Source: Takashimella koratensis
Lineage: Eukaryota > Basidiomycota > Tremellomycetes > Trichosporonales > Tetragoniomycetaceae
NCBI GenBank assembly: GCA_003116875.1
Contig: BCKT01000007.1
Coordinates: forward strand, 546,365 to 610,364
DNA: 64,000 nucleotides
Direction of reading: 5' to 3'
The first letter of the stretch is position 1. Each line of letters opens with the position of its first letter. The notes under the pieces were generated by a model, which was not told the DNA's origin, ran no database searches, and saw only the letters and a program-made list of their open reading frames with translations. Both the position numbers and the translations under genes were made by a program. Shown here piece after piece: positions 1 through 64,000 of this stretch.

Positions 1-1
1 A

Positions 2-2484
2 GTTAAGCAAAAGGCGGCAAAGGCGGAGATCGATGCTACCATTGACTCGCTCAAGACCAAGGTTGAGCAACAGGGAAAGCGCGGGTTGGAGAAGCTCGAG
101 GAGGATGTAAGTCCAGCCAGGCTTTGTCGAGTCTGCACTAGCTGACCATCTCAGGTCGCTTCCAGCCGCTCGACCTTTCTAGAGAAGCTTCCTCAGCTTG
201 CTTCTACTGGACGAACCTCGCTCGACCGCGAGATTGAGCACCTGCTCACCGGTCTGAACAAGCTCTACACCACGTCGCCAAGTCTCACGCGCGACCAGGT
301 CTCCGAGTCAAGCCAGATGTCCGAGTCCAAAATCAAACAACTCTTGGCAAAAGTCAAGACCAGCCTCGACTCGAAACACTCTGCGTTCATTGAGAAGGCC
401 GTTCCGGGTGTCACCCGAGCCAAGGCCGATGTCATGAGTGCTCTTACCAACTACAACGAGCTTGCCAACAAGGTATGTACAGCTACCGGAATTCTCGGTG
501 CTTCGGAGCTGATCGTGAATGCCCACAGTTGAGTGCAGCCGGTGCTTCGCAGAAGGACTGGGACAGGTATCACGCCCTCAAGTCGGACGCCGAGGCTTGG
601 CAGGCAAAGTACGACAAGATTACTTCGTCTCGAATCAAGAAACTCGAATCCGACATTCAGAAGGTTGTCGCCGAGTCGATGACCGAGTTTGACGACATTT
701 CTGAGGGTTTCCGCGCCCGACTTGGCTTGCTGCGACGTTCCGCACTCGACCGTATCGACGCTATGGAGGATGCCAAGTCGAGCTCGAGCGCGGCCTCGTC
801 CAAGAGTGCCGCGAGCAAGAGCTCATCATCGTCCTCGTCCAGCTCAACCGCTTCCGAACCAACGTTCAGCATCCTCCCCATTGCTGAGGCTGGTGCTGCC
901 TTGGCAGCGGGCAACGCCGTTATCGGCAAGAGTAAGGAGCAGATTGTCGAAGCTCTCGGCAAAATCGTCCCTGCAGCCAGCTCCCCAGACAACCTCGCCT
1001 CAAGCGCTTCGTCGGTTTACTCGTCCGCGTCTGCTGCCGTTCACGACGCTACCCGATCGGCTCTTAAGGCTGTCGGCGCGTCTCCGACCCCCGAGACCCC
1101 TTCGGAGCACCTCGAGTCGATCGCCAACGTCGTTGCGCAGGGCTACGCTTCCGTCGCCGGTGTCGTCGGCGACAGTGTGCACGACGCAACCCGCTCCGCT
1201 ATCAGGGCTGTCGGCGCGACCCCTTCGCCTGAATCCCTTGGCGAGCACGCTCAGGCGATCTATGCTGCAGCTCCCGAGGTCGCGCAGTCCCTTGCGTCCG
1301 TCGCTTCTGAAGCTGTCCACGACGCGACTCGTTCTGCCATCAAGGCCGTTGGAGCGACTCCTTCTCCCGAGTCGTTGGGCGAGCACGCCGAGTCCGTTAT
1401 TGCTGTCGCTTCCGAGTCGGCTGGATCGCTCGCGTCTGCCGCCTCATCTGTCATTCACGACGCCACTCGGTCTGTCATCAGCGCTGTCGGAGCGACTCCC
1501 TCGCCCGAGTCGCTCGGCGAGCATGCTGAATCCCTCGCTGCCGTTGCTTCCGAGTCCGCCGAGTCTCTCGTCGCTGCTGCCTCCTCACTGGTGCACGATG
1601 CGACTCGCTCCGCTATGAAGGCGGTTGGTGCGACCCCGTCGCCGGAGTCTGTCGGAGAGTACGCCGAGGCTGCTTATGCCGTTGCGTCCGAATCCGCCGA
1701 GTCCCTCGCGTCGGCCGCTTCCTCTGTCGCTCACGACGCCACTCGGTCCGCCATGCGAGCCGTTGGCGCCACACCCTCTCCCGAGTCTGTCAACGAGTAC
1801 ATTGAGGCTGGGATCGCTGCCGGCTCTTCCCTTGCCGATAACGCTGCATCCTCTGCGTCCTCTGTGTCTTCCGCCGCGGCCGACGTCATTCACGACGCCA
1901 CCAGGTCTGCCTTGAAGGCTGTCGGCGTCACCCCGTCGCCCGAGTCAGCTGAGGAGTACGTCAAGTCTGTCGCGTCCGAGATTTCAGCGACCGGCTCGTC
2001 CCTGGTCTCTGCGGCGTCTGAGGCTGTTCACGACGCTACCCGGTCAGCGATGAAGGCGGTTGGCGTGTCGCCTACTCCCGAGTCAGTTCAGGAGCACGCC
2101 GAGTCTGTCGCCTCGGTCGTCTCATCGTCGGCGTCTTCTTTTGCGTCGTCAGTGTCATCAGTGGTGTCATCTGTGGCCAGCGAGGCGTCAGCGACGGCAT
2201 CTTCCCTCGCTGCTGAGGGCTACGACAGTGCCTCTTCGATCGTTGACGATGCGTACACGTCTGGATCTTCGGTCGTGCACGACGCCACGAGAGCTGCGAT
2301 TCGAGCAGTGGGCGCGACACCGTCTCCCGAGAGTTTGGGGGAGTACGTTGAGCAGGCTCAGGCAAAGGTAGCGTCAGTGGGGCAGCAGGCTGAGAGCGTG
2401 GTGAGAGAGCAGGCAAGTACGGTGTTGTCTGGTGTTGCTGCTGTCACGGACAAGGTCAAGCACGCGCACGGCGGGGAGTTGTGA
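2..2484 (+). CDS. HDATR-repeat protein of unknown function (5' end outside window)
   Basis: Exons 2-106, 155-472 and 529-2484; the start lies upstream of the window. I do not recognise the family. The first about 250 residues are charged and helix-prone, likely coiled coil. A Ser/Ala-rich linker follows, with runs of serine near nt 775-850. Then come nine copies of a unit whose core reads HDATRSA-x-x-AVGATPSPES followed by an E-H/Y-x-E motif. Most units are 46 residues long; two are longer (about 53 and 83). Between cores the sequence is Ala/Ser/Val-rich and could form amphipathic helices, as in LEA-like or lipid-surface proteins, but that is inference only. No signal peptide or membrane segment is visible in the part seen. 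The protein ends with a short KVKHAHGGEL tail. Confidence 0.85.
1042..2355 (+). repeat. Nine tandem HDATR repeats inside the coding region
   Basis: Each copy begins with His-Asp-Ala-Thr-Arg and carries AVG[AV][TS]P[ST]PE about nine residues later. The protein core is strongly conserved while the DNA of the copies has diverged at third positions (cac/cat, gac/gat, act/acc/acg). This suggests selection on the protein rather than very recent duplication. The unit is 46 codons (138 bp) in most copies. Confidence 0.9.
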
Positions 2485-3119
2485 GGTCGGGAGAGTCATG
2501 AGGTTGGTAGGGTGATGAGGGTTTCATATAGAATGCAGTAGGTAGTTGGTAGTAGCTAGTAGGGTCACATGCGCTGCTTTTCATTTCATTTTAGTGAGTA
2601 GTACAGTACATAGGTATACGGCGATGAGGGCGGTGAGGGTTGTGATGGCGGTGAGGAGGACCGAGTGAGCGATGAGGAGGGTAAGAAGCTTAAACGAGAC
2701 TGTTCGTAGTCCCGCAAATGTCAAGGTGCCACTTTCGGCGTTTTCATTGGGCCAGCTTAGGGGTCCCAGCGTAGCGAGTGCCACACTCGCCCTGGCTGGA
2801 ACGCGTCGGGCAGTGAGTGTGTGTGTGTGTGTCATGCTGGCAGCCATCCACCATCCACCACCACCCGTCTCCACCCCACCACCCATCCACCTACACCTCA
2901 TCCTCACCCCTCCCCTTCTCCCCATCCCCCCCATCCCCTCACCAACCCACCCCCTCTCAGCTCGGGTCGGCATCGCGCACTTCCCCCCTCCGCCCTCCCT
3001 CCCGCGAAACCCCGCTTCGCCCTTCCCCGCGTCACAGCCACCACCGGTTGCGCCGTCCACGCTCCGACCACTCACCCTAACTCCGCGTCCCATCCTTCCA
3101 CCCCTTGCTCTTGCCCAGC
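2485..3119. other. Intergenic stretch; 3' end of the repeat gene and promoter of alpha-COP
   Basis: No supported gene. A (GT)n run lies at about 2817-2832 and a long C/CA-rich pyrimidine tract (about 2845-3110) leads up to the alpha-COP start, as is common in promoters and 5' leaders of this genome. Open frames here on both strands are low-complexity by-products of the CCACC/CCTCC sequence. Confidence 0.6.
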
Positions 3120-6100
3120 ATGCAGATGCTCACCAAGGTCAGTAGGCGAAAACTAACGAGCGGACGCTGGCTGTGAAGCTTTGTATCCTGATCAGCCATG
3201 CTGACGACCGCTCCCTCCAGTTCGAGAGCAAGAGCCCGCGTGTCAAGGGGATCGCTTTCCGTACGTCACTTTGTCTCTACTACATACTGACCAGATCAGA
3301 CCCCAAGACCCCGCTCTTGGCAGCTTCCTTGCATAATGGTACCATTCAGCTGTGGAACTACCAAATGGGCACGCTGGTCGACCGGTATGACGAGCATGAT
3401 GGTAAGTTCAACCCGGCATTGGCGACCCAGACATCACTAACCTCCATCTGCAGGTCCTGTCCGCGGTATTTGCTTCCACCCGACTCAACCCATCTTCTGC
3501 TCGGGTGGTGACGACTACAAGATCAAAGTATGGAACTACAAGCAGCGCAAGTGCTTGTTCACTTTGACTGGCCGTGAGTTGGGACGCTCCCCTTTGTGAT
3601 CCAGCTGACACCAACCAGATCTCGACTACGTTCGTACCGTCTTCTTCCACCGCGAGTACCCCTGGATCATCTCCGCGTCCGACGACCAGACCATCCGTAT
3701 CTGGAACTGGCAGTCGCGTACCTGTATCGCTATCCTAACCGGCCACAACCACTACATCATGTGCGCCCAGTTCCACCCTTGGGACGACTTGGTCGTTTCC
3801 GCCTCGATGGACTTGACCGTTCGTGTTTGGGACATTTCGGGTCTCCGCAAGAAGAACCAGGCACACCAGGCTCCCATGTCGATCGAGGAGCAGCTCTCGC
3901 GCGCCAACCAGGGTCAAGCTGATCTCTTCGGTAACACGGACGCTGTTGTGAAATACGTGCTCGAGGGCCACGACCGAGGTGTCAACTGGGCCTCGTTCCA
4001 CCCAACCCTCCCGCTGATTGTCTCATGTGGTGACGACCGCCAGATCAAGTTGTGGCGCATGTCCGAGACGAAAGCATGGGAGGTCGACAGCTGCCGTGGT
4101 CACTTCAACAACGTGTCGATGACTCTCTTCCACCCTCGTCACGAGCTCATTCTCTCCGCTTCCGAAGACAAGACGATCCGTGTTTGGGACATGACCAAGC
4201 GTACCGCTGTGCAGACCTTCCGCCGTGAACACGATCGCTTTTGGGTCCTCGCCACCCACCCAGAGCTCAACCTCTTCGCTGCGGGTCACGACAACGGTCT
4301 CATCGTCTTCAAGCTCGAGCGCGAGCGCCCTGCCTTCTCGCTCTCCGGCAACCAGCTGTTCTATGTCAAGGACAAGGTCATCCGAATGGCCGACCTCGTT
4401 TCTGGCGCCGACCAAGGTCTCTGCAGCGTTCGCAAGCTTGGGTCTCAGTACGTCCAGCCCCGGACGCTCAGCTACAACCCTGCCGAGCGCGCCGTCGTTG
4501 TCACGTCTACCACCGATAATGGCCTGTACGAGATTGTCAGCCTGCCCAAGTCGAACCCGCCCAACGACGGTAAAGACACCCCGGCCGATGGCAAGAGGGG
4601 TACCGGTATCGCTGCTATCTTTGTTGCACGAAACCGACTGGCTGTGCTTGACAAGGGTGCTCAGAACATTGAAATTCGTGATCTCAGCAATTCGCTCACA
4701 AAGACGATCAAGTGCCCCGTCCAAACCAACGAGATCTTCTACGGCGGTACGGCTTCTCTCCTCCTTGCGTCGACCTCTTCTGTCATCCTCTTCGACATCC
4801 AGCAGCAAAAGGTCCTCGGTGAGGTCAACACACCGCCGGTCAAGTACGCGGTCTGGAGCTTGGACGGTAGCATGGTCGCTCTCTTGAGCAAGCACAGTGA
4901 GTCTATCCGACCTGATTAATAGCTCACCTCTAGCCATCACCGTCTGCAACGGCAAGAACCTCGAGCAGGCTGTCCTAATCCACGAGACGATCCGCATCAA
5001 GTCTGCTGCCTGGGACGACTCTGGCGTTTTGATCTACACGACTCTCAACCACATCAAATATGCTCTTCCTCAGGGGTGAGTCTACCACCGATATCATTGC
5101 TGACAATCAGCGACAACGGCATCATCAAGACCCTTGAGCAGCCAATCTACCTCACCCGCGTCAAGGGCAAGCTTGTACACGCTCTCGACCGAACCGCCAA
5201 GCCCCGTGTCATCGTCATCGACCCCACCGAGTACCGCTTCAAGCTTGCGCTGGTTCGTCAAAATTACGATGAGGTGCTGCAGATTATCCGCAACTCAAAC
5301 CTCGTCGGCCAGAGCATCATCGGCTACTTGCAGAAGAAGGGTTACCCCGAGATTGCGCTGCACTTTATCCAGGACCCCAACACTCGCTTCGACCTCGCCA
5401 TCGAGTGTGGCAACCTCCAGGTCGCGCTCGAGATGGCCCGATCGGTGGAGCGACCCGATGTCTGGGAGAGGCTCGGTGCCGCGGCTCTCAAGCAGGGCAA
5501 CCACGCTGTAAGCCATGCTCATTGACAAGTGCTGACGAGAAGATTGTCGAGACCGCGTTCCAGAAGACGAAGAACTTTGAGAAACTCTCGTTCCTCTACC
5601 TCGTCACTGGCAACGCAGCCAAGCTCGGCCGAATGCAGGAGATCGCAACGAAGCGTGGTGACCACATGTCTCGCTTCCAGAACGCTCTTTTCCTGGGTGA
5701 CGCGTCCGCCCGCGTCTCTGTTCTTCGTGAAACCGGTCAATGTAAGCCTCTCATATAAACTCCAGCTGACATCAGTCTGTCTCGCCTACTACGCTGCCAA
5801 GACGAACGGACTGGATGACCTCGCTCTCGAGATCCTCGAAGAGGCCGGCATGACCGAGGACGACTTGCCACCGCCTCCTCAGAACGCTGGTCATACCTCC
5901 CTTGCTCCTCCCTCGGTCGTCTTCCAGTCCGAATCCAACTGGCCCATCAAAAACCTTGGCGAGAGCTTCTTTGACCGCGCCCTCGCGAACGGTGGTGGGG
6001 AAGGTGCTTCTGCGGAGCCGGCTGAGGCTTCTGGCGAGATGGAGGACTGGGCAGGCGAGGATGCTATTGACGTTGAAGGCGTGGAGGAGGACGAGGGTTG

Positions 6101-7173
6101 GGATCTGGACGCCGAGGTCGTGGCGGTCGCAGAAGAAGAGGAGGCCGAGGAGCTTCCGGAGGAGACGGACCTTGCGTCGGGCGTTTCACCAGGTGTTTCC
6201 GAGAACGAGATGTGGGTTCGCAACTCGCCGCTTGCCGCAGATCACGCTGCCGCTGGTTCCTTTGAATCAGCGATGCAATTGCTCAATCGACAAGTCGCTG
6301 CCGTCAACTTTGCTCCCCTCAAGCCCCTCTTCCTTGCTGCTTACGCCGCGTCTCACGTTCACGTCCCTGCCAACCCTTCGCTCCCGCCCTTGCAGTTCCA
6401 CGTTCGCCGGAACCCTGAGGTAACGGAGTTGCGCGAGGTCCTCCCTGCTACTTTCCTCTCCTTCGACGAGCTCAAGGCTGCCGAGCTTGCCGAGGCCTAC
6501 CGTCTCTTCAGCCGCGGCAAGTTTGTCGAGGCTCTCGCCGCCTTCCGCACCATCCTGCAAAAGCTGTTGTTGATTGTTGGCACCACCTCCGACGCCGCCG
6601 AGGTAAGTTTTCCCGTCCTGCACCCTGTCAAATCCCTGCTCACCTGTTCTCTAGATCAAGGAGCTCGTCAAGAGCTGTCGCGAGTACGTCATTGGTCTCA
6701 CTCTCGAGACTGAGCGGAGAAAACTCGTCGCCGAGGAGCCCGATAATGTCGTCCGAAACCTCGAGTTAGCGGCTTACTTCACCCACTGCGACTTGCAAGC
6801 GGGCCACGTCCAACTCGCGCTCCGGTCAGCCATGGGTGTCTTCTCCAAGGCCGGCAATCACGCGACCGCTGCTGTGTTTGCTCGTCGACTGATCGACTCC
6901 AAACCGGCCGACGCCAAGGTCGTCACCTCGGCTCGATCCGTCTTGACCCAGGGCGATCGCAATCCTCGTGACGCCCACGAGGTCGCTTACGACCACTTTA
7001 CGCCATTCGACATCTGCCCCGCGTCTCTCTCCCCCATCTACTCGGGCTCCCCATCGGTCCTCGCAGCCTACACCGGCGCACGGTACTTGCCCGAGTACAA
7101 AAACACCATCTGTGTCGTGGACGGTATCACCCAGGTCGGACTTCCAGCAAGCGGGTTGCGGTCGTCGGTTTGA
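3120..7173 (+). CDS. RET1: COPI coatomer subunit alpha
   Basis: Ten exons: 3120-3137, 3221-3260, 3300-3401, 3454-3573, 3619-4896, 4934-5075, 5111-5507, 5543-5741, 5776-6602, 6655-7173 (1213 aa, normal for the family). The start is the tiny exon MQMLTK that precedes the family hallmark [16 protein letters not shown]. Residues 1 to about 310 form WD40 repeats ([40 protein letters not shown]). Next come the second propeller, an alpha-solenoid, an acidic linker (nt 6040-6190) and the C-terminal domain that binds epsilon-COP. In the cell it coats Golgi-to-ER vesicles and reads dilysine retrieval signals through the first propeller. Identity is secure from full-length similarity. Confidence 0.97.
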
Positions 7174-7470
7174 GGTGTGGTGAGGAGAGAAGAAGCGATG
7201 ATGTTTTCGATATCATAAAAAGGAAGCAACTAGGGGGAAGATTGGAATTTCGACATACAGTTTTGTGAACTACGATGATGACTTTTGGATATGAATCAAA
7301 CTTGTTTCTATGATAAGTCTGGGATCAGTGGGCACAGAGATGTCAGAACTAAATTGACTTGTCTCATCAAAAGTTCTTTGCATTCTGCTGTATTCTTTGG
7401 TCTTGAGAGACCACGATTCTCATCTGCGCTATATCCACGCTGATAGAGCTGCAGCAACTCTATTCAAGGC

Positions 7471-8117
7471 CTAACAGTGGATATAGGCTGGGGCGCTGGG
7501 CGCGGGAGACGCGAACGGCGAGGCAGTCGCCATGTACACGTCGACGTTGGACGTCAAAGTGGCAGTGACGCCGACCGTACACTGTCGTCAGCAAGGCTCA
7601 AAAGATTTGCTCACGGTCAGAGTCGCCGTTGGGGTGGTGTTGTTCACCGCATCTTCTTCGCTGCTGTACAGCATGAGATCAAAGGTCTCAAGGGTATAGG
7701 TGATGCTGCTTGTCAGCCATTCTGCTGTACTCTGTCACTCACTCGTCGAAGGGGAAATCCCAAGGACCGTAGGCCCCGCCCCAGAGCCCAGCGCTGTCGT
7801 TCGGGTCGTCCGAGTCGGTAGCATTGAGAGCCTGGGCTCGGGTCCCTTCAGGAATGGACAAGGATACAAAGTAGACGGGCGGAGCGGTGCTCGTGACTAC
7901 CGGCGAAGAGATCACAGAAGTTGGGGGAGTACCAGAGGTCGCGCTGCTTGCTATCGTCGTGACATGGGAAGAGGTGTGAGCCGACGAGTGCGAAGACCTA
8001 AGCGAGTGTAAGAGGTCAGTAGTCACCCTTGCCACAATGCGCGAGAACTCACCCAGCCGCCGGGGCCGCCAGGGCCATAGCCGCCAGGAAGGGAACAAGA
8101 GCGAGATAAGCGATCAT
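7471..8117 (-). CDS. Small secreted Ser/Thr-rich protein, unknown function
   Basis: Four exons on the minus strand: 8053-8117, 7743-7997, 7615-7705, 7471-7581 (173 aa). The N-terminus MIAYLALVPFLAAMALAAPA is a convincing signal peptide. A Ser/Thr-rich, probably O-glycosylated spacer follows, then a more folded-looking part (PPVYFVSLSIPEG, an NNTT glycosylation site, two cysteines). All introns are GT-AG and in phase, which supports the model. I do not recognise a family. It has its own promoter facing away from the RING gene. No GPI-anchor signal is evident at the C-terminus (ends in AYIHC). Confidence 0.75.
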
Positions 8118-9361
8118 GTTCGTTGCTGAGTAGGTTATCTTGGTTGATCTGATCAGAAGTTGTCGATGAGGAGATCGAAGTCATTGATAGGGCTGGCTTA
8201 TATAGTTTGGGCTGTTGGCAGTTTCAAGATGATCGCGTTCTTGGCACTTCAAGGCGTTGACAGGAGCTGAGACAAGTTTGGATAGAGATTCGAGACTGTG
8301 TCGTTCCCTATGTTGTTGCACCGAGCATATTCATTGCGACGATGCCACACTCAAGCTGCAAACAAGGAGTTCAGATCGACTGGTTCCTTTTGGGAACTCC
8401 TCGTTGTGAGCAGTACAGTGCCAGGATGGAGCCATTCCTTTTGGCTGGGATCTAAAAGGGGTGTGAATGTGTGGGTGGGAAGATTACTCGCAAGTATTGC
8501 GTTGAGTGGACGGTGAGAGGTGCCAAAGTCATCCTTTGTGGATTGCGATGTCAATCGAGTAAGAGCGCCGGAATGCCGATCCAGTGGGAAGATCTGGATT
8601 TGGGTTTGCAGAGATCCGGAAGTTGACGAGTCACAGCGCTCGAACGTCGACTGGACGGTCTCTTTGAATGGATAGCTTCCATTTTAGGTAGAATGACGGC
8701 ATCAAGGTCCAAGAAGCTGCTTGAGTTAAGCATGGGCGATCAGGCGAGAGTTTACATCAAGGTGTCCACTTGCACCGCGGTTTGCGCCGCAACCGCCATG
8801 TCACGACAAACTTTTGGCGAGGGTCACACAGAGAGGACAAAGCGGAAATGGAATGGTGGGTGGCTGCTTGGCGGAGAGAAAGCGAACAAAGAGTGCGCAT
8901 GTCGTGTGCCTCGTTTCTCACTCCACTGAGGATGCGGTAGGTCACTCATTGGCTTCATTGGCCATCACTCCCCGCCATCATCTTTGGACCTTGTCATCAT
9001 CGCTCTGACCGGTGTTGACTCTGTGCGATTCGAAGCTGAAGCTGAAGAGAGATGCAAGGATCGGGTCTGGCAGGGGTCGGGGTGGTGTGAGAGACGAAAC
9101 AGGGGCCACTGGGCGACTGCCGGCAGCACCGCTTAAACCGAGTCGGTCACTCACGAGTCAGCATCAACAAGACAATACAATCTCGTAATCACGTCATTAC
9201 CTTATTCCTTACCCCGATTACCATTCCTCCTTTACCATTCCTCCCCTGCCATTAGCAACGACGTATCTGCCCTTGCCTCTTGTCTCTTGTCTCTTGTCTC
9301 TTGTTGACTCATCATCCCCACCTCGCCATCGCTCCATTCCTTCACATCCACCACTTGCACA
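8118..9361. other. Divergent intergenic region (secreted protein / RING ligase)
   Basis: About 1.2 kb shared by two divergent genes. I find no supported coding exon. It should hold both promoters. The last about 150 bp before 9362 are pyrimidine-rich and contain a heptamer repeat listed separately. Confidence 0.5.
9277..9304 (+). repeat. Four perfect CTCTTGT heptamers in the RING-gene leader
   Basis: Four head-to-tail copies of CTCTTGT end 57 bp before the RING-gene ATG, probably inside the 5' untranslated region. They could be a slippage microsatellite or a pyrimidine-rich leader element. Confidence 0.85.
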
Positions 9362-11729
9362 ATGGGGTCATCGCAGTCGCAGCCGTCTAGGGCGCTTGCA
9401 CCCCAGCCAATCCCTCAGTCCCCCTCCTCGACGGCCCCGACATCGGCTCTCACCGCGAACTCGGGATCAGACGAGGCGCCACCGTCTGCATCACGACTTA
9501 ACATGGGCCGTCGCCTTTCCTCCTTGCTTCGACGCGAGGACAGCGCGTCCAAGCGCAGTCGTCCAGAGAGCAGTCGATCGTCATCCGTCACCATGAAGCG
9601 TCGGAGAGTGGACGAGCCTCAACAGGATACATCTGCAGTGACAGCGGCGGTGACGGCGGGACCATCAGAAGCTGAATCGAGCTCGGACGTTATCAGCAAC
9701 GCGGCCGGACCGTCAAGTCCTCACCCTACCACACCGGGAGTCGTCGGGACCGCCGAAGATCCACTCTTACAAGATCGTCTTCGCTCGATATCTTCCATTC
9801 GAGAAGCGCTCGGTCCTGAATGGCCAGTCCGGCGCAGCAGCGGCGTCGAGCGATTGATGCAGCGCTTTCGACGACCGGCCCTCTCACCCCAGCAACCGGT
9901 GGCAACAGGTCCCGCCAGCACCACCCTATCCCCAACTCCTTCTCGTACCTACTCCAACTCGCTCAGCGCCATCATGGGCGTCGCTTCACCCTCGACAGGT
10001 CGGAACAGCCCAGCTCCCAGCCCGACCATTGACGATCTCAGCAACTCACTCGACCGGGCGACCCAGGGTCTCAACGGCGCGCCTGAACAACAGCCAGCGG
10101 AGGATATCGAGCATCATCATGCCGAGCCAGCTGTTCCGGTTGGGGCCGTCCTTGTAATCCAAGGCCTCGCTCAGACACACGCTACACCTGACGAAGAAGG
10201 GGAGAATGAGTCGCCCAATCTCTCTGCGCAACCCGATGTGCAATCTTTGGAACATCAAGCGCGAATGATCGGTAACCTCTTGACGTATGTCCTCTCGATT
10301 TCTCGATTCCTGGTCAAAATATATCACTAACCTCCATTTTTCCAGCGTTGCCGCTGCTGCGACAGCATCCACTCTCCTCGCTCCAGGATCAACCGTCAAT
10401 CCACCCAACCGCTCGCACGCAGCCACCGCGATGCAAACAATCATGGACCGATTGCGACCACACCGGCATCGTGGGCACCGCTCCGTCGAGGCTGCGCTTG
10501 GCGACTACCTCCGCTCGGCCCTTCGCGACAGTCACCGCCTCTCGTCTCCGTCACTCACAGGAGAAGAGTACAGCTTGTCGACGGCATTTGAAGAGTTCTT
10601 GGAAACCCTTCAATCTGATCTGATTCGTGGCATCCGCGAGTTTGCTCTTCCTGAGACAGCTGAGGATCAGGATGAGGATATCCCAGACGAGTCCACCGCA
10701 GACGAGCAACCAGCGGAGGCGCTGACCGATACTTCGACCGAGAACCCCTCAAGTATCCCCACATTCCACCACCAACCCAATCAAATACACAACAACGAAC
10801 CCAACGGATTGGGGATCATATCTGGAACCGATTCGTCACCGCGTCGCCTCAACTTCTTCCGCGCGCACCTCTTCCCAGCTTTGGGCTCTGATGGGAGACC
10901 AATGGGTGCCGAAGGAGACGACTCCATCGTCCCATCCGTTTTTGTCGGCGTGCGCTCCGTCCATCACGACCCGAGTCTGTCAACCGAAGAACTCGTTGCC
11001 CACCCTGCTTTCCCCTTTGTGGACGGCCAGGTCCCACCCAGCCCCCAGCAAAGTTCCTCTGACCCCGTCCCTCCACCATCCTCTGGAACGATCGTTGAAC
11101 CTCGAAGGACCCTTCGTGAACGAGTTCTTGATCGACTGTCGTCTCGACGAGAACAGCGCGCCGTTGGGCCGGTCAGCACGTATCTCGTCTACGTAATCGG
11201 CGGCAACTACCCTCGCAGCCATCCACTGATGGCTATCCCCAACTTGCTCACAGGCGGTCCTCTGACCGACGAGGACATGCAGCTCGTTAGCGAGCTCATG
11301 GGTCCCGCCAAGCCACGGACAGCAAGTCAAGAAGATATCGAGAAGTCTGGACTGCAAATTGTGAAAGGCGCCGACATTTCGTCGATGGAAGAAGGATCCA
11401 AAGTTTTGACGAGCTGCGCCGATCGATGCCTGGTACGTCACCTTCTTTGACTTGGATCACTCTTGTTGACTGTTCCCTCCAGATTTGCCTAGGAGATTAC
11501 GAACCAGAAGAGGACTGTCGGATCCTCTCATGCCGTCACGCATTCCACAAGGAGTGCGTTGATCACTGGATCAGCACGGGTCAGAATAACTGCCCGGCCT
11601 GCCGTACTGAAGGTGAGTTGCGCAGCGCTTCTTTTTCGCGTGTGCTGACGCTGTCAATCAGCTGTAAACAAGTCCCCTATTTCGACTACTCCGGAAACCA
11701 CGTCTTCGTCTCCTACTACCGCAATGTAG
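9362..11729 (+). CDS. RING-H2 E3 ubiquitin ligase with N-myristoylation signature
   Basis: Four exons: 9362-10284, 10346-11432, 11483-11612, 11662-11729 (735 aa). The N-terminus MGSSQS fits an N-myristoylation site (Gly2, Ser6), so membrane attachment is likely. Most of the protein is disordered (Ser/Pro/Gln-rich). A family-typical segment (TASQEDIEKSGLQIVKG) precedes a C-terminal RING-H2 finger near residues 669-710: CLICLGDY, then CRHAFHKECVDHW, then CPACRTE. All eight metal ligands are present (C-C-C-H-H-C-C-C). Its role is presumably to transfer ubiquitin from an E2 to unknown substrates at a membrane. The last exon adds a 22-residue Ser/Thr-rich tail. Confidence 0.88.
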
Positions 11730-11909
11730 CTTATACACTATTTCCTGCATCATCTCTCCCGTTGTCGTGTGTAACGAATCGCCCCGGTTTTCGGCATGTT
11801 TTATACATTGTTCATGATGAATCTGTTTATGGGCTCTTGTCGCTGGTACCGTACTTGGACACGTCGACGCCATGTTGGTTGTGATTGACAAGGTTGAACC
11901 TGGGTTACA

Positions 11910-12666
11910 TCAGCTCTTGCCGTATTGATAACACGTCTCGACGTACCATGGCATGGCGTGAAGCTTGAGCTGAGACCAGGTCGAGTTACGCGCGGCAACA
12001 CCTTGCAAGTAATCACTGAGGTCGGTTTCTCCGTAAACTGGCTTGCCAGCCTTTGCCCGCTCCGAAAGCTCCTTCATGTCCTGATCAACCTCCTTGGCGT
12101 TTTCTCTGAATCCCATGAAGCGGACTAAAGAGTATACTATTAGCGGGGTATCGACACAAATGCTTTCCACTTAGACTGCGGGTCAACAAAGCATTTCAAC
12201 GTACAAGAAGAGTTTTGGTAGGCGTAAATGAAGCCACCGCAGAAGGAGAGGAATGCGGTGAGACGGAGCGCAGGGCTGAGACCGTGTTTAGGACGAGTTG
12301 GGTCGAGTTTCTCTGTGGACAAGAGTCTGGTTAGCCTTGACCTTCACATTCAGTATGCGATCTGCTGCTTCCGCTGCCAACTCCCTATGCCTAAAAACCG
12401 ATAAAAGATGGATTTGAAGCTGGGGATCAAGATGCTAATCCGCGAAGAGCTGATGCAAGGAGAACCCTAGCGCCCCAGTAACAAGAAGCAGGGAGATTGC
12501 AAAGTAGTCACGAAGACGCACCAAATGCGTAGAGGAGACCTGGGCCCGCAGCGGTGATACCTGCCCACGCTGCGTAATCGGACGGGCGGTAGTACCTGAC
12601 GACGCGTCCGAAGTGAGGGTCGGCGTCGATGAGCGGGTAGGGCCGGGGGGCCTCCTTGAGCGGCAT
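11910..12666 (-). CDS. NUXM: NADH:ubiquinone oxidoreductase 21 kDa subunit (NUXM-type)
   Basis: Three exons: 12522-12666, 12205-12312, 11910-12124 (155 aa). The start MPLKEAPRPYPLIDADPHFG is the conserved beginning of the fungal complex I 21 kDa subunit. It continues with RPSDYAAWAG, a hydrophobic helix ending LRLTAFLSFCGGFIYAYQNS, and the C-terminal FRFMGFRENAKE...WSQLKLHAMPW block that fungi add. It is an accessory membrane-arm subunit of mitochondrial complex I, so the organism has a proton-pumping NADH dehydrogenase. It converges on the RING gene (180 bp between stops) and diverges from the prefoldin gene. Confidence 0.9.
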
Positions 12667-12942
12667 GGTGAGTGAGTTTGAAGGTAGGAGGTAGGAGGTA
12701 GGAGGTGGGAGGTGGGAGGTGGTGGATGGAGGTGAAGATGGAATCTGAGATTGGCGATGGATGGCAGGTTGCAAAGCCGCGCCGAATATAATTCCTCCCC
12801 CCATCTAAGGACCGCTATGGGCGGAGACCGTCCCAAACGCCGAAAGTGGCAGCTGATGCCTGGGCACTTGCATTTTCAGCTCGAGACCATCCTCCCCATC
12901 CACCATCCACCATCCACAACCCACAACCCACAACCCACAACC
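12667..12942. promoter_or_regulatory. Bidirectional promoter (NUXM / UXT-like) with GGAGGT repeats
   Basis: 276 bp between two divergent start codons. Contains an imperfect tandem array of GTAGGAG/GTGGGAG units at about 12682-12725 on the NUXM side, and CCATC/CAACCCA repeats just before the UXT-like ATG. No clear TATA box seen. Confidence 0.6.
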
Positions 12943-13669
12943 ATGACCCCATCCTCGAGCATACCGATCGCCAACTCCAAGGCTCACGTCTACGCTCATC
13001 ATCTCAGCCATTCCATTGCACCCGCACTCACCTCGGTCCGACAGGACATTGCCCGAATCGATGCAGACATTGCAGATTAGTATGCATCCTTCCCAATCTC
13101 TGACAAACCTCCGATAGTCGGGACTGCCCACATCGCACCCATCCCCTCACACATCCATTCTCGATTTGCACGAATATCACTGACATCGGACTCCTTCGAT
13201 CCAACGTGTATCGCTCCCGCAGCCAGCAAGTGGTTCGCCGGTTAAGAAGAGCACGGAAAGACGAGTCGTCCAAAAGCAGTAGACATACTCTGACCGAGCT
13301 TGGGGCAGACGTCTACGTACAGGTCACCATGTGCGTGATACCCCAGCTGGCCTCTATGGGAACGTGCTTGCCCCCGTGGCGTGACCATGTCCCGTCTGAA
13401 ATCATCACATCACTGACTTGTCAACAGTCCTGACACTTCCACCGTTTGTTTGGATCTGGGGCTAGATATCCACATGGAAATGCCTGCGGATCAAGCCGCA
13501 GAGTATGCCGAAAAGCTGGTAGAGGTCTTACGAAAGAGACGGGAACGACTGGCGTCAAAGGCTGAAAATCTACAATGGGAGATGGGGCAGGTAAGTGGCT
13601 TGTAACGAGGTTGGACTAACGCTCAAGTTCCAAGGCGCCATGAACGAGTTGAACAATAGCGCTGCATGA
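12943..13669 (+). CDS. Prefoldin-like protein, UXT family
   Basis: Four exons: 12943-13079, 13118-13330, 13428-13590, 13628-13669 (184 aa). The second half matches the UXT/prefoldin-alpha pattern: a long helix, the beta-hairpin core (LTELGADVYVQVTIPDTSTV, then LGLDIHMEM), and a second long helix (AAEYAEKLVEVLRKRRERLA). UXT works in the URI/prefoldin-like chaperone complex that helps assemble RNA polymerases and PIKK kinases. The stretch from 13118 to about 13185 (His/Pro-rich) fits poorly, so the start of exon 2 is less certain than the rest. Confidence 0.75.
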
Positions 13670-14641
13670 CGGGAACCCATCCCTTTTCCGATACGCGGAC
13701 GACTGTTCCCACTTCTCATCCTACTCTTGTACTCTGACACGTTGCCCATGCCAGGATACCAGCAGACGTTGATATCATTCCCGCCAGAGCATATTCTTCC
13801 CGAGGGCGGCTGCCACTGACCACACGTAGCAAAAACGTGTAGGTTTAATACGCCACATAGACGGACACGAGTATCATGCGAGGACGGGAACAAATGCCAA
13901 GACAACCACTCTGTCTGCTCTCTCTCTGCTGTCCGACCTCGCGTTGCTGACATTCCTAGCACCCTCGGGAGTCTCTCAAACTGGTGGCAGCATTTTCCGG
14001 CATGTCGCTCATGCTTAAATCTGTCTGACATGCATTGTTTCATAGGAAATTTTCCGCAAGTGGCAAATGGCGAACCGTCGATAGTTTTTCCGTGTCTCAA
14101 CGACTACTCGATTGGGTGGAAAACCTCCCCGAATCAATGGGAAATGTCTCGCCCTGGTTCATCCCGTGTCTTACAGGACCCTGTCGGCTCTTCTTCATCG
14201 TCGTTTTAGGCACTCACTCTCTCTTAGTCTTCCGTCCAACATCCAAGCGCCATCACATTTCGGATGATCTTGTCTCGCAACAGCCTGCTTCTTTTCCCCC
14301 TTGACACACGACTCTTCGGACCCTGGTCAACGGGCTGCGGATGGAATGATCTTGGTCTGCGGATGAGCAGAACCACTCGACACAATGAGTCTTGGCACAA
14401 GTTCTCCTGAAGCTACAGGCGGTCCCGCATCACTGATGAGTTTGAAGGCGTTTCCCAATCGCGCAAGAATGAACAAGCGATGCCGTACTGATAACCCAAA
14501 GCGCCTTTTGTCGACTTTTAGGGTGATGGACGATGAGCAAAGGTAAAGTTGATATAAGGAGGCACATCATCGTCCCCCCTCACCCATCTTCCTCCCCCTT
14601 ATCCTTCAGCCACCCCATCCCCTCTCGCCATCTTTATCACC
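13670..14641. other. Intergenic region upstream of the CPL1-like gene
   Basis: Nearly 1 kb without a supported gene. A 176-codon minus-strand frame at 13570-14100 overlaps the UXT-like exons and has no domain. The last about 70 bp before 14642 are CCCC/CATC-rich, as in other leaders here. Confidence 0.5.
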
Positions 14642-16883
14642 ATGCGAGTCGCCTCCTTCCTCATCTCCCTCACATCCTTGGTGTTCCTGTCGACGTTCGC
14701 TACCGCTACCGAGTCGCTCCCGTCCAACTCTACTCTCGCCGCCCGAACAAGTAGCTCTAAGACAACCGAACAATGTGCCAAGGTTGCTGGAGTGTACAAA
14801 GGTTACAGCTACAACTTTGGTTGCTTGTGTACCTCTGACTTGGATGATTTCTGCGACGCCAACAACATTAACAGTGGCATCCAAAGTCTCATGGCTCAAT
14901 TCGTGAGTTTCTCTTAGAGAATGAAGTGAGGCTAAATTGCAGATCTCCTACTACGGCTCCTCTCACTCGTATCCGGCCAATGCCCAGCCCACCTGCGACG
15001 GCTCCGGCGGCTACACGTGCGGATCGCTTACTCGACAAAGTGATGGAAGCTGCGGGCAGACGACTTGTTCGTCCAATAAATGCAATAGTAACGGTGGCTG
15101 TTGCAGCCGAGGCCAAACCTACATCAACGGAAAATGCTGTGCAACGTCTGGTTGCTCTAGATCGGGATCCACTTGCACTCCCGTCCTTTCGTGTTCCACT
15201 TACACGTCGAATTCGATCTGTTGCCCTAGTGGGACCTCGGGATGGACTGGTACGTGCATGGAAGATGATCAAGTGATACTTAGGGCGTGAGCTGACAATC
15301 TGCACAGGCTACCAGACCATCTGTTGCCCTGCAGGCCAGTCAGAATCGAACGGAGCTTGCGTCTGCCCTGCTGGCCAACAAAAGAGGTACGTAGCCAATG
15401 AGTCATGGATACATGCCTTGTACACGATTGACCCGGACTCACACCCTTCTTAGTTCGTCCAACGCCAATCAATGCGTGTCGAGCTGCTCGAGCGGACAGT
15501 CCTGGTGCTCGACGCGATGCTGCCCCACCGGCTCGACAGAGAAGGACGGGCAATGCGTCTGCAGCTCGTCCTCGCAGCAGCTGAACTCGGCGGGAACGGC
15601 TTGCGTTGACAGATGCTCCAGCGGCCAGTCTTGGTGCTCGACTCGATGCTGCCCAACTGGTGCTACGGAGAGCAACGGCAAATGCGTCTGCCCGTCGTCT
15701 CAGCAGCTCAACTCGGCCGGAACCGCGTGCGTCGACAAGTGCTCGAGTGGCCAATCTTGGTGTTCAACCCGATGCTGCCCCACAGGCGCCACGGAGAGCA
15801 ACGGTCAATGTGTTTGCCCTTCGTCTCAACAGCTCAACTCGGCTGGAACGGCTTGCGTCGACAGGTGTTCCAGCGGGCTCACCTGGTGCACAACCAAGTG
15901 TTGCCCGTCTGGTTCCACGGAGAAGAACGGCCAGTGCGTCTGCAGCTCGTCGTCTCAACAACTCAACTCCGCTGGAACTGCGTGCGTCGACAAATGCTCC
16001 AGCGGCCAGTCCTGGTGCTCGACTCGATGCTGCCCGACAGGTGCCACCGAGTCCAACGGCCAATGTGTCTGCCCATCGTCTCAACAACTCAACTCGGCCG
16101 GAACCGCGTGCGTCGACAAGTGCTCGAGCGGACTCACCTGGTGCACCACCAAGTGCTGCCCGTCCGGCTCGACCGAGAAGAATGGCCAGTGCGTTTGCAA
16201 CACCGCTTCGCAAACCCTTAGCGCCGATGGGACGTCGTGCGTCAACAAGTGCGCCCAGGGCACCAACTATGACGTTTTGACAGGAGGCTGCGATCACGTA
16301 AGTTGTTCATCATGAAGTCCCAAGATGTGATGTGAAATCTAACACTATTCAGGTGTGCGATATCTTTGCTGGATATCTGTTCATGTACGGGACCACCGGC
16401 AACGGCCTTTGTTGCAAGCTTCTTCAGACTCCCTATCAGACGACGTGCTGTTCGTTTGGTTTGCAGGAGATCGGCGACTCTGGCGTCTGTTGCAAAGCGG
16501 GCTCATCAGTTTCAAACGGCAACTGTATCTCACCGACAGGTCGATCCAATCGTCGCCGACTCGCAGAGAAACGGCTGATTCGCAGTCCCTCGGCCTCGAA
16601 CGTTGACATCATCGGCTTGATGGGCAACCAAGACAATGCAATGTGTCCTTCCGGTCTCGCCGCGTGCCCTGTTCCTGGAGCCTCGTCCAGTAACGCCTAC
16701 GAGTGTCTGGACACTCAAACCGACCTCACAAGCTGTGGTGGATGTGCTACTCTTGGCACTGGGCAAGACTGCACTGCAATTCCGGGCGCCCGATTTATGG
16801 GATGTTCCGCCGGCTCGTGTGAAGTCTTCTCATGCTTGGAAGGCTGGTCCCAAGTAAACGGAACAACATGTATTCGTAACTAG
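14642..16883 (+). CDS. Secreted cysteine-rich protein with tandem repeats and CPL1-like domain
   Basis: Five exons: 14642-14902, 14943-15249, 15308-15386, 15454-16297, 16353-16883 (673 aa). A signal peptide (MRVASFLISLTSLVFLSTFA) leads into several CC-rich modules, then six tandem units of 42-43 residues with eight cysteines each (residues about 227-481). A further CC-rich region and a dibasic AEKR site near residue 568 follow. The last about 80 residues (MCPSGLAACPVPG, ECLDTQTDLTSCGGC, GQDCTAIPG) match the CPL1-like domain named after the secreted Cryptococcus protein Cpl1. Expected to be extracellular or wall-associated and heavily disulfide-bonded; its target is unknown. The middle repeats are absent from the small Cpl1 itself, so function should not be copied from it. 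Confidence 0.88.
15485..16249 (+). repeat. Six 126-129 bp tandem units encoding cysteine-rich modules
   Basis: Units start at TGC of the CSSG motif (15485, 15614, 15740 and onward). Two flavours exist: A = CSSGQSWCSTRCCPTG and B = CSSGLTWCTTKCCPSG. The order is A A A B A B, followed by a decayed seventh start (CAQGTNYD). DNA identity between units is high, which points to recent duplication or gene conversion. The array also keeps other frames open, so the alternative ORFs over it are artefacts. Confidence 0.92.
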
Positions 16884-16927
16884 GAGGCTCATTCCGCAGG
16901 CAGTATAGCAGTCACATAGATTTATAA

Positions 16928-16950
16928 CTCTCTCTCTCTCTCTCTCTCTC
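16928..16950. repeat. (CT)n microsatellite
   Basis: An uninterrupted CT run of 23 bp in the short gap between the CPL1-like gene and the convergent kinesin-5 gene. Confidence 0.95.
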
Positions 16951-17001
16951 AATCCAGGTATTCACCTGCTGTACACTACTATTATATTACACAATCTTGG
17001 G

Positions 17002-20000
17002 TCATTTACGTATCCGCCTTGGGATGTTACCACCCTCACCCAACACTGCCACATGCGGCCGCTGGAACTCGTCGTTATTCACACCACCGACTACAGCTAA
17101 CTTGGACGAAGGTTTTGCGCGCGAAGTCCGCATTAGGCTACTCGAAAGAGCCGGAGCCGCATTCTCCTTGGAGTCTCTGGAGGACGCTGTGCTAGCAGAG
17201 TTGATACTTGCCATCGACGCAGTGGAGGAGACAGTCGGAAGGATCGACTCGACGGCTTCAGTGTTGACATTGTCCGCGTCTTCCATAATCGAAACGGGGC
17301 TCTTCTGTTTACGCACAGACGCAATGAGCTCGTCGCGCGATCGTGTTCGCTCCCAGTCGTGAGGCACGTCCCAGATCTTCTTCTTGGGTGTAACTCCAGT
17401 TGAAAGGTCTTCCAAAACACCATCTCGCAAGAACACCGACGTCGCAGATGCCAAAGATGCCAATTGTCGCTCGGCGATTGCATATCGTTCGTTGTACACA
17501 GCGGTGGACGTTTCGGACTGTCAAATTAGCCATTTTAACCATCTGCTCAATTCGTGTTACATACCTGTTCCAAAACCGAAGACGTGACAGTTGCAACGTC
17601 CTGAACTGTTTCATGAGTCCGACGCTTTGAAGTTTCGACCACTTCTCGGTTTTGCTTCATCAAAGTCGCAACTGCCGATAGTTGCTTTCGAGAACGGTTC
17701 TCTGCGGTCGATGACACTGGGAGTTAGTCATGAGAATCGAAATTTCCAGTCTCACCTTTGCTTGCTGCCGTGGACAGCTGGTCACAGAAGTTTGTGACGA
17801 CATCGACGTGTTCGTTCGCTCCAGTCGACGTCTCTTGAGCGTAACCTTGGAGTCGCGAGCGCATCCTGACATCGATCTCACCGAAAGCCTGTCATTGTCA
17901 GTACTGACTCTCACCTCAGCCGCAAGGTTGAGGCACTCACCGTTTGCATGTTGGACTTTTGGCTCTCTGTAGTGGAGGCGTGACCGTCCAATCGAAGTGC
18001 CATCTCCGTGCTGCGAGCGGATGTGGCGTTAAACGAATCAGACTGCGCCGTTGACAGCTTGTCCATTTGAGCGAGACCGATAGCGTTGGCCGCCTGGACC
18101 TGCTCTATCGCCTCCTGAAGACTCTGATCTTGAGACTCTGTGAAGTCGTTCAACATGCCGGCAATGTTGCTGACGAGTGAATCGCGCAGTTTCTGTGACT
18201 TGGCCTTCTCGTTGATGACGAGGTTGGCCAGCAACGCATTTTGCGCACGCAAGTGAGCGATTTCCGCAGTCGCCGTATCCTGTACGACCTGTTGCGAGCG
18301 CGCGGCAGCTGCTGCTTCGGCAGCAAGATGGTCGCGTGTACTCGAAACGAGATCCTCAACGATTGATACTGTAGACGCAAACACTGAACGGATCTAGCAA
18401 AGTCAGTATAACATTGATTCTGATGTGCTCACCATTTTGAATTGCTCTTGCTGATATTTCACAAGATCGTCGACCATATACGTACTTCGCTCGCTCACCC
18501 CGCGAGCCCAGCTGCGAACCGACGCGTCAATCTCGTCTTTAACACTCAGCACAGTCGCGCTCGCATCAGAAGACTCGATTCTACTCTTCTCGATCGACTT
18601 GGACAGCGATTTCGAGAGGTCGTTGAAAGCTTCCAGCATCGACTCCAGTCGGCTCTCATCGTCTTTCGAGATCTGGTGCTGTCAGTCATTGATCAAAAAC
18701 CCTATGCTCACATTGTCCAGACGCTCCGTCATGTCGCGAAGCTGAGATTCAAGAACAAGACTAGCTTCTTGATGATCCTTGGCCATCTCGCTCATCCCCT
18801 GCTTCATGCTCTGGGAGATGTCTTGAAGCTGGGCTCCGAATGCGATTGCGGAATGCGTGTTGGTCCCGAGTACTTTTGCCTTGCGAGCTGAGCGAGTGGT
18901 TAGAATTGTTCAATGGATAAAATGCTCACCAATCTTGTCAAACAATTTATCAACATCGGCGATACTGTTTGTCGCGATGGTCTTCAAGTTGGTGGCGACC
19001 TCATCCAAATGTTCCTCGCCGCGTTGGAATGCCTCACTGACGACATGCTCCTCGGCGAGTGCGACCTTGGTCGTTTCCAATTCATCCTTGACGACTTCGA
19101 GCAAGGCGGACAGTTGTCTTTCCGCTTCACGAACTTGTTCCAACTCTTCGGTAGTCATCACAAAGCGAGAAGTCAGTTCGTCGAACTCCTGCTTGCGAGT
19201 GTCGAGCTCGATGGCGATAGCAACAGCCTTCTGCTTGGCTTCTTCATAGTCGGATTTCTGCTTCGTGTGTAGCTCGTGCATCTCCTTCCACTGGTCCTCG
19301 GGGATGTAGATGCCGTTCTTCTCTCGAGCCGCAAGCAATTCACCTTTCAACCGCTCGATGTCGCCCACATACTCCTTCAACAGCCCAGTGCGTGTGAGGT
19401 GGGCGTTGACCTCAGGCTTGTTCCGGATAGACTTTGCTCGAATGGCGTAGTCGAGAGTCGATAAAGTTTCCTCCATGTTCGAACGAGTCGGGCTGACAGT
19501 GGCGACAATACACGTTTTCGTTCGACCGCCCAATGAATCTTGAAGCAGGCGAGTGAGCTTGGATTCTCGATAAGGGATGTGACTGCCCTTCTCGACCAAC
19601 GCGGAGATGACTCGACCGAGAGTGAGCAGCGACTGGTTGATCATGCCGGCTTCTCTAGCCCTTTTGTTCTCCGCTCCCGACCTTCCGATGGCCTCTGATC
19701 CCGCCAGGTCGACGAGGTTGAATTTCCCAATACGGATCATGTCTTCGCCACCCGATTGCAACGACGACTCTTTAATGTGCACAGTAAGAGTGAAAATGGA
19801 ATGAGAACGTCTGCAAAATCAGCATCTCAGCGGTCTGTTTTAGACTCACGATGACTCTGAGTTCATCTTGGTCTCCGCGACTTGCCGCCGTTGACTACCT
19901 TTGTCAAGGATAGCCAAACCCTCCTTGAGACTCTTGATGCCCGCCTCCTCCAGCCCTTGAATCATGACCCCTTTCTTGGAGCTGTCCTCGTAGATCTTCA

Positions 20001-20954
20001 ACCCAGCGACCGATGCACTGTTACTGTTGGTGGAGTCTTTATACTCGGGAGCGAGAAGGTCGCGCAACTCTTCGTTGTACAATTCGATGTACGAGCATTT
20101 CACGGCGTATTCGGTGTTCTTAGCGTTATCCAACAATGCGAACAATCGATGCAAAACTCGTGGGATGATACCAGCACCGTTGGCGGGAGATGCAAGTGGA
20201 GTGAGAGCGGTGTCGCCTTGCATCGTGAACCTAACAAATGGTCAATAATCGTCAACCTGGACGATCAGGTTACTCACGTCTTGCCCGTTCCAGTTTGTCC
20301 GTAAGCAAAGATCGTGCAGTTGTAACCGGCAAGAACCTCTTGAAGCATATCCTCAGCGACTTCACGAAACACCATTGTTTGGTCCGCCTCAGGCCCAAAG
20401 ACTTTGTCGAAAGAGTACGTCTTTGTGGAAGGAGCGTTGGATCCACCGTACGACGACGCTGTGGTAAAAGTTGTCATTGCTGATGCCACCATCGGGCTAG
20501 TTTCGATAGTGATCGCTTTGCTCAGAGGCCCAGAAGTCGATGTGATGATTGGTGACGCCTCGGCAAGTTCTTGCGACGATCTGCCTCTGTGAAGTGTCAA
20601 CAAGTAAATCCCATCATCTGGAAATGTCAAGAAAACTAACCGGCATCGAACAACGACTTGAATGTTAATCTCTCCACTTTCGTTCGCTCCTACACCTTCT
20701 CCTCTTGTTCTTGATACCGAGCCGCCGTTGACACCTCCAATAGTCTTCCTAGCATGTCTCTGTGGACTGGATTGCGTGCTGCCTGGTTGTTCATCACGAT
20801 GTTTGGCGTTGGTTGTTGCAGCGGAGGATGCCATTGCGGATGGAGGGCGAGTGGGGACTTTGACTGGGGGAGGCATGGCGAGGGATGCGAGGGACGCTGC
20901 GCGGGGCAGATGAGACTTGCTCGCGGGCACGCCGGACGGTTGTCGACGTGACAT
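17002..20954 (-). CDS. bimC: Kinesin-5 (BimC/Eg5 family) mitotic motor
   Basis: Ten exons: 20641-20954, 20278-20586, 19850-20230, 18930-19810, 18712-18887, 18433-18678, 17941-18393, 17756-17888, 17565-17716, 17002-17517 (1186 aa). After a basic Ser/Pro-rich N-terminus the motor begins at VVVRCRGRSSQE. It carries the P-loop GQTGTGKT, switch I SSRSHS, switch II DLAGSE and the [16 protein letters not shown] block. A neck and long coiled coil follow, and near the C-terminus a BimC-box-like segment ([11 protein letters not shown]), the site of CDK control in this family. Kinesin-5 tetramers slide antiparallel microtubules apart to build the bipolar spindle. The motor has a Ser/Thr-rich insertion of about 20 residues before KTYSFDKVF. 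Confidence 0.95.
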
Positions 20955-21299
20955 GTTGGATGGATGTTGGGTGTGGATGGAGATGGAGGGGGTAGTGATG
21001 GTGAGCAACAAAGAAAAGCAGTCGCGAGTTGTTTGTTTACCACGTCGCGGGGTCACGTGATAATTGTTGTCCCAAACGTCAGTCCCGAAATTACTCGGGC
21101 CAGTGCCCAGTGTTTCCTTGTTTCCGTTATTCCGTAATTCCCCGTTTGTCCGATTGGCCGGCCGGGGGTTCCCGAAGCCCACCCAAGGTAACCTTGAGGT
21201 TACTCTGGCAACCGTCCATACCATATCCCTCGTCGTCACGGCGACCGAGATTAGACTCAAGGCCTTGAACCAACATCAGGACCAGGCTCGGGTCACATC
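20955..21299. promoter_or_regulatory. Bidirectional promoter (kinesin-5 / AFG1)
   Basis: 345 bp between divergent start codons of a mitotic motor and a mitochondrial ATPase. Contains TCACGTGA at 21053-21060, an E-box of the CACGTG class, and an adjacent paired motif (AAGGTAACC, then GAGGTTACTC). No TATA box. Confidence 0.5.
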
Positions 21300-23409
21300 A
21301 TGCGTGCTTTCCCTCGTCTTGCATACACACACCACTTGAGCCCACCAGCGGCAGCTCGTGGGAGCCTCAGCTCGGCCCCCTCGTCCGCACCAGTCGTCCG
21401 CGGAAGGACTCTCAAGCGGTCACGGCCGTCAGCATCAACGCCCTTCCATTCCCTGCAGGCAAGAGCCCGAGCGAATCTGCTTGCCCATGCGCCCCTAATC
21501 GTCCCTGGTGCACCGCACGTCCGGCATGCATCCTCCCTCTCAACTGGAACGGAGCACGAGGATCAGTCAGAGCTTACCTCTGGCCGGATCCGCGCAGTCG
21601 ACTCCGAGGCTTTGGTGAAAAGCGCCGAAGCCAAGGCATCCTTTGTCGGTGAGGTGGATTGATCTCCGAGCAGACGTCAAGCCCCATTTGAGCTGACACG
21701 AGATATCTGTGTTCTAGACCCAATCCATCGATACGAGTATCTTGTCGACGTCGGTGACTTGCGCGAGGATGACCATCAACGGGCAATCATCAAACGACTG
21801 CAAAGATTATGGGAAGACTTGCAAGATTACGACCCAGGCCCAATGCCCTCCCTTCACTCTGACAACAACGAGGGATCGTTTGTAAGTGGACAAGACCAAT
21901 TCATCAACTATATCTAACGCCAACACAGTTTGGAAAGTTGTTCTACCGCAAAGACCCGCATCACCAGCCTACAGTCTCATTAGACAAAGTTCCCAAGGGG
22001 CTCTACCTTTACGGCTCCGTCGGCACGGGGAAAACTATGCTCATGGACCTTTTCCATTCGACACTGCCAAGTCAGTTCAGTGATGGGGGCAAGTTCGGGT
22101 CGACTCGTATACATTTCCACTCGTTCATGATACAAGTGCTTCAACGACAACATGCCGCGGTCGCCAGATACGTCAAAAACGGAGAGGGGAAAAAAGACGC
22201 GCTTCCCGAGGTCGCCCACAGCTTTGCGTTGGAAGGACGCGTCTTGTGCTTCGATGAGTTTCAGGTGGGTACAACAACCCTAAAGACCATGGCTAACGAG
22301 TTCAGGTGACAGACATTGTCACCGCAATGCTATTGAGAGGCTTGTTGGAACGGTTAATGGATTTTGGAGTGGTTTGCGTCATGACTTCAAAGTGAGTGCC
22401 GGGATCCCAGCAGGAGCATCATGGGTGACCAACATCATATTGCTAGTCGCCATCCAGATGAGCTATATATCAACGGGATTCAACGAGAGTCTTTCATTCC
22501 AGCAATCGAGTTGATCAAAGACCGTTTCGAGGTGGTGGATCTAGACTCGGGCACCGGTAAGAGATGACAAATAGCTCGGGGTTGCTGACGTGAATCTAGA
22601 CTACCGAAAACTACCTCGAACACTCGCGAAAGCCTACTATCATCCACTCAGCGATGAAGTCCGGTCCGAGCTAGACAAGCTCTTCCGCGGCTTGACTGCG
22701 GCAGATTCAGATTCGGAGGTTGTAAGCGGAAGGAAGCTATCCTTGTGGGGCCGCGAATTGGTCGTGCCGCTCTCTTCGAAAAGAGTCGCTAAATTCACCT
22801 TTGCCGACCTCTGCAACCGACCATTGAGCGCCGCCGACTACCTGGAGCTCACAAAGACGTTCCCTGTCATCTTTGTGGAAGACATTCCCAAAATGGGACT
22901 GGGCGAGCGAGATCAGGCGAGGCGATTTATCACATTTATTGATGGTGAGTGACGATGACCAAGTCTGCTGAATGAGCAATATTGCTGACCAGAAACAGCT
23001 TGTTATGAGAACAAAGTAAGTCGGCAGCTATGGAACTGATAAATACATGACAACCTGACCCACGCAGACACGATTGTTCCTCTCTTCCGAGGTGCCGATC
23101 TTCCAAGTGTTTTCCGACGACCGAAACGCCAAGTCTAACGACGACCCAAATTTGAAGTCTATCCTCAACAACATGGTAAGTAATGGAGCCCGGAACTGTT
23201 CTGATGGCGTGACAGGGTATGGACACAGATGCTGTTGGCACCTCGTCTCTATTTAATGGAGACGAGGAGCTGTTCGCATTCGCGCGATGTGTCAGTCGCT
23301 TGTCGCAAATGAGGTGGGTTTCCGTCGGTCAATGTCGCGTACACACGTGCTCACAAACTCGTCCATCATTAGCACGAAAGAATGGATCGATAGTTCTGGC
23401 CTTCCTTAA
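21300..23409 (+). CDS. AFG1: AFG1/LACE1-family mitochondrial AAA ATPase
   Basis: Ten exons: 21300-21648, 21718-21881, 21929-22264, 22306-22391, 22447-22556, 22600-22944, 22999-23015, 23069-23175, 23216-23313, 23373-23409. The N-terminus is rich in Arg and Ser with few acids, a plausible mitochondrial presequence. Then come [11 protein letters not shown], Walker [15 protein letters not shown], Walker [13 protein letters not shown], the sensor segment VVCVMTSNRHPDELY, and the family-specific C-terminal part ([26 protein letters not shown]). AFG1 acts at the inner membrane in quality control of respiratory-chain proteins, including complex IV subunits. Exon 7 is only 17 nt (encodes CYENK). Confidence 0.94.
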
Positions 23410-23532
23410 ATGTATCTTCATGGCAAAGGCCGACTAGATGACATATGCATAATTTGCTGTTGCTACAATGGTAAAATAGGAATCCCCGGCCACGCTGCAA
23501 GGATCGTAGAGCTCCTCTAAAAACACACTCCG

Positions 23533-25337
23533 TCATTTGAGCGCTGTTGATTTATCCAAAAACATCTCTACTGGACGCCTGTCTATCCAGTAGCTGGCCC
23601 AGTCAACAAATGTCCACAAAAGGCCATGAGTAAGCATAGAGCGAATCATAGACACCCCGAGGCTTTGGCCGTCAGCATTCCTCTTCGAAGTCTGGACCCA
23701 CCCTCGATACAATCGAGCAACTCCCGTGAAAAACGGTTTAGGATTGTTCTTATCAGTTCCTCGAACCAGTCGCAGTAGCTGGACCATAGGAGTACGAGGC
23801 TCGAGACCGGATAATGCGCGCTGTTGTGCTTTCGTCTTTCGCAGGAGTCAGCAAACGCAGATCAAATTTTTCGACACAACATGGACGTCCGGCTCACTTT
23901 GATGGCCTGCAATAGTCAGCGAGAACTTCGATTGGGGTACTCACATCTACCGGATAAATAAGAGCCCAGCTGGTTACTCCTGCTAGAGAACCACACACAA
24001 ATGGGACCAGGGACGTGGGGAGCCAATATCTCGCCCATTCAGGCAGATCACCTTGAACGTATCCCTGACCGTCTCGAGTTTCGCTTCCACCACCAACGGC
24101 CTTTTTCCTCCCTAGCCAGTGCCGCATGACGTCGTACTCTGCAAAGTAAAGAGCTGTTCCCATCGTATCGCGGATAAAGTGAAGCCGGAAACCTGTCCAC
24201 AAACCCATGGGGCCAGATGCTTTAACAATCATCCTCACGGCCTGAATCGTTGTGGGTGGTGTAAATGGTGGGGGGCGAGCAGTGGCTACAGTCGTAGGCA
24301 GAGTTCCTGGAGGTGGGGCAATCGATGAACCGGCAGGGTGTTGAGAGAGAGATATGTTGGGAGGGGGCAGTCGAGAAGTATTCGATTCGGCAGGCGGGAA
24401 AGCTTGTGGATGTGAATCTCGGTAGATTTGATATTCAAGTTGGCGACGAACCTGAGACATCAGCACTGATCAGGTCCACGAGGACTACTCACTTTTACCA
24501 ATTCAAATGGAGCACTGCCCAGGCAGACGGCTCCACCGCTAACCGCTCCAGCGAGAAGACTAGTGACAGCAACATCCCGAGCATTGTCGCCTGCGAACCA
24601 TCCCAATTTCAAGTTGACCCATCTGGAGTCGGATTTAGTATGCTGCGCGGCTTGACCTTCGGGAGCTTCACGTGAAGAGTTCAGGATACGCTTTGTAGAC
24701 GAGTAAATGGTGAAGGATATCGTCCGCACGATGGAGATTGTGAAAAGAGGCAAACTGTTTCGGCTTATTAGTAGATGCGCGATCATTGAATCTTACGGAA
24801 AACCTCGCCATAGCCTGAAGGTCAGCAGGATATTCAGTGTCTCGCTCGTTGGACTTACCCTCCTATACCTTCCTCCTTGATCACTTCAGCGGCAAGCCGT
24901 GGTATCGAAATGCTTTCACGGGAGCTTTGTAGCCGTGATTTGAGGGAGTCAAGCTATTGACGATCAGCAACAACGATGCAAACCGCTGACATTGTTGAAG
25001 TAAGACCTACTGGGAAGCCAGCAAACGTGGAAATGAGAGATGCAGTGGTAGCGGAGACGACCTAACTTGCAGTCAATACGAGTTACAAGAACAATGCGAG
25101 AACTCAAAAGATTCGCGTACGGTTTTATGGTCTTTGAGATGTCAATATCAGCTTTTCGTCGATATCACCTTGAAACAAGCAACGTACAAAGTAGCCAGTC
25201 GTCTATCGCAATTGCGGGACGGGTCCATGGCCCGCTCAAAGAGGGCGGAGGGCTGTCGATGATGTCGAGAAAGGTGAGCAAATGTCTCTCTAGGAGGAAG
25301 GGTGACAAGTAAAGACTACGTACCCCGTCGCCGCCAT
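23533..25337 (-). CDS. Mitochondrial carrier (SLC25) family protein
   Basis: Ten exons: 25324-25337, 25188-25252, 25121-25131, 25011-25061, 24859-24953, 24797-24814, 24493-24754, 23945-24451, 23898-23906, 23533-23835 (444 aa). Carrier signatures appear three times: FPLDSLKSRLQ in repeat 1, SAPFELVKVRRQ in repeat 2 and IYPVDAIKTKAQQ in repeat 3. Repeat 2 is followed by a Pro-rich insertion of about 50 residues. It should span the inner mitochondrial membrane six times; the substrate cannot be read from the sequence. Exons of 11 nt (YHKT) and 9 nt (AIK) are needed to keep the carrier motifs in frame, which is strong support for them. Confidence 0.85.
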
Positions 25338-25821
25338 ATGCCTAGCTTTTCAACTGATTCGTGTGCTAGGAAAGATACACGAGAGATATGCGTGAACGGC
25401 CAGAAGGGTACACACTGCTTTAGGGAACGAAGGGGGGGAGCAGACGAGATGCGATGCCGTGGGAGAAGAGAAAAGTCGATCGTGCTTGCAGGTAACACGG
25501 AGAGCCAAATGGTGTCTTGTCGATTGGCGAGGTAGGAAAAGTTGATGTGCACTGCACTGTGGCAGTGGCTATCAGGCGGCAAGAAGTGAGAGTTGTTGCA
25601 GTGGAGTGGGCCGGTGGTAGAGTGGATGAATGGGTGGTGGTGGTGGGGGTGGTGGTGGTGGTGTTGAAGACGAGGGGAAGAATGGTGACGACTGGGACGT
25701 GACATGTGGCATAAGCAGCGGTCGGAATTAGGGTATATCCGCGGCGTCCAGGTCCGGCGGTAAGTAACCCTCGTTTGGTTCTCCTCCCCTCTCCCCCCTC
25801 TCCCCTCCCCTCCACCGTCAC
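25338..25821. promoter_or_regulatory. Bidirectional promoter (carrier / unknown protein) with GGT-rich tract
   Basis: 484 bp between divergent starts. A (GGT)n-like purine/GT tract lies at about 25636-25662, and a CCCCTCTCC tract just precedes the 25822 start. Long frames on the minus strand here are low-complexity His/Pro artefacts. Confidence 0.5.
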
Positions 25822-26950
25822 ATGTCGCTGCCCCTCGCACAGCCGTATCGTCCTCACCAGCACCTCGCATCCCTATGGGGTCTTGCATCCTCATCCGCCT
25901 TGCGCAAGGCGCCGACAGTCCTCAAGACAAATACTCACGATCCCTGGGGTACGTCCTGCAGCACGCAGTGCTCCTCGTTCTGTCTTCGCTCCAAGAGCTC
26001 GCGCTGATCGGAACTCCTCCCGACAGTTCGCATGCGCAATAGTCCAAGGCGCCAATGCGTCGTCACTCGCCAAATTCTACCCTGCGGTATGAGTCTTACT
26101 CATGTTCTGCTTTGTATCTAACCTTTACTGTCGCACAACTGATGGCAAGCAGATTTCATGATTCGGCTTCGCCCCGTCGCCGTCTCCACAAGCGCATCAA
26201 CCTCGACCTTTCTCGTTCCGGACGGCGTGCTACACCCACAATGGCAAACTCAACATCTGTACAGAGGTGTATGGATTGCTTGCCATCCGGACGTAATATC
26301 CAACCTAGAATCTAGACTTGGTAAGGCAATGTGACGACCGAGCTGAGCTCCATTGCTGATCCTGATCTTTAGGCAACATCGCTCAAATCCTGAGGTGCGG
26401 CCAGCTCAGAACATACCCACGACTCCAGGAACATCTCTATTCGCAGCTACAGCAACGGGCTGTCCAGGAAGCAGAGATCTTGACCGCCAGAGCCGCATCA
26501 ACTATCGCCTCTCCCGCAGTCCGACAAGAATCCGGGCATCGTCCTACTCTTTCTCGCATAGACAGCGTTTCACCGTCTCGATCTGATCCAGTACCCCAGG
26601 ATATCATAGCTTATATCGATCTACAAGGATCGACGACTTCACGTTTTATGGAACAGGGCGATCGGCTCATCCCTGTTCATTGTGTCAGCCAATTATTTCA
26701 TCATGACCACATCGGACGTATCAGATCTTCTTTTGCACAACTACTGGCGATTGAGGATCGAGATGTCTTCACACGATCCACGATTGACTCAGGTGTAGGG
26801 CTAGACGACATCCCAACACTCTTAGCATTGCACAGCTACCCATCAAACGGGCTGTCGCAACCATGGCCCGGTCACGTAGGAACATACTTGGCTAAGTGGC
26901 TGCTCAAATTGCAGTTGTGGAGTGGACGAGGTTGGAGCACTACAAGCTAG
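25822..26950 (+). CDS. Conserved-looking protein of unknown function
   Basis: Four exons: 25822-25948, 26027-26086, 26153-26320, 26373-26950 (310 aa). I do not recognise the family. The first about 60 residues are basic and Ser/Leu-rich with almost no acids (RKAPTVLKTN, RMRNSPRRQ), compatible with a mitochondrial presequence. Then comes a compact-looking part (PCDFMIRLRPVAV, VLHPQWQTQHLYRG, DVISNLESR), a long helix, a Ser/Pro/Arg linker, and a C-terminal domain containing GVGLDDIPTLLALHSYP and WPGHVGTYLAKWLLKLQLW. All splice phases agree. A role cannot be assigned; mitochondrial localisation is inference from composition and from the neighbouring carrier gene. Confidence 0.7.
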
Positions 26951-27210
26951 GATTCGTCCTTATTCAGATGTTTGCATATGTTGTATACATTGGGACCCTC
27001 AGAATCAGCTATAAGCTGTTCATTGAAATTGCATGTACATTGGGAGTCTTTAGAAAGATAGAGAGACATAATAATGAATGAGACGCTCGGATCGGGTTGC
27101 GCGCAATCGCGGTTTTGCTTGCAGCTTGTCTTTACACGGTAGCGTAAGGATTGCCTGAGGAAGACAATCATGATCAGTTGTCTTCTCTATATCTTTCGCT
27201 GATAGTCTAG

Positions 27211-30200
27211 CTACTCACAAGCGTAAACGACAAGGACTGGAGGACTTTTTGTCAAATCAGCGGAGACGATCACAGGAATCGTCATCAACTCGCGGATGTC
27301 TTGAATAGATCGTCCGGCCCGGTCCTTGCGTAAACCATCAAACACAGGCGTGCTGCGAGTCGCCGACTTGGCGTACTGCGACGAGGTGAATCTTCCGCGA
27401 TCTTCGTCGAGAAGCGCTTCGGCTTCTGCTGATTGACTATTGGATTGACCAGAGGCGTGGCTTTCACTCAATCGCTTGATCCTTGCCGCATGATCGTCCT
27501 CCGAACTTTCAGCCACAAAGGCAAGGACGTCTTTGGTTGTCCAGTACAGCCTAGACATTAATTTCGCTTGGGAGGTGGTACTTACGACAACGTGAAAGCT
27601 TGCTCATCAAAGACCAAATTGTCCAGAGGCATCTTGTCGGTATGTACGCGCTTCTCGATACCGAATTCGGGCTGTTGTCGAACGTTAACCTCGGTTCTGT
27701 ACGTAGACTCACGATGACAACATCAAACGCTTGGTCCAAAACAGCAGTCACCCGGGCTTGTCGGACGACCAGGCCGTATCGTTCGGTGAGGTCGTGGATG
27801 AGCAAGCACAGGTATAGATGAGTGGATTGGTCGCTTGCCAGCTTTGCGCAGTCTATCCCAACGTCAGTAACTTGAATAGGGCCGACCGATCTAAGTGTCG
27901 CTCACGTCGCTTGAGGTTGCATTGCTGGGCGCATTTGGCAATTTGCTCTCGATCCATGTGGAACTTCACGTCACCAGACGAAGCTGAAAATTAGCAAGAG
28001 CAAAACGACGTCACTCACGATTGGAGAGGCAGGCATCCAACATGCGGTGAACCAGAACATCGGCCTGTATTGTCAGATTTGCAGTTCTTCACTACTCAAT
28101 ACGTACATATCTTCGGATTGGTGACTGAATTTGATGAGCATATGCGATCCCATATTATCAGTCACTTACGGTGAAGTGCGTGTATAGAGGAAGGTTGAGC
28201 GCCCAGTGCGAATATTTGGCAATGTCAAGCACGCCAGCGCAGAAATAGCGAGCCCTGGTTGTCAGCTTTCAACGAAATCAAAACTCACTGTTGCATGGAT
28301 TTCCTTGACAACAGTTGCAGACATAAGAGGTGGTCTTGGTCTTGAATCGCGGCGAAGGATTTTTGCAATGCCCCGGCATCGTTGACGTCCATTTTGTAAC
28401 CAAGACGGCCTGCGCGTTGGATGAACCCGTCCTGAAATGTCAGAAGGCATAAATCGGATAACAACCTACTTTTCGACGCTCCAGAGGAGCTTCGTGTCGT
28501 CGCAAGAGGGCTTGTTCAGGAAGTCCATTGGCAATGATAGCAGCAGCCGATGTGTTCGTAAGAAGCATGAACTTCACCGTCAGCTTAGTAAACATGATCT
28601 CCCTACCTCTTCCACCAAAGCTTTCGCCTGATGATCCTTTCTTTGAGTGACAACACTATCAACGGGTCGACCTTTGTTGTCCAACACAATAGAGACTTTC
28701 ATTTTGTTGGACAGCATAGCCCCTGCTTCGATTCGTTTCTGGCGAAGCTTTGAGGCCAGAGACTGGGGGGCTCAGTTCACGCCTTGTTGATATTCTTACC
28801 TGAAGAGACATGAGTGCCGCCTGAACGTCCTGAAGATCTTGAGTCACGGTGGTGTTCTCGAGTGACCAAGGTTTCCCGGTGATGACAGACTCGGCGTCGT
28901 CGTAAGACAATCGTGCTCGTGACCTGTCGCATCAGTAAAAGCCCCAATGTGCCTTGCATACCTTATAACAGACTTCGAGAATAAGCTGTTCAAGATGACA
29001 GCGTCATTGTCGAAAGTGAATGAGGCGGAGAAGGTTAGGCGATCCTCCCCAGGGACGAGGCTACAGGCTTCTTCGCTCAGCTGTGTTGGTAGCATCGGCA
29101 CGCTCCTTTGGACCATGTAAACCGAAGTCGCTCGCTTTCTCGCGTCACGGTCAATAGCCGTGTTCGGTTTGACTGATTGTAAGCGTTGAGTGACTGCTCT
29201 AAACATACCGAAATGAGACACATCGGCAATGTGGACGCCGACCGTCAACGTGCCATCGGGATTTGTTTTGATTGAAAGGGCGTCATCGAGGTCACGAGCA
29301 TTCACGGGGTCGATTGTGAACGCGCACTCATTGCGAAGGTCCATTCGCGATTCCAAATCGCGGTCAGAAATACTGCATTTAGCGCTGTTGTCTTCCAGGA
29401 ACTCACCCGCTGGCTGAAGGTGCCAAGCCCTTGAGAGTTGCTTCCGAAAATTCTTCGGATGGGAAATTACAGTCCTTCAAGATTGCACTAGTCTCGACCT
29501 CTGGATTTCCAATCACGCCGAGCTCCTCCACTAGAGTCCCAAATGGATGTAACGAGGTTCTGATATCTGTCAGTGGATGAAGGATTTTCAAGCATGACTT
29601 ACATCGGCCATCGTTTGATCGTTGCGACAAACAGTTTGTTGGCATGAGCCTCTGCGTTGTCCAAAAAGTCTGCTGGGGCCTGTTCGGTGGGAATCGCAAT
29701 GAGAGGAACTCTCTTATCCGTAGGCTTGAACCACACGATTTTCGGTTTCGCATCCGATTCGTCTTTGCGATTCTTGTCCGTATCGCGGTCTCGTCGCTCA
29801 GCTTCTTGCTTCTCTTTTGTCGCTGCTGAGGATGGTCGAAGGACGCCAAGCTGGCCAGAAAAGAGTTGGCCTGGCATTCTCTCGACGACGGCGACGACGT
29901 GGCCAGCGTATGTCGGTTTTGTTTCGTCATTGACCTCTTCATCCTCGAATAAGGTGAGGCCTTGTCCTTCGACTTCGACATCGTCTTTCTTCTTCTCGAG
30001 CTTTTTCGACGGTTTGATGTCATAAGCGATAGCGTCCTCCTTCTTTCGCTTCTTCTCCTCCTTGTCTTTCTTCGTTCCCCAAACTTCATCCACATCCAAC
30101 AACTCAACGGCCACAACATCTCCTTCCAGAGCGCGGTTGCGGTCCTTCGATCCACAGATGTAAATGTCCGCGTCGAGCACATCCGTAGAAACATACGCGT

Positions 30201-32544
30201 CGGATCGGTTCTTTTTGTTGACACGAAGAATTCCGACAACAAGTTTCCCAGCGTTGAGCAAAGGAGGCAATGACGCTTGTGGGAGGTACGGGGCGAAGAG
30301 AGATTTCCGCTGTGGACCCTGCGTGTTTTGCTGGAGCTGCATCTGGAAGGCTTGCTGCTGTTGCCATATCGAGGATTGAGCAGTCGGGTTCTGCAGAGCG
30401 CTTGCCGCCAAAATGTTCGGGAGCATGTTCGGAAAGCTGAACGAGGCCATCTTCGAGTGGCCACCACCAGCGGCTGCTCGGAATTGCGAAAGGGAAGCCA
30501 ACTGGGCTTGGGCCGCGGCGAGATCGGTAGTCAAACTGTTGGACGCTCCAAGACGCCATGATCCCGACTCGGCTCCGGATCGACTGTTGGATCGATGGTG
30601 TCCCAGTCCGTTTGCCTGGAAGTCGTCGGAAGATTCAACAATTGCAGAGCCGAAACCTGCTCCGGACCCAGCGCTTTTGTTGAACACATTCACACTGTGC
30701 CTTCGGGAATGGCTCGAGGGCGTGGGAACAGGGACGTCATCGACGGCGCGCCCATGGTCTTCGTCATCAACGGGGCTGAGCGGATTGTTGGAAAAGTCAC
30801 CGAGGCCGGCCGACGGAATGCTGGATTGGACACGGCGATGGCGGGCAATGGCCTGCGCAGTGGTTGGTCGATGAAGGGCGCCCAGTTGATCGAGGCCGCT
30901 ATTGGGCTGCTGTGATCTCTCTTCCTGCATAAGCGCCTTTTGTTCGGCTTGAAGCGCCTCGATACGTTTCTGAAGCTCCAGCTGCATGTCAGCATGATCC
31001 TCTCTAAGTAGACTTGCCTGCTTCTCCATAGCTGGAGTCATCTCACTTCCGGAGCGTTTGTGAGCTCGAGCGGCGAGTCCTGCAAGTCCAGTAGCAGCAG
31101 CTCCCCCAATTCCCTCGCTACGGTTGACAATAACTTCCTGTCTCGGTTGTCGATTGTCGCTCTCGCTCTCGCGTCTCGTCCCGAATTTGAACGACGGCGC
31201 TAGCTGGGGACGACCGGTGGGACCGAGTGATGCAGCATCCATTTCTGGAGAATCCTCCTCGAAAACGGGTGTCGCATCCAACAGGGAACCAGACCCTTGC
31301 TGCAATTGGGCTTGTTGCTGTTGTTGAAGGTCCAGATAGCGTTGAATTCCCGCGAGCTGAAGGGCTTGTTGGTGCTGGTGCTGATGCTGTTGCTGGTGCT
31401 GTTGCTGTTGCTGTTGCTGAGCTTGCTGCTGCAAAGCAACTCGTTGAGCAGCGAGAGCCTGGAATCGTGGGGCGATGAGATTACCGAGCTGATCTCTAGC
31501 AGGAGGAGCCGGGAGCTGTTGGGCTGCTAGCTGCGCCTGGAGCAGCTGTAGCTGCAGTTGCTGGGCAGCCAAGTATTGCTGTTGTTGTTGTTGTTGGAGA
31601 TATTGGGCGTCGGGTAAATGATTGAACGAAAGAGCTGCCAGTTCTTCGGCTGTCGCTTCGGGAAGGAGAGGCATCGCACCAGGGTACGATACACCTGAGT
31701 ACGAGGAAATGGGCGCCGGTGTATTGTTGCCGGCGACGTTGAAGTAGGGATTCGCTTGAGAGGCGGACAATCTTCGAGGTGCATTAGTCGCCGCAGAGGA
31801 ACCAGCCGTGAAGGAAGGTGCGGGTACCGTGGTTTGCTTGGGCGAGACAGAAGGGAATGACGGGGTAAACGAAGGCGCGTCTGCCTTCAACTTCTTCGCG
31901 TTCATTGCCGAGTCTGTGGGGCTTTTGGCCGTGGGCGAGATTGGATTGGTAGAAGATTCGGTGGTGGCGCTTGGCGGGTTGGTGTTGTGACCCTTAGATT
32001 CGCGGGACGACGAAGTCGATTTACTCGTAGGAGGGGGGGCGGTCGTAGTCGTAGTGCCGGGCATCGATTTCAGATCGGAGATCATCTTTTGAAGACTGGA
32101 CAAAGCATCACCACCATGTGTCTCCTGATGCTTCTTGGTCGCGGCATTGACCGCGGCCTCCATGGCGGTGAGGGGAGTATGGGCTGTTGTATGAAGCGAT
32201 CGCGGTGTCGGCGCTGACTGTGAGGTCGACGCTGGTACGTTGGTGTCAATCGATATCGAAGCTGGACGAGCTTGAGTCATTGACGGATCGCGCCCATGAG
32301 TTGGCTTCTTGCCATTCTTATTTCTGCGACTCGTGTCGTCGCCCGCCTTAGACCGGTTTCCGCCATGTGACGAGTGTGAATTGGTCCGAGTGACGGACGG
32401 TGTACTGTGAGCCGAGTTACTGGTTCGACTGCGACGAGACGAGTTGCTCCTGCTGGAAGCCGCGGACGATGGCCGAGATGTCGGAGGTGGTGGTGCCAAG
32501 GTAGACGGCGAAGGGTTTGGAGATGAAGTCAAGATGTCGGCCAT
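27211..32544 (-). CDS. SSD1: Ssd1/Dis3L2-type RNase II family RNA-binding protein
   Basis: Fifteen exons: 29603-32544, 29407-29559, 29209-29372, 28962-29172, 28800-28923, 28607-28762, 28470-28571, 28289-28431, 28170-28254, 28107-28124, 28019-28064, 27906-27983, 27713-27852, 27586-27671, 27211-27550 (1595 aa). The long disordered N-terminus has Ser/Thr-rich and poly-Gln tracts (plus-strand nt about 31300-31600). Cold-shock-type domains start near residue 745 ([20 protein letters not shown]). An RNB domain follows ([37 protein letters not shown]). Ssd1 proteins bind mRNAs for wall and growth proteins. The four RNB acidic residues are intact (about D1053, D1059, D1061, D1062). The ATG at 32544 is chosen because the frame extends upstream only to a TTG. 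Confidence 0.95.
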
Positions 32545-33680
32545 CTTGTTCAAGTGTTCGAAACCGATGAAGAACGGTCTCAACTACGGGTTGAACGATG
32601 TTAGAGAGGTGTGAAGGAGATGAACGCGAGACCACACAGATCACGCGTTCGGGGATCCGTGAGGGGACGACAACGGAGGGAGGGGCGAGATAGGAGTTGT
32701 TGGGTCTTTGACGAACAGTCGGGAGAAGATGTTTTTGTCCTCTGTAAGTTGGGTGTCAGTCTCGAGTTGGGTTGAAAGATAAGCTGAAGATCAGTCTCGA
32801 GTAAGAGTGCTTACCAGAGGTTGATTTTTGTTTGGTTTAATTGATGAGCTTGTATCGTTCGCGGACGATCTCAAGAGACGAGCCAGTCACGAGAAAATGC
32901 GGCAAGCGAAAGGATAGGAGAGGAGGATAGGAGGAGTCAGGAGAAAGAGAAAGAAAGAGGAAGAGGAAGACCAGTAGCCCTGGGGAGGAGATTGTTGCGA
33001 GTTGAAGGGGATGGCGATTGAGAAGAGACGGGAAGGAGAGGAAGAGGGATAGGATAGAGCGAGTGTGAGAGAGGGAGAGTGTGGGTAAGAAAGAAGGAGA
33101 CAAGTGAGTGATGAGTGATATGGAGGTGACAGTGCTGTTGGGGGAGGGTACGATGCGATGCAAGAGATAAGGTGGTGGTGGTGGTGGTGATGGTGATGGT
33201 GGTGGAGGAGGCGATGGTAACGACGAGACAATGTGGCCACTGGCTGTACGCGCACGGGTCCCCCTAGCCAGTAGCCAGAATCACCGACGCGGTGGGCCTG
33301 GCCGATGCCCCACAGTATGACACGGTGGCACTGACGCCATGGGCAGGTCACGTGGACTCACGCGCCTGCCCTCCATCTCCCATGCCTATCTCACGCGCCT
33401 ATCCCCACCCCAACCCCCGCCAAGGCTCCTTTGTCCGCATTCGGCCCCATCTTTCAGGCACCATCGCATCGCGATCTTCAAGTTTTTGGTTTTGTTTGGT
33501 CACGTTCATCCCTCACAACTCGTTCGATTCCCCTCTCTCCATCGCGTTTCATCCTCTACCTCAGCCTCATCGGCGCTCCTACCACCCTTCTCGCCACTGC
33601 GTATCCTTATCCCCTTCGACTGGCTCCATCCAGATCCCTCGATCCCTCTCACACTCCTTGCCAATCGACATCCACCCACT
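32545..33680. promoter_or_regulatory. Long divergent intergenic region (SSD1 / SPX-RING)
   Basis: 1.1 kb between divergent starts. On the SSD1 side it is purine-rich on the plus strand (GGAGGAG, AGAAAGAG, about 32880-33100), meaning a long CT-rich leader for SSD1. A (GGT)n/(GAT)n tract sits at about 33170-33215. Just upstream of the SSD1 ATG a CTAAC...CCGTAG signal (about 32581-32602) could mark a 5'-UTR intron. No supported coding sequence. Confidence 0.5.
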
Positions 33681-35979
33681 ATGAAGTTTGGCAAGGAGTT
33701 CCAGCAGATCCTCGACGATCCTAAATTCCCGGACGAATGGAGATCGTCTGCGATCGAATATCGTCAGGTAGGTAGACAAGATCAACTTTGATCCCATCGG
33801 GCTCTTGCTGACCCAACCCTTTTGCATATACCTACCCGACATAGCTCAAGAAATTGATCAAAGATGTCGTTGGAGAGCTATCCTCCATGGGTCTTTCACC
33901 CCACGTTTTACACAAGTTACTCATCACCGACCATCCACAACCCGACAGCTCTACAAATATGTCGCCTTCTCCTTTTGCCACCACGGCTCCTACTTCTACT
34001 ATCGAGGAAATGACAGCCGACGACGAGGTCTTCGAGTTTGAATTTGAAAGCGAAGAAGGCTCTCCGTCGACAGCCATCGTTCATCAAACTGTGCGTCATT
34101 CGCCAAAAGAAGTCTTCCTAGATCCGATAGCAGACTCGGCCGAAGTCGATTGTAGTGGTCCACCACCGATCTCATCGTCTCCGAACCCAGGCGGCTCGTT
34201 GTCTCATCATAAATTTCGCTTGCGATTGTTGTCCGAGTCATCGTCTCCGGCGTCTCCGTATCTGTCGTCGCCATCTTCGCCCCGTCCTATGGGCGTCACC
34301 GACATGTTGCAATCATCAGATATCGAATTAAATAGCCCTGACCCCGCAGATACTCATCGCCACGGTCGCAAGGTCGTGAAGAGAGTTTTCAATGAGGATG
34401 TCAGAGCAGAATACGTGCTGGCTAGTAAGTCCTCCCCACAGCTCGACTACTAACGGGCAGCCGATGCGGATCACGTAGTTCCGCAGATTCTTCTGCATGT
34501 TGCGCACCACTCCGCCATTCCTCCTTCAACTCCTCATTCTCCCCGATCCACGTCGTCCCTTGCCCAGTTAGAATCCAGTCGAGAGTCTACCGAAGACGAA
34601 GAGGAAGAATTTGTCTCTTATCCGCCCCCATCTATCAGCCCCACAGATCCTCGGACGCCCAAAGCACTTCGTCCACCTGGCATCGATGTTATTCCTCCAA
34701 GTCCCACTTTGGTGAAGATGAGAAACGTCCCGTCACCGATTTGGGCCATGACGTCAAATGGCGATACCACAGGAGCACTCAATGAACTCTCAATCGGCGA
34801 CTCTGCAGTGGATTCCGACGATGGACCAAACGACATTGAGGTTCCCGAAATCTCGGAGCCTTCCTCGCCAGGTCGTGACTTTATCATTCCGCTCCAGTCC
34901 GACTTGGCATTCTTCAACCTTTTAACGGCCGCGCTTACAACTCTCACCGACTTTCATCTTGCTCAACAGGTCGCTTTCCGAAAATCAGTTGCGAATCTTT
35001 GTGTTATGATCTCGAACTCGGTTCAGCCCGGATCGTCCGTTCAAACTTTGTCGACACCATTGACGCCGTCAACTCCCATCACTTCCCCCACTACTCGCAT
35101 TAGCCCCACGTCTCGTAAAGCATCACGAAAAGATTTGTACGCCTGGCGAGAAATTTTCGGCCTTTGGATAGAATCGCAGATCTTCGAGTCCAGCACTGAA
35201 AGGAACCGAGGGGAGCGGAGTATCGAAGAAGCGGAAGCTCGGCTTCAAGCTTTTGCAGACCAAGTCGTCAAACGCGGTCTTGGAGATCGACGGACAATGA
35301 AGGGCAAGCAGATTAAGAAGGCCTGGGAGGAATTTCTCAGGCTCAATGTGTTGTTGCTGGACCTGAAGCGCTTCCAGACTGCCAACGTTAACGCAGCGCG
35401 AAAGTACGTTGACGGTGTGATATATCTGCTGATGCCTCAAAAGGATTCTGAAAAAACACGACAAACAGACATCTCTGATCGCATCGACCAACTTTTCAGA
35501 ATTTGTCAGGACCACTTTGTCTCGGCATGTCAATAATGACGGCAACGTCAACACCTGGACCTTTTCTGAGACTTCGTTGCCACACATTTTACTGTCCAGT
35601 CTCACCGAAACATTGTTGCCGTAAGTACCAGGTTTTGGCTCGCGCTGAGGATCGGTACAGGATCTTGCCCAGTTTGGACGACTACGCATGTTTGATCTGC
35701 ACCTCTATTGCTTTCAAACCAATTCGCCTCAGCTGCAGTCACTTGTTTTGTGTACGATGCTTGGTGAAAATGCAGCGAGAGGGTAAGGAGAGTTGTCCGC
35801 TGTGTCGATCAAAGACCGTGCTCCTTGCCGACAAATCTTGTCTTGATCAAGAGATGATGTTGTTCATGAAGGAGTGGTTCCCGAAGGAGATCAAAGAGAA
35901 ACAAAAGGAGAACGAGGTGGAGAGTGCCAAAGAGACAGTCCAAGATGCTGGTCTTGATTCACGATGTGTCATCGCGTAA
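33681..35979 (+). CDS. SPX-domain RING-finger protein (probable E3 ubiquitin ligase)
   Basis: Five exons: 33681-33767, 33845-34424, 34461-35403, 35444-35620, 35661-35979 (701 aa). The SPX domain is split: MKFGKEFQQILDD and EYRQLKKLIKDV open it. After a long disordered Ser/Pro-rich and acidic insertion it resumes with LNVLLLDLKRFQTANVN and closes with KILKKHDKQT. The Tyr/Lys residues that bind inositol pyrophosphates in SPX domains are present. The C-terminal RING reads CLICTSIAF, then CSHLFCVRCL, then CPLCR. Together this predicts a ligase that responds to inositol pyrophosphate (phosphate status). The intron at 35404-35443 must be removed to recover the last SPX helix; without it the frame stops at 35536. 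Confidence 0.9.
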
Positions 35980-36958
35980 TTTCAGCGATTGTTATCCATA
36001 TTTACGCTTTATAATGCACCCAGGGTCTTGTAATCTTGTGAGGGTAATCGTTTGTGTGTCTGAATCTCATCAGTCATTTGCCATGTTGTTTGTAAGCGGT
36101 CTGATGACAACGCTGGGAGCCCTTAGTCGGGAAGCTCAGAAAACATGCTAAGAATAGGCAGTCAAGCAGAACTGGGAGGGGTTTGCAGACCTGCTTTGAC
36201 CAGCATCCGTCCGTCTTGCACAGAGTGTTCGGATCAGCTCTAGGTTTCCAGTATTAGAACTTCCCACCGACAGATCAAGTCAGACAAATTTTTGTCATTC
36301 TTGCCAACATGATTAGATGACGGAACGCAAAGCAGAGCGAAAACGGTAAAAGAAATCAGCAGTACGTGCGTTATATGATCTGAAAGAAGGGAGAAAATCA
36401 ACGAAACCACAAGCATAATACCAGCATAGGAGCCCTGGAGACCAGTCTCGACAGTCGGCGAGTGTACAGTATCGTCACGAGAGTTTTGGCATGGGCAGCA
36501 AACGAGACTCATTCGTCTTCCAGCCTCATTTGCTGCAGTCACCTTGATATCCCTCTCTCATGGGCAATTTGTTGAGCGAAATGCTCTGGGCAATGAGCGC
36601 CAAGATGGACTCCCGTGAGCATTATTAATGGGCTAGCTCAAGGAAACGGACATGATTATGACGAGCGTTCAAATGCGATATGACACGATGGATGCTGACA
36701 ACGCCTCTCTCTTGAGTGTCAGTTAGTCCACACCAATTGATGCTCCACCCAGACGTAAGAGTTGGTAGTGTCGTTTGCCATCCGTCTTGGGACAACATGC
36801 ACGAGAGAGTTTCTCGCTCAGCGGAACCCCATCTGTTAATCGTCCTGCCATTGACCTTGCGTGAAATAAGGTGGAAAGATCGCAATGCAAGGCAGAGAGA
36901 GCTCGCCAGTGCGTTAGCCGCATATATGCATACACACAGAGGAGTGGAGGAATCGGGT
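35980..36958. other. Intergenic region, no supported gene
   Basis: About 980 bp between two convergent stops. A 100-codon minus-strand frame at 36240-36542 has a hydrophobic stretch (IMLVVSLIFSLLSDH) but no splice context or family, so I do not call it. The size is generous for two 3' UTRs, so a non-coding transcript is possible but unseen. Confidence 0.45.
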
Positions 36959-37599
36959 CTATTTTCGGTTGCGCAAGGACTGAACCAACTGCACTCTTTG
37001 CCGAACCTATGCGCAATGGTGTCAGCTATTGGATTGCAGACGACGAAGAACGCAGAATTGCAGCAGGAAGAAGAACGCAGACTTACTTCCTCTTGGAATC
37101 GGCGTCGATGCCGTTCGCTGGCAAGTCTCATTTTCCGCACGCTTGGCTTTTCGTAGAACTCGGCGAGACGCAGCTCTTTTCGAATGTTGGCACGGTTCAA
37201 ACTGGCCATGACCCGACGGTATCCTGTTCCGTAATCGCCTTTGGACACGGCGAAAGAGCGTCCCGAGTATTGATTGCCCGGGTACCCGCCATGTGACAAC
37301 TCCTTTGATATCTGCCTCCACCAATCGTTGTTCAATTCGTTTGTGGACGAAGAAGGGGCCGGGTCGGTGACGAAGCCTACAACGCTTGCTGAAAGACTGT
37401 ATTTTTTCTGGTCATCACGTGCAATAGATGGCGCAGCTGCAGGAGAAGAGCGTTCTGGCGAAGCCGTGACGAAGGAGGACGAAGAGGACTCCGGGGCCGA
37501 AGACGCAAAACGAGAGAGGAAGGTGCCGGATGGATGGAAACTGAGGGTTGATCGGAATGCCGCAAAGAGTGGTCTGCTCGCTGTCGACGGGATGGACAT
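36959..37599 (-). CDS. MRP21: Mitochondrial small-subunit ribosomal protein bS21m
   Basis: Two exons: 37087-37599 and 36959-37006 (186 aa). The start is ATG at 37599 (MSIPSTASRPLF), followed by an Arg/Ser-rich presequence-like region. The C-terminal part is the S21 core: RRVMASLNRANIRKELRLAE, then FYEKPSVRKMRLASERHRRR and FQEE. Exon 2 supplies the last 15 residues (VRQRVQLVQSLRNRK), which continue the S21 helix and are otherwise lost to an early stop. The protein sits in the platform of the mitochondrial 37S subunit. N-terminal extensions of this kind are usual for mitoribosomal S21. Confidence 0.88.
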
Positions 37600-37953
37600 G
37601 TTCAACCAATGCTGAATGCAGAAACGAGTCGAGTGGACAACGTCTCAGGTATTGTTGGACAAAGAGAGAGAGAGAGGATGAAGAGAGGGAGAACAGATTT
37701 CGAGATTTCTTCGTTCTTGGGAGTCGAAATGAAATGACGTGGACTTTTTATGATAATTTGACATGCTCTATTTTAAATACAACGGATGATGCCGAGTGCC
37801 GAGGCGATGATGCAGGATGCTGGTTACAACAGGAATGGTGAAAACGATGAGGATCGAAACGAGTGCAACAGAACAAGGTGCAGACAGAGAATAGGAGCGC
37901 CGTGATAGGACTGTGCCACTCGCTTCCATTGTCCTCCAGGCTGGATGCAAGCT
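37600..37953. other. Intergenic region upstream of bS21m
   Basis: 354 bp between the bS21m start and the stop of the PRELI-type gene on the same strand. Contains a GA-rich run (about 37660-37690) and an AT-rich patch (about 37745-37785). Nothing else recognised. Confidence 0.4.
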
Positions 37954-38848
37954 TTATTCTGTCCGTGGGGGACTGTTACCAGACCATCGTTGAAAGGTAC
38001 GAGCGATGAAACCTTTCTTGACCCCCGCATCGATCGACGGGGAGTCTTGCGTAGAAGATGACAGCCCACTATGGTCCGCTTCGGGATCCAAGGCCTCGGG
38101 AAGCAGTTGACGGGATCGCAAAAGGTCGAGGACCATGGACATGCCCTTCCTCGCCTGAGGAAGCTTGTCAGGAATACACACACACCAGCCAGTGCGACAA
38201 GGCTTTTTGCAGCTCACCATCTCTGTATTAACCTCGAATTTACCGACACCGTATGACTCGATGCGCTCTCGGATGAGATTGGACCATGACCCTCCAAGAT
38301 CGGATCTGACTTCGGCCGTTGTATGATGCAAAGTGGAACTACCAAAAGATCAGCATCTGATCGATGTGTACTGCCAACCGACTTGCCTGTTAGGCCCAGG
38401 TACGATATCTGCCCCCTCTATTACGTGCATGAACTTTTTGAAGCTTAGATTGCCTTGTCGACTGCGAAGTCGGGGCTGATTGGCAAGAGCAGGATCACTA
38501 GCCGAAGAGCTCGAAGACCAGCCAGGCTCGACGACACTCTCCTCCAAAACCCAGGCATCCAATCCTCGCCCACCTCCAACAGAAGTTCCAGGCAGCCATT
38601 GGACTGCCCACCGCGGCAGGATGCCTCGCTTGAGAATGAGACGAGTGGTAAACAGCTTGCCAGATAGCGGATCGACGCGTCGAGAAATGACGTCGACGCT
38701 CAGGACATGGCGAGCAAATGGATTGGGATACCGAAGGAAGAAGGCTAACAGGGCGGTAGGAGTGGATTCTGGGCTACATAATGAGCACCGAGCCGCCCCT
38801 CAGTAGCCATACGTACTATTCGTGCGTCTTGCTGTAAAATTGTACCAT
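37954..38848 (-). CDS. PRELI/MSF1-domain protein (Ups family lipid transfer)
   Basis: Three exons: 38817-38848, 38387-38773, 37954-38338 (267 aa). It opens MVQFYSKTHEY, then ALLAFFLRYPNPFARHVLSV, then ISRRVDPLSGKLFTTRLILK and ILPRWAVQWLP. That is the PRELI/MSF1 pattern (YPNP...HV, then R-D...G-L-x-T-x-R). Such proteins move phosphatidic acid or phosphatidylserine across the mitochondrial intermembrane space with Mdm35. An Arg/Ser-rich insertion separates the first strands from YGVGKFEVNTE. Which paralogue (Ups1, 2 or 3) cannot be decided. Intron 2 starts with GC (gcaagt), not GT. Confidence 0.82.
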
Positions 38849-40385
38849 TGGAAAGCGCGCGACAGCGGTCGATCGAGACAACAGGAGATGTGGAGGAGGC
38901 AACAATCTGAAATTATCGGTTCAGGCAAAGAGCACGTGTTTGAGCGGAAGATTGATTTTCCGAGGTTTTTCCGGGCTGTCTTCCAGGATTATGATAAGCT
39001 TGCGAGAGCCTCAGAAGTCGGAACTTGGCCTCAGAAAGCTCGCTGCAATGAATGGTCTTTCTGAGACAATGAACAGCATGGGTAGCGTAGCGGTCTACCA
39101 AGACGTGGCGTTCGGAAAGAAATCACTCCCTATTTTATGTAGTGATTGCAAGGTCTCTAAAGCTTCTTAATCGCAACAGGAAATGGGAGGGGCAGCAAGA
39201 CAGGAACAAACTCGCACGGCGCTACCTAGATTAGGCCGTAGTCAGCTCTCGTGGAGGTGGCTCTCGTCCGCTCCGGTTGGGTATACTGGGCATGTGAGGT
39301 GAGGTGTTGGCAATCGCTCTACAAATAGTAGCGAGCGCGTTCTCCGTCCTCGACTCGTAAATTGAGAGGGTGTGCTTGAAAAGCTCCAACCACCTTCTAT
39401 ATCAAACTATATAATGTAGCGCTGGCTCAAGTTGGAATGTTCGCCTGTCCTGTTAGTAGGTGGCATCAGTTCCGCACACATCGTTTAGAAGAGCTTTGTG
39501 CAACCATGTAGACAGACTCACGAACTAACAATCGGTCTACAATCTGTCAAGGGCGGCTAATTGATTGTGCGAAAAGTGACTAACAACATGACAATTTGAA
39601 CATTGTGAGTTTTCTGGCTTCATTACACTGGGTGCCGTTACAGCCAGTAGAACTCGGCTGTGTTTTTCAAAGCACAAAAAGTAATCTTTTCCAAACCAGT
39701 TATGGTGGTGTTAAGAAATCGAGGTAACGCCATAAACTCAATGCGTTCATGAGGGCAAAGAACAGTGACCCATTATCTTCTCAATCTGGTACCATATATC
39801 GATGCGATGTGTACGGTGAAAACAACAAAGAGAAAGAGACAGACCAAAACAGAGAGGTCACTTTGCTTCGAAGCTGTGCACTGGTGACAGCATTGCTCAA
39901 TTTCTCTCTTGGCGTTTTTGCTTTCTCCACTTGAGAGATGAACAGAAAATGATTGACTTCAAGTGCTTGTTCCGTCTGCGGTGGTGATGTAATTCCACAA
40001 TTTGAGACGACGACTGCTGCAGTAGTGCTCTGCCACATTGCAAATCACGTCTTATTAGCCACCGGGCAATTTATTTATATAGCCTCTGCGTCGTCTGAAC
40101 TTTTTTATTCTTTGATGCATTGCCTTCCACATTGGCAGAAAGTACGCTCAAAATCTGGTGTGCGTAAGAAGTAAGAGTTACAAATCAAGTTATATCTCAA
40201 GCAAGAGTGTATTATGGTAACTGTGCTCTGAGAAATGTTTAGTTGCAAAGCCTTGAAAGCATGCCTCGTTCAGCATGTGGTTGCCATCGCAACTTTGATC
40301 TCTTGTTGTCCTTTTTCCGTTGACGTATAGCTCTCTGCATTAATAAACATATCGAATTGGTAGCTGTTCAACTGAACGTTTCCAG

Positions 40386-40518
40386 TGTCGGATATCGATA
40401 CGTCGTGCATGGTGGAGAAAGAGGAAAGGGGGGGAAAGACGAGTTGGGTCGTCTCCAAGCTGGGCATCAAAGGAGGTCTGTGCGGTGGCTATGCACGTCA
40501 CGTGCACATCATCCGACA
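40386..40518. mobile_element. Short TG...CA element, copy 1 (solo-LTR- or MITE-like)
   Basis: 133 bp, starting TGTCGGAT and ending ATCCGACA, a perfect 8-bp inverted terminal match. It is flanked by the direct duplication TCCAG (40381-40385 and 40519-40523). TG...CA ends with a 5-bp duplication are the classic marks of an LTR; the small size also fits a MITE. It shares a central block (GAGTTGGGTCGTCTCCAAGC) with copy 2. No protein-coding part. Confidence 0.8.
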
Positions 40519-41035
40519 TCCAGCCGAGCCTGAATCAATGTCCAAAGTGCTGGTGAACTTTTTTCGCTTTGCATTGGAAGTCCAACAAACAACATGAACT
40601 GATGAGATAGATTTAAAAGAAGTTTGATGATCAGATTTTGGAAGCTACAAACTGTGTCAGCAAAGGTGATTTGGCAATGATGTATCAGAGCACTACTCCA
40701 AGCACTACTCCGGTTTAAACACCCATTTGTCTATTTATTCCTGTCGATCTTTGTCCCTGGCATTTCTTTTTCCCGTTGTTCGTATTTTCCCAACGACACC
40801 TTTTCTCATTCGAATCAATCAACCTTCAGCGCGGATTGATGAGAGGCAGGCTGACGTGCGACATTACATTACGTGTAAATACACATACGAAAGTTACTGA
40901 ACATCTTTTCGGTTGCAGGCAATATCTTGCGTGTAGGGTCGTGCATGTCAGAGAGCAATACTTATTTTACCGGGACTTTATTTGCACTGGGGGCTTCGAA
41001 AGGGGCCACTACTTGCGGCGTAAATGGTTCGTCAT

Positions 41036-41172
41036 TGTCGGATATCGATACGCCGTGCATGGTAGAGAAACAGGAAAGAAAGAGAGAGAAAAGATGAGTT
41101 GGGTCGTCTCCAAGCTGGGCACCAGAGAAAGTCCGTGCGTTGGCTGTGCAGTCACATGCACATCATCCGACA
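41036..41172. mobile_element. Short TG...CA element, copy 2 (solo-LTR- or MITE-like)
   Basis: 137 bp, same orientation as copy 1, with the same TGTCGGAT / ATCCGACA ends and highly similar interior. It has a different 5-bp flanking duplication, GTCAT (41031-41035 and 41173-41177). Different duplications at the two copies show two independent insertions rather than one duplicated segment. Confidence 0.8.
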
Positions 41173-41275
41173 GTCATTAATACATGGGAGAGGGCACTAT
41201 TAGTGGTGGGTGGATACAGGCCCCAAGCGGAACATCAAATTGAATCGTGAAAAATCTTCCATTCATTGAAGTACA

Positions 41276-41316
41276 TCTTCTTCTTCTTCTTCTTCTTCTT
41301 CTTCTTCTTCTTCTTT
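41276..41316. repeat. (CTT)n microsatellite
   Basis: About 13 near-perfect CTT repeats in the gap downstream of PLC1. Confidence 0.95.
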
Positions 41317-41469
41317 TTGTATACATGTGCCAGTCTGACAAGTGAAGGGTGAAACTGGATGATGTGAACAATGCTGGTTTACTAAACACGGGTTTTATGG
41401 GTGATCTGGCGGTGATGAGGTGTGTAGGTGATAGAATGTTTGAGATACAAATGATGCAACAAGAAATGT

Positions 41470-43996
41470 TCAGCCGCTAGATATACTCAACGAGAAGTCA
41501 ACAAGCAGCATTGCAAAAAGGAATCGGGACAACGACTGGTCCCAGAGATTGAGATAACGTAGTCCTTTTACATTATTCAGCTACTGAATGAAAGTTTGAT
41601 GACTCACCTTGTTGAAATGATTTCAATGTCTTCACCGATTGCCCAACAAAAGACTTGCCTCGAACCTCAAAGACAATGAATGTCGTGTCAAGATCAGAAC
41701 TCGAGCATTCCAATGTAAACTCCATGGACTGGGACCAAATTGGATTGCTGGTCTTGCGCTGTACAACGCGGGTTTTTTGGACCTCGCTGTTCAGTAACAC
41801 TTGAACTTGCAAATTCTCGTTTGGAGGAAAGCGATGTCCCGAAACGATCTATATATTATGAGCATTGCGAATGATCATATTTCCCGGTGGGTACTCACTG
41901 AAACTTGAATTTTGTATTGTCTGGTAGGTTCGACTATCTTCCGTCGTAGACCCTCGGGTTTCAACACGTAACCGCATGTCTCGAACAAGGCCTTGTTCAA
42001 GTACATGGCTTTGTCTGTATCGTTAACATTACTGTTTGTTGTCGGCGTAGACTCACCGAAGGTCTGCCAATTTAGAGCGACCATTTGGCACCCTGCTTTC
42101 CAATATGGAGTCGGATCAAAATTTGAGCTGGCCATCCGAGTATTTTTTGGATAAACTCTGGAAAGGTGATTGAAATTGTGCTTCACCCAGTCTGCGCTGT
42201 TTTCTCGTAAGATTCGATTGGCGGTCCGTTCGGAGACAGAGAACTGCTCATTTGGGGAGTATGAGGCCAGTTTTGTGAATCCGTGATATTTGACGCCCAG
42301 GGAATACACTAGCAGGTCACGCATTTTGTTTGAGAACGGTGCGGCATCAGGTGCCGCGGATAGACTCAGTCTACGTGCCAATCGGGCAAAACTGGAATCT
42401 GATTCGGTGGAATCATTGGAATCAAAGCTCGGGTTGCCGCTACCTTGCGAAGGCCTTGGTGTAGACTGAGGCGGTTTTGCCTAGGATTGAATGGGTAAGC
42501 CTATCTATCTGTTGCAGTCTGAAACGACATACTTTGATCAAAATTCGATTTTTCAACTCTGCAGGACTAGGAAGCATGTGCTTGGAAGTGATGGGCGCCT
42601 TGATCAATGATTCGCCGAACACGTCGACAAGGACATCTGCCAGGATACCTTGTTGGTCGATCGAACATCGAAGCTCCATCGAAAGGATAACGGGGAAAGG
42701 TGACGAGACGAATGCGTAGCGTTTTATCGCTTCACAGACATCCCTTATCGGTACGTGTGTGGTTAACGTTTTGCCGTGATAAACGACGGGTTCTTGATCA
42801 CCGTTGTGACAGTCGACTGCGTGATGGAACTTTAGCTTCAAACTGAGGAGGGATGGAAGAAAACAGACAGCGCTTCGCACTGACTTTCTACGCATCGACA
42901 TCCCGCTAGCAGCACCCGGATGTACCCTTCCACGGTGCTTTCGCCACGCCATTGCTCGCCAACCAGATATGTGTTGTGTGAGCTGGAGATGAAGTAATCA
43001 CTCAGCGGGTGCTCCATGTCCATGTCGGGTATCGGCGACGTAGACTCGGCTGAAGCCAGATATGACCCAAGTGACTGGACGGTCCATATGCCGTTCTCTG
43101 AGAAACGAGCGAACACGTCGGGATACTTGTCTTCCTGCTCTCAATCGAAACATTGGGAATCAGTAAGCAGTCATTCCATAAGGGGGTGCTAGTAGTGACA
43201 AGAACTCCACTTTTTGATGATGTTGTAGGAATTGATGAACGACCGACGTGGTGCCCAATTGCTTCCCGCTTGTACAATGCTTCGCGTAAAGACATTGCAG
43301 ATCTGGGCGAGCCTGTAGTTGATGTACGAGCTCGCGAAAGGCAGTGAGGTCAAGAGACGGCTTCATTCGACATGAGCTCATGCACAGAGTAACTCCCTTC
43401 CTCGAACCCAAAAATCTGCTCACCTTTTCGTCTTCCACCTCAGATTGCTCGAGACTCAGTCCCAGCTCGTTGCAGAGTTGTCGAGCAGTTGTCCAGCTGA
43501 TGCTTTTGGCCCCGGCTGGCCAAATTTGCCTGATGAACTGGAGGTCCGGATCGGCTACTGGAATCTGTGGCACCACTCGATCCACGTTGGCTGATATCAG
43601 GCTTTGAAGTGAATTCGCCCATAGCAAGAAGACGTCCTGGGTCAAGGCGATCAAATGGACAACTTTCCACTGTGTAGCTCGGGTATAGACAATGGTGATC
43701 CAGCGTTCACCGTTGGAAGCGTTTGTCGGAGGCTGGCCGAGTCGAATCTCTCGTATCTGACGGATATCAACTGGTGATAGGAGACGTTAGTCAAACTGAA
43801 TTCTGCAACTTGCAATGAAAACGAAAGACGCACCGCGGCCGCTGTTGGTGCTAGCCCAGGTGATCGCAGACTCGCTTAGTCGCACGATGACCTGCTTGAT
43901 TTTCTTGGACGAGACCTTGAGCATTGGTACTCCCGCGGCCAGCTCATGGGGGACATCTTCGGGGTCGGCCATAGCGTTGAGATTGCTTCGCGTCAT
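41470..43996 (-). CDS. PLC1: Phosphoinositide-specific phospholipase C
   Basis: Nine exons: 43834-43996, 43424-43770, 43211-43360, 42885-43134, 42533-42816, 42057-42480, 41899-42014, 41608-41848, 41470-41564 (689 aa). An N-terminal PH-like region leads to the X domain ([40 protein letters not shown]), with both catalytic histidines (about H273, H317). After a Ser-rich linker comes the Y domain ([27 protein letters not shown]), then C2 ([19 protein letters not shown]). It cleaves PIP2 to IP3 and diacylglycerol. The last exon is set by frame: it continues [20 protein letters not shown], as C2 domains of PLC end. A second in-frame ATG is at 43972. Confidence 0.94.
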
Positions 43997-44006
43997 GTCA
44001 TGTCAT
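43993..44006 (-). promoter_or_regulatory. Two minimal upstream ORFs (ATG ACA TGA) at the PLC1 start
   Basis: On the minus strand ATGAC is repeated three times in 15 nt. ATGs at 44006 and 44001 each read Met-Thr-stop; the third, at 43996, opens PLC1. The second mini-ORF overlaps the PLC1 start codon. Ribosomes must skip or reinitiate to make PLC1, so translation may be damped or regulated; that is inference. Confidence 0.7.
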
Positions 44007-44288
44007 GCTGCCTGACACGAAGAAGTTGGAAGTGGGTAGTGAGAGGGAGAGAGACAATGACGAAAATGGCAACGGTGAATTAATTTACGAAACGTGACCG
44101 CCGGCACGTGGGGTCCCCGGACCCTGATTGTGATGGACGCACTGTACATCGTTCATCCTACGTACTGTAGCTACGGCATCTCTCCCTTCATACACTCGGC
44201 AGGCGCTGTGGACAGACACGAGCTACCACCGCCCTGCCAACTATCGTACATATCGAAATACAAAGGGCATCCCAGATCAATAACCCTA

Positions 44289-47253
44289 CTAGAACGGACT
44301 GTTCACGATATCGCTGTGCGAGGCACGGATCTTCCGTTGGGGTGTTGAAACCAAAGGCTTGGCCAACGGTGCAAGAGAGCTTCGTGTCGGCTAGCGGATC
44401 GTCAGTCTTCTATCAAGACGGTAACCAGACCAGTCAACTCACTTTTGCCATCTCTTTCTTGTTCGCCATCAACACGTTGTGCTCGAGGGCGACAATAATG
44501 TTCTTGTCCGCCCCGAACTTGAAGTTGTCGGCGACAACGTGTGAGTCATACTTCTTGATCTGGTAGTCGTCGGTTCTTCCTTGCTTCAATCGTCGGAAGT
44601 TCCCTGTTCACAGATTCAGCCATCAAGTTATCAAAGCCAGTTGAGAGTGTTGCCAAACTCACAAGTTACCACATATTTGCCAGTGGATGTCACGATCGTC
44701 TTTTCCGAGTCATTCATTCCAGCGTTGAATCTGTATGATCAGCTCCAGTTGAGACGAAGGACTTACCTTGCCGGGGTGAAAGACACCGGATCCTCCATGT
44801 ACGCGACGTGTTCGGGCTTCAACTGCAGTCGCCTGGGGACTGGCTTGCTGTCGGCAGGGAAGCTTCGGTCAAATCCAAGAGATCCGGCGTAACGCCCGTC
44901 GCCAATCAATGTGTCGATTAGGAGCAGATAGGTTTTACAGGTCGCCACAAGCCAACGACCATCTGCAGACACATCGACTCCTATGATAGGATCACCCAGA
45001 GCCGGCAGAGCGGTCTGTCAAATCAGCATCACGTCAAACAGTGATACTCACCTTCGCGTTTTTGCCAATGGTATCGAACAACCGAATGTCACCCTTGTTG
45101 CTTGCGACAGCGAGTTTACCGGATTCGGTCGTTACAGCGGCGGAGAAGTCGTTCTTGGTCGCGTACTGTTTGAATTGGCTCTCTACCAGTTTGTTGCCAG
45201 AAACTCGAGGGTCGATCCGGAAAATGCCGTTGTGAGCTGCGTGATCGTTAGGGTGTCCTCAAGATTTGTCAGGTTCACTTACAATGTCCAATCAACGTTT
45301 GCTGAGGGTTCATTTGGGCGTATTTCGAGCTTCTGTTAGCATACGTCGCACAAGATAGACTCACTCGGGAATGATATTGTCGACGTTGATCATGTCGGAC
45401 ACCTTCCACTCGTCGACAACTTTTCCGTATTCGAGGTCCATGCGGAAGAGGGAGTTCTGGTGCGCAGAGTCGAGTAGAAGCATATCGGCGTCCTGGTTGT
45501 GCAGCATAACCTTTGTCGGTCAGTGAAAGATCTCACCCTATCTTACCTTTTTAGGGGAGAAATGCTTGCCATCCATATCCTTGACTCGATCGATTGCGGT
45601 GCGAAATTTGATCTTGTCGTTGTCGTGAGCGAAAACGCCAATCATGTCCCCTCGTGTGACAAATGCCAGGTTGTCCTTGTATCCAACGGTGAGTTGTTGA
45701 TTCTTAGATCCTCGTCCAAAGTTGTCGTCCGAGTCACTGGACTGCTCAACGTCGCTCTCCTCTTCTTCCTCTTCTTCCTCTTCCTCTTCCTCATCCTCTG
45801 CTTCCCCTTGATTCTCCGCCATTTCGATATCTCCGTACGCATCCTGAATGTAGCGCTGCTCGTCCTTTTTGGCCTTGGCATAACTGATCTTGTTCTTGTT
45901 CTCCCACATGTAGATGGTGAACTGATCCTTCCATTCGGCGAACGATGCTTCGCTGAATTTGAGACACCAAGTCATACCCGGAAGGCCTTCACCTTCTCGG
46001 AAGGTGAACATGAAAGCATTGTTGGCCTGACGTGTTTAGCTCCAAGCCCAAGACATCAACTCACCATGTCGAAGCGCGGGTTCATTTCCGAATCGATTGG
46101 AATCGAGATAAATGGCACGTCTTGGTGCCGGACAATGATCCACACTGCCGGGCGGTCAGTGATAGACTACTAGCAATCACCCAAGACGTACCATCATAAT
46201 CTCCATTAGACGCCATGTGTACGTCTACACTATTTTCCTGAATGACGAAGACGTCGGCGTCTGTGTCAAACAGATATAATTCTGCAGACGCCTTGTGCAA
46301 AATGGGAACATCTTTGAAGGGATCTTCCGCTGACGAACGTGGCTCAGCCAGTGGGCCTTCCGCCGGCTCGTCTTCTTTGGCATCGGAGTCTTCTGTATAG
46401 CGCAAAGCCTCCAAGTCGGCCTCTGTTGCTTGATCATGGGGACGTTGCCACTTCTGATTCAGGTTAGCACATGCCTGGCACCAATGTTCATCCTCCTGCA
46501 CTCACTCGCTCGTAGATGCAGTGAAGAATGGTGACGTCAAAGAGTTTGCTGGTAGCGTTGGAAACGCTCTGGAGGACGGGGTCAGTGAGTTTGTCGATCG
46601 CATTACCTACCTTGCTGCAGACAAACTCCCACAAATCGCCATCGTCACCGCTTAGATCCCTCCACGCAAAGGTGGCATCTCCGTCACGAGGAGCGAAGCG
46701 GAATTGCAAAGCCTGATCGATGAGAAAAGCACGCTCATCATCGGCTTTTGATCGGTCAGCATCTCGAGCCCCTGGTTTATATTTGAACACTCACTTTCCG
46801 CATCTTCTTCCAATAATTGTTCCTCGCCTTCATCGTAAGCACGAGTGACCACCAATTGATATTGAAAGTCGACACCTGTGCGACGGATCGTTGCGACAGC
46901 ATCTTTGAATCTGGAATGGTTAGATGATATCACTCTTTGTTCGTGGAGACTACCTACATGCACTCTCGTGAACCTTTGATGCTATCGGGCCGAACGAGGT
47001 ACAGTTGGCCGGCAGGGATCTGAATGAGCTCGGGGTTGGCAGGGTTACCTGTGGTGGGTTAGTAAATTGGAGATATGGTTGAGAGCCATTCTTGGGTCTT
47101 TTCGGGACTAATGAATAGTCAAGATTGGATACTGACCCCACATTTGCCCAAACACTGGAAAGGGAGTTAGCAAGAGTAGGAAGAGGGAGCAGGGACTCGG
47201 GTAGGATAGAGGCGAAATGAGGGAATTGACTTACAGGATTTGAGCACAAACAT
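44289..47253 (-). CDS. VID27: VID27 family protein (vacuolar import and degradation)
   Basis: Sixteen exons: 47235-47253, 47137-47154, 46958-47048, 46795-46910, 46611-46744, 46506-46568, 46192-46453, 46065-46144, 45547-46026, 45365-45510, 45283-45332, 45052-45236, 44767-45014, 44663-44730, 44443-44603, 44289-44390 (740 aa). The start MFVLKSLFGQMWG plus [20 protein letters not shown] is typical, followed by [13 protein letters not shown], a PH-like middle part and a very acidic stretch (nt 45740-45830). The C-terminal beta-propeller contains [13 protein letters not shown] and [20 protein letters not shown]. Yeast Vid27 is a cytoplasmic protein linked to catabolite degradation of gluconeogenic enzymes; its biochemistry is poorly known. 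The first two exons are only 19 and 18 nt. Confidence 0.93.
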
Positions 47254-47611
47254 GCTGGGCTGCCTTTTCTGGTGCGGATGCGCGGTCGAGCTGAGTTGAG
47301 ATGCGTCTGAGATGGGGAATGGGTGGTGGTAATCGGTGGTAGATGGTGGTGGATGGTGTGGATGGGAAAAGTCAGGCTGAGGGATGTTGACGATAGCGAC
47401 GGTTTGAGTGGCAAACAGCAGACAGGTCACGGGACATGACGTGGATTTGTTTGCTTCAGGACCACGTGACCTGATACCCGCGGGGATGATGCAACGCAAA
47501 CGCGTTCGTCTCTCCACTCCACCATCCACCATCCTTCCATCCTCCCATCCTCCCATCCTCCCTCTCACCACCTCCTCCAACCCCGCCTCTCAGCACAGCA
47601 ACAGGTTCATC
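47254..47611. promoter_or_regulatory. Bidirectional promoter (VID27 / RPT2) with a PACE-like site
   Basis: 358 bp between divergent starts. AGTGGCAAA at 47407-47415 differs by one base from the proteasome element GGTGGCAAA bound by Rpn4 in yeasts, about 200 bp before RPT2. CACGTG occurs at 47463-47468. CCATC/CCTCC repeats lead into the RPT2 start. Confidence 0.5.
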
Positions 47612-49406
47612 ATGGTAAGAGCGCACGCCTGTCCTGTCCCCTCGGTCTCGGCACCCTCGAATCGCTCCCTTCTTTGTCCGAATCCCTCACTATTTCCGTT
47701 TGCTTTCTTGATACCTTTGCTGACCCGATCCATTGTCTCTGTTACACCCATCCTTCAACCTTGGTGTCCCCCATCTAGGGCCAAGCTCCCTCCAGTGGCG
47801 CTCCTCCGGGGGCTAACCGAGACGGCAAGGACAAGGACAAGGTGCGGCAGACCGTCTCATCTCTATCTCTCCGACCAAATGCTTACTTATTGTCATATTA
47901 CCTTGTATACAGAAGCCCAAATGGGAACCCCCTATCCCCACCCGCGTCGGCAAGAAGAAGAGAAAGGGGCCCGACGCCGCTGTTCGCCTTCCACCAGTCT
48001 ACCCGACAACTCGCTGCAAGTTGAAAATGTTGAAGATGGAGCGGATCAAAGACTATCTTCTCATGGAAGAGGAGTTTGTAGCGAATCAGGCGGCTCAGAC
48101 TGGTGAAGATCGGACGGCAGCCGACCGGACGCGTGTCGATGAACTTCGCGGCTCCCCGATGGCGGTTGGGACGTTGGAAGAGATCATCGATGACGACCAC
48201 GCTATTGTCTCCCTTGGCAACGGTCCCGAGTACTACGTCGGCATCATGTCTTTTGTCGACAAGGATCTCCTCGAACCCGGTTGCTCCGTCCTGTTACATC
48301 ACAAACATCACTCTGTCGTGGGGGTTTTGGCCGACGACGCTGACCCAATGGTATCTGTCATGAAGTTGGACAAGGCGCCGACGGAAAGCTATGCGGACAT
48401 TGGTGGCCTCGAGACTCAAATCCAAGAGATCAAAGAGTCGGTCGAACTTCCCCTCACGCACCCCGAGTTGTACGAAGAAATGGGCATTCGTCCTCCCAAG
48501 GGTGTCATCCTCTATGGTGTTCCGGGAACAGGCAAGACGCTGCTTGCGAAAGCCGTTGCCAACCAAACATCGGCCACTTTCCTTCGTATCGTCGGGTCCG
48601 AGCTCATCCAAAAGTACCTCGGTGATGGTCCCAAATTGGTTCGAGAACTCTTCCGAGTCGCCGAGGAGCACGCCCCCAGTATCGTCTTTATTGACGAGAT
48701 TGACGCCGTCGGCACGAAGCGTTACGATTCGACATCCGGCGGTGAGCGAGAAATTCAGCGAACCATGTTGGAGCTTCTCAACCAGCTGGACGGCTTCGAT
48801 GTTCGGGGTGACGTGAAAGTCATCATGGCGACCAACAGAGTGAGTCTTTTTTGAATCAACTTTGAACGCTAGCTGATGCTTGTATAGATCGAGTCTCTCG
48901 ACCCGGCGCTCATTCGACCCGGTCGTATTGACCGAAAAATTGGTAAGTAACCCAGTTTCTTACAGTCCTGACGATTAGAATTCCCGCTGCCGGATACGAA
49001 GACGAAGCGACACATCTTCAAGCTGCACACCTCGCGCATGTCCCTTGCCGACGATGTTGATTTGGAGGAGTTGGTCATGACGAAAGACGATCTTTCAGGC
49101 GCGGACATTAAGGCGGTTTGCAGTAGGTTTTAATGGTTGCCGCGTGGATTGGAAACTGACTGTCACAGCTGAGGCTGGTCTTCTTGCGCTTCGAGAACGA
49201 AGAATGCGTGTGACGAAAGCTGTAAGCCGTGTCTTCCTGTTGACCTGATAGATCATGTCTGACTGTATGGCTCAGGATTTCGCATCGGCTCGCGAGAAGG
49301 TTCTCTACAGGAAGGACGAGAATACGGTGAGTTTGATAATATACTGCATGAAAGATGATGATGTGCATGTGCTAACGACTCGTAGCCTGCTGGCCTGTAT
49401 TTGTAA
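47612..49406 (+). CDS. RPT2: 26S proteasome regulatory ATPase Rpt2
   Basis: Eight exons: 47612-47614, 47779-47841, 47913-48839, 48888-48942, 48979-49122, 49169-49221, 49276-49326, 49386-49406 (438 aa, normal). The first coding exon is the ATG alone; splicing then gives MGQAPSSG, the N-myristoylation site known for Rpt2. Further marks: the OB domain, [20 protein letters not shown], Walker A GVPGTGKT, Walker [10 protein letters not shown], the SRH ([33 protein letters not shown]) and a C-terminal TPAGLYL, the HbYX-type tail that opens the 20S gate. It is one of six ATPases of the proteasome base. Confidence 0.97.
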
Positions 49407-49630
49407 ACCGCGCAGAGAGCATGTGTCTATGCATTCATTCGATTTGTATATGACCCACAGTAGACCGAGACGAGTTCTGTGGATGAATCTACTGTAAATT
49501 GCCACGTCATTGCATATTGTGTGCAGCGGCGATGACGGTCCACGGGGTCAGTCAGTCGTGTGCGTCTTGTCGTCGTTTCATCCATCCATCTTCAACACCG
49601 TTGCATCCATCACATCCTCATCCTCGCATC

Positions 49631-50403
49631 ATGTACGGATCAAGCTCACGGGCTCAGGCATCGACTGCCGTCAAGAGGTGCGCAGCTGAGGGGTCCTCAG
49701 ACGACCATGGCACTTCCTGACACTGCCTTTAGATTGATGAAAGAGTACCGCGATCTTACTGCCGACCCACTCCAAGATACGATCACTGCGGGGCCCGTCT
49801 CAGAAGACAACATGCTCGAGTGGGAGGCACTCATTCAGGGGCCAGAAGGAACGCCATATGTACGTTCGTCAGCGCCCACGCTGTCTGTCTTAGCTTACCA
49901 GATAATAGGAAGGCGGCGTCTTCATGGCCAAGTTGGTTTTTGTGAGTGGGCCTTGCAACAGACAGAGGCAGAAACCATACTAACGCCTTGCAGCCTTCTG
50001 ACTATCCGTTGAACCCGTTCACGATGACCTTTGATCCACCTCTGTTGCATCCTAACAGTAAGCTCCGCACTCGTCGATAATAAGCTTATCCTTGTGCAGT
50101 CTACCCCAATGGCAAAGTCTGTATCTCCATTCTCCACGCTCCCGGCGACGACCCGCTGCGTTACGAGTCTGCGTCCGAACGTTGGTCACCAGTCCAAGGT
50201 GTTCGTAGCGTCCTGCTCAGTGTCTTGAGCATGCTCGCTGAGCCCAACATTGAGAGCGGTGCAGACGTTGAGGTATGTCCACTCTGATTTTGTTGACGAC
50301 AACTGATCTCGTATTCTTTCAGTGCTGCAAACTCTACCGAGATAACAGACCCGAATTTGAGAGAAGAGTCCGCGAGCAAGTCAAGAGTCTTTTGGGCCTT
50401 TAG
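49631..50403 (+). CDS. UBC7: Ubiquitin-conjugating enzyme E2 (Ubc7/UBE2G2)
   Basis: Six exons: 49631-49677, 49733-49859, 49909-49941, 49994-50057, 50100-50272, 50323-50403 (174 aa). The model starts [20 protein letters not shown], which restores the usual [11 protein letters not shown] helix. Core motifs: [50 protein letters not shown] with the catalytic Cys near residue 98. The acidic insertion after it ([18 protein letters not shown]) defines the Ubc7/Ubc3 type. Ubc7 works with Cue1 and ER ligases in ER-associated degradation. A second ATG inside intron 1 (49709) is in frame with exon 2 when the intron is kept. Confidence 0.93.
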
Positions 50404-50455
50404 CATCACGAAATTTGTAACAAATTTGAACCTATGTAACCTTATTCTTCGTCTC

Positions 50456-53400
50456 TCAGTCTGTCTCCTGGTGGTATCCTGCCCTCCGCATCTCTCCTAG
50501 CCTCCTTCGTGCCGCACCCAATTCTTTCTCAAGCTTGAGAATCTCGACTTGCTGCTCCATCTCCGCGACCTTGAACTCATGAGACGGCATTGACTTGTAG
50601 TCGACCTGATCTTCGTCGGCCTTTTGGTTGGAGATCAATTTGACCTGCTTGACGAGAGCTTTGCATGCGTCGGTGACCGCCTTGGCGGCGACCTCGAGTC
50701 GTTGCTGAGCCTTCGACATGAGGGACGCCTTGACTCGAGAGGCCGCAACAAGCTGCGCAGTCGCGGCCGAGACCTCGTTGGACGCGACGATGAGTTGCTC
50801 GAACGAGTGGGTTCCAGAGATGACACCGTCGGCACTCTCGATGAGCATACCAGTCGCATATGCCACAGCCTTGGCCGCAGAAATGAGACCTTCCGTCCAG
50901 CGGTTGTTGCGCTTGTAGAACTGTTGGGTGGTACTCGAGCCTTTGCCTTCGCGGACGATTTCTTCTTGACTCTCGGTAGCCGCTTGAATTAATCGCCCGA
51001 TCGCATTGGTGATAGCCAAAGTTGCCTCCAAGATGGCGTCGTGGACTTGAACGTCCAAAGCATTGTACTTGGGACCCTTTGGACGGGACATCAACGCCTG
51101 GATTCGTTGAGTCGCCTCCTCGATCGCGCGAGCCGCATTTTGCATTTCGTTGGTGACGAGATCGCCGATGTCGCCAGACGCTGAAGTGAGCTTTGACTTG
51201 CTCTTGGGCACAAGCTGTTCCAGTGTTTCAGACAGCTTGGCAAGAGCATTGCGAGTTTCAGCATTGTTGCGAAGGGCGACTTCCTCGCTCTTGCCACCTG
51301 CAAGCAGGCGATACGACTGCAAGTTGAGGAAGAAGCGCTGACCGACGTCTCCCGCGAGCTTGGCAACTCGAATGAGCTTGTCCGACGATTCGTCTCCCTC
51401 GACAAAACGCGTGATTCCCTTGGAACTCAAGAGTGTCTCCGAGAGAGATTGCGCAAATTCGTTGGCCGCTTTGATGACATCGACGTGTCCGCCCCCACTC
51501 TTCTTCCCGAGGTAGAGGTTGAAAGTGGTGGCAAACTCTGTCGCGTTCGTCATCGCTTTCTCAATCATGGACAGGGTATATTCCGGCGTGGCAGTCGTGT
51601 TTCCGGTCTGCATCGGTGCCTCTAGCTCGTAGATCGCGTCGTCAACTTTCTGCACACAAGCTTGCAAGATCGAATCGATGATGGCGTTCAACTCCTTGCG
51701 GTGGTCCAGGATTAGAGTGTCGACTTGAGCGTCGAAGGCGGAGGTCGTGTCGGTGGACGTCTGTGACGTTTTAGCAATGTTGTATTGATTTGTTTACTAA
51801 AACTTACCAGACGCAGGTCGCTGAGCTCTTTGAGAGTAGTGTCCATACCCTCCTGGAGAATAAGCAACTCCTGCTCTTTCTCCTCGACATGACGAGCAAT
51901 CTCAGAGTCCTTGAGATCCAAGCGGTGAAGCAAGTCGTTGATTTGGTCTTGCTTTGCCTACGAGATGTGAGCTTCCCCACAAGTCAGTCCGACTCACCTT
52001 GACAGTCGACTCGAGGTCGGTGAGCTGGCGATTGTACTTGGACATGACGTCTGAAACCTCGTAGCTTTTGTTCCTCGAGGCATCTTCCGCTCGTTCATTT
52101 GCAAACGCCAAGTCGCGCTTGATACGTTCCAGGTCCTCTTTGTGGCTCTAGGAAGGAATTAGCAGTATTCCTCAAAATTCAACTTACAGACTTGAGACGG
52201 TCAATGTCATAACGAGCACGATCGCGTTCACGAATCATATCAGCCAGCTCAAGGTTCTTGGCTTTGACATCCCTCTCCATGCGCTCCATCTTGTCAATTG
52301 CCTCTTGGGCCGAGCCAGCTTTGAGCTGGAAGCCCTTGGACTTGTTGAGAAGGTCGAGGTGCTCAGATCGAAGTTGCGAGTAGAGTTTGGCGAGAGCTTC
52401 GTATTTGTTCTTCCAGATCTCGATCTGCTTTTGAAGCTGCATGATGAGCTCGTCCTTGGCCGACATTTGAGCACCAACGTTGGCGCCAATAAGGCCAAGC
52501 TCGCTCTCCAACGACTTGACGCGGCGATCGTACTGCTCGAGCAGCATCTGATCCCGCTCGTATTGGCCACGCATAGCAAGCATCTCTCGCTCGAGTTGAG
52601 CCGCTTGTCCTTGCTGCTGCTGGTTCCATTGCTGGTTCATTTGGTCTCGAAGCAATTGCTCCTGGGCCAAACGCTCGCGCTCCTGTTGCTGGCGTTGCAG
52701 TTCGGCAAATTCGGCATCCTGTCTTCGCTTTTCCTCCTCTTGCTTCCTCTGTTCCGACTCTCGTTGGGCGACAAGAGCTTGCTGCTTCCGTTCGTACTCC
52801 TCGAGCATACGGCGCTGCTCTTCGATTTCACCTTGCGTAGCAGCTGGCGAGTCGACTCGGGGAGCTTCTTTGCGGGCTTCGGTCGCCGGGCGATCTGGCA
52901 GCTCTGGCGCAGTACCGTTATCCAAGAGATTGGGTGGTTCCTAAGATGGTCAGCTAGCTTTCCAGCAACGACCCTTACCTGACCAAGCTTGGGAACATTG
53001 ATCAGCCCCGTGAGGTACTTGAGATTGGAGCACTCGTAGTAGAAGCGACGCAGGTTATAGTGCTGAGCGTTGTATCGCTCGCGCAAAGGCAACATGGCAT
53101 CCATTGCGTCAGTGCCTGTGTGTGTCAGCTACTATCATCGGGTAGGCACTTACGTCGGTGCATGGCCCTCAACATGCTCGTGATGAATTTGTAGATTCCG
53201 AAACTTTCCTTGACCAAGGGGACGAGGGCAGCGATGCGGCATTCGTTGTTATTCGACCCTCGGAAGTTGTTGAATATGAGCTTCTGGAACGTCTCAATCT
53301 GATCTTGGAGAGTCATCAGGTCGGTAATGGTCTCATAGCTGAATGGCATGTCAGTGATGGGTCTTCGTCTCTCAACTCACCCTTCATTTGGGTCGTCGAT

Positions 53401-54124
53401 GTTCTTGAGACTAATGTACTCCTCGTACTCGAAGAGGCCATTGAACTCGGGGTGATGCCTGTGAAACCTGAGCTTGGCTAGCAAGAACGAAGTGTAGGCC
53501 TTGATGAGAGAGCCGTAGCCCTTGCCACCGTCTGGGACAGTACGACCGCAGGTCTCGAGCCAGCCGGTCTGAGCATGCGCTTCTTTGATAGTCTGGTTTT
53601 CAGCACCGAATCATTACAGCTGACTTACCACTGGGTGTCCTTCCTGCAAAAGCTTGTGAACCACAATCAACGCCTTGAAGGTTTGAACTTCGTCGGCCAA
53701 GATTGGCTGAGTCCTGAGACCGTTCCAAACGGAGAGTGACGAGTGGTAATCCCAAGTGTAGACGATGCACTCTACAGATTAAATTTGATTAACCCTGGCA
53801 GATAGCTGTCATTATCATGACTTACTTCGGACGTGCTTTTGCTCTGCAATGGTCAGGACAAAGAACATGGCAACTAGATTCAGACAGATAAGAACTCACT
53901 CGGAGCTGTTTCCTCGGCACTGGTAGCCTTCTTGATGTTGACGCTCAACTCGGCTTCCGTCTTGTCCTTGTCCACAGGTCTAGTGGGCTGGTGGCTTGAG
54001 CCGCTAGCGGCTGCTCTGACGGATGGGCCGTCATCGTAGTAGTCGTGGCCGCCGCCGTGACGACCGCCAAACCTAAGCGGGTGAGTATATGCGAGATGCG
54101 ATGGGTGGTAGAGGAGGCTTACAT
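50456..54124 (-). CDS. SLA2: Sla2/End4/HIP1R endocytic adaptor
   Basis: Eleven exons: 54123-54124, 53900-54072, 53826-53843, 53629-53771, 53381-53592, 53154-53338, 52979-53115, 52188-52940, 51998-52147, 51808-51957, 50456-51760 (1075 aa). The start codon is split: AT in exon 1, G in exon 2, giving MFGGRHGGGHDYYDD. An ANTH domain that binds PIP2 follows (KHVRKCIVYTWD, KALIVVHKLLQEGHP, YGSLIKAYTSFLLAKL). A long Gln/Glu-rich coiled coil then leads to the I/LWEQ (THATCH) actin-binding domain, in which NRWTEGLISAAKAVA lies, with a C-terminal coiled tail. Sla2 couples clathrin-coated pits to actin. An 18-nt micro-exon encodes KQKHVRK. Confidence 0.95.
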
Positions 54125-54533
54125 TGTGACGGAGGGTTGCGATTGATTCGGGGCGGGTGAGAGAGGGAGGGGTAGTGTGGTGGTAGAGGATGGATGGGGT
54201 GGATGGATGGATGGATGGGAGGATGGGAGATGGGAGATGGGAGGATGGGACCGAGGGGCGAGGGGCGATGAGGCGGGCTGCAGGGAGTGACGTCGGCGAA
54301 CAGCGTCTGATGGCTCGGCCGCGGAGGTGGATTAGGAATTAGGAATGAATGTATAAGGAATGTATATGGCCGGGCTACAAACTGATTACAACTCTCCTGT
54401 CTTTCCTAATAAGCAAGGTAGCCGGGGATATCACGTGACTCCCCGGTCCCCATGCGCGCGTCCACCCTCGTCGTCCTCAACATCCTCGTGCATCTCATCC
54501 TCATCCATCACCTCACCTCCACCGCCATCCACC
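54125..54533. promoter_or_regulatory. Bidirectional promoter (SLA2 / YIP4) with GGATG repeats
   Basis: 409 bp between divergent starts. A (TGGA)n/(GGGAGAT)n tract occupies about 54188-54250 and a TCACGTGA palindrome lies at 54432-54439. No TATA box. Confidence 0.5.
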
Positions 54534-55620
54534 ATGTCCTACGATCGCGTCGGAGCCCAGCCGCCTCAGATCATGTTCGTATCATCACCAGTTCCAGCTA
54601 GTCGTATATCAGCTGTCTAAACAGACCCACGCTGACCTACTTGTCCAGCCAACCCGATGAAGAGGATCTCGACTCCCTCTCCTTCTCCCATCCTTCCGCA
54701 GCTGCCGACCATCCCTCCCAACCTCAACCCCCACGAGCTCAAGCTCCACAGCCACAGGGCTCTGGATCTCATTCAGGTCTTTCCGGACGCATTGGCTCCA
54801 CTCCACAACCTGCTACAACTACTGGATGGGGCGGGATTCGCGTGGAGACCAGATATACCGGAGAGTCCACCCTCGACGAACCAGTGTCCGCGACGATTGT
54901 AAGTCTCTCCTGATTATTTCAACGCTCATTACCCAGATGCGCGACTTGAGATCTATCTACGCCAAACTCCTGCAAGTGCTCTATCCGCCTAAAGGGGGGA
55001 ATACCAATGCGCTTCGGTAAGATACCCTCACCACTAGCTTTCGCTGACTCACAGTGACTGGGATCTTTGGGGACCGCTGGTCATCTGCCTCTCCCTTGCG
55101 ATCATCCTTTCTGTCGACGTAAGTTGTCTTTGGGAGCTCCGCTGATCATCCCAGTCGCCCCCCAAACAGTCCATGCAAGTCTTCTCGCTCGTCATCTCGC
55201 TCGTCACCATTGGATCCGTTGTCGTGACGATCAATTCAAAACTTCTTGGAGGCAAAGTGTAGGTCATTACCGTTTCGGATGAGCTAATGCGATAGCTCCT
55301 TCTTCCAGAGTTTGGTAAGCCGTATGTCAGATATAAAAACTAACAACAGTGTGTCTTGGGATACGCGATTGCTCCGCTTCTCCTGGCGTCGATCATCGCG
55401 TTGCTGCTGCATAACCTTTTCGTTCGTGTACCGATCTCGCTCGCGTGCTGGGCATGGAGTGTATGGGGTAAGATTTCACTCGCGGGACGTGTCACTAATA
55501 TCTTCAGCTTCAATGAACTTCTTCGCTGGAACTCGATTGCCCGAATCTCGGACCCTACTGGCAGTTTATCCGCTGGGGATCTTTTTCTTCGTGCTGGCGT
55601 GGATGATCATGATTCAATAA
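54534..55620 (+). CDS. YIP4: Yip1-family Golgi membrane protein (YIPF6/Yip4 type)
   Basis: Eight exons: 54534-54574, 54649-54898, 54937-55016, 55055-55118, 55155-55258, 55296-55314, 55350-55467, 55508-55620 (262 aa). A disordered N-terminus (MSYDRVGAQPPQIIQPDEED) precedes the family start of the membrane domain: TRYTGESTLDEPVSATIMRD, LRSIYAKLLQVLYP, RDWDLWGPLVICLSLAIILS. There are five hydrophobic helices up to GIFFFVLAWMIMIQ. Yip proteins bind Rab GTPases at the Golgi. Exon 6 is 19 nt. The first intron has a weak donor (gttcgt), so the first 14 residues are less sure than the rest. Confidence 0.88.
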
Positions 55621-55861
55621 CATACAGATCCTACAATTCATCTACGTCTTTACAGCAGCCCTTGACACGACCTTGGTCGTTTTAGGTCGGACAGAAGCTT
55701 GGCTTATGCAATCACTGCAGTGATAATCGTAAATATGGTTTCGCATGTTGAGCAGCTGATAGCTCGCGCGGTTCTAATACTGTCAGTTAATGCGAGCACA
55801 ATGAGCCCACCTTCTTGACGCATCCAGGACAAGCGAAAAGGAGACACTGTGATTTGTTTAA

Positions 55862-56036
55862 TCATGGGTGAACCGCATCTGAACCTACGTGCGCATGGCA
55901 ATCAGATGCACTTGAGAGGGGCGGGGTGGGCGCCTGCGGTTGGGGCTGCGAAGCAGAGACGAGTGGGCCGTGGCAAAGCTTGACAAGCAGTCAGCCAACT
56001 AAAAAAAATTGAATTTACCTTGCAGTTGGGATCCAT
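55862..56036 (-). CDS. Possible tiny gene (44 aa), weakly supported
   Basis: In the 714-bp gap between YIP4 and RCM1, the minus strand has a TATATAT box (56123-56129) about 90 bp before an ATG. A two-exon frame follows: 56019-56036 and 55862-55978, with a good donor (gtaaat), branch site (ctgac) and acceptor (tcaag). It encodes a Pro/Gln/Ala-rich peptide starting MDPNCKLCHGPLVS. The peptide resembles nothing I know. TATA boxes are rare in the other promoters here, which is the main reason to list it. It could be non-coding. Confidence 0.3.
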
Positions 56037-56122
56037 TGTGAATGATTTGGGCTGGGATCGAGTGTGAAAGCAAGTCAGAGTCGAGGTGACGGCGTTGGAA
56101 AATGGTCATCGCTGTCACACCT

Positions 56123-56129
56123 TATATAT
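56123..56129 (-). promoter_or_regulatory. TATA box candidate
   Basis: TATATAT on both strands (palindromic core), placed about 88 bp upstream of the possible small gene at 56036. Confidence 0.4.
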
Positions 56130-56334
56130 GATGAGACGATACAGACTACAGATTTGAGGCCAGAGTGAGATCACCTTTCACGGTTGGCCCCACTGCTAGC
56201 CCTAAAAGGATTACACGGGCTAGGCAGTCTGAGACCCTATACCACAAGGGATCGTGTTTGGGCAGATCTCCGAGCTCGGCGTCATTGCGAAAGGATTATG
56301 GCTCCGTCTGAGACAAAGGATGCATGCTAGTACA

Positions 56335-58039
56335 CTAATCCTCTTTACGCTGTTGTTTCTGCAGCTTTTGTTGCTTTTTCTTTCGGCGATTACGCTCAAG
56401 CTGAGCCGCGGTTTTGATCTTTTGTGAAGCCTCCGCGTCATCCCCTTCGAGGGAACGCTTCACTCCCTTGACCCGCTCAAAGCATGAAACGAAGAAACCG
56501 TTGGTGTTGTCTTCAGGGAGGCAGCGAACGACAGACTCTGATAGCGCTGAAGCAATCAGCGACGGCAAATGCAAGAACAGTACCTTTCTCTCCGTTCATC
56601 TCCTCTGCTCGGCCCCGTCGCTCCCAAGTCGGCAAGACTGATGCTCGTGGAGCCAGTCGCCAATTAGATGTTGACTCAAGGGCCTTCATGACCACGTGCT
56701 CGTCTTCCTCGGGGTGAATAGAGCAAGTTGAATAGACTATGCGCTGAACGTTCGGGACTGGCGTTAGAACAAGCCCGTTGATCCAACTTACATTTCATCG
56801 CATGACGGATGATTTGCAGCTGGAACGTTGCCAGTTTGTCGAGACGATTGTCCTCGGAGGGTGCTTCTGGCTGTAAGCGAGCTATCAAGCCATATAGACC
56901 TTACCTTCTTCAACCAGATAGTCAAGTCGGTTGACAATACCGGAACCGGAGCAGCTAGGATCCAGAAGACTGTGGCCGAGATCAGCAATGGCGAAAGGAG
57001 CGAACTCACATTCTAGTGACGTTGGGGTATGATCCGGGATCGGATTCCAAAAAGTCGCCATTGTACGTCGTCACGTTATCGCATGCCGCACGCTGCAACA
57101 TTGTGCACAAGGTCTTGTACCGCTGAGGAGATTTCTCGAAGGCGTAGAGCTATTGGAGGTGAGTCAAGGTTGATGGACAAGACTTACCTTGCCTTGCCCA
57201 TTCATGGCAGCAGACATGAGGCTGGTCTTGTTCCCTGGTGCGGCGGTAGCGTCGATGCACTCTTCACCTGCCCACCCGTCCATGACGATCACCGCGGGGA
57301 AGCAACTAGCCTTGTCTTGCAATATGATCGCTCCCGATTTGTACCACGGATCGTTGACCCACCAATTTGTGGTGGACGGGAAGACTAGAAGCAACGGCAC
57401 ATGTTCGTCAAAAAAGTAGGACCCTGGCGGAGGAGGATAGATTGGAGAGGGAATCAAGGTGAACTTGAGAGTCTGAAGATGTGTCTGAAGCGCCGACAGC
57501 GACCAATCGCCTTGTCGGTGGGCATCGATGTTCGAATTCCAGCGAATGTATCGAGCTAGTACTGCACTTTGAGCAGTTTTGGCAAGGTCTTTTATACTAG
57601 CCTTTCCGCTTTTGAGCTGGATCCGCACGAGTTCCGCTCGCAGGCGAGTCTGATGGCGCAACAAAGATTGCTTCGGAGGCCATTGCTCAGATGCCTCGAT
57701 TCGACGTTTTGTGGAGAAAAGAAGATCATGAAGAAGAACGTAAACGAGGTTGGTGTTGGTCGGCTGGCCTCGAGGCGGTCGTTTTGGAAATGTCAATTTT
57801 TCGAGTTTGAGAATCGGTACGGCCTCCAGCAACTGCTCCAAGACAGGTTTGTCTGCTTTGTTAGCGAGGTTCTGGTATACAGAAAGATACCAACATTTGA
57901 GCGTTTCGATGACGAGAGCTAGTACCCGCTTGGATTCAGCATCTGTGGATGCACCTGAAGCGGATAGGGAGCTCTTGACCGATCCTCGATGAATGTCGAG
58001 GTGATCCAGAGCGAGTGCAGCAGATTTATAGAAGTTCAT
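56335..58039 (-). CDS. RCM1: 25S rRNA m5C methyltransferase Rcm1 (NSUN5 family)
   Basis: Six exons: 57188-58039, 57010-57149, 56905-56969, 56792-56866, 56584-56757, 56335-56546 (505 aa). The start MNFYKSAALALDHLDIHRGS is typical. The SAM site is DATAAPGNKT; motif IV DPSCSGSGI and motif VI IVYSTCSIHPEEDE carry the two cysteines of the NOL1/NOP2/sun mechanism. The C-terminus is a Lys/Arg/Gln tail typical of nucleolar proteins. Yeast Rcm1 methylates C2278 of 25S rRNA. At the fourth exon two CAG acceptors lie 4 nt apart (ttacagccag); only the second keeps the frame. Confidence 0.93.
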
Positions 58040-58687
58040 TGCTCTACAGCTCATCAATCAGTACAACTGGTCCATGACGATCTCTCAGAGGGTTGACCAC
58101 CTCGCTCTTCTCTTCCTCGCGACCTAAACACCACGATCTAGGACTGACAAGATAGGTCCAAGAAAAACAACAATGTTTGACCGCAAACGGACCTGCGACC
58201 TGCCATGGCTTGTCAGCTATTGCAAAAGCTCGACGGAGCGTCCAAAGAAACAAGTGTGGATTGTTCGAGTCAGATAAGATTGTTGATAGGAAGGTTGTCT
58301 CCAGTGATAAACGTCGGACAATGTAGATAATGTTGAAACATCATGCGAAGGGCGATGGAGGAAATAGAGAAAGCGAAGGGCAAAGCCAGGGCGGAGGACG
58401 GGTCACTCACTCTCTTCAACGCTGAGAGCCAGGCTATCTGCCCTGCCCACGCTGCCTGGAAGTGTCCTGTGTAGTTTATTGTCGCGAGGGAGAGGGAGTG
58501 GAGACGGGGTGGAGACGGGGTGGAGACGGGGTGGAAAACAGATCGAGCAACGCAGACCGAAATTTTAGAACCGGTAGTGACATTACTTAGACTCGTTCCC
58601 TTTTGCTCCGAGGCGTCCCCCGCCCGCCGGCTACTCGATCCTACTCGATTGCTCTCGTATTGTCCCATCACCCATCACCCATTCACC
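58040..58687. promoter_or_regulatory. Divergent region RCM1 / PalC, possibly with a small unassigned transcript
   Basis: 648 bp. The minus strand is mostly open in pieces (58270-58671 and 58044-58253) with several splice-like signals, so part may be a spliced leader of RCM1 or a tiny unknown gene; I cannot choose. A GGTGGAGACGG tandem repeat (three to four copies) lies at 58497-58535, and TACTCGATCCTACTCGAT just before PalC. Confidence 0.4.
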
Positions 58688-60124
58688 ATGGCCCCCTTCC
58701 TGTTCCCCTATCCCACAACGTCCCACATCTCCTTCACAGAAATTCTACACGACCCCACCGCTGCATACACCTCGTCCCTCTCCGATGCTACCGCCGCAAG
58801 AACGCAGCTCCAAGTCGCTCTCAAAGCTGCCGCCGCAGGCGAACCCGGTTCTTCCGCCTTGGCTGTCTTAGAGGTAATTGTCTTGGCAGCAATCTGTTCA
58901 TCGTGCTCATCATCAGGCCGTTCAGATATACCTTCCTTACCTACAGGCTATCATCTCCAGTCTCCACGCTGATCAGCTCTTGTTCAAAGGTGATCCTGGT
59001 AAGTCACCTTGACTGCTCATTAAACTTCTCAACGAGTAACCATCCGATTCAGTGTTTTCTTGGCGCTCGGCGTTATCCAATGATTCATCTCAGTCTTTTC
59101 AACTCGCTTCGATTCAAGCAGAGAGCCTCTTTGTCACCCTCACTCATGTCATATCCCTTTCAAACTATGCCAAAGCCATCGTCGATCCGCTATCGTCCCT
59201 TGAAGCAGCTCCCGACGCCGAAAAGCAAATGACGGCCAGTTTCACTCGAGCGACAAACTTGCTTTCGGAAGCAAGCGGTGTTGCCAGTTGGTCTGCTCAA
59301 AACGTTACACCAGCAGTTGAGCAGTCTCGAACGGCAGGCAAATGGCCCGTGGAGAGTGGTTCAGAAATCTTCAAAGGTCTTGCTATGTAAGCTCACCTCC
59401 GCGCGACCGTCATTGACAAATGCAGGACGCTTCTCGCAGATGCTCATGTCATGGCGATTCACAAACTGCTTCTTCCAACCCTATCTCAATACGTGTTCCG
59501 GCCACCAGGTCCTCCTCTCTCGCCCAACCACCCATCGCCATCGCTCTTGAGCAAGTTGTATTTTCATGTCGCCACCCTTTACACTTCCGCCCAGGCTCTG
59601 CTCAAATCGGCCCACGTTTCGTCCGAGTTTCTTCGATACTTGAAGAAGGAGGCACTACTTTCCGAGGCGATGGCGTTCAAATGGCTTGGCGTCGATGCGG
59701 GAGAAAACGGCAAGGGTGCTCGTATCGGAGAGGCCGTAGTGTGGGTCCGAAAGGCTATAGCTCGACTCGGAGAGCTTGAAGACGGGGCGGTTCGAGACAA
59801 GGTGAAGAGTTTGGGCATCGGCAAAGCACACGACCGAAGAGCGGAAGCCAGGAAAGCAAGGCAAGGGCGTGTTGCCAAAGAACTCGCAGATATGGAAGCA
59901 TGGGATCAAGCGTACACTAAGATGAACGATTCAGTACGTTTGCATATTGGTGATTCGTCTGATATCAGGTTTCATTCCAGCCGCTCCCTCCAGCTTCATC
60001 TCTCATTCCACCACCCGGCCGACCGATCTTCAGCGCCAAAGAATTCCATCCACCACCAAGTAAATGGGGTACAGACAAGGAACAGCAGCAGCAGCAACGC
60101 GTCGAGAAGACCAATTACTGGTGA
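58688..60124 (+). CDS. palC: PalC-like pH-response regulator (BRO1 domain)
   Basis: Five exons: 58688-58873, 58917-58998, 59053-59386, 59426-59933, 59969-60124 (421 aa). The start [16 protein letters not shown] and the helical BRO1-type body match Pal[31 protein letters not shown], then [37 protein letters not shown]. The C-terminal [19 protein letters not shown] and [14 protein letters not shown] are strongly typical of the family. PalC (Rim23 in Cryptococcus) joins the plasma-membrane alkaline pH sensor complex to ESCRT-III so that the Rim101/PacC factor is processed. The end carries a short poly-Gln run. Confidence 0.9.
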
Positions 60125-60126
60125 TG

Positions 60127-60488
60127 TTACACTCTGTTGTCTCCTTTCCTCACGATGCGGAAAACGAATGCCTGATCGTGCTCCACACGGGGAGTGACGT
60201 TGTGTCGTCCGGAAGGCGCCTGACCGCCCAGTTGGGCTAGTTTCGCCTTGGCCTCGGCAACTTGCTGCTCGAGTTCGGCGACATTGTCCGTCATCGCACT
60301 GACGCCGCCGTAATTGTCGTCGTCGTGACAGTGGGCCAAAGCGTGGTCCAGGTTGGCTTTGCGCCGCTGTAACTCGTCGTACCAGCGTTTGTGGGCAGCG
60401 TTGACAGAGGGGGTAGAGAGTTCTAAATGTCAGCGAAGAACAGAGAGCTAATTGACTCACGTTTGGGGTGTTGTTTCTGGTCGGTCAT
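60127..60488 (-). CDS. Small coiled-coil protein of unknown function (107 aa)
   Basis: Two exons: 60461-60488 and 60127-60422. It starts MTDQKQHPK and has a charged helix (AAHKRWYDELQRRKANLDHA), a His/Asp-rich turn (AHCHDDDNYGG), then a clean coiled coil (DNVAELEQQVAEAKAKLAQL) and a short basic tail (FVFRIVRKGDNRV). The GT-AG intron is in phase. Its stop lies only two bases from the PalC stop, so the two transcripts must overlap at their 3' ends. I do not recognise the family. Confidence 0.72.
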
Positions 60489-61058
60489 CCTGTAGGAGAG
60501 GTGTGGGTGGCGAGATAGAAGGCTGGATTTACCCATCGCTCGGCTTTATACGTTCACGGAGGGGTCGACTTGAGGAGCACGAGAGGAGAGGTTTCTTGTT
60601 TGAAAGAGTTGGGGGTGATATGTATAAGGAAGGCAACATCGGCCATGCAGATAGCTGAACGGATGTCTCTCGTGTGACCGCGCGTGATCGGCAACGTCGG
60701 CAAAGACTCCTCGTGGTCAAAGGTCAGGCGGTCTGGATCAGAACACCCTTTTACATTGGGCGAGCGGAGCAATGACAAAGGTGGTACACCTTTGGAAGCC
60801 TCGACTCGGTCTTTTCTTAGTGGTCCGCCGGTCTGAGCCGCGACGAGCGACTAGATATGAGACATTGCGGATCATCCCATTATGCTCGTGAAACGCAAAA
60901 ACACATACATGACCAGCTCAAACACGAAGCGACGTTATACTATTGTCATCAGGAGACAGGTAGCTCCTGCCAAAATAAGAGATGAAAGGTATGTCTGATC
61001 CAAAACAGCTTTGAAACCCCCCGCCGTTTCCGGCCATCGGTCCTCGTCCTCCTCCCTC
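60489..61058. other. Intergenic region between two minus-strand genes
   Basis: 570 bp: promoter of the 107-aa gene and 3' UTR of the MHYT gene. Includes a CT/GA-rich patch but no clear motif or coding exon. Confidence 0.45.
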
Positions 61059-64000
61059 TTACTCGTTCCAGTCGACACCTCGGAGGAGGCCGCCGACGTC
61101 ATTACGGTGAAGTACCTCCATGCTACGCTCAAACCAACTAATGAAGAGTTAGTTTTACTCTAAAGGAGATGACGAGACCCGGAGATGAACTTACCCATCG
61201 GTCTTGACACGAATGGTCCCGAACGCGGCCTCGCCGTGAGACATGTCCTCAGACATGAGGTTCTCCTCGGAGATGGACGAGTCCTTGCGCTGAGCGACGA
61301 CTGAGGAGAGGGCGTTGATGGTCTCGTGGGTCGAAGGGAGACGCATCTTGCGGCTACCACCTGTTGGAGAGAGAGCCGGTACATAGCTCTTCTCCATGTC
61401 ATCGGACTCGGAGAAGCCCGGGGAAGGGAGGGTTTCCGACATGGAGGTACGAGTACCACCAGTGGTGTCGACGATGAGGCCGCGACCGAGCTTGGAGATG
61501 CGGGTGTTCCACTTGCCGTTCTGCTCAGACTCGAAGGGGTTGGTGTCGGGCTCCACCTTGTCCTCGGCTGCGAGCTCTCCAGCAACATCAGTGGGGACGA
61601 GGGGGTACAGCCTGGCGAGGTCGTTGATGGCGTTGCGGCAGTAGTCCTGGCAGCCCTTGGCTCGCATAAGCATCGCCTGAGACTTGGTGAACAAGGTGAA
61701 CGGAGTGTAGACGAAAGGAGGGGGAGGCTTGTCCGAGTCAAGGCGACCAGAGCTGAGACCGGGAGCCTGAACACCAGAAGCGCGAGACTGAACCGGGGTG
61801 ATCTTAGCCTCGGGCGCGGGGAGGACGACCTCAAGCATGATCATCTGGGCGGGGACCTTGTCGTCGGTGTCAGAAGTCGGGAGGTCGAGAATCTCCGAGG
61901 AGAGACGAGCGAATTGCTGAATGTTCGGCCAGCAGCGGAGGGCGGTGGTGAGAGCTTCAACTGCGACGGCAATGGCTGCCTGGAACTCGTACAAAGACTC
62001 GTCCAAAGAGTGTTGCGACTCCGAGTCGGACGTCTCTGCTTGATGAACGGCTTCGTTGCACTTGAGCAGTACCTCGCCCATTGAGAGACCGGCGCATTCT
62101 CGAATCCAGTGACGCATTGCGGGCGAGAGGGGGTAGCCAACGTCCGGAAGACGGTAAGCCGGGATTTGGTGACGAGCAAAGTTGTAGACGAGAACGTCGA
62201 GACCGCCCTGAGCAGTCCCAGTGGGACGAACACCGAAGAGACCGAGGTAGGCACCACCGGACTGAACCACGGGACGAGTACCGCGCTTGGCGTAGGTCTT
62301 GCACGCAGAGAGGAAAACGTCCATTTCCGACTTGCTAACACCCATGTGGTCGGCAAGAGTCTTGGAGAAGAATCGAGTCTCGGTAAGACGGTAACCGCGG
62401 GACAGGTAGTGGTCAACGTTGTCGGTAGACACGAGAGCGGACTTGTCGCCTTGCTGCATGTCGGCAGACGCGGGTTGACCGCTCCCGATGGAACGGACAA
62501 TGAAGAGCATGACACCCTCGGACGAGTGGAGGCGGAGAGTGATACCGTGAATAGAGCTCTCGTCGTCGGCCCTGACGCCAATCTTCTCGTCCTGAGGCTG
62601 GTTCTCGGGGAGTCGAGTTCCAGTGGTCAAGACACGGTCGAACATGACACCGAGGGACTCGACCGACAAGTCGAGCTGGTGGGCAAGGAGAACACAGGCC
62701 TCCACGAAGCGAGATCGGAACAAGAGCTGTTCCCATGCCGAACGGTTGACACTGCGGTCCGACGTGGGGGGCTCTCGCTTGGTCTTCTGGCGAGTAGCGA
62801 TCGTCTGGAGAATACGAGGAACAAAGGCCTTAATGACGTTCCAGTTGAACGACAGCTGGTAGAGCCACTGGAAAGTGGGACGACGAGGGTCGAGCTCTCC
62901 GAGGACACGCGAGAGATCGGCATCGGTCTGGATGATCTGCATCGGGATCGTACCATCGTTGCGGACAAGGAGCTTGCCCGTCGAGTCGAAAGCGGCGGAC
63001 GCGACGACGATGTGACGAGCCTTCTGACGAATGTCACGACGAATGAGGAAGTCGATGACGGCAATGGCGATGGAAAGAACGATGATGCAACCGCACATGA
63101 CCGAAATGGCGATGGTGAGACGAGTCGACTGAGAGCTGCCGCTCGCCAAAGTGTCCGGGGTGACGCCGGCCTTGACGTAGTAGGACGTTCCACCGAGACC
63201 GAGGTAGTGCATACCACAGACGGCAGCGGCGAGCACGACGGCACAGAGACCACGCTTCCACCAGGAGTCTTGCCACTGCGAACGAAGTCGGAAGAAGAGA
63301 CCGAGCGCGACCGTAGCAGCAACACAGGCGAGGATGAGGGCGAAGACGACGGTCACAGCCTGATGTCAGCGTTCGTCGTCTTGAGAGACTCACCGTGTAA
63401 GACACGGTCAAGTACGGGAGCTTGAACGAGGCAGAGTAGTGCATGAGTCCGACTGCCGTTAGCTTGTATTCATTGGGATCAGACTCACTCGTCAAGCCGA
63501 CGACCACACCAGCCACCACGTTACGCCAGTAGGAGTACTCTGCGGCAGAGCCGAGGAACCAGAAGGCGAACGATGTCGCCACGAGCGGAACGAAAAGGGA
63601 AAGTACAGTGAAACCTGGTGAGAACTATGGGGTGAGCCAAAGATCATGGAAGAAAGAGCACGCACCATGAGGTACCAGGTCACGTCGGGGCTAGCCTGAA
63701 GTCGAACGCTGATCATGCTGACAAAGTGCATACCCCAGACGGCAACGGCGGCGAAACAGAGGGCGGCGAGGAGGAGAAGAGCATAGTTGCGAATACCCTT
63801 GGCGGAGGTGCATCGACCGAGAACGAGAAGAGTGGCGTAAGAACCGAGGATGGAGACGAGAATGGAGGCGACGAGCACACCGGGCTGCGGGTGGATGGGG
63901 ATGGGCTGAGTGAGGTAGTACTCGGCCAACGACGAGGGGTCTGCCATGTCAGTTTCGGTGTCTGGGGGCAGGTTGACTCACTGTTCCAGATATCCTGAGG
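61059..64000 (-). CDS. MHYT-domain integral membrane protein (5' end outside window)
   Basis: Exons seen: 63982-64000, 63666-63940, 63489-63624, 63394-63452, 61195-63359, 61059-61137 (about 911 aa within the window). About seven membrane helices carry the three MHYT-type motifs WGMHFVSM, IGLMHYSA and CGMHYLGL, in which Met and His are thought to bind a metal that senses O2, CO or NO in bacterial relatives. A long cytoplasmic part follows, without a recognised output domain. A GT donor and in-frame PQDIWN codons at 63982-64000 suggest that translation starts upstream of the window; a local ATG at 63947 is the alternative. The last exon replaces an early TAA with a 26-residue end (GWFERSMEVLHRND...). 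Confidence 0.85.

Follow-up and report, generated by a model that had tools for sequence, protein, structure and literature searches.

Short solo-LTR-like repeats in gene-poor GC troughs, possible compact centromeres, of Takashimella koratensis

Introduction

Delta and sigma are solo LTRs of the fungal LTR retrotransposons Ty1 and Ty3. The short repeat described here, W, resembles fungal solo LTRs (delta and sigma, and those of the Copia types A and B of the present genome) in its TG...CA ends, 5-bp target duplications and solitary copies, and also in its short terminal inverted repeat. At 125–144 bp, W is shorter than the LTRs of the Copia (208 bp; 311–324 bp) and Gypsy (at least 500 bp, with direct repeats of 500–600 bp) elements of this genome, and it differs from Copia A and B in that a full-length parent was not found in the assembly.

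Fungal centromeres are a second point of comparison for the sites of W, which are gene-poor GC troughs. In Kwoniella, centromeres are compact and ORF-free, the genome contains few transposable elements (TEs), and most LTRs lie in predicted centromeres; LTR remnants are present in only a subset of centromeres in two species, and the centromeres of K. dendrophila are devoid of LTRs (PMC11185503). In Malassezia, each chromosome has one intergenic GC trough, the kinetochore-bound regions are ~3–5 kb long and a short motif recurs in them (PMC7025860). Native centromeres of Cryptococcus deuterogattii span truncated transposable elements (PMC8407549). In Salmacisia, the prediction of centromeres, 32–181 kb long, drew on a low GC content, a low density of genes and the presence of LTRs (PMC10849329).

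The sites of W differ from these systems in several respects. Kwoniella centromeres have a median length of 6.7 kb (PMC11185503), compared with at most ~3.6–4.7 kb here. The Malassezia trough is ~1 kb long with a 12-bp AT-rich motif (PMC7025860), whereas the troughs here are at least 2 kb and the sequences that recur in them are LTR-like insertions. Centromeres were determined by CENP-A ChIP in three Kwoniella species (PMC11185503) and described from chromatin data in C. deuterogattii (PMC8407549), whereas those proposed here are candidates from sequence alone.

Results

The assembly searched comprises 25.1 Mb on 24 contigs. The window, by which we mean the whole stretch of 64,000 nucleotides analysed (G000:C7:546365-610364), contains two copies of W.

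40381..40385, + strand: left 5-bp target duplication of W copy 1 (TCCAG)
40386..40518, + strand: W copy 1, 133 bp, TGTCGGAT...ATCCGACA
40519..40523, + strand: right 5-bp target duplication of W copy 1 (TCCAG)
41031..41035, + strand: left 5-bp target duplication of W copy 2 (GTCAT)
41036..41172, + strand: W copy 2, 137 bp
41173..41177, + strand: right 5-bp target duplication of W copy 2 (GTCAT)

The two copies are ~85% identical and 517 bp apart. Both start with TGTCGGAT and end with ATCCGACA, which together make an 8-bp perfect terminal inverted repeat. The first-pass annotation had described two copies of 133–137 bp in equal orientation with common ends, each within an exact 5-bp duplication of its own, and had taken them for two independent insertions; our data confirmed this description. 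Each copy has its own duplication, and the outer flanks lack the match expected of a single LTR-internal-LTR element, which supports two independent insertions; it is near certain that the W copies are insertions. To the right of W copy 2, 13 CTT units follow in a run by our count by eye (41277-41315).

A BLAST search of the 25.1-Mb genome found nine W copies at seven sites on seven contigs. The absence of further genomic copies, which the first-pass annotation had named as refuting its view, was thus not borne out. The eight other copies are 78–88% identical to copy 1 over the aligned part, and the family is therefore probably old. Searches with two other W copies as queries (8 and 7 matches) revealed no additional place. 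Profiles of W and of the two companion repeats described below, X and Y, were run on the window together with 19 loci, 207 kb in all with overlapping loci excluded; the W profile revealed a tenth copy, truncated, on C6, as well as two matches of marginal strength. A genome search for exact occurrences of TGTCGGATN{100,130}ATCCGACA gave three places, namely W copies 1 and 2 and the copy on C13, and the backwards control gave 0.

The length of W is 125–144 bp in the five copies with clean ends on both sides. When homology was used to fix the ends, exact 5-bp duplications (TCCAG, GTCAT, TTAAT, AGGAC) were seen around four of the nine copies; random 5-mer pairs match exactly in 0.12% of cases. The duplications are worn at C4 (3/5), C8a (2/5), C11 (1/5) and, by eye, C8b (4/5), and C5 was excluded from the count, as it reaches 5/5 only after a hand shift of its degenerate ends. 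TG...CA ends are present in copies 1 and 2 and on C13, C6 and C4 (by eye also in C8b), and 5' ends are worn in C8a, C5 and C11. Beyond 8 bp the inverted repeat of W is weak at best: the subterminal inverted match in six copies was equalled by 15, 29, 174, 193, 759 and 933 of 1000 single-base shuffles, the value of 193 being that of C8b computed with a misplaced end. A 27-bp pattern of the 5' end (up to three mismatches) and a 22-bp pattern of the 3' end were each found at five places, all of them known short copies. Therefore, no longer element with closely similar W ends was found genome-wide by these patterns, which would overlook an element sharing only the last 8 bp.

A literature text search with the W 8-mer listed matches that are unrelated by title. 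In Rfam, positions 39000-42500 of the window gave a single match (E 0.13), far below the gathering score. Folding of either strand of the two W copies gave z-scores of -0.8, -1.6, -2.0 and -3.5, which is expected with inverted ends, and a structured RNA was rejected, as two-sided change occurred in only 1 of 17 consensus pairs. With ARAGORN (bacterial code, which may miss intron-bearing tRNAs), neither the window nor nine loci yielded a tRNA gene, a weak test on which targeting of W to tRNA genes was set aside.

The assembly has four integrase (rve) matches (C1:2803k, C1:807k, C1:2528k and C1:2651k), all within LTR elements, three Copia and one Gypsy, on the largest contig; thus no Ginger-type transposase was seen. 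The LTRs of the three Copia copies have TG...CA ends and 5-bp duplications (TGTAA, CTACG, AAAAT), and this combination is therefore an LTR retroelement signature in this genome. By eye, a reverse transcriptase on C24 is Gypsy-like and one on C7 is telomerase-like. Two reverse transcriptases on C19 (C19:166954 and C19:211179), in frames of 3060 and 2890 amino acids, lie 44 kb apart; the former has an RNase H match and an endonuclease family just below the cut-off and is LINE-like. None of the nine BLAST matches of W lies at a Copia, Gypsy or reverse transcriptase place. No gag-pol element with W ends was found in the assembly by BLAST, by integrase, reverse transcriptase and Copia searches or by end patterns, and no autonomous transposon with such ends was found by end patterns or at the MULE loci, three transposase/integrase families having been searched. 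The Gypsy element L028 was considered as the parent of W, because ATCCGACA occurs in it twice, 6.2 kb apart, and looked like LTR starts; it was rejected, as one occurrence lies inside a long pol-type frame, the downstream sequences are unrelated and the element has its own repeats of 500–600 bp. The start of the Copia-A LTR (TGTCAGGTATCGAAC) resembles W, but comparison of the whole LTR was no better than shuffles.

Comparison of the seven sites revealed two further repeats common to the flanks of W. X is ~150 bp long (TGTYRAATAACAGG...TCCGACA) with five clear copies at four sites and one marginal match, and Y is ~135 bp long (TGTCGGAGTAGTGCTCTG...TCAACA or TCGACA) with 24 matches (E up to 0.05) over all seven W sites. 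By eye, exact 5-bp duplications flank two of the five X copies (GAAAT, GTCCC). Among the 15 of 24 Y matches inspected by eye, one duplication is exact (CTGTT) and one is 4/5; the rest fail or lack ends. The window contains two copies of Y.

40021..40120, + strand: Y copy, model positions 15-114, with worn 5' end (nhmmer E 6e-19)
40639..40711, - strand: partial Y copy, model positions 1-82 (nhmmer E 1.4e-11), also seen as an inverted repeat

Left of the former, a marginal W-like match at 39794-39881 (E 0.0025) is possibly a third, worn W copy. W, X and Y had no profile match in the window outside 39.79–41.17 kb and none in the 13 other loci of the profile search. W and X have in common a pyrimidine tract followed by CATGCA, at the same place and in the same orientation (score 56, null 95% 35, 0/200 block shuffles), in a comparison with the tract, which is of low complexity, oriented towards the 3' end. 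Similarity between W and Y and between X and Y was not significant (equalled in 13/200 and 102/200 shuffles). In nine representatives, three of each repeat, ATGCA lies 19–25 nt from the 3' end as cut.

The order and orientation of W, X and Y vary between sites, and therefore the W sites did not arise by copying of a single larger element. When the repeats were masked, comparison between sites left only a weak 43-bp match adjoining Copia-B LTR fragments. Two of the seven W sites contain fragments of this LTR (L030:3001-3064 and L033:4828-4886, 78% and 88% identical). On C6, two inverted X copies form an imperfect palindrome of 374 bp (L031:4299-4672) with a self-match of ~70%, and the two Y copies adjoining it are also mutually opposite. 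At C4:1916k, a tandem duplication with 365-bp spacing contains a Y copy (L033:3090-3823); its identity of 99.7% indicates a recent duplication within an otherwise old repeat site.

All seven W sites, on seven contigs, are GC troughs, and W and Y are common to all of them and X to four. The first-pass annotation, which had placed the window's copies in its emptiest part, had not foreseen that the sites of W are a few gene-poor GC troughs common to other repeats. The lowest 2-kb GC is 0.416–0.433 at all seven sites (0.421–0.435 with repeats masked), compared with minima of 0.468–0.519 in seven other stretches, and the W, X and Y insertions are not GC-poorer than their surroundings.

39651..41650, no strand: lowest-GC 2-kb stretch of the window (0.433; lowest outside 38–43 kb, 0.481), candidate centromere core

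By a rough codon-usage score, coding signal is missing over 3.6–4.7 kb at all seven W sites, and the longest such gap elsewhere in the window is at most 1.56 kb; these GC and coding figures cover the seven W sites of the 12 places listed below. The score is insensitive, as it missed the phospholipase C exon at 41875-42381, and the gap in the window is therefore at most ~3.7 kb. Longest gaps in four control loci were 3.78 kb (L027, mostly inside Copia), 2.73, 2.07 and 1.98 kb, those of 2.73 and 2.07 kb sitting at locus edges. Stop-free frames of up to 273 codons enter the gaps at six sites; at the seventh, C11, a stop-free frame of 1173 codons touches the gap edge. The genes of the window, phospholipase C, VID27 and a ribosomal S21 protein, are cut into short frames, an arrangement indicative of a fungus.

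The whole genome was searched with the 18-base end of Y, allowing up to three mismatches, and this gave 55 matches against 24 in the backwards control. Twelve places on 11 contigs account for all 15 matches with no or one mismatch and for 37 of the 55 in total. The W sites make up seven of these places, and it was in their flanks that Y had initially been noticed.

With W: C4:1916k, C5:1116k, C6:30k, C7:586k (the window), C8:1364k, C11:606k, C13:772k
Without W, Y only: C1:1781k, C3:534k, C4:645k, C10:1163k, C16:619k

Ten clusters of at least two matches lie on ten different contigs; the two matches in the window have three mismatches each. The remaining 18 matches are scattered, fewer than in the control, and form no cluster outside the 12 places. 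The sites are mostly one per contig where present. Random placement gave P 0.028 for ten clusters on ten contigs and P 0.048 for 12 places on at least 11 contigs, values that are suggestive only because 16 of the 24 contig sizes in the simulation were interpolated. C4 has two sites, at 645 kb and 1916 kb, and three sites lie 31–47 kb from contig ends. The Y-end search had no match on C9 or C14, only scattered three-mismatch matches on C12, C15 and C17, and on C2 a single two-mismatch match at 1612 kb without a partner, plus scattered ones.

Discussion

Gene-poor AT-rich patches that occur mostly once per contig are centromere candidates, and in the window ~38.2–41.8 kb, with the GC minimum at 39.65–41.65 kb, would be the candidate centromere of contig C7. 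We give an even chance to the reading that a lost retroelement lineage left W, X and Y behind as solo-LTR-like relics, and that these lie in compact candidate centromeres resembling those of Malassezia and Kwoniella; taken separately, the proposition that the W sites are centromeres is likewise about evenly balanced. Under this reading, an integrase of the LTR-retroelement type would have inserted full elements, recombination between LTRs would have left single LTRs, and these may have accumulated because the sites are compact centromeres, either targeted by the element or tolerant of insertions that were little purged.

GC-poor repeat nests need not be centromeres, and it is nearly as likely that the sites are ordinary gene-poor TE graveyards, a few intergenic gaps filled by families with a preference for heterochromatin or for places near elements like themselves, and with no centromere role. 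The two sites on C4, the several large contigs on which none was found, the three sites near contig ends, the marginal one-per-contig statistics and the worn Copia-B LTR fragments at two sites are all consistent with graveyards. However, the seven W sites are alike in size, GC level and low coding signal, the masked comparison showed them to have only W, X and Y and a fragment of the Copia-B LTR in common, and the Y-end search produced no cluster outside the 12 places. A stronger form of the centromere reading, in which each chromosome has a centromere of 2–4 kb whose recurrent sequences are dead LTRs (W, X and Y) of one lost lineage that still contribute, is rather improbable; the contribution could be, for example, driving of centromeric transcription or provision of landing sites that fixed centromere position.

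The kind of element is a separate question. The first-pass annotation proposed a solo LTR of a retroelement with short LTRs, or else a MITE. The former is the better of the two and was probably the right guess, although it is unproven, because no gag-pol copy with W ends was found in the assembly. W has TG...CA ends and target duplications within the 4–6 bp of solo LTRs (exact 5 bp in 4/9), and no full-length relative with two repeats around gag-pol was found in the assembly search. A family can survive as solo LTRs only, and we therefore call W solo-LTR-like. Possible promoter features inside the repeats are a pyrimidine tract with ATGCA after it, close to the 3' end, and a TATA-like stretch in several Y copies. 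Should W be an LTR, the minus strand would probably be the sense strand of copy 1.

Alternatively, W, X and Y would be MITEs, short non-autonomous DNA transposons, with TGTCGGA-type ends; a single DDE transposase, itself absent, would have mobilised them and generated the 5-bp duplications. This alternative concerns only the kind of element and is compatible with either view of the sites. The perfect 8-bp terminal inverted repeat of W, the three families with alike ends and largely different interiors and the lack of a gag-pol parent for W in our searches agree with it. MITEs have terminal inverted repeats of ~10 bp or more, and that of W is shorter than this and extends little past 8 bp. Duplications of 5 bp are unusual in fungal DNA transposons, and the pyrimidine tract with CATGCA, equally placed in W and X, looks like a promoter with its start region. 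Three MULE loci, with ~1.5 kb on each side, contained no exact TGTCGGAT or ATCCGACA, and no KDZ match was obtained, a weak point since the controls of the KDZ search were silent too. Our data thus favour an LTR-type element over a MITE with reasonable confidence, and we regard MITEs as unlikely. A single TRIM-type element (two short LTRs around an internal piece) formed by the two W copies and the 517-bp spacer would explain their equal orientation, TG...CA ends and short spacing, but is already refuted by the outer flanks (TCCAG vs GTCAT) and the separate duplication of each copy, and in the other close W pair, on C8, the copies are separated by ~2 kb in which X and Y copies lie.

W is a family of probably old relics and belongs to a known kind, and its value lies in its location, at sites worth centromere testing. 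If only the part of the reading that concerns the element is true, W is an ordinary relic family. If the whole is true, a repeat of ~135 bp would provide a sequence handle on a set of candidates for compact centromeres in a fungal genome that lacks annotation. The case would also be intermediate between Malassezia, with its GC-trough centromeres, and Cryptococcus, with LTR-rich ones, and would bear on the link between LTR loss and centromere shrinkage.
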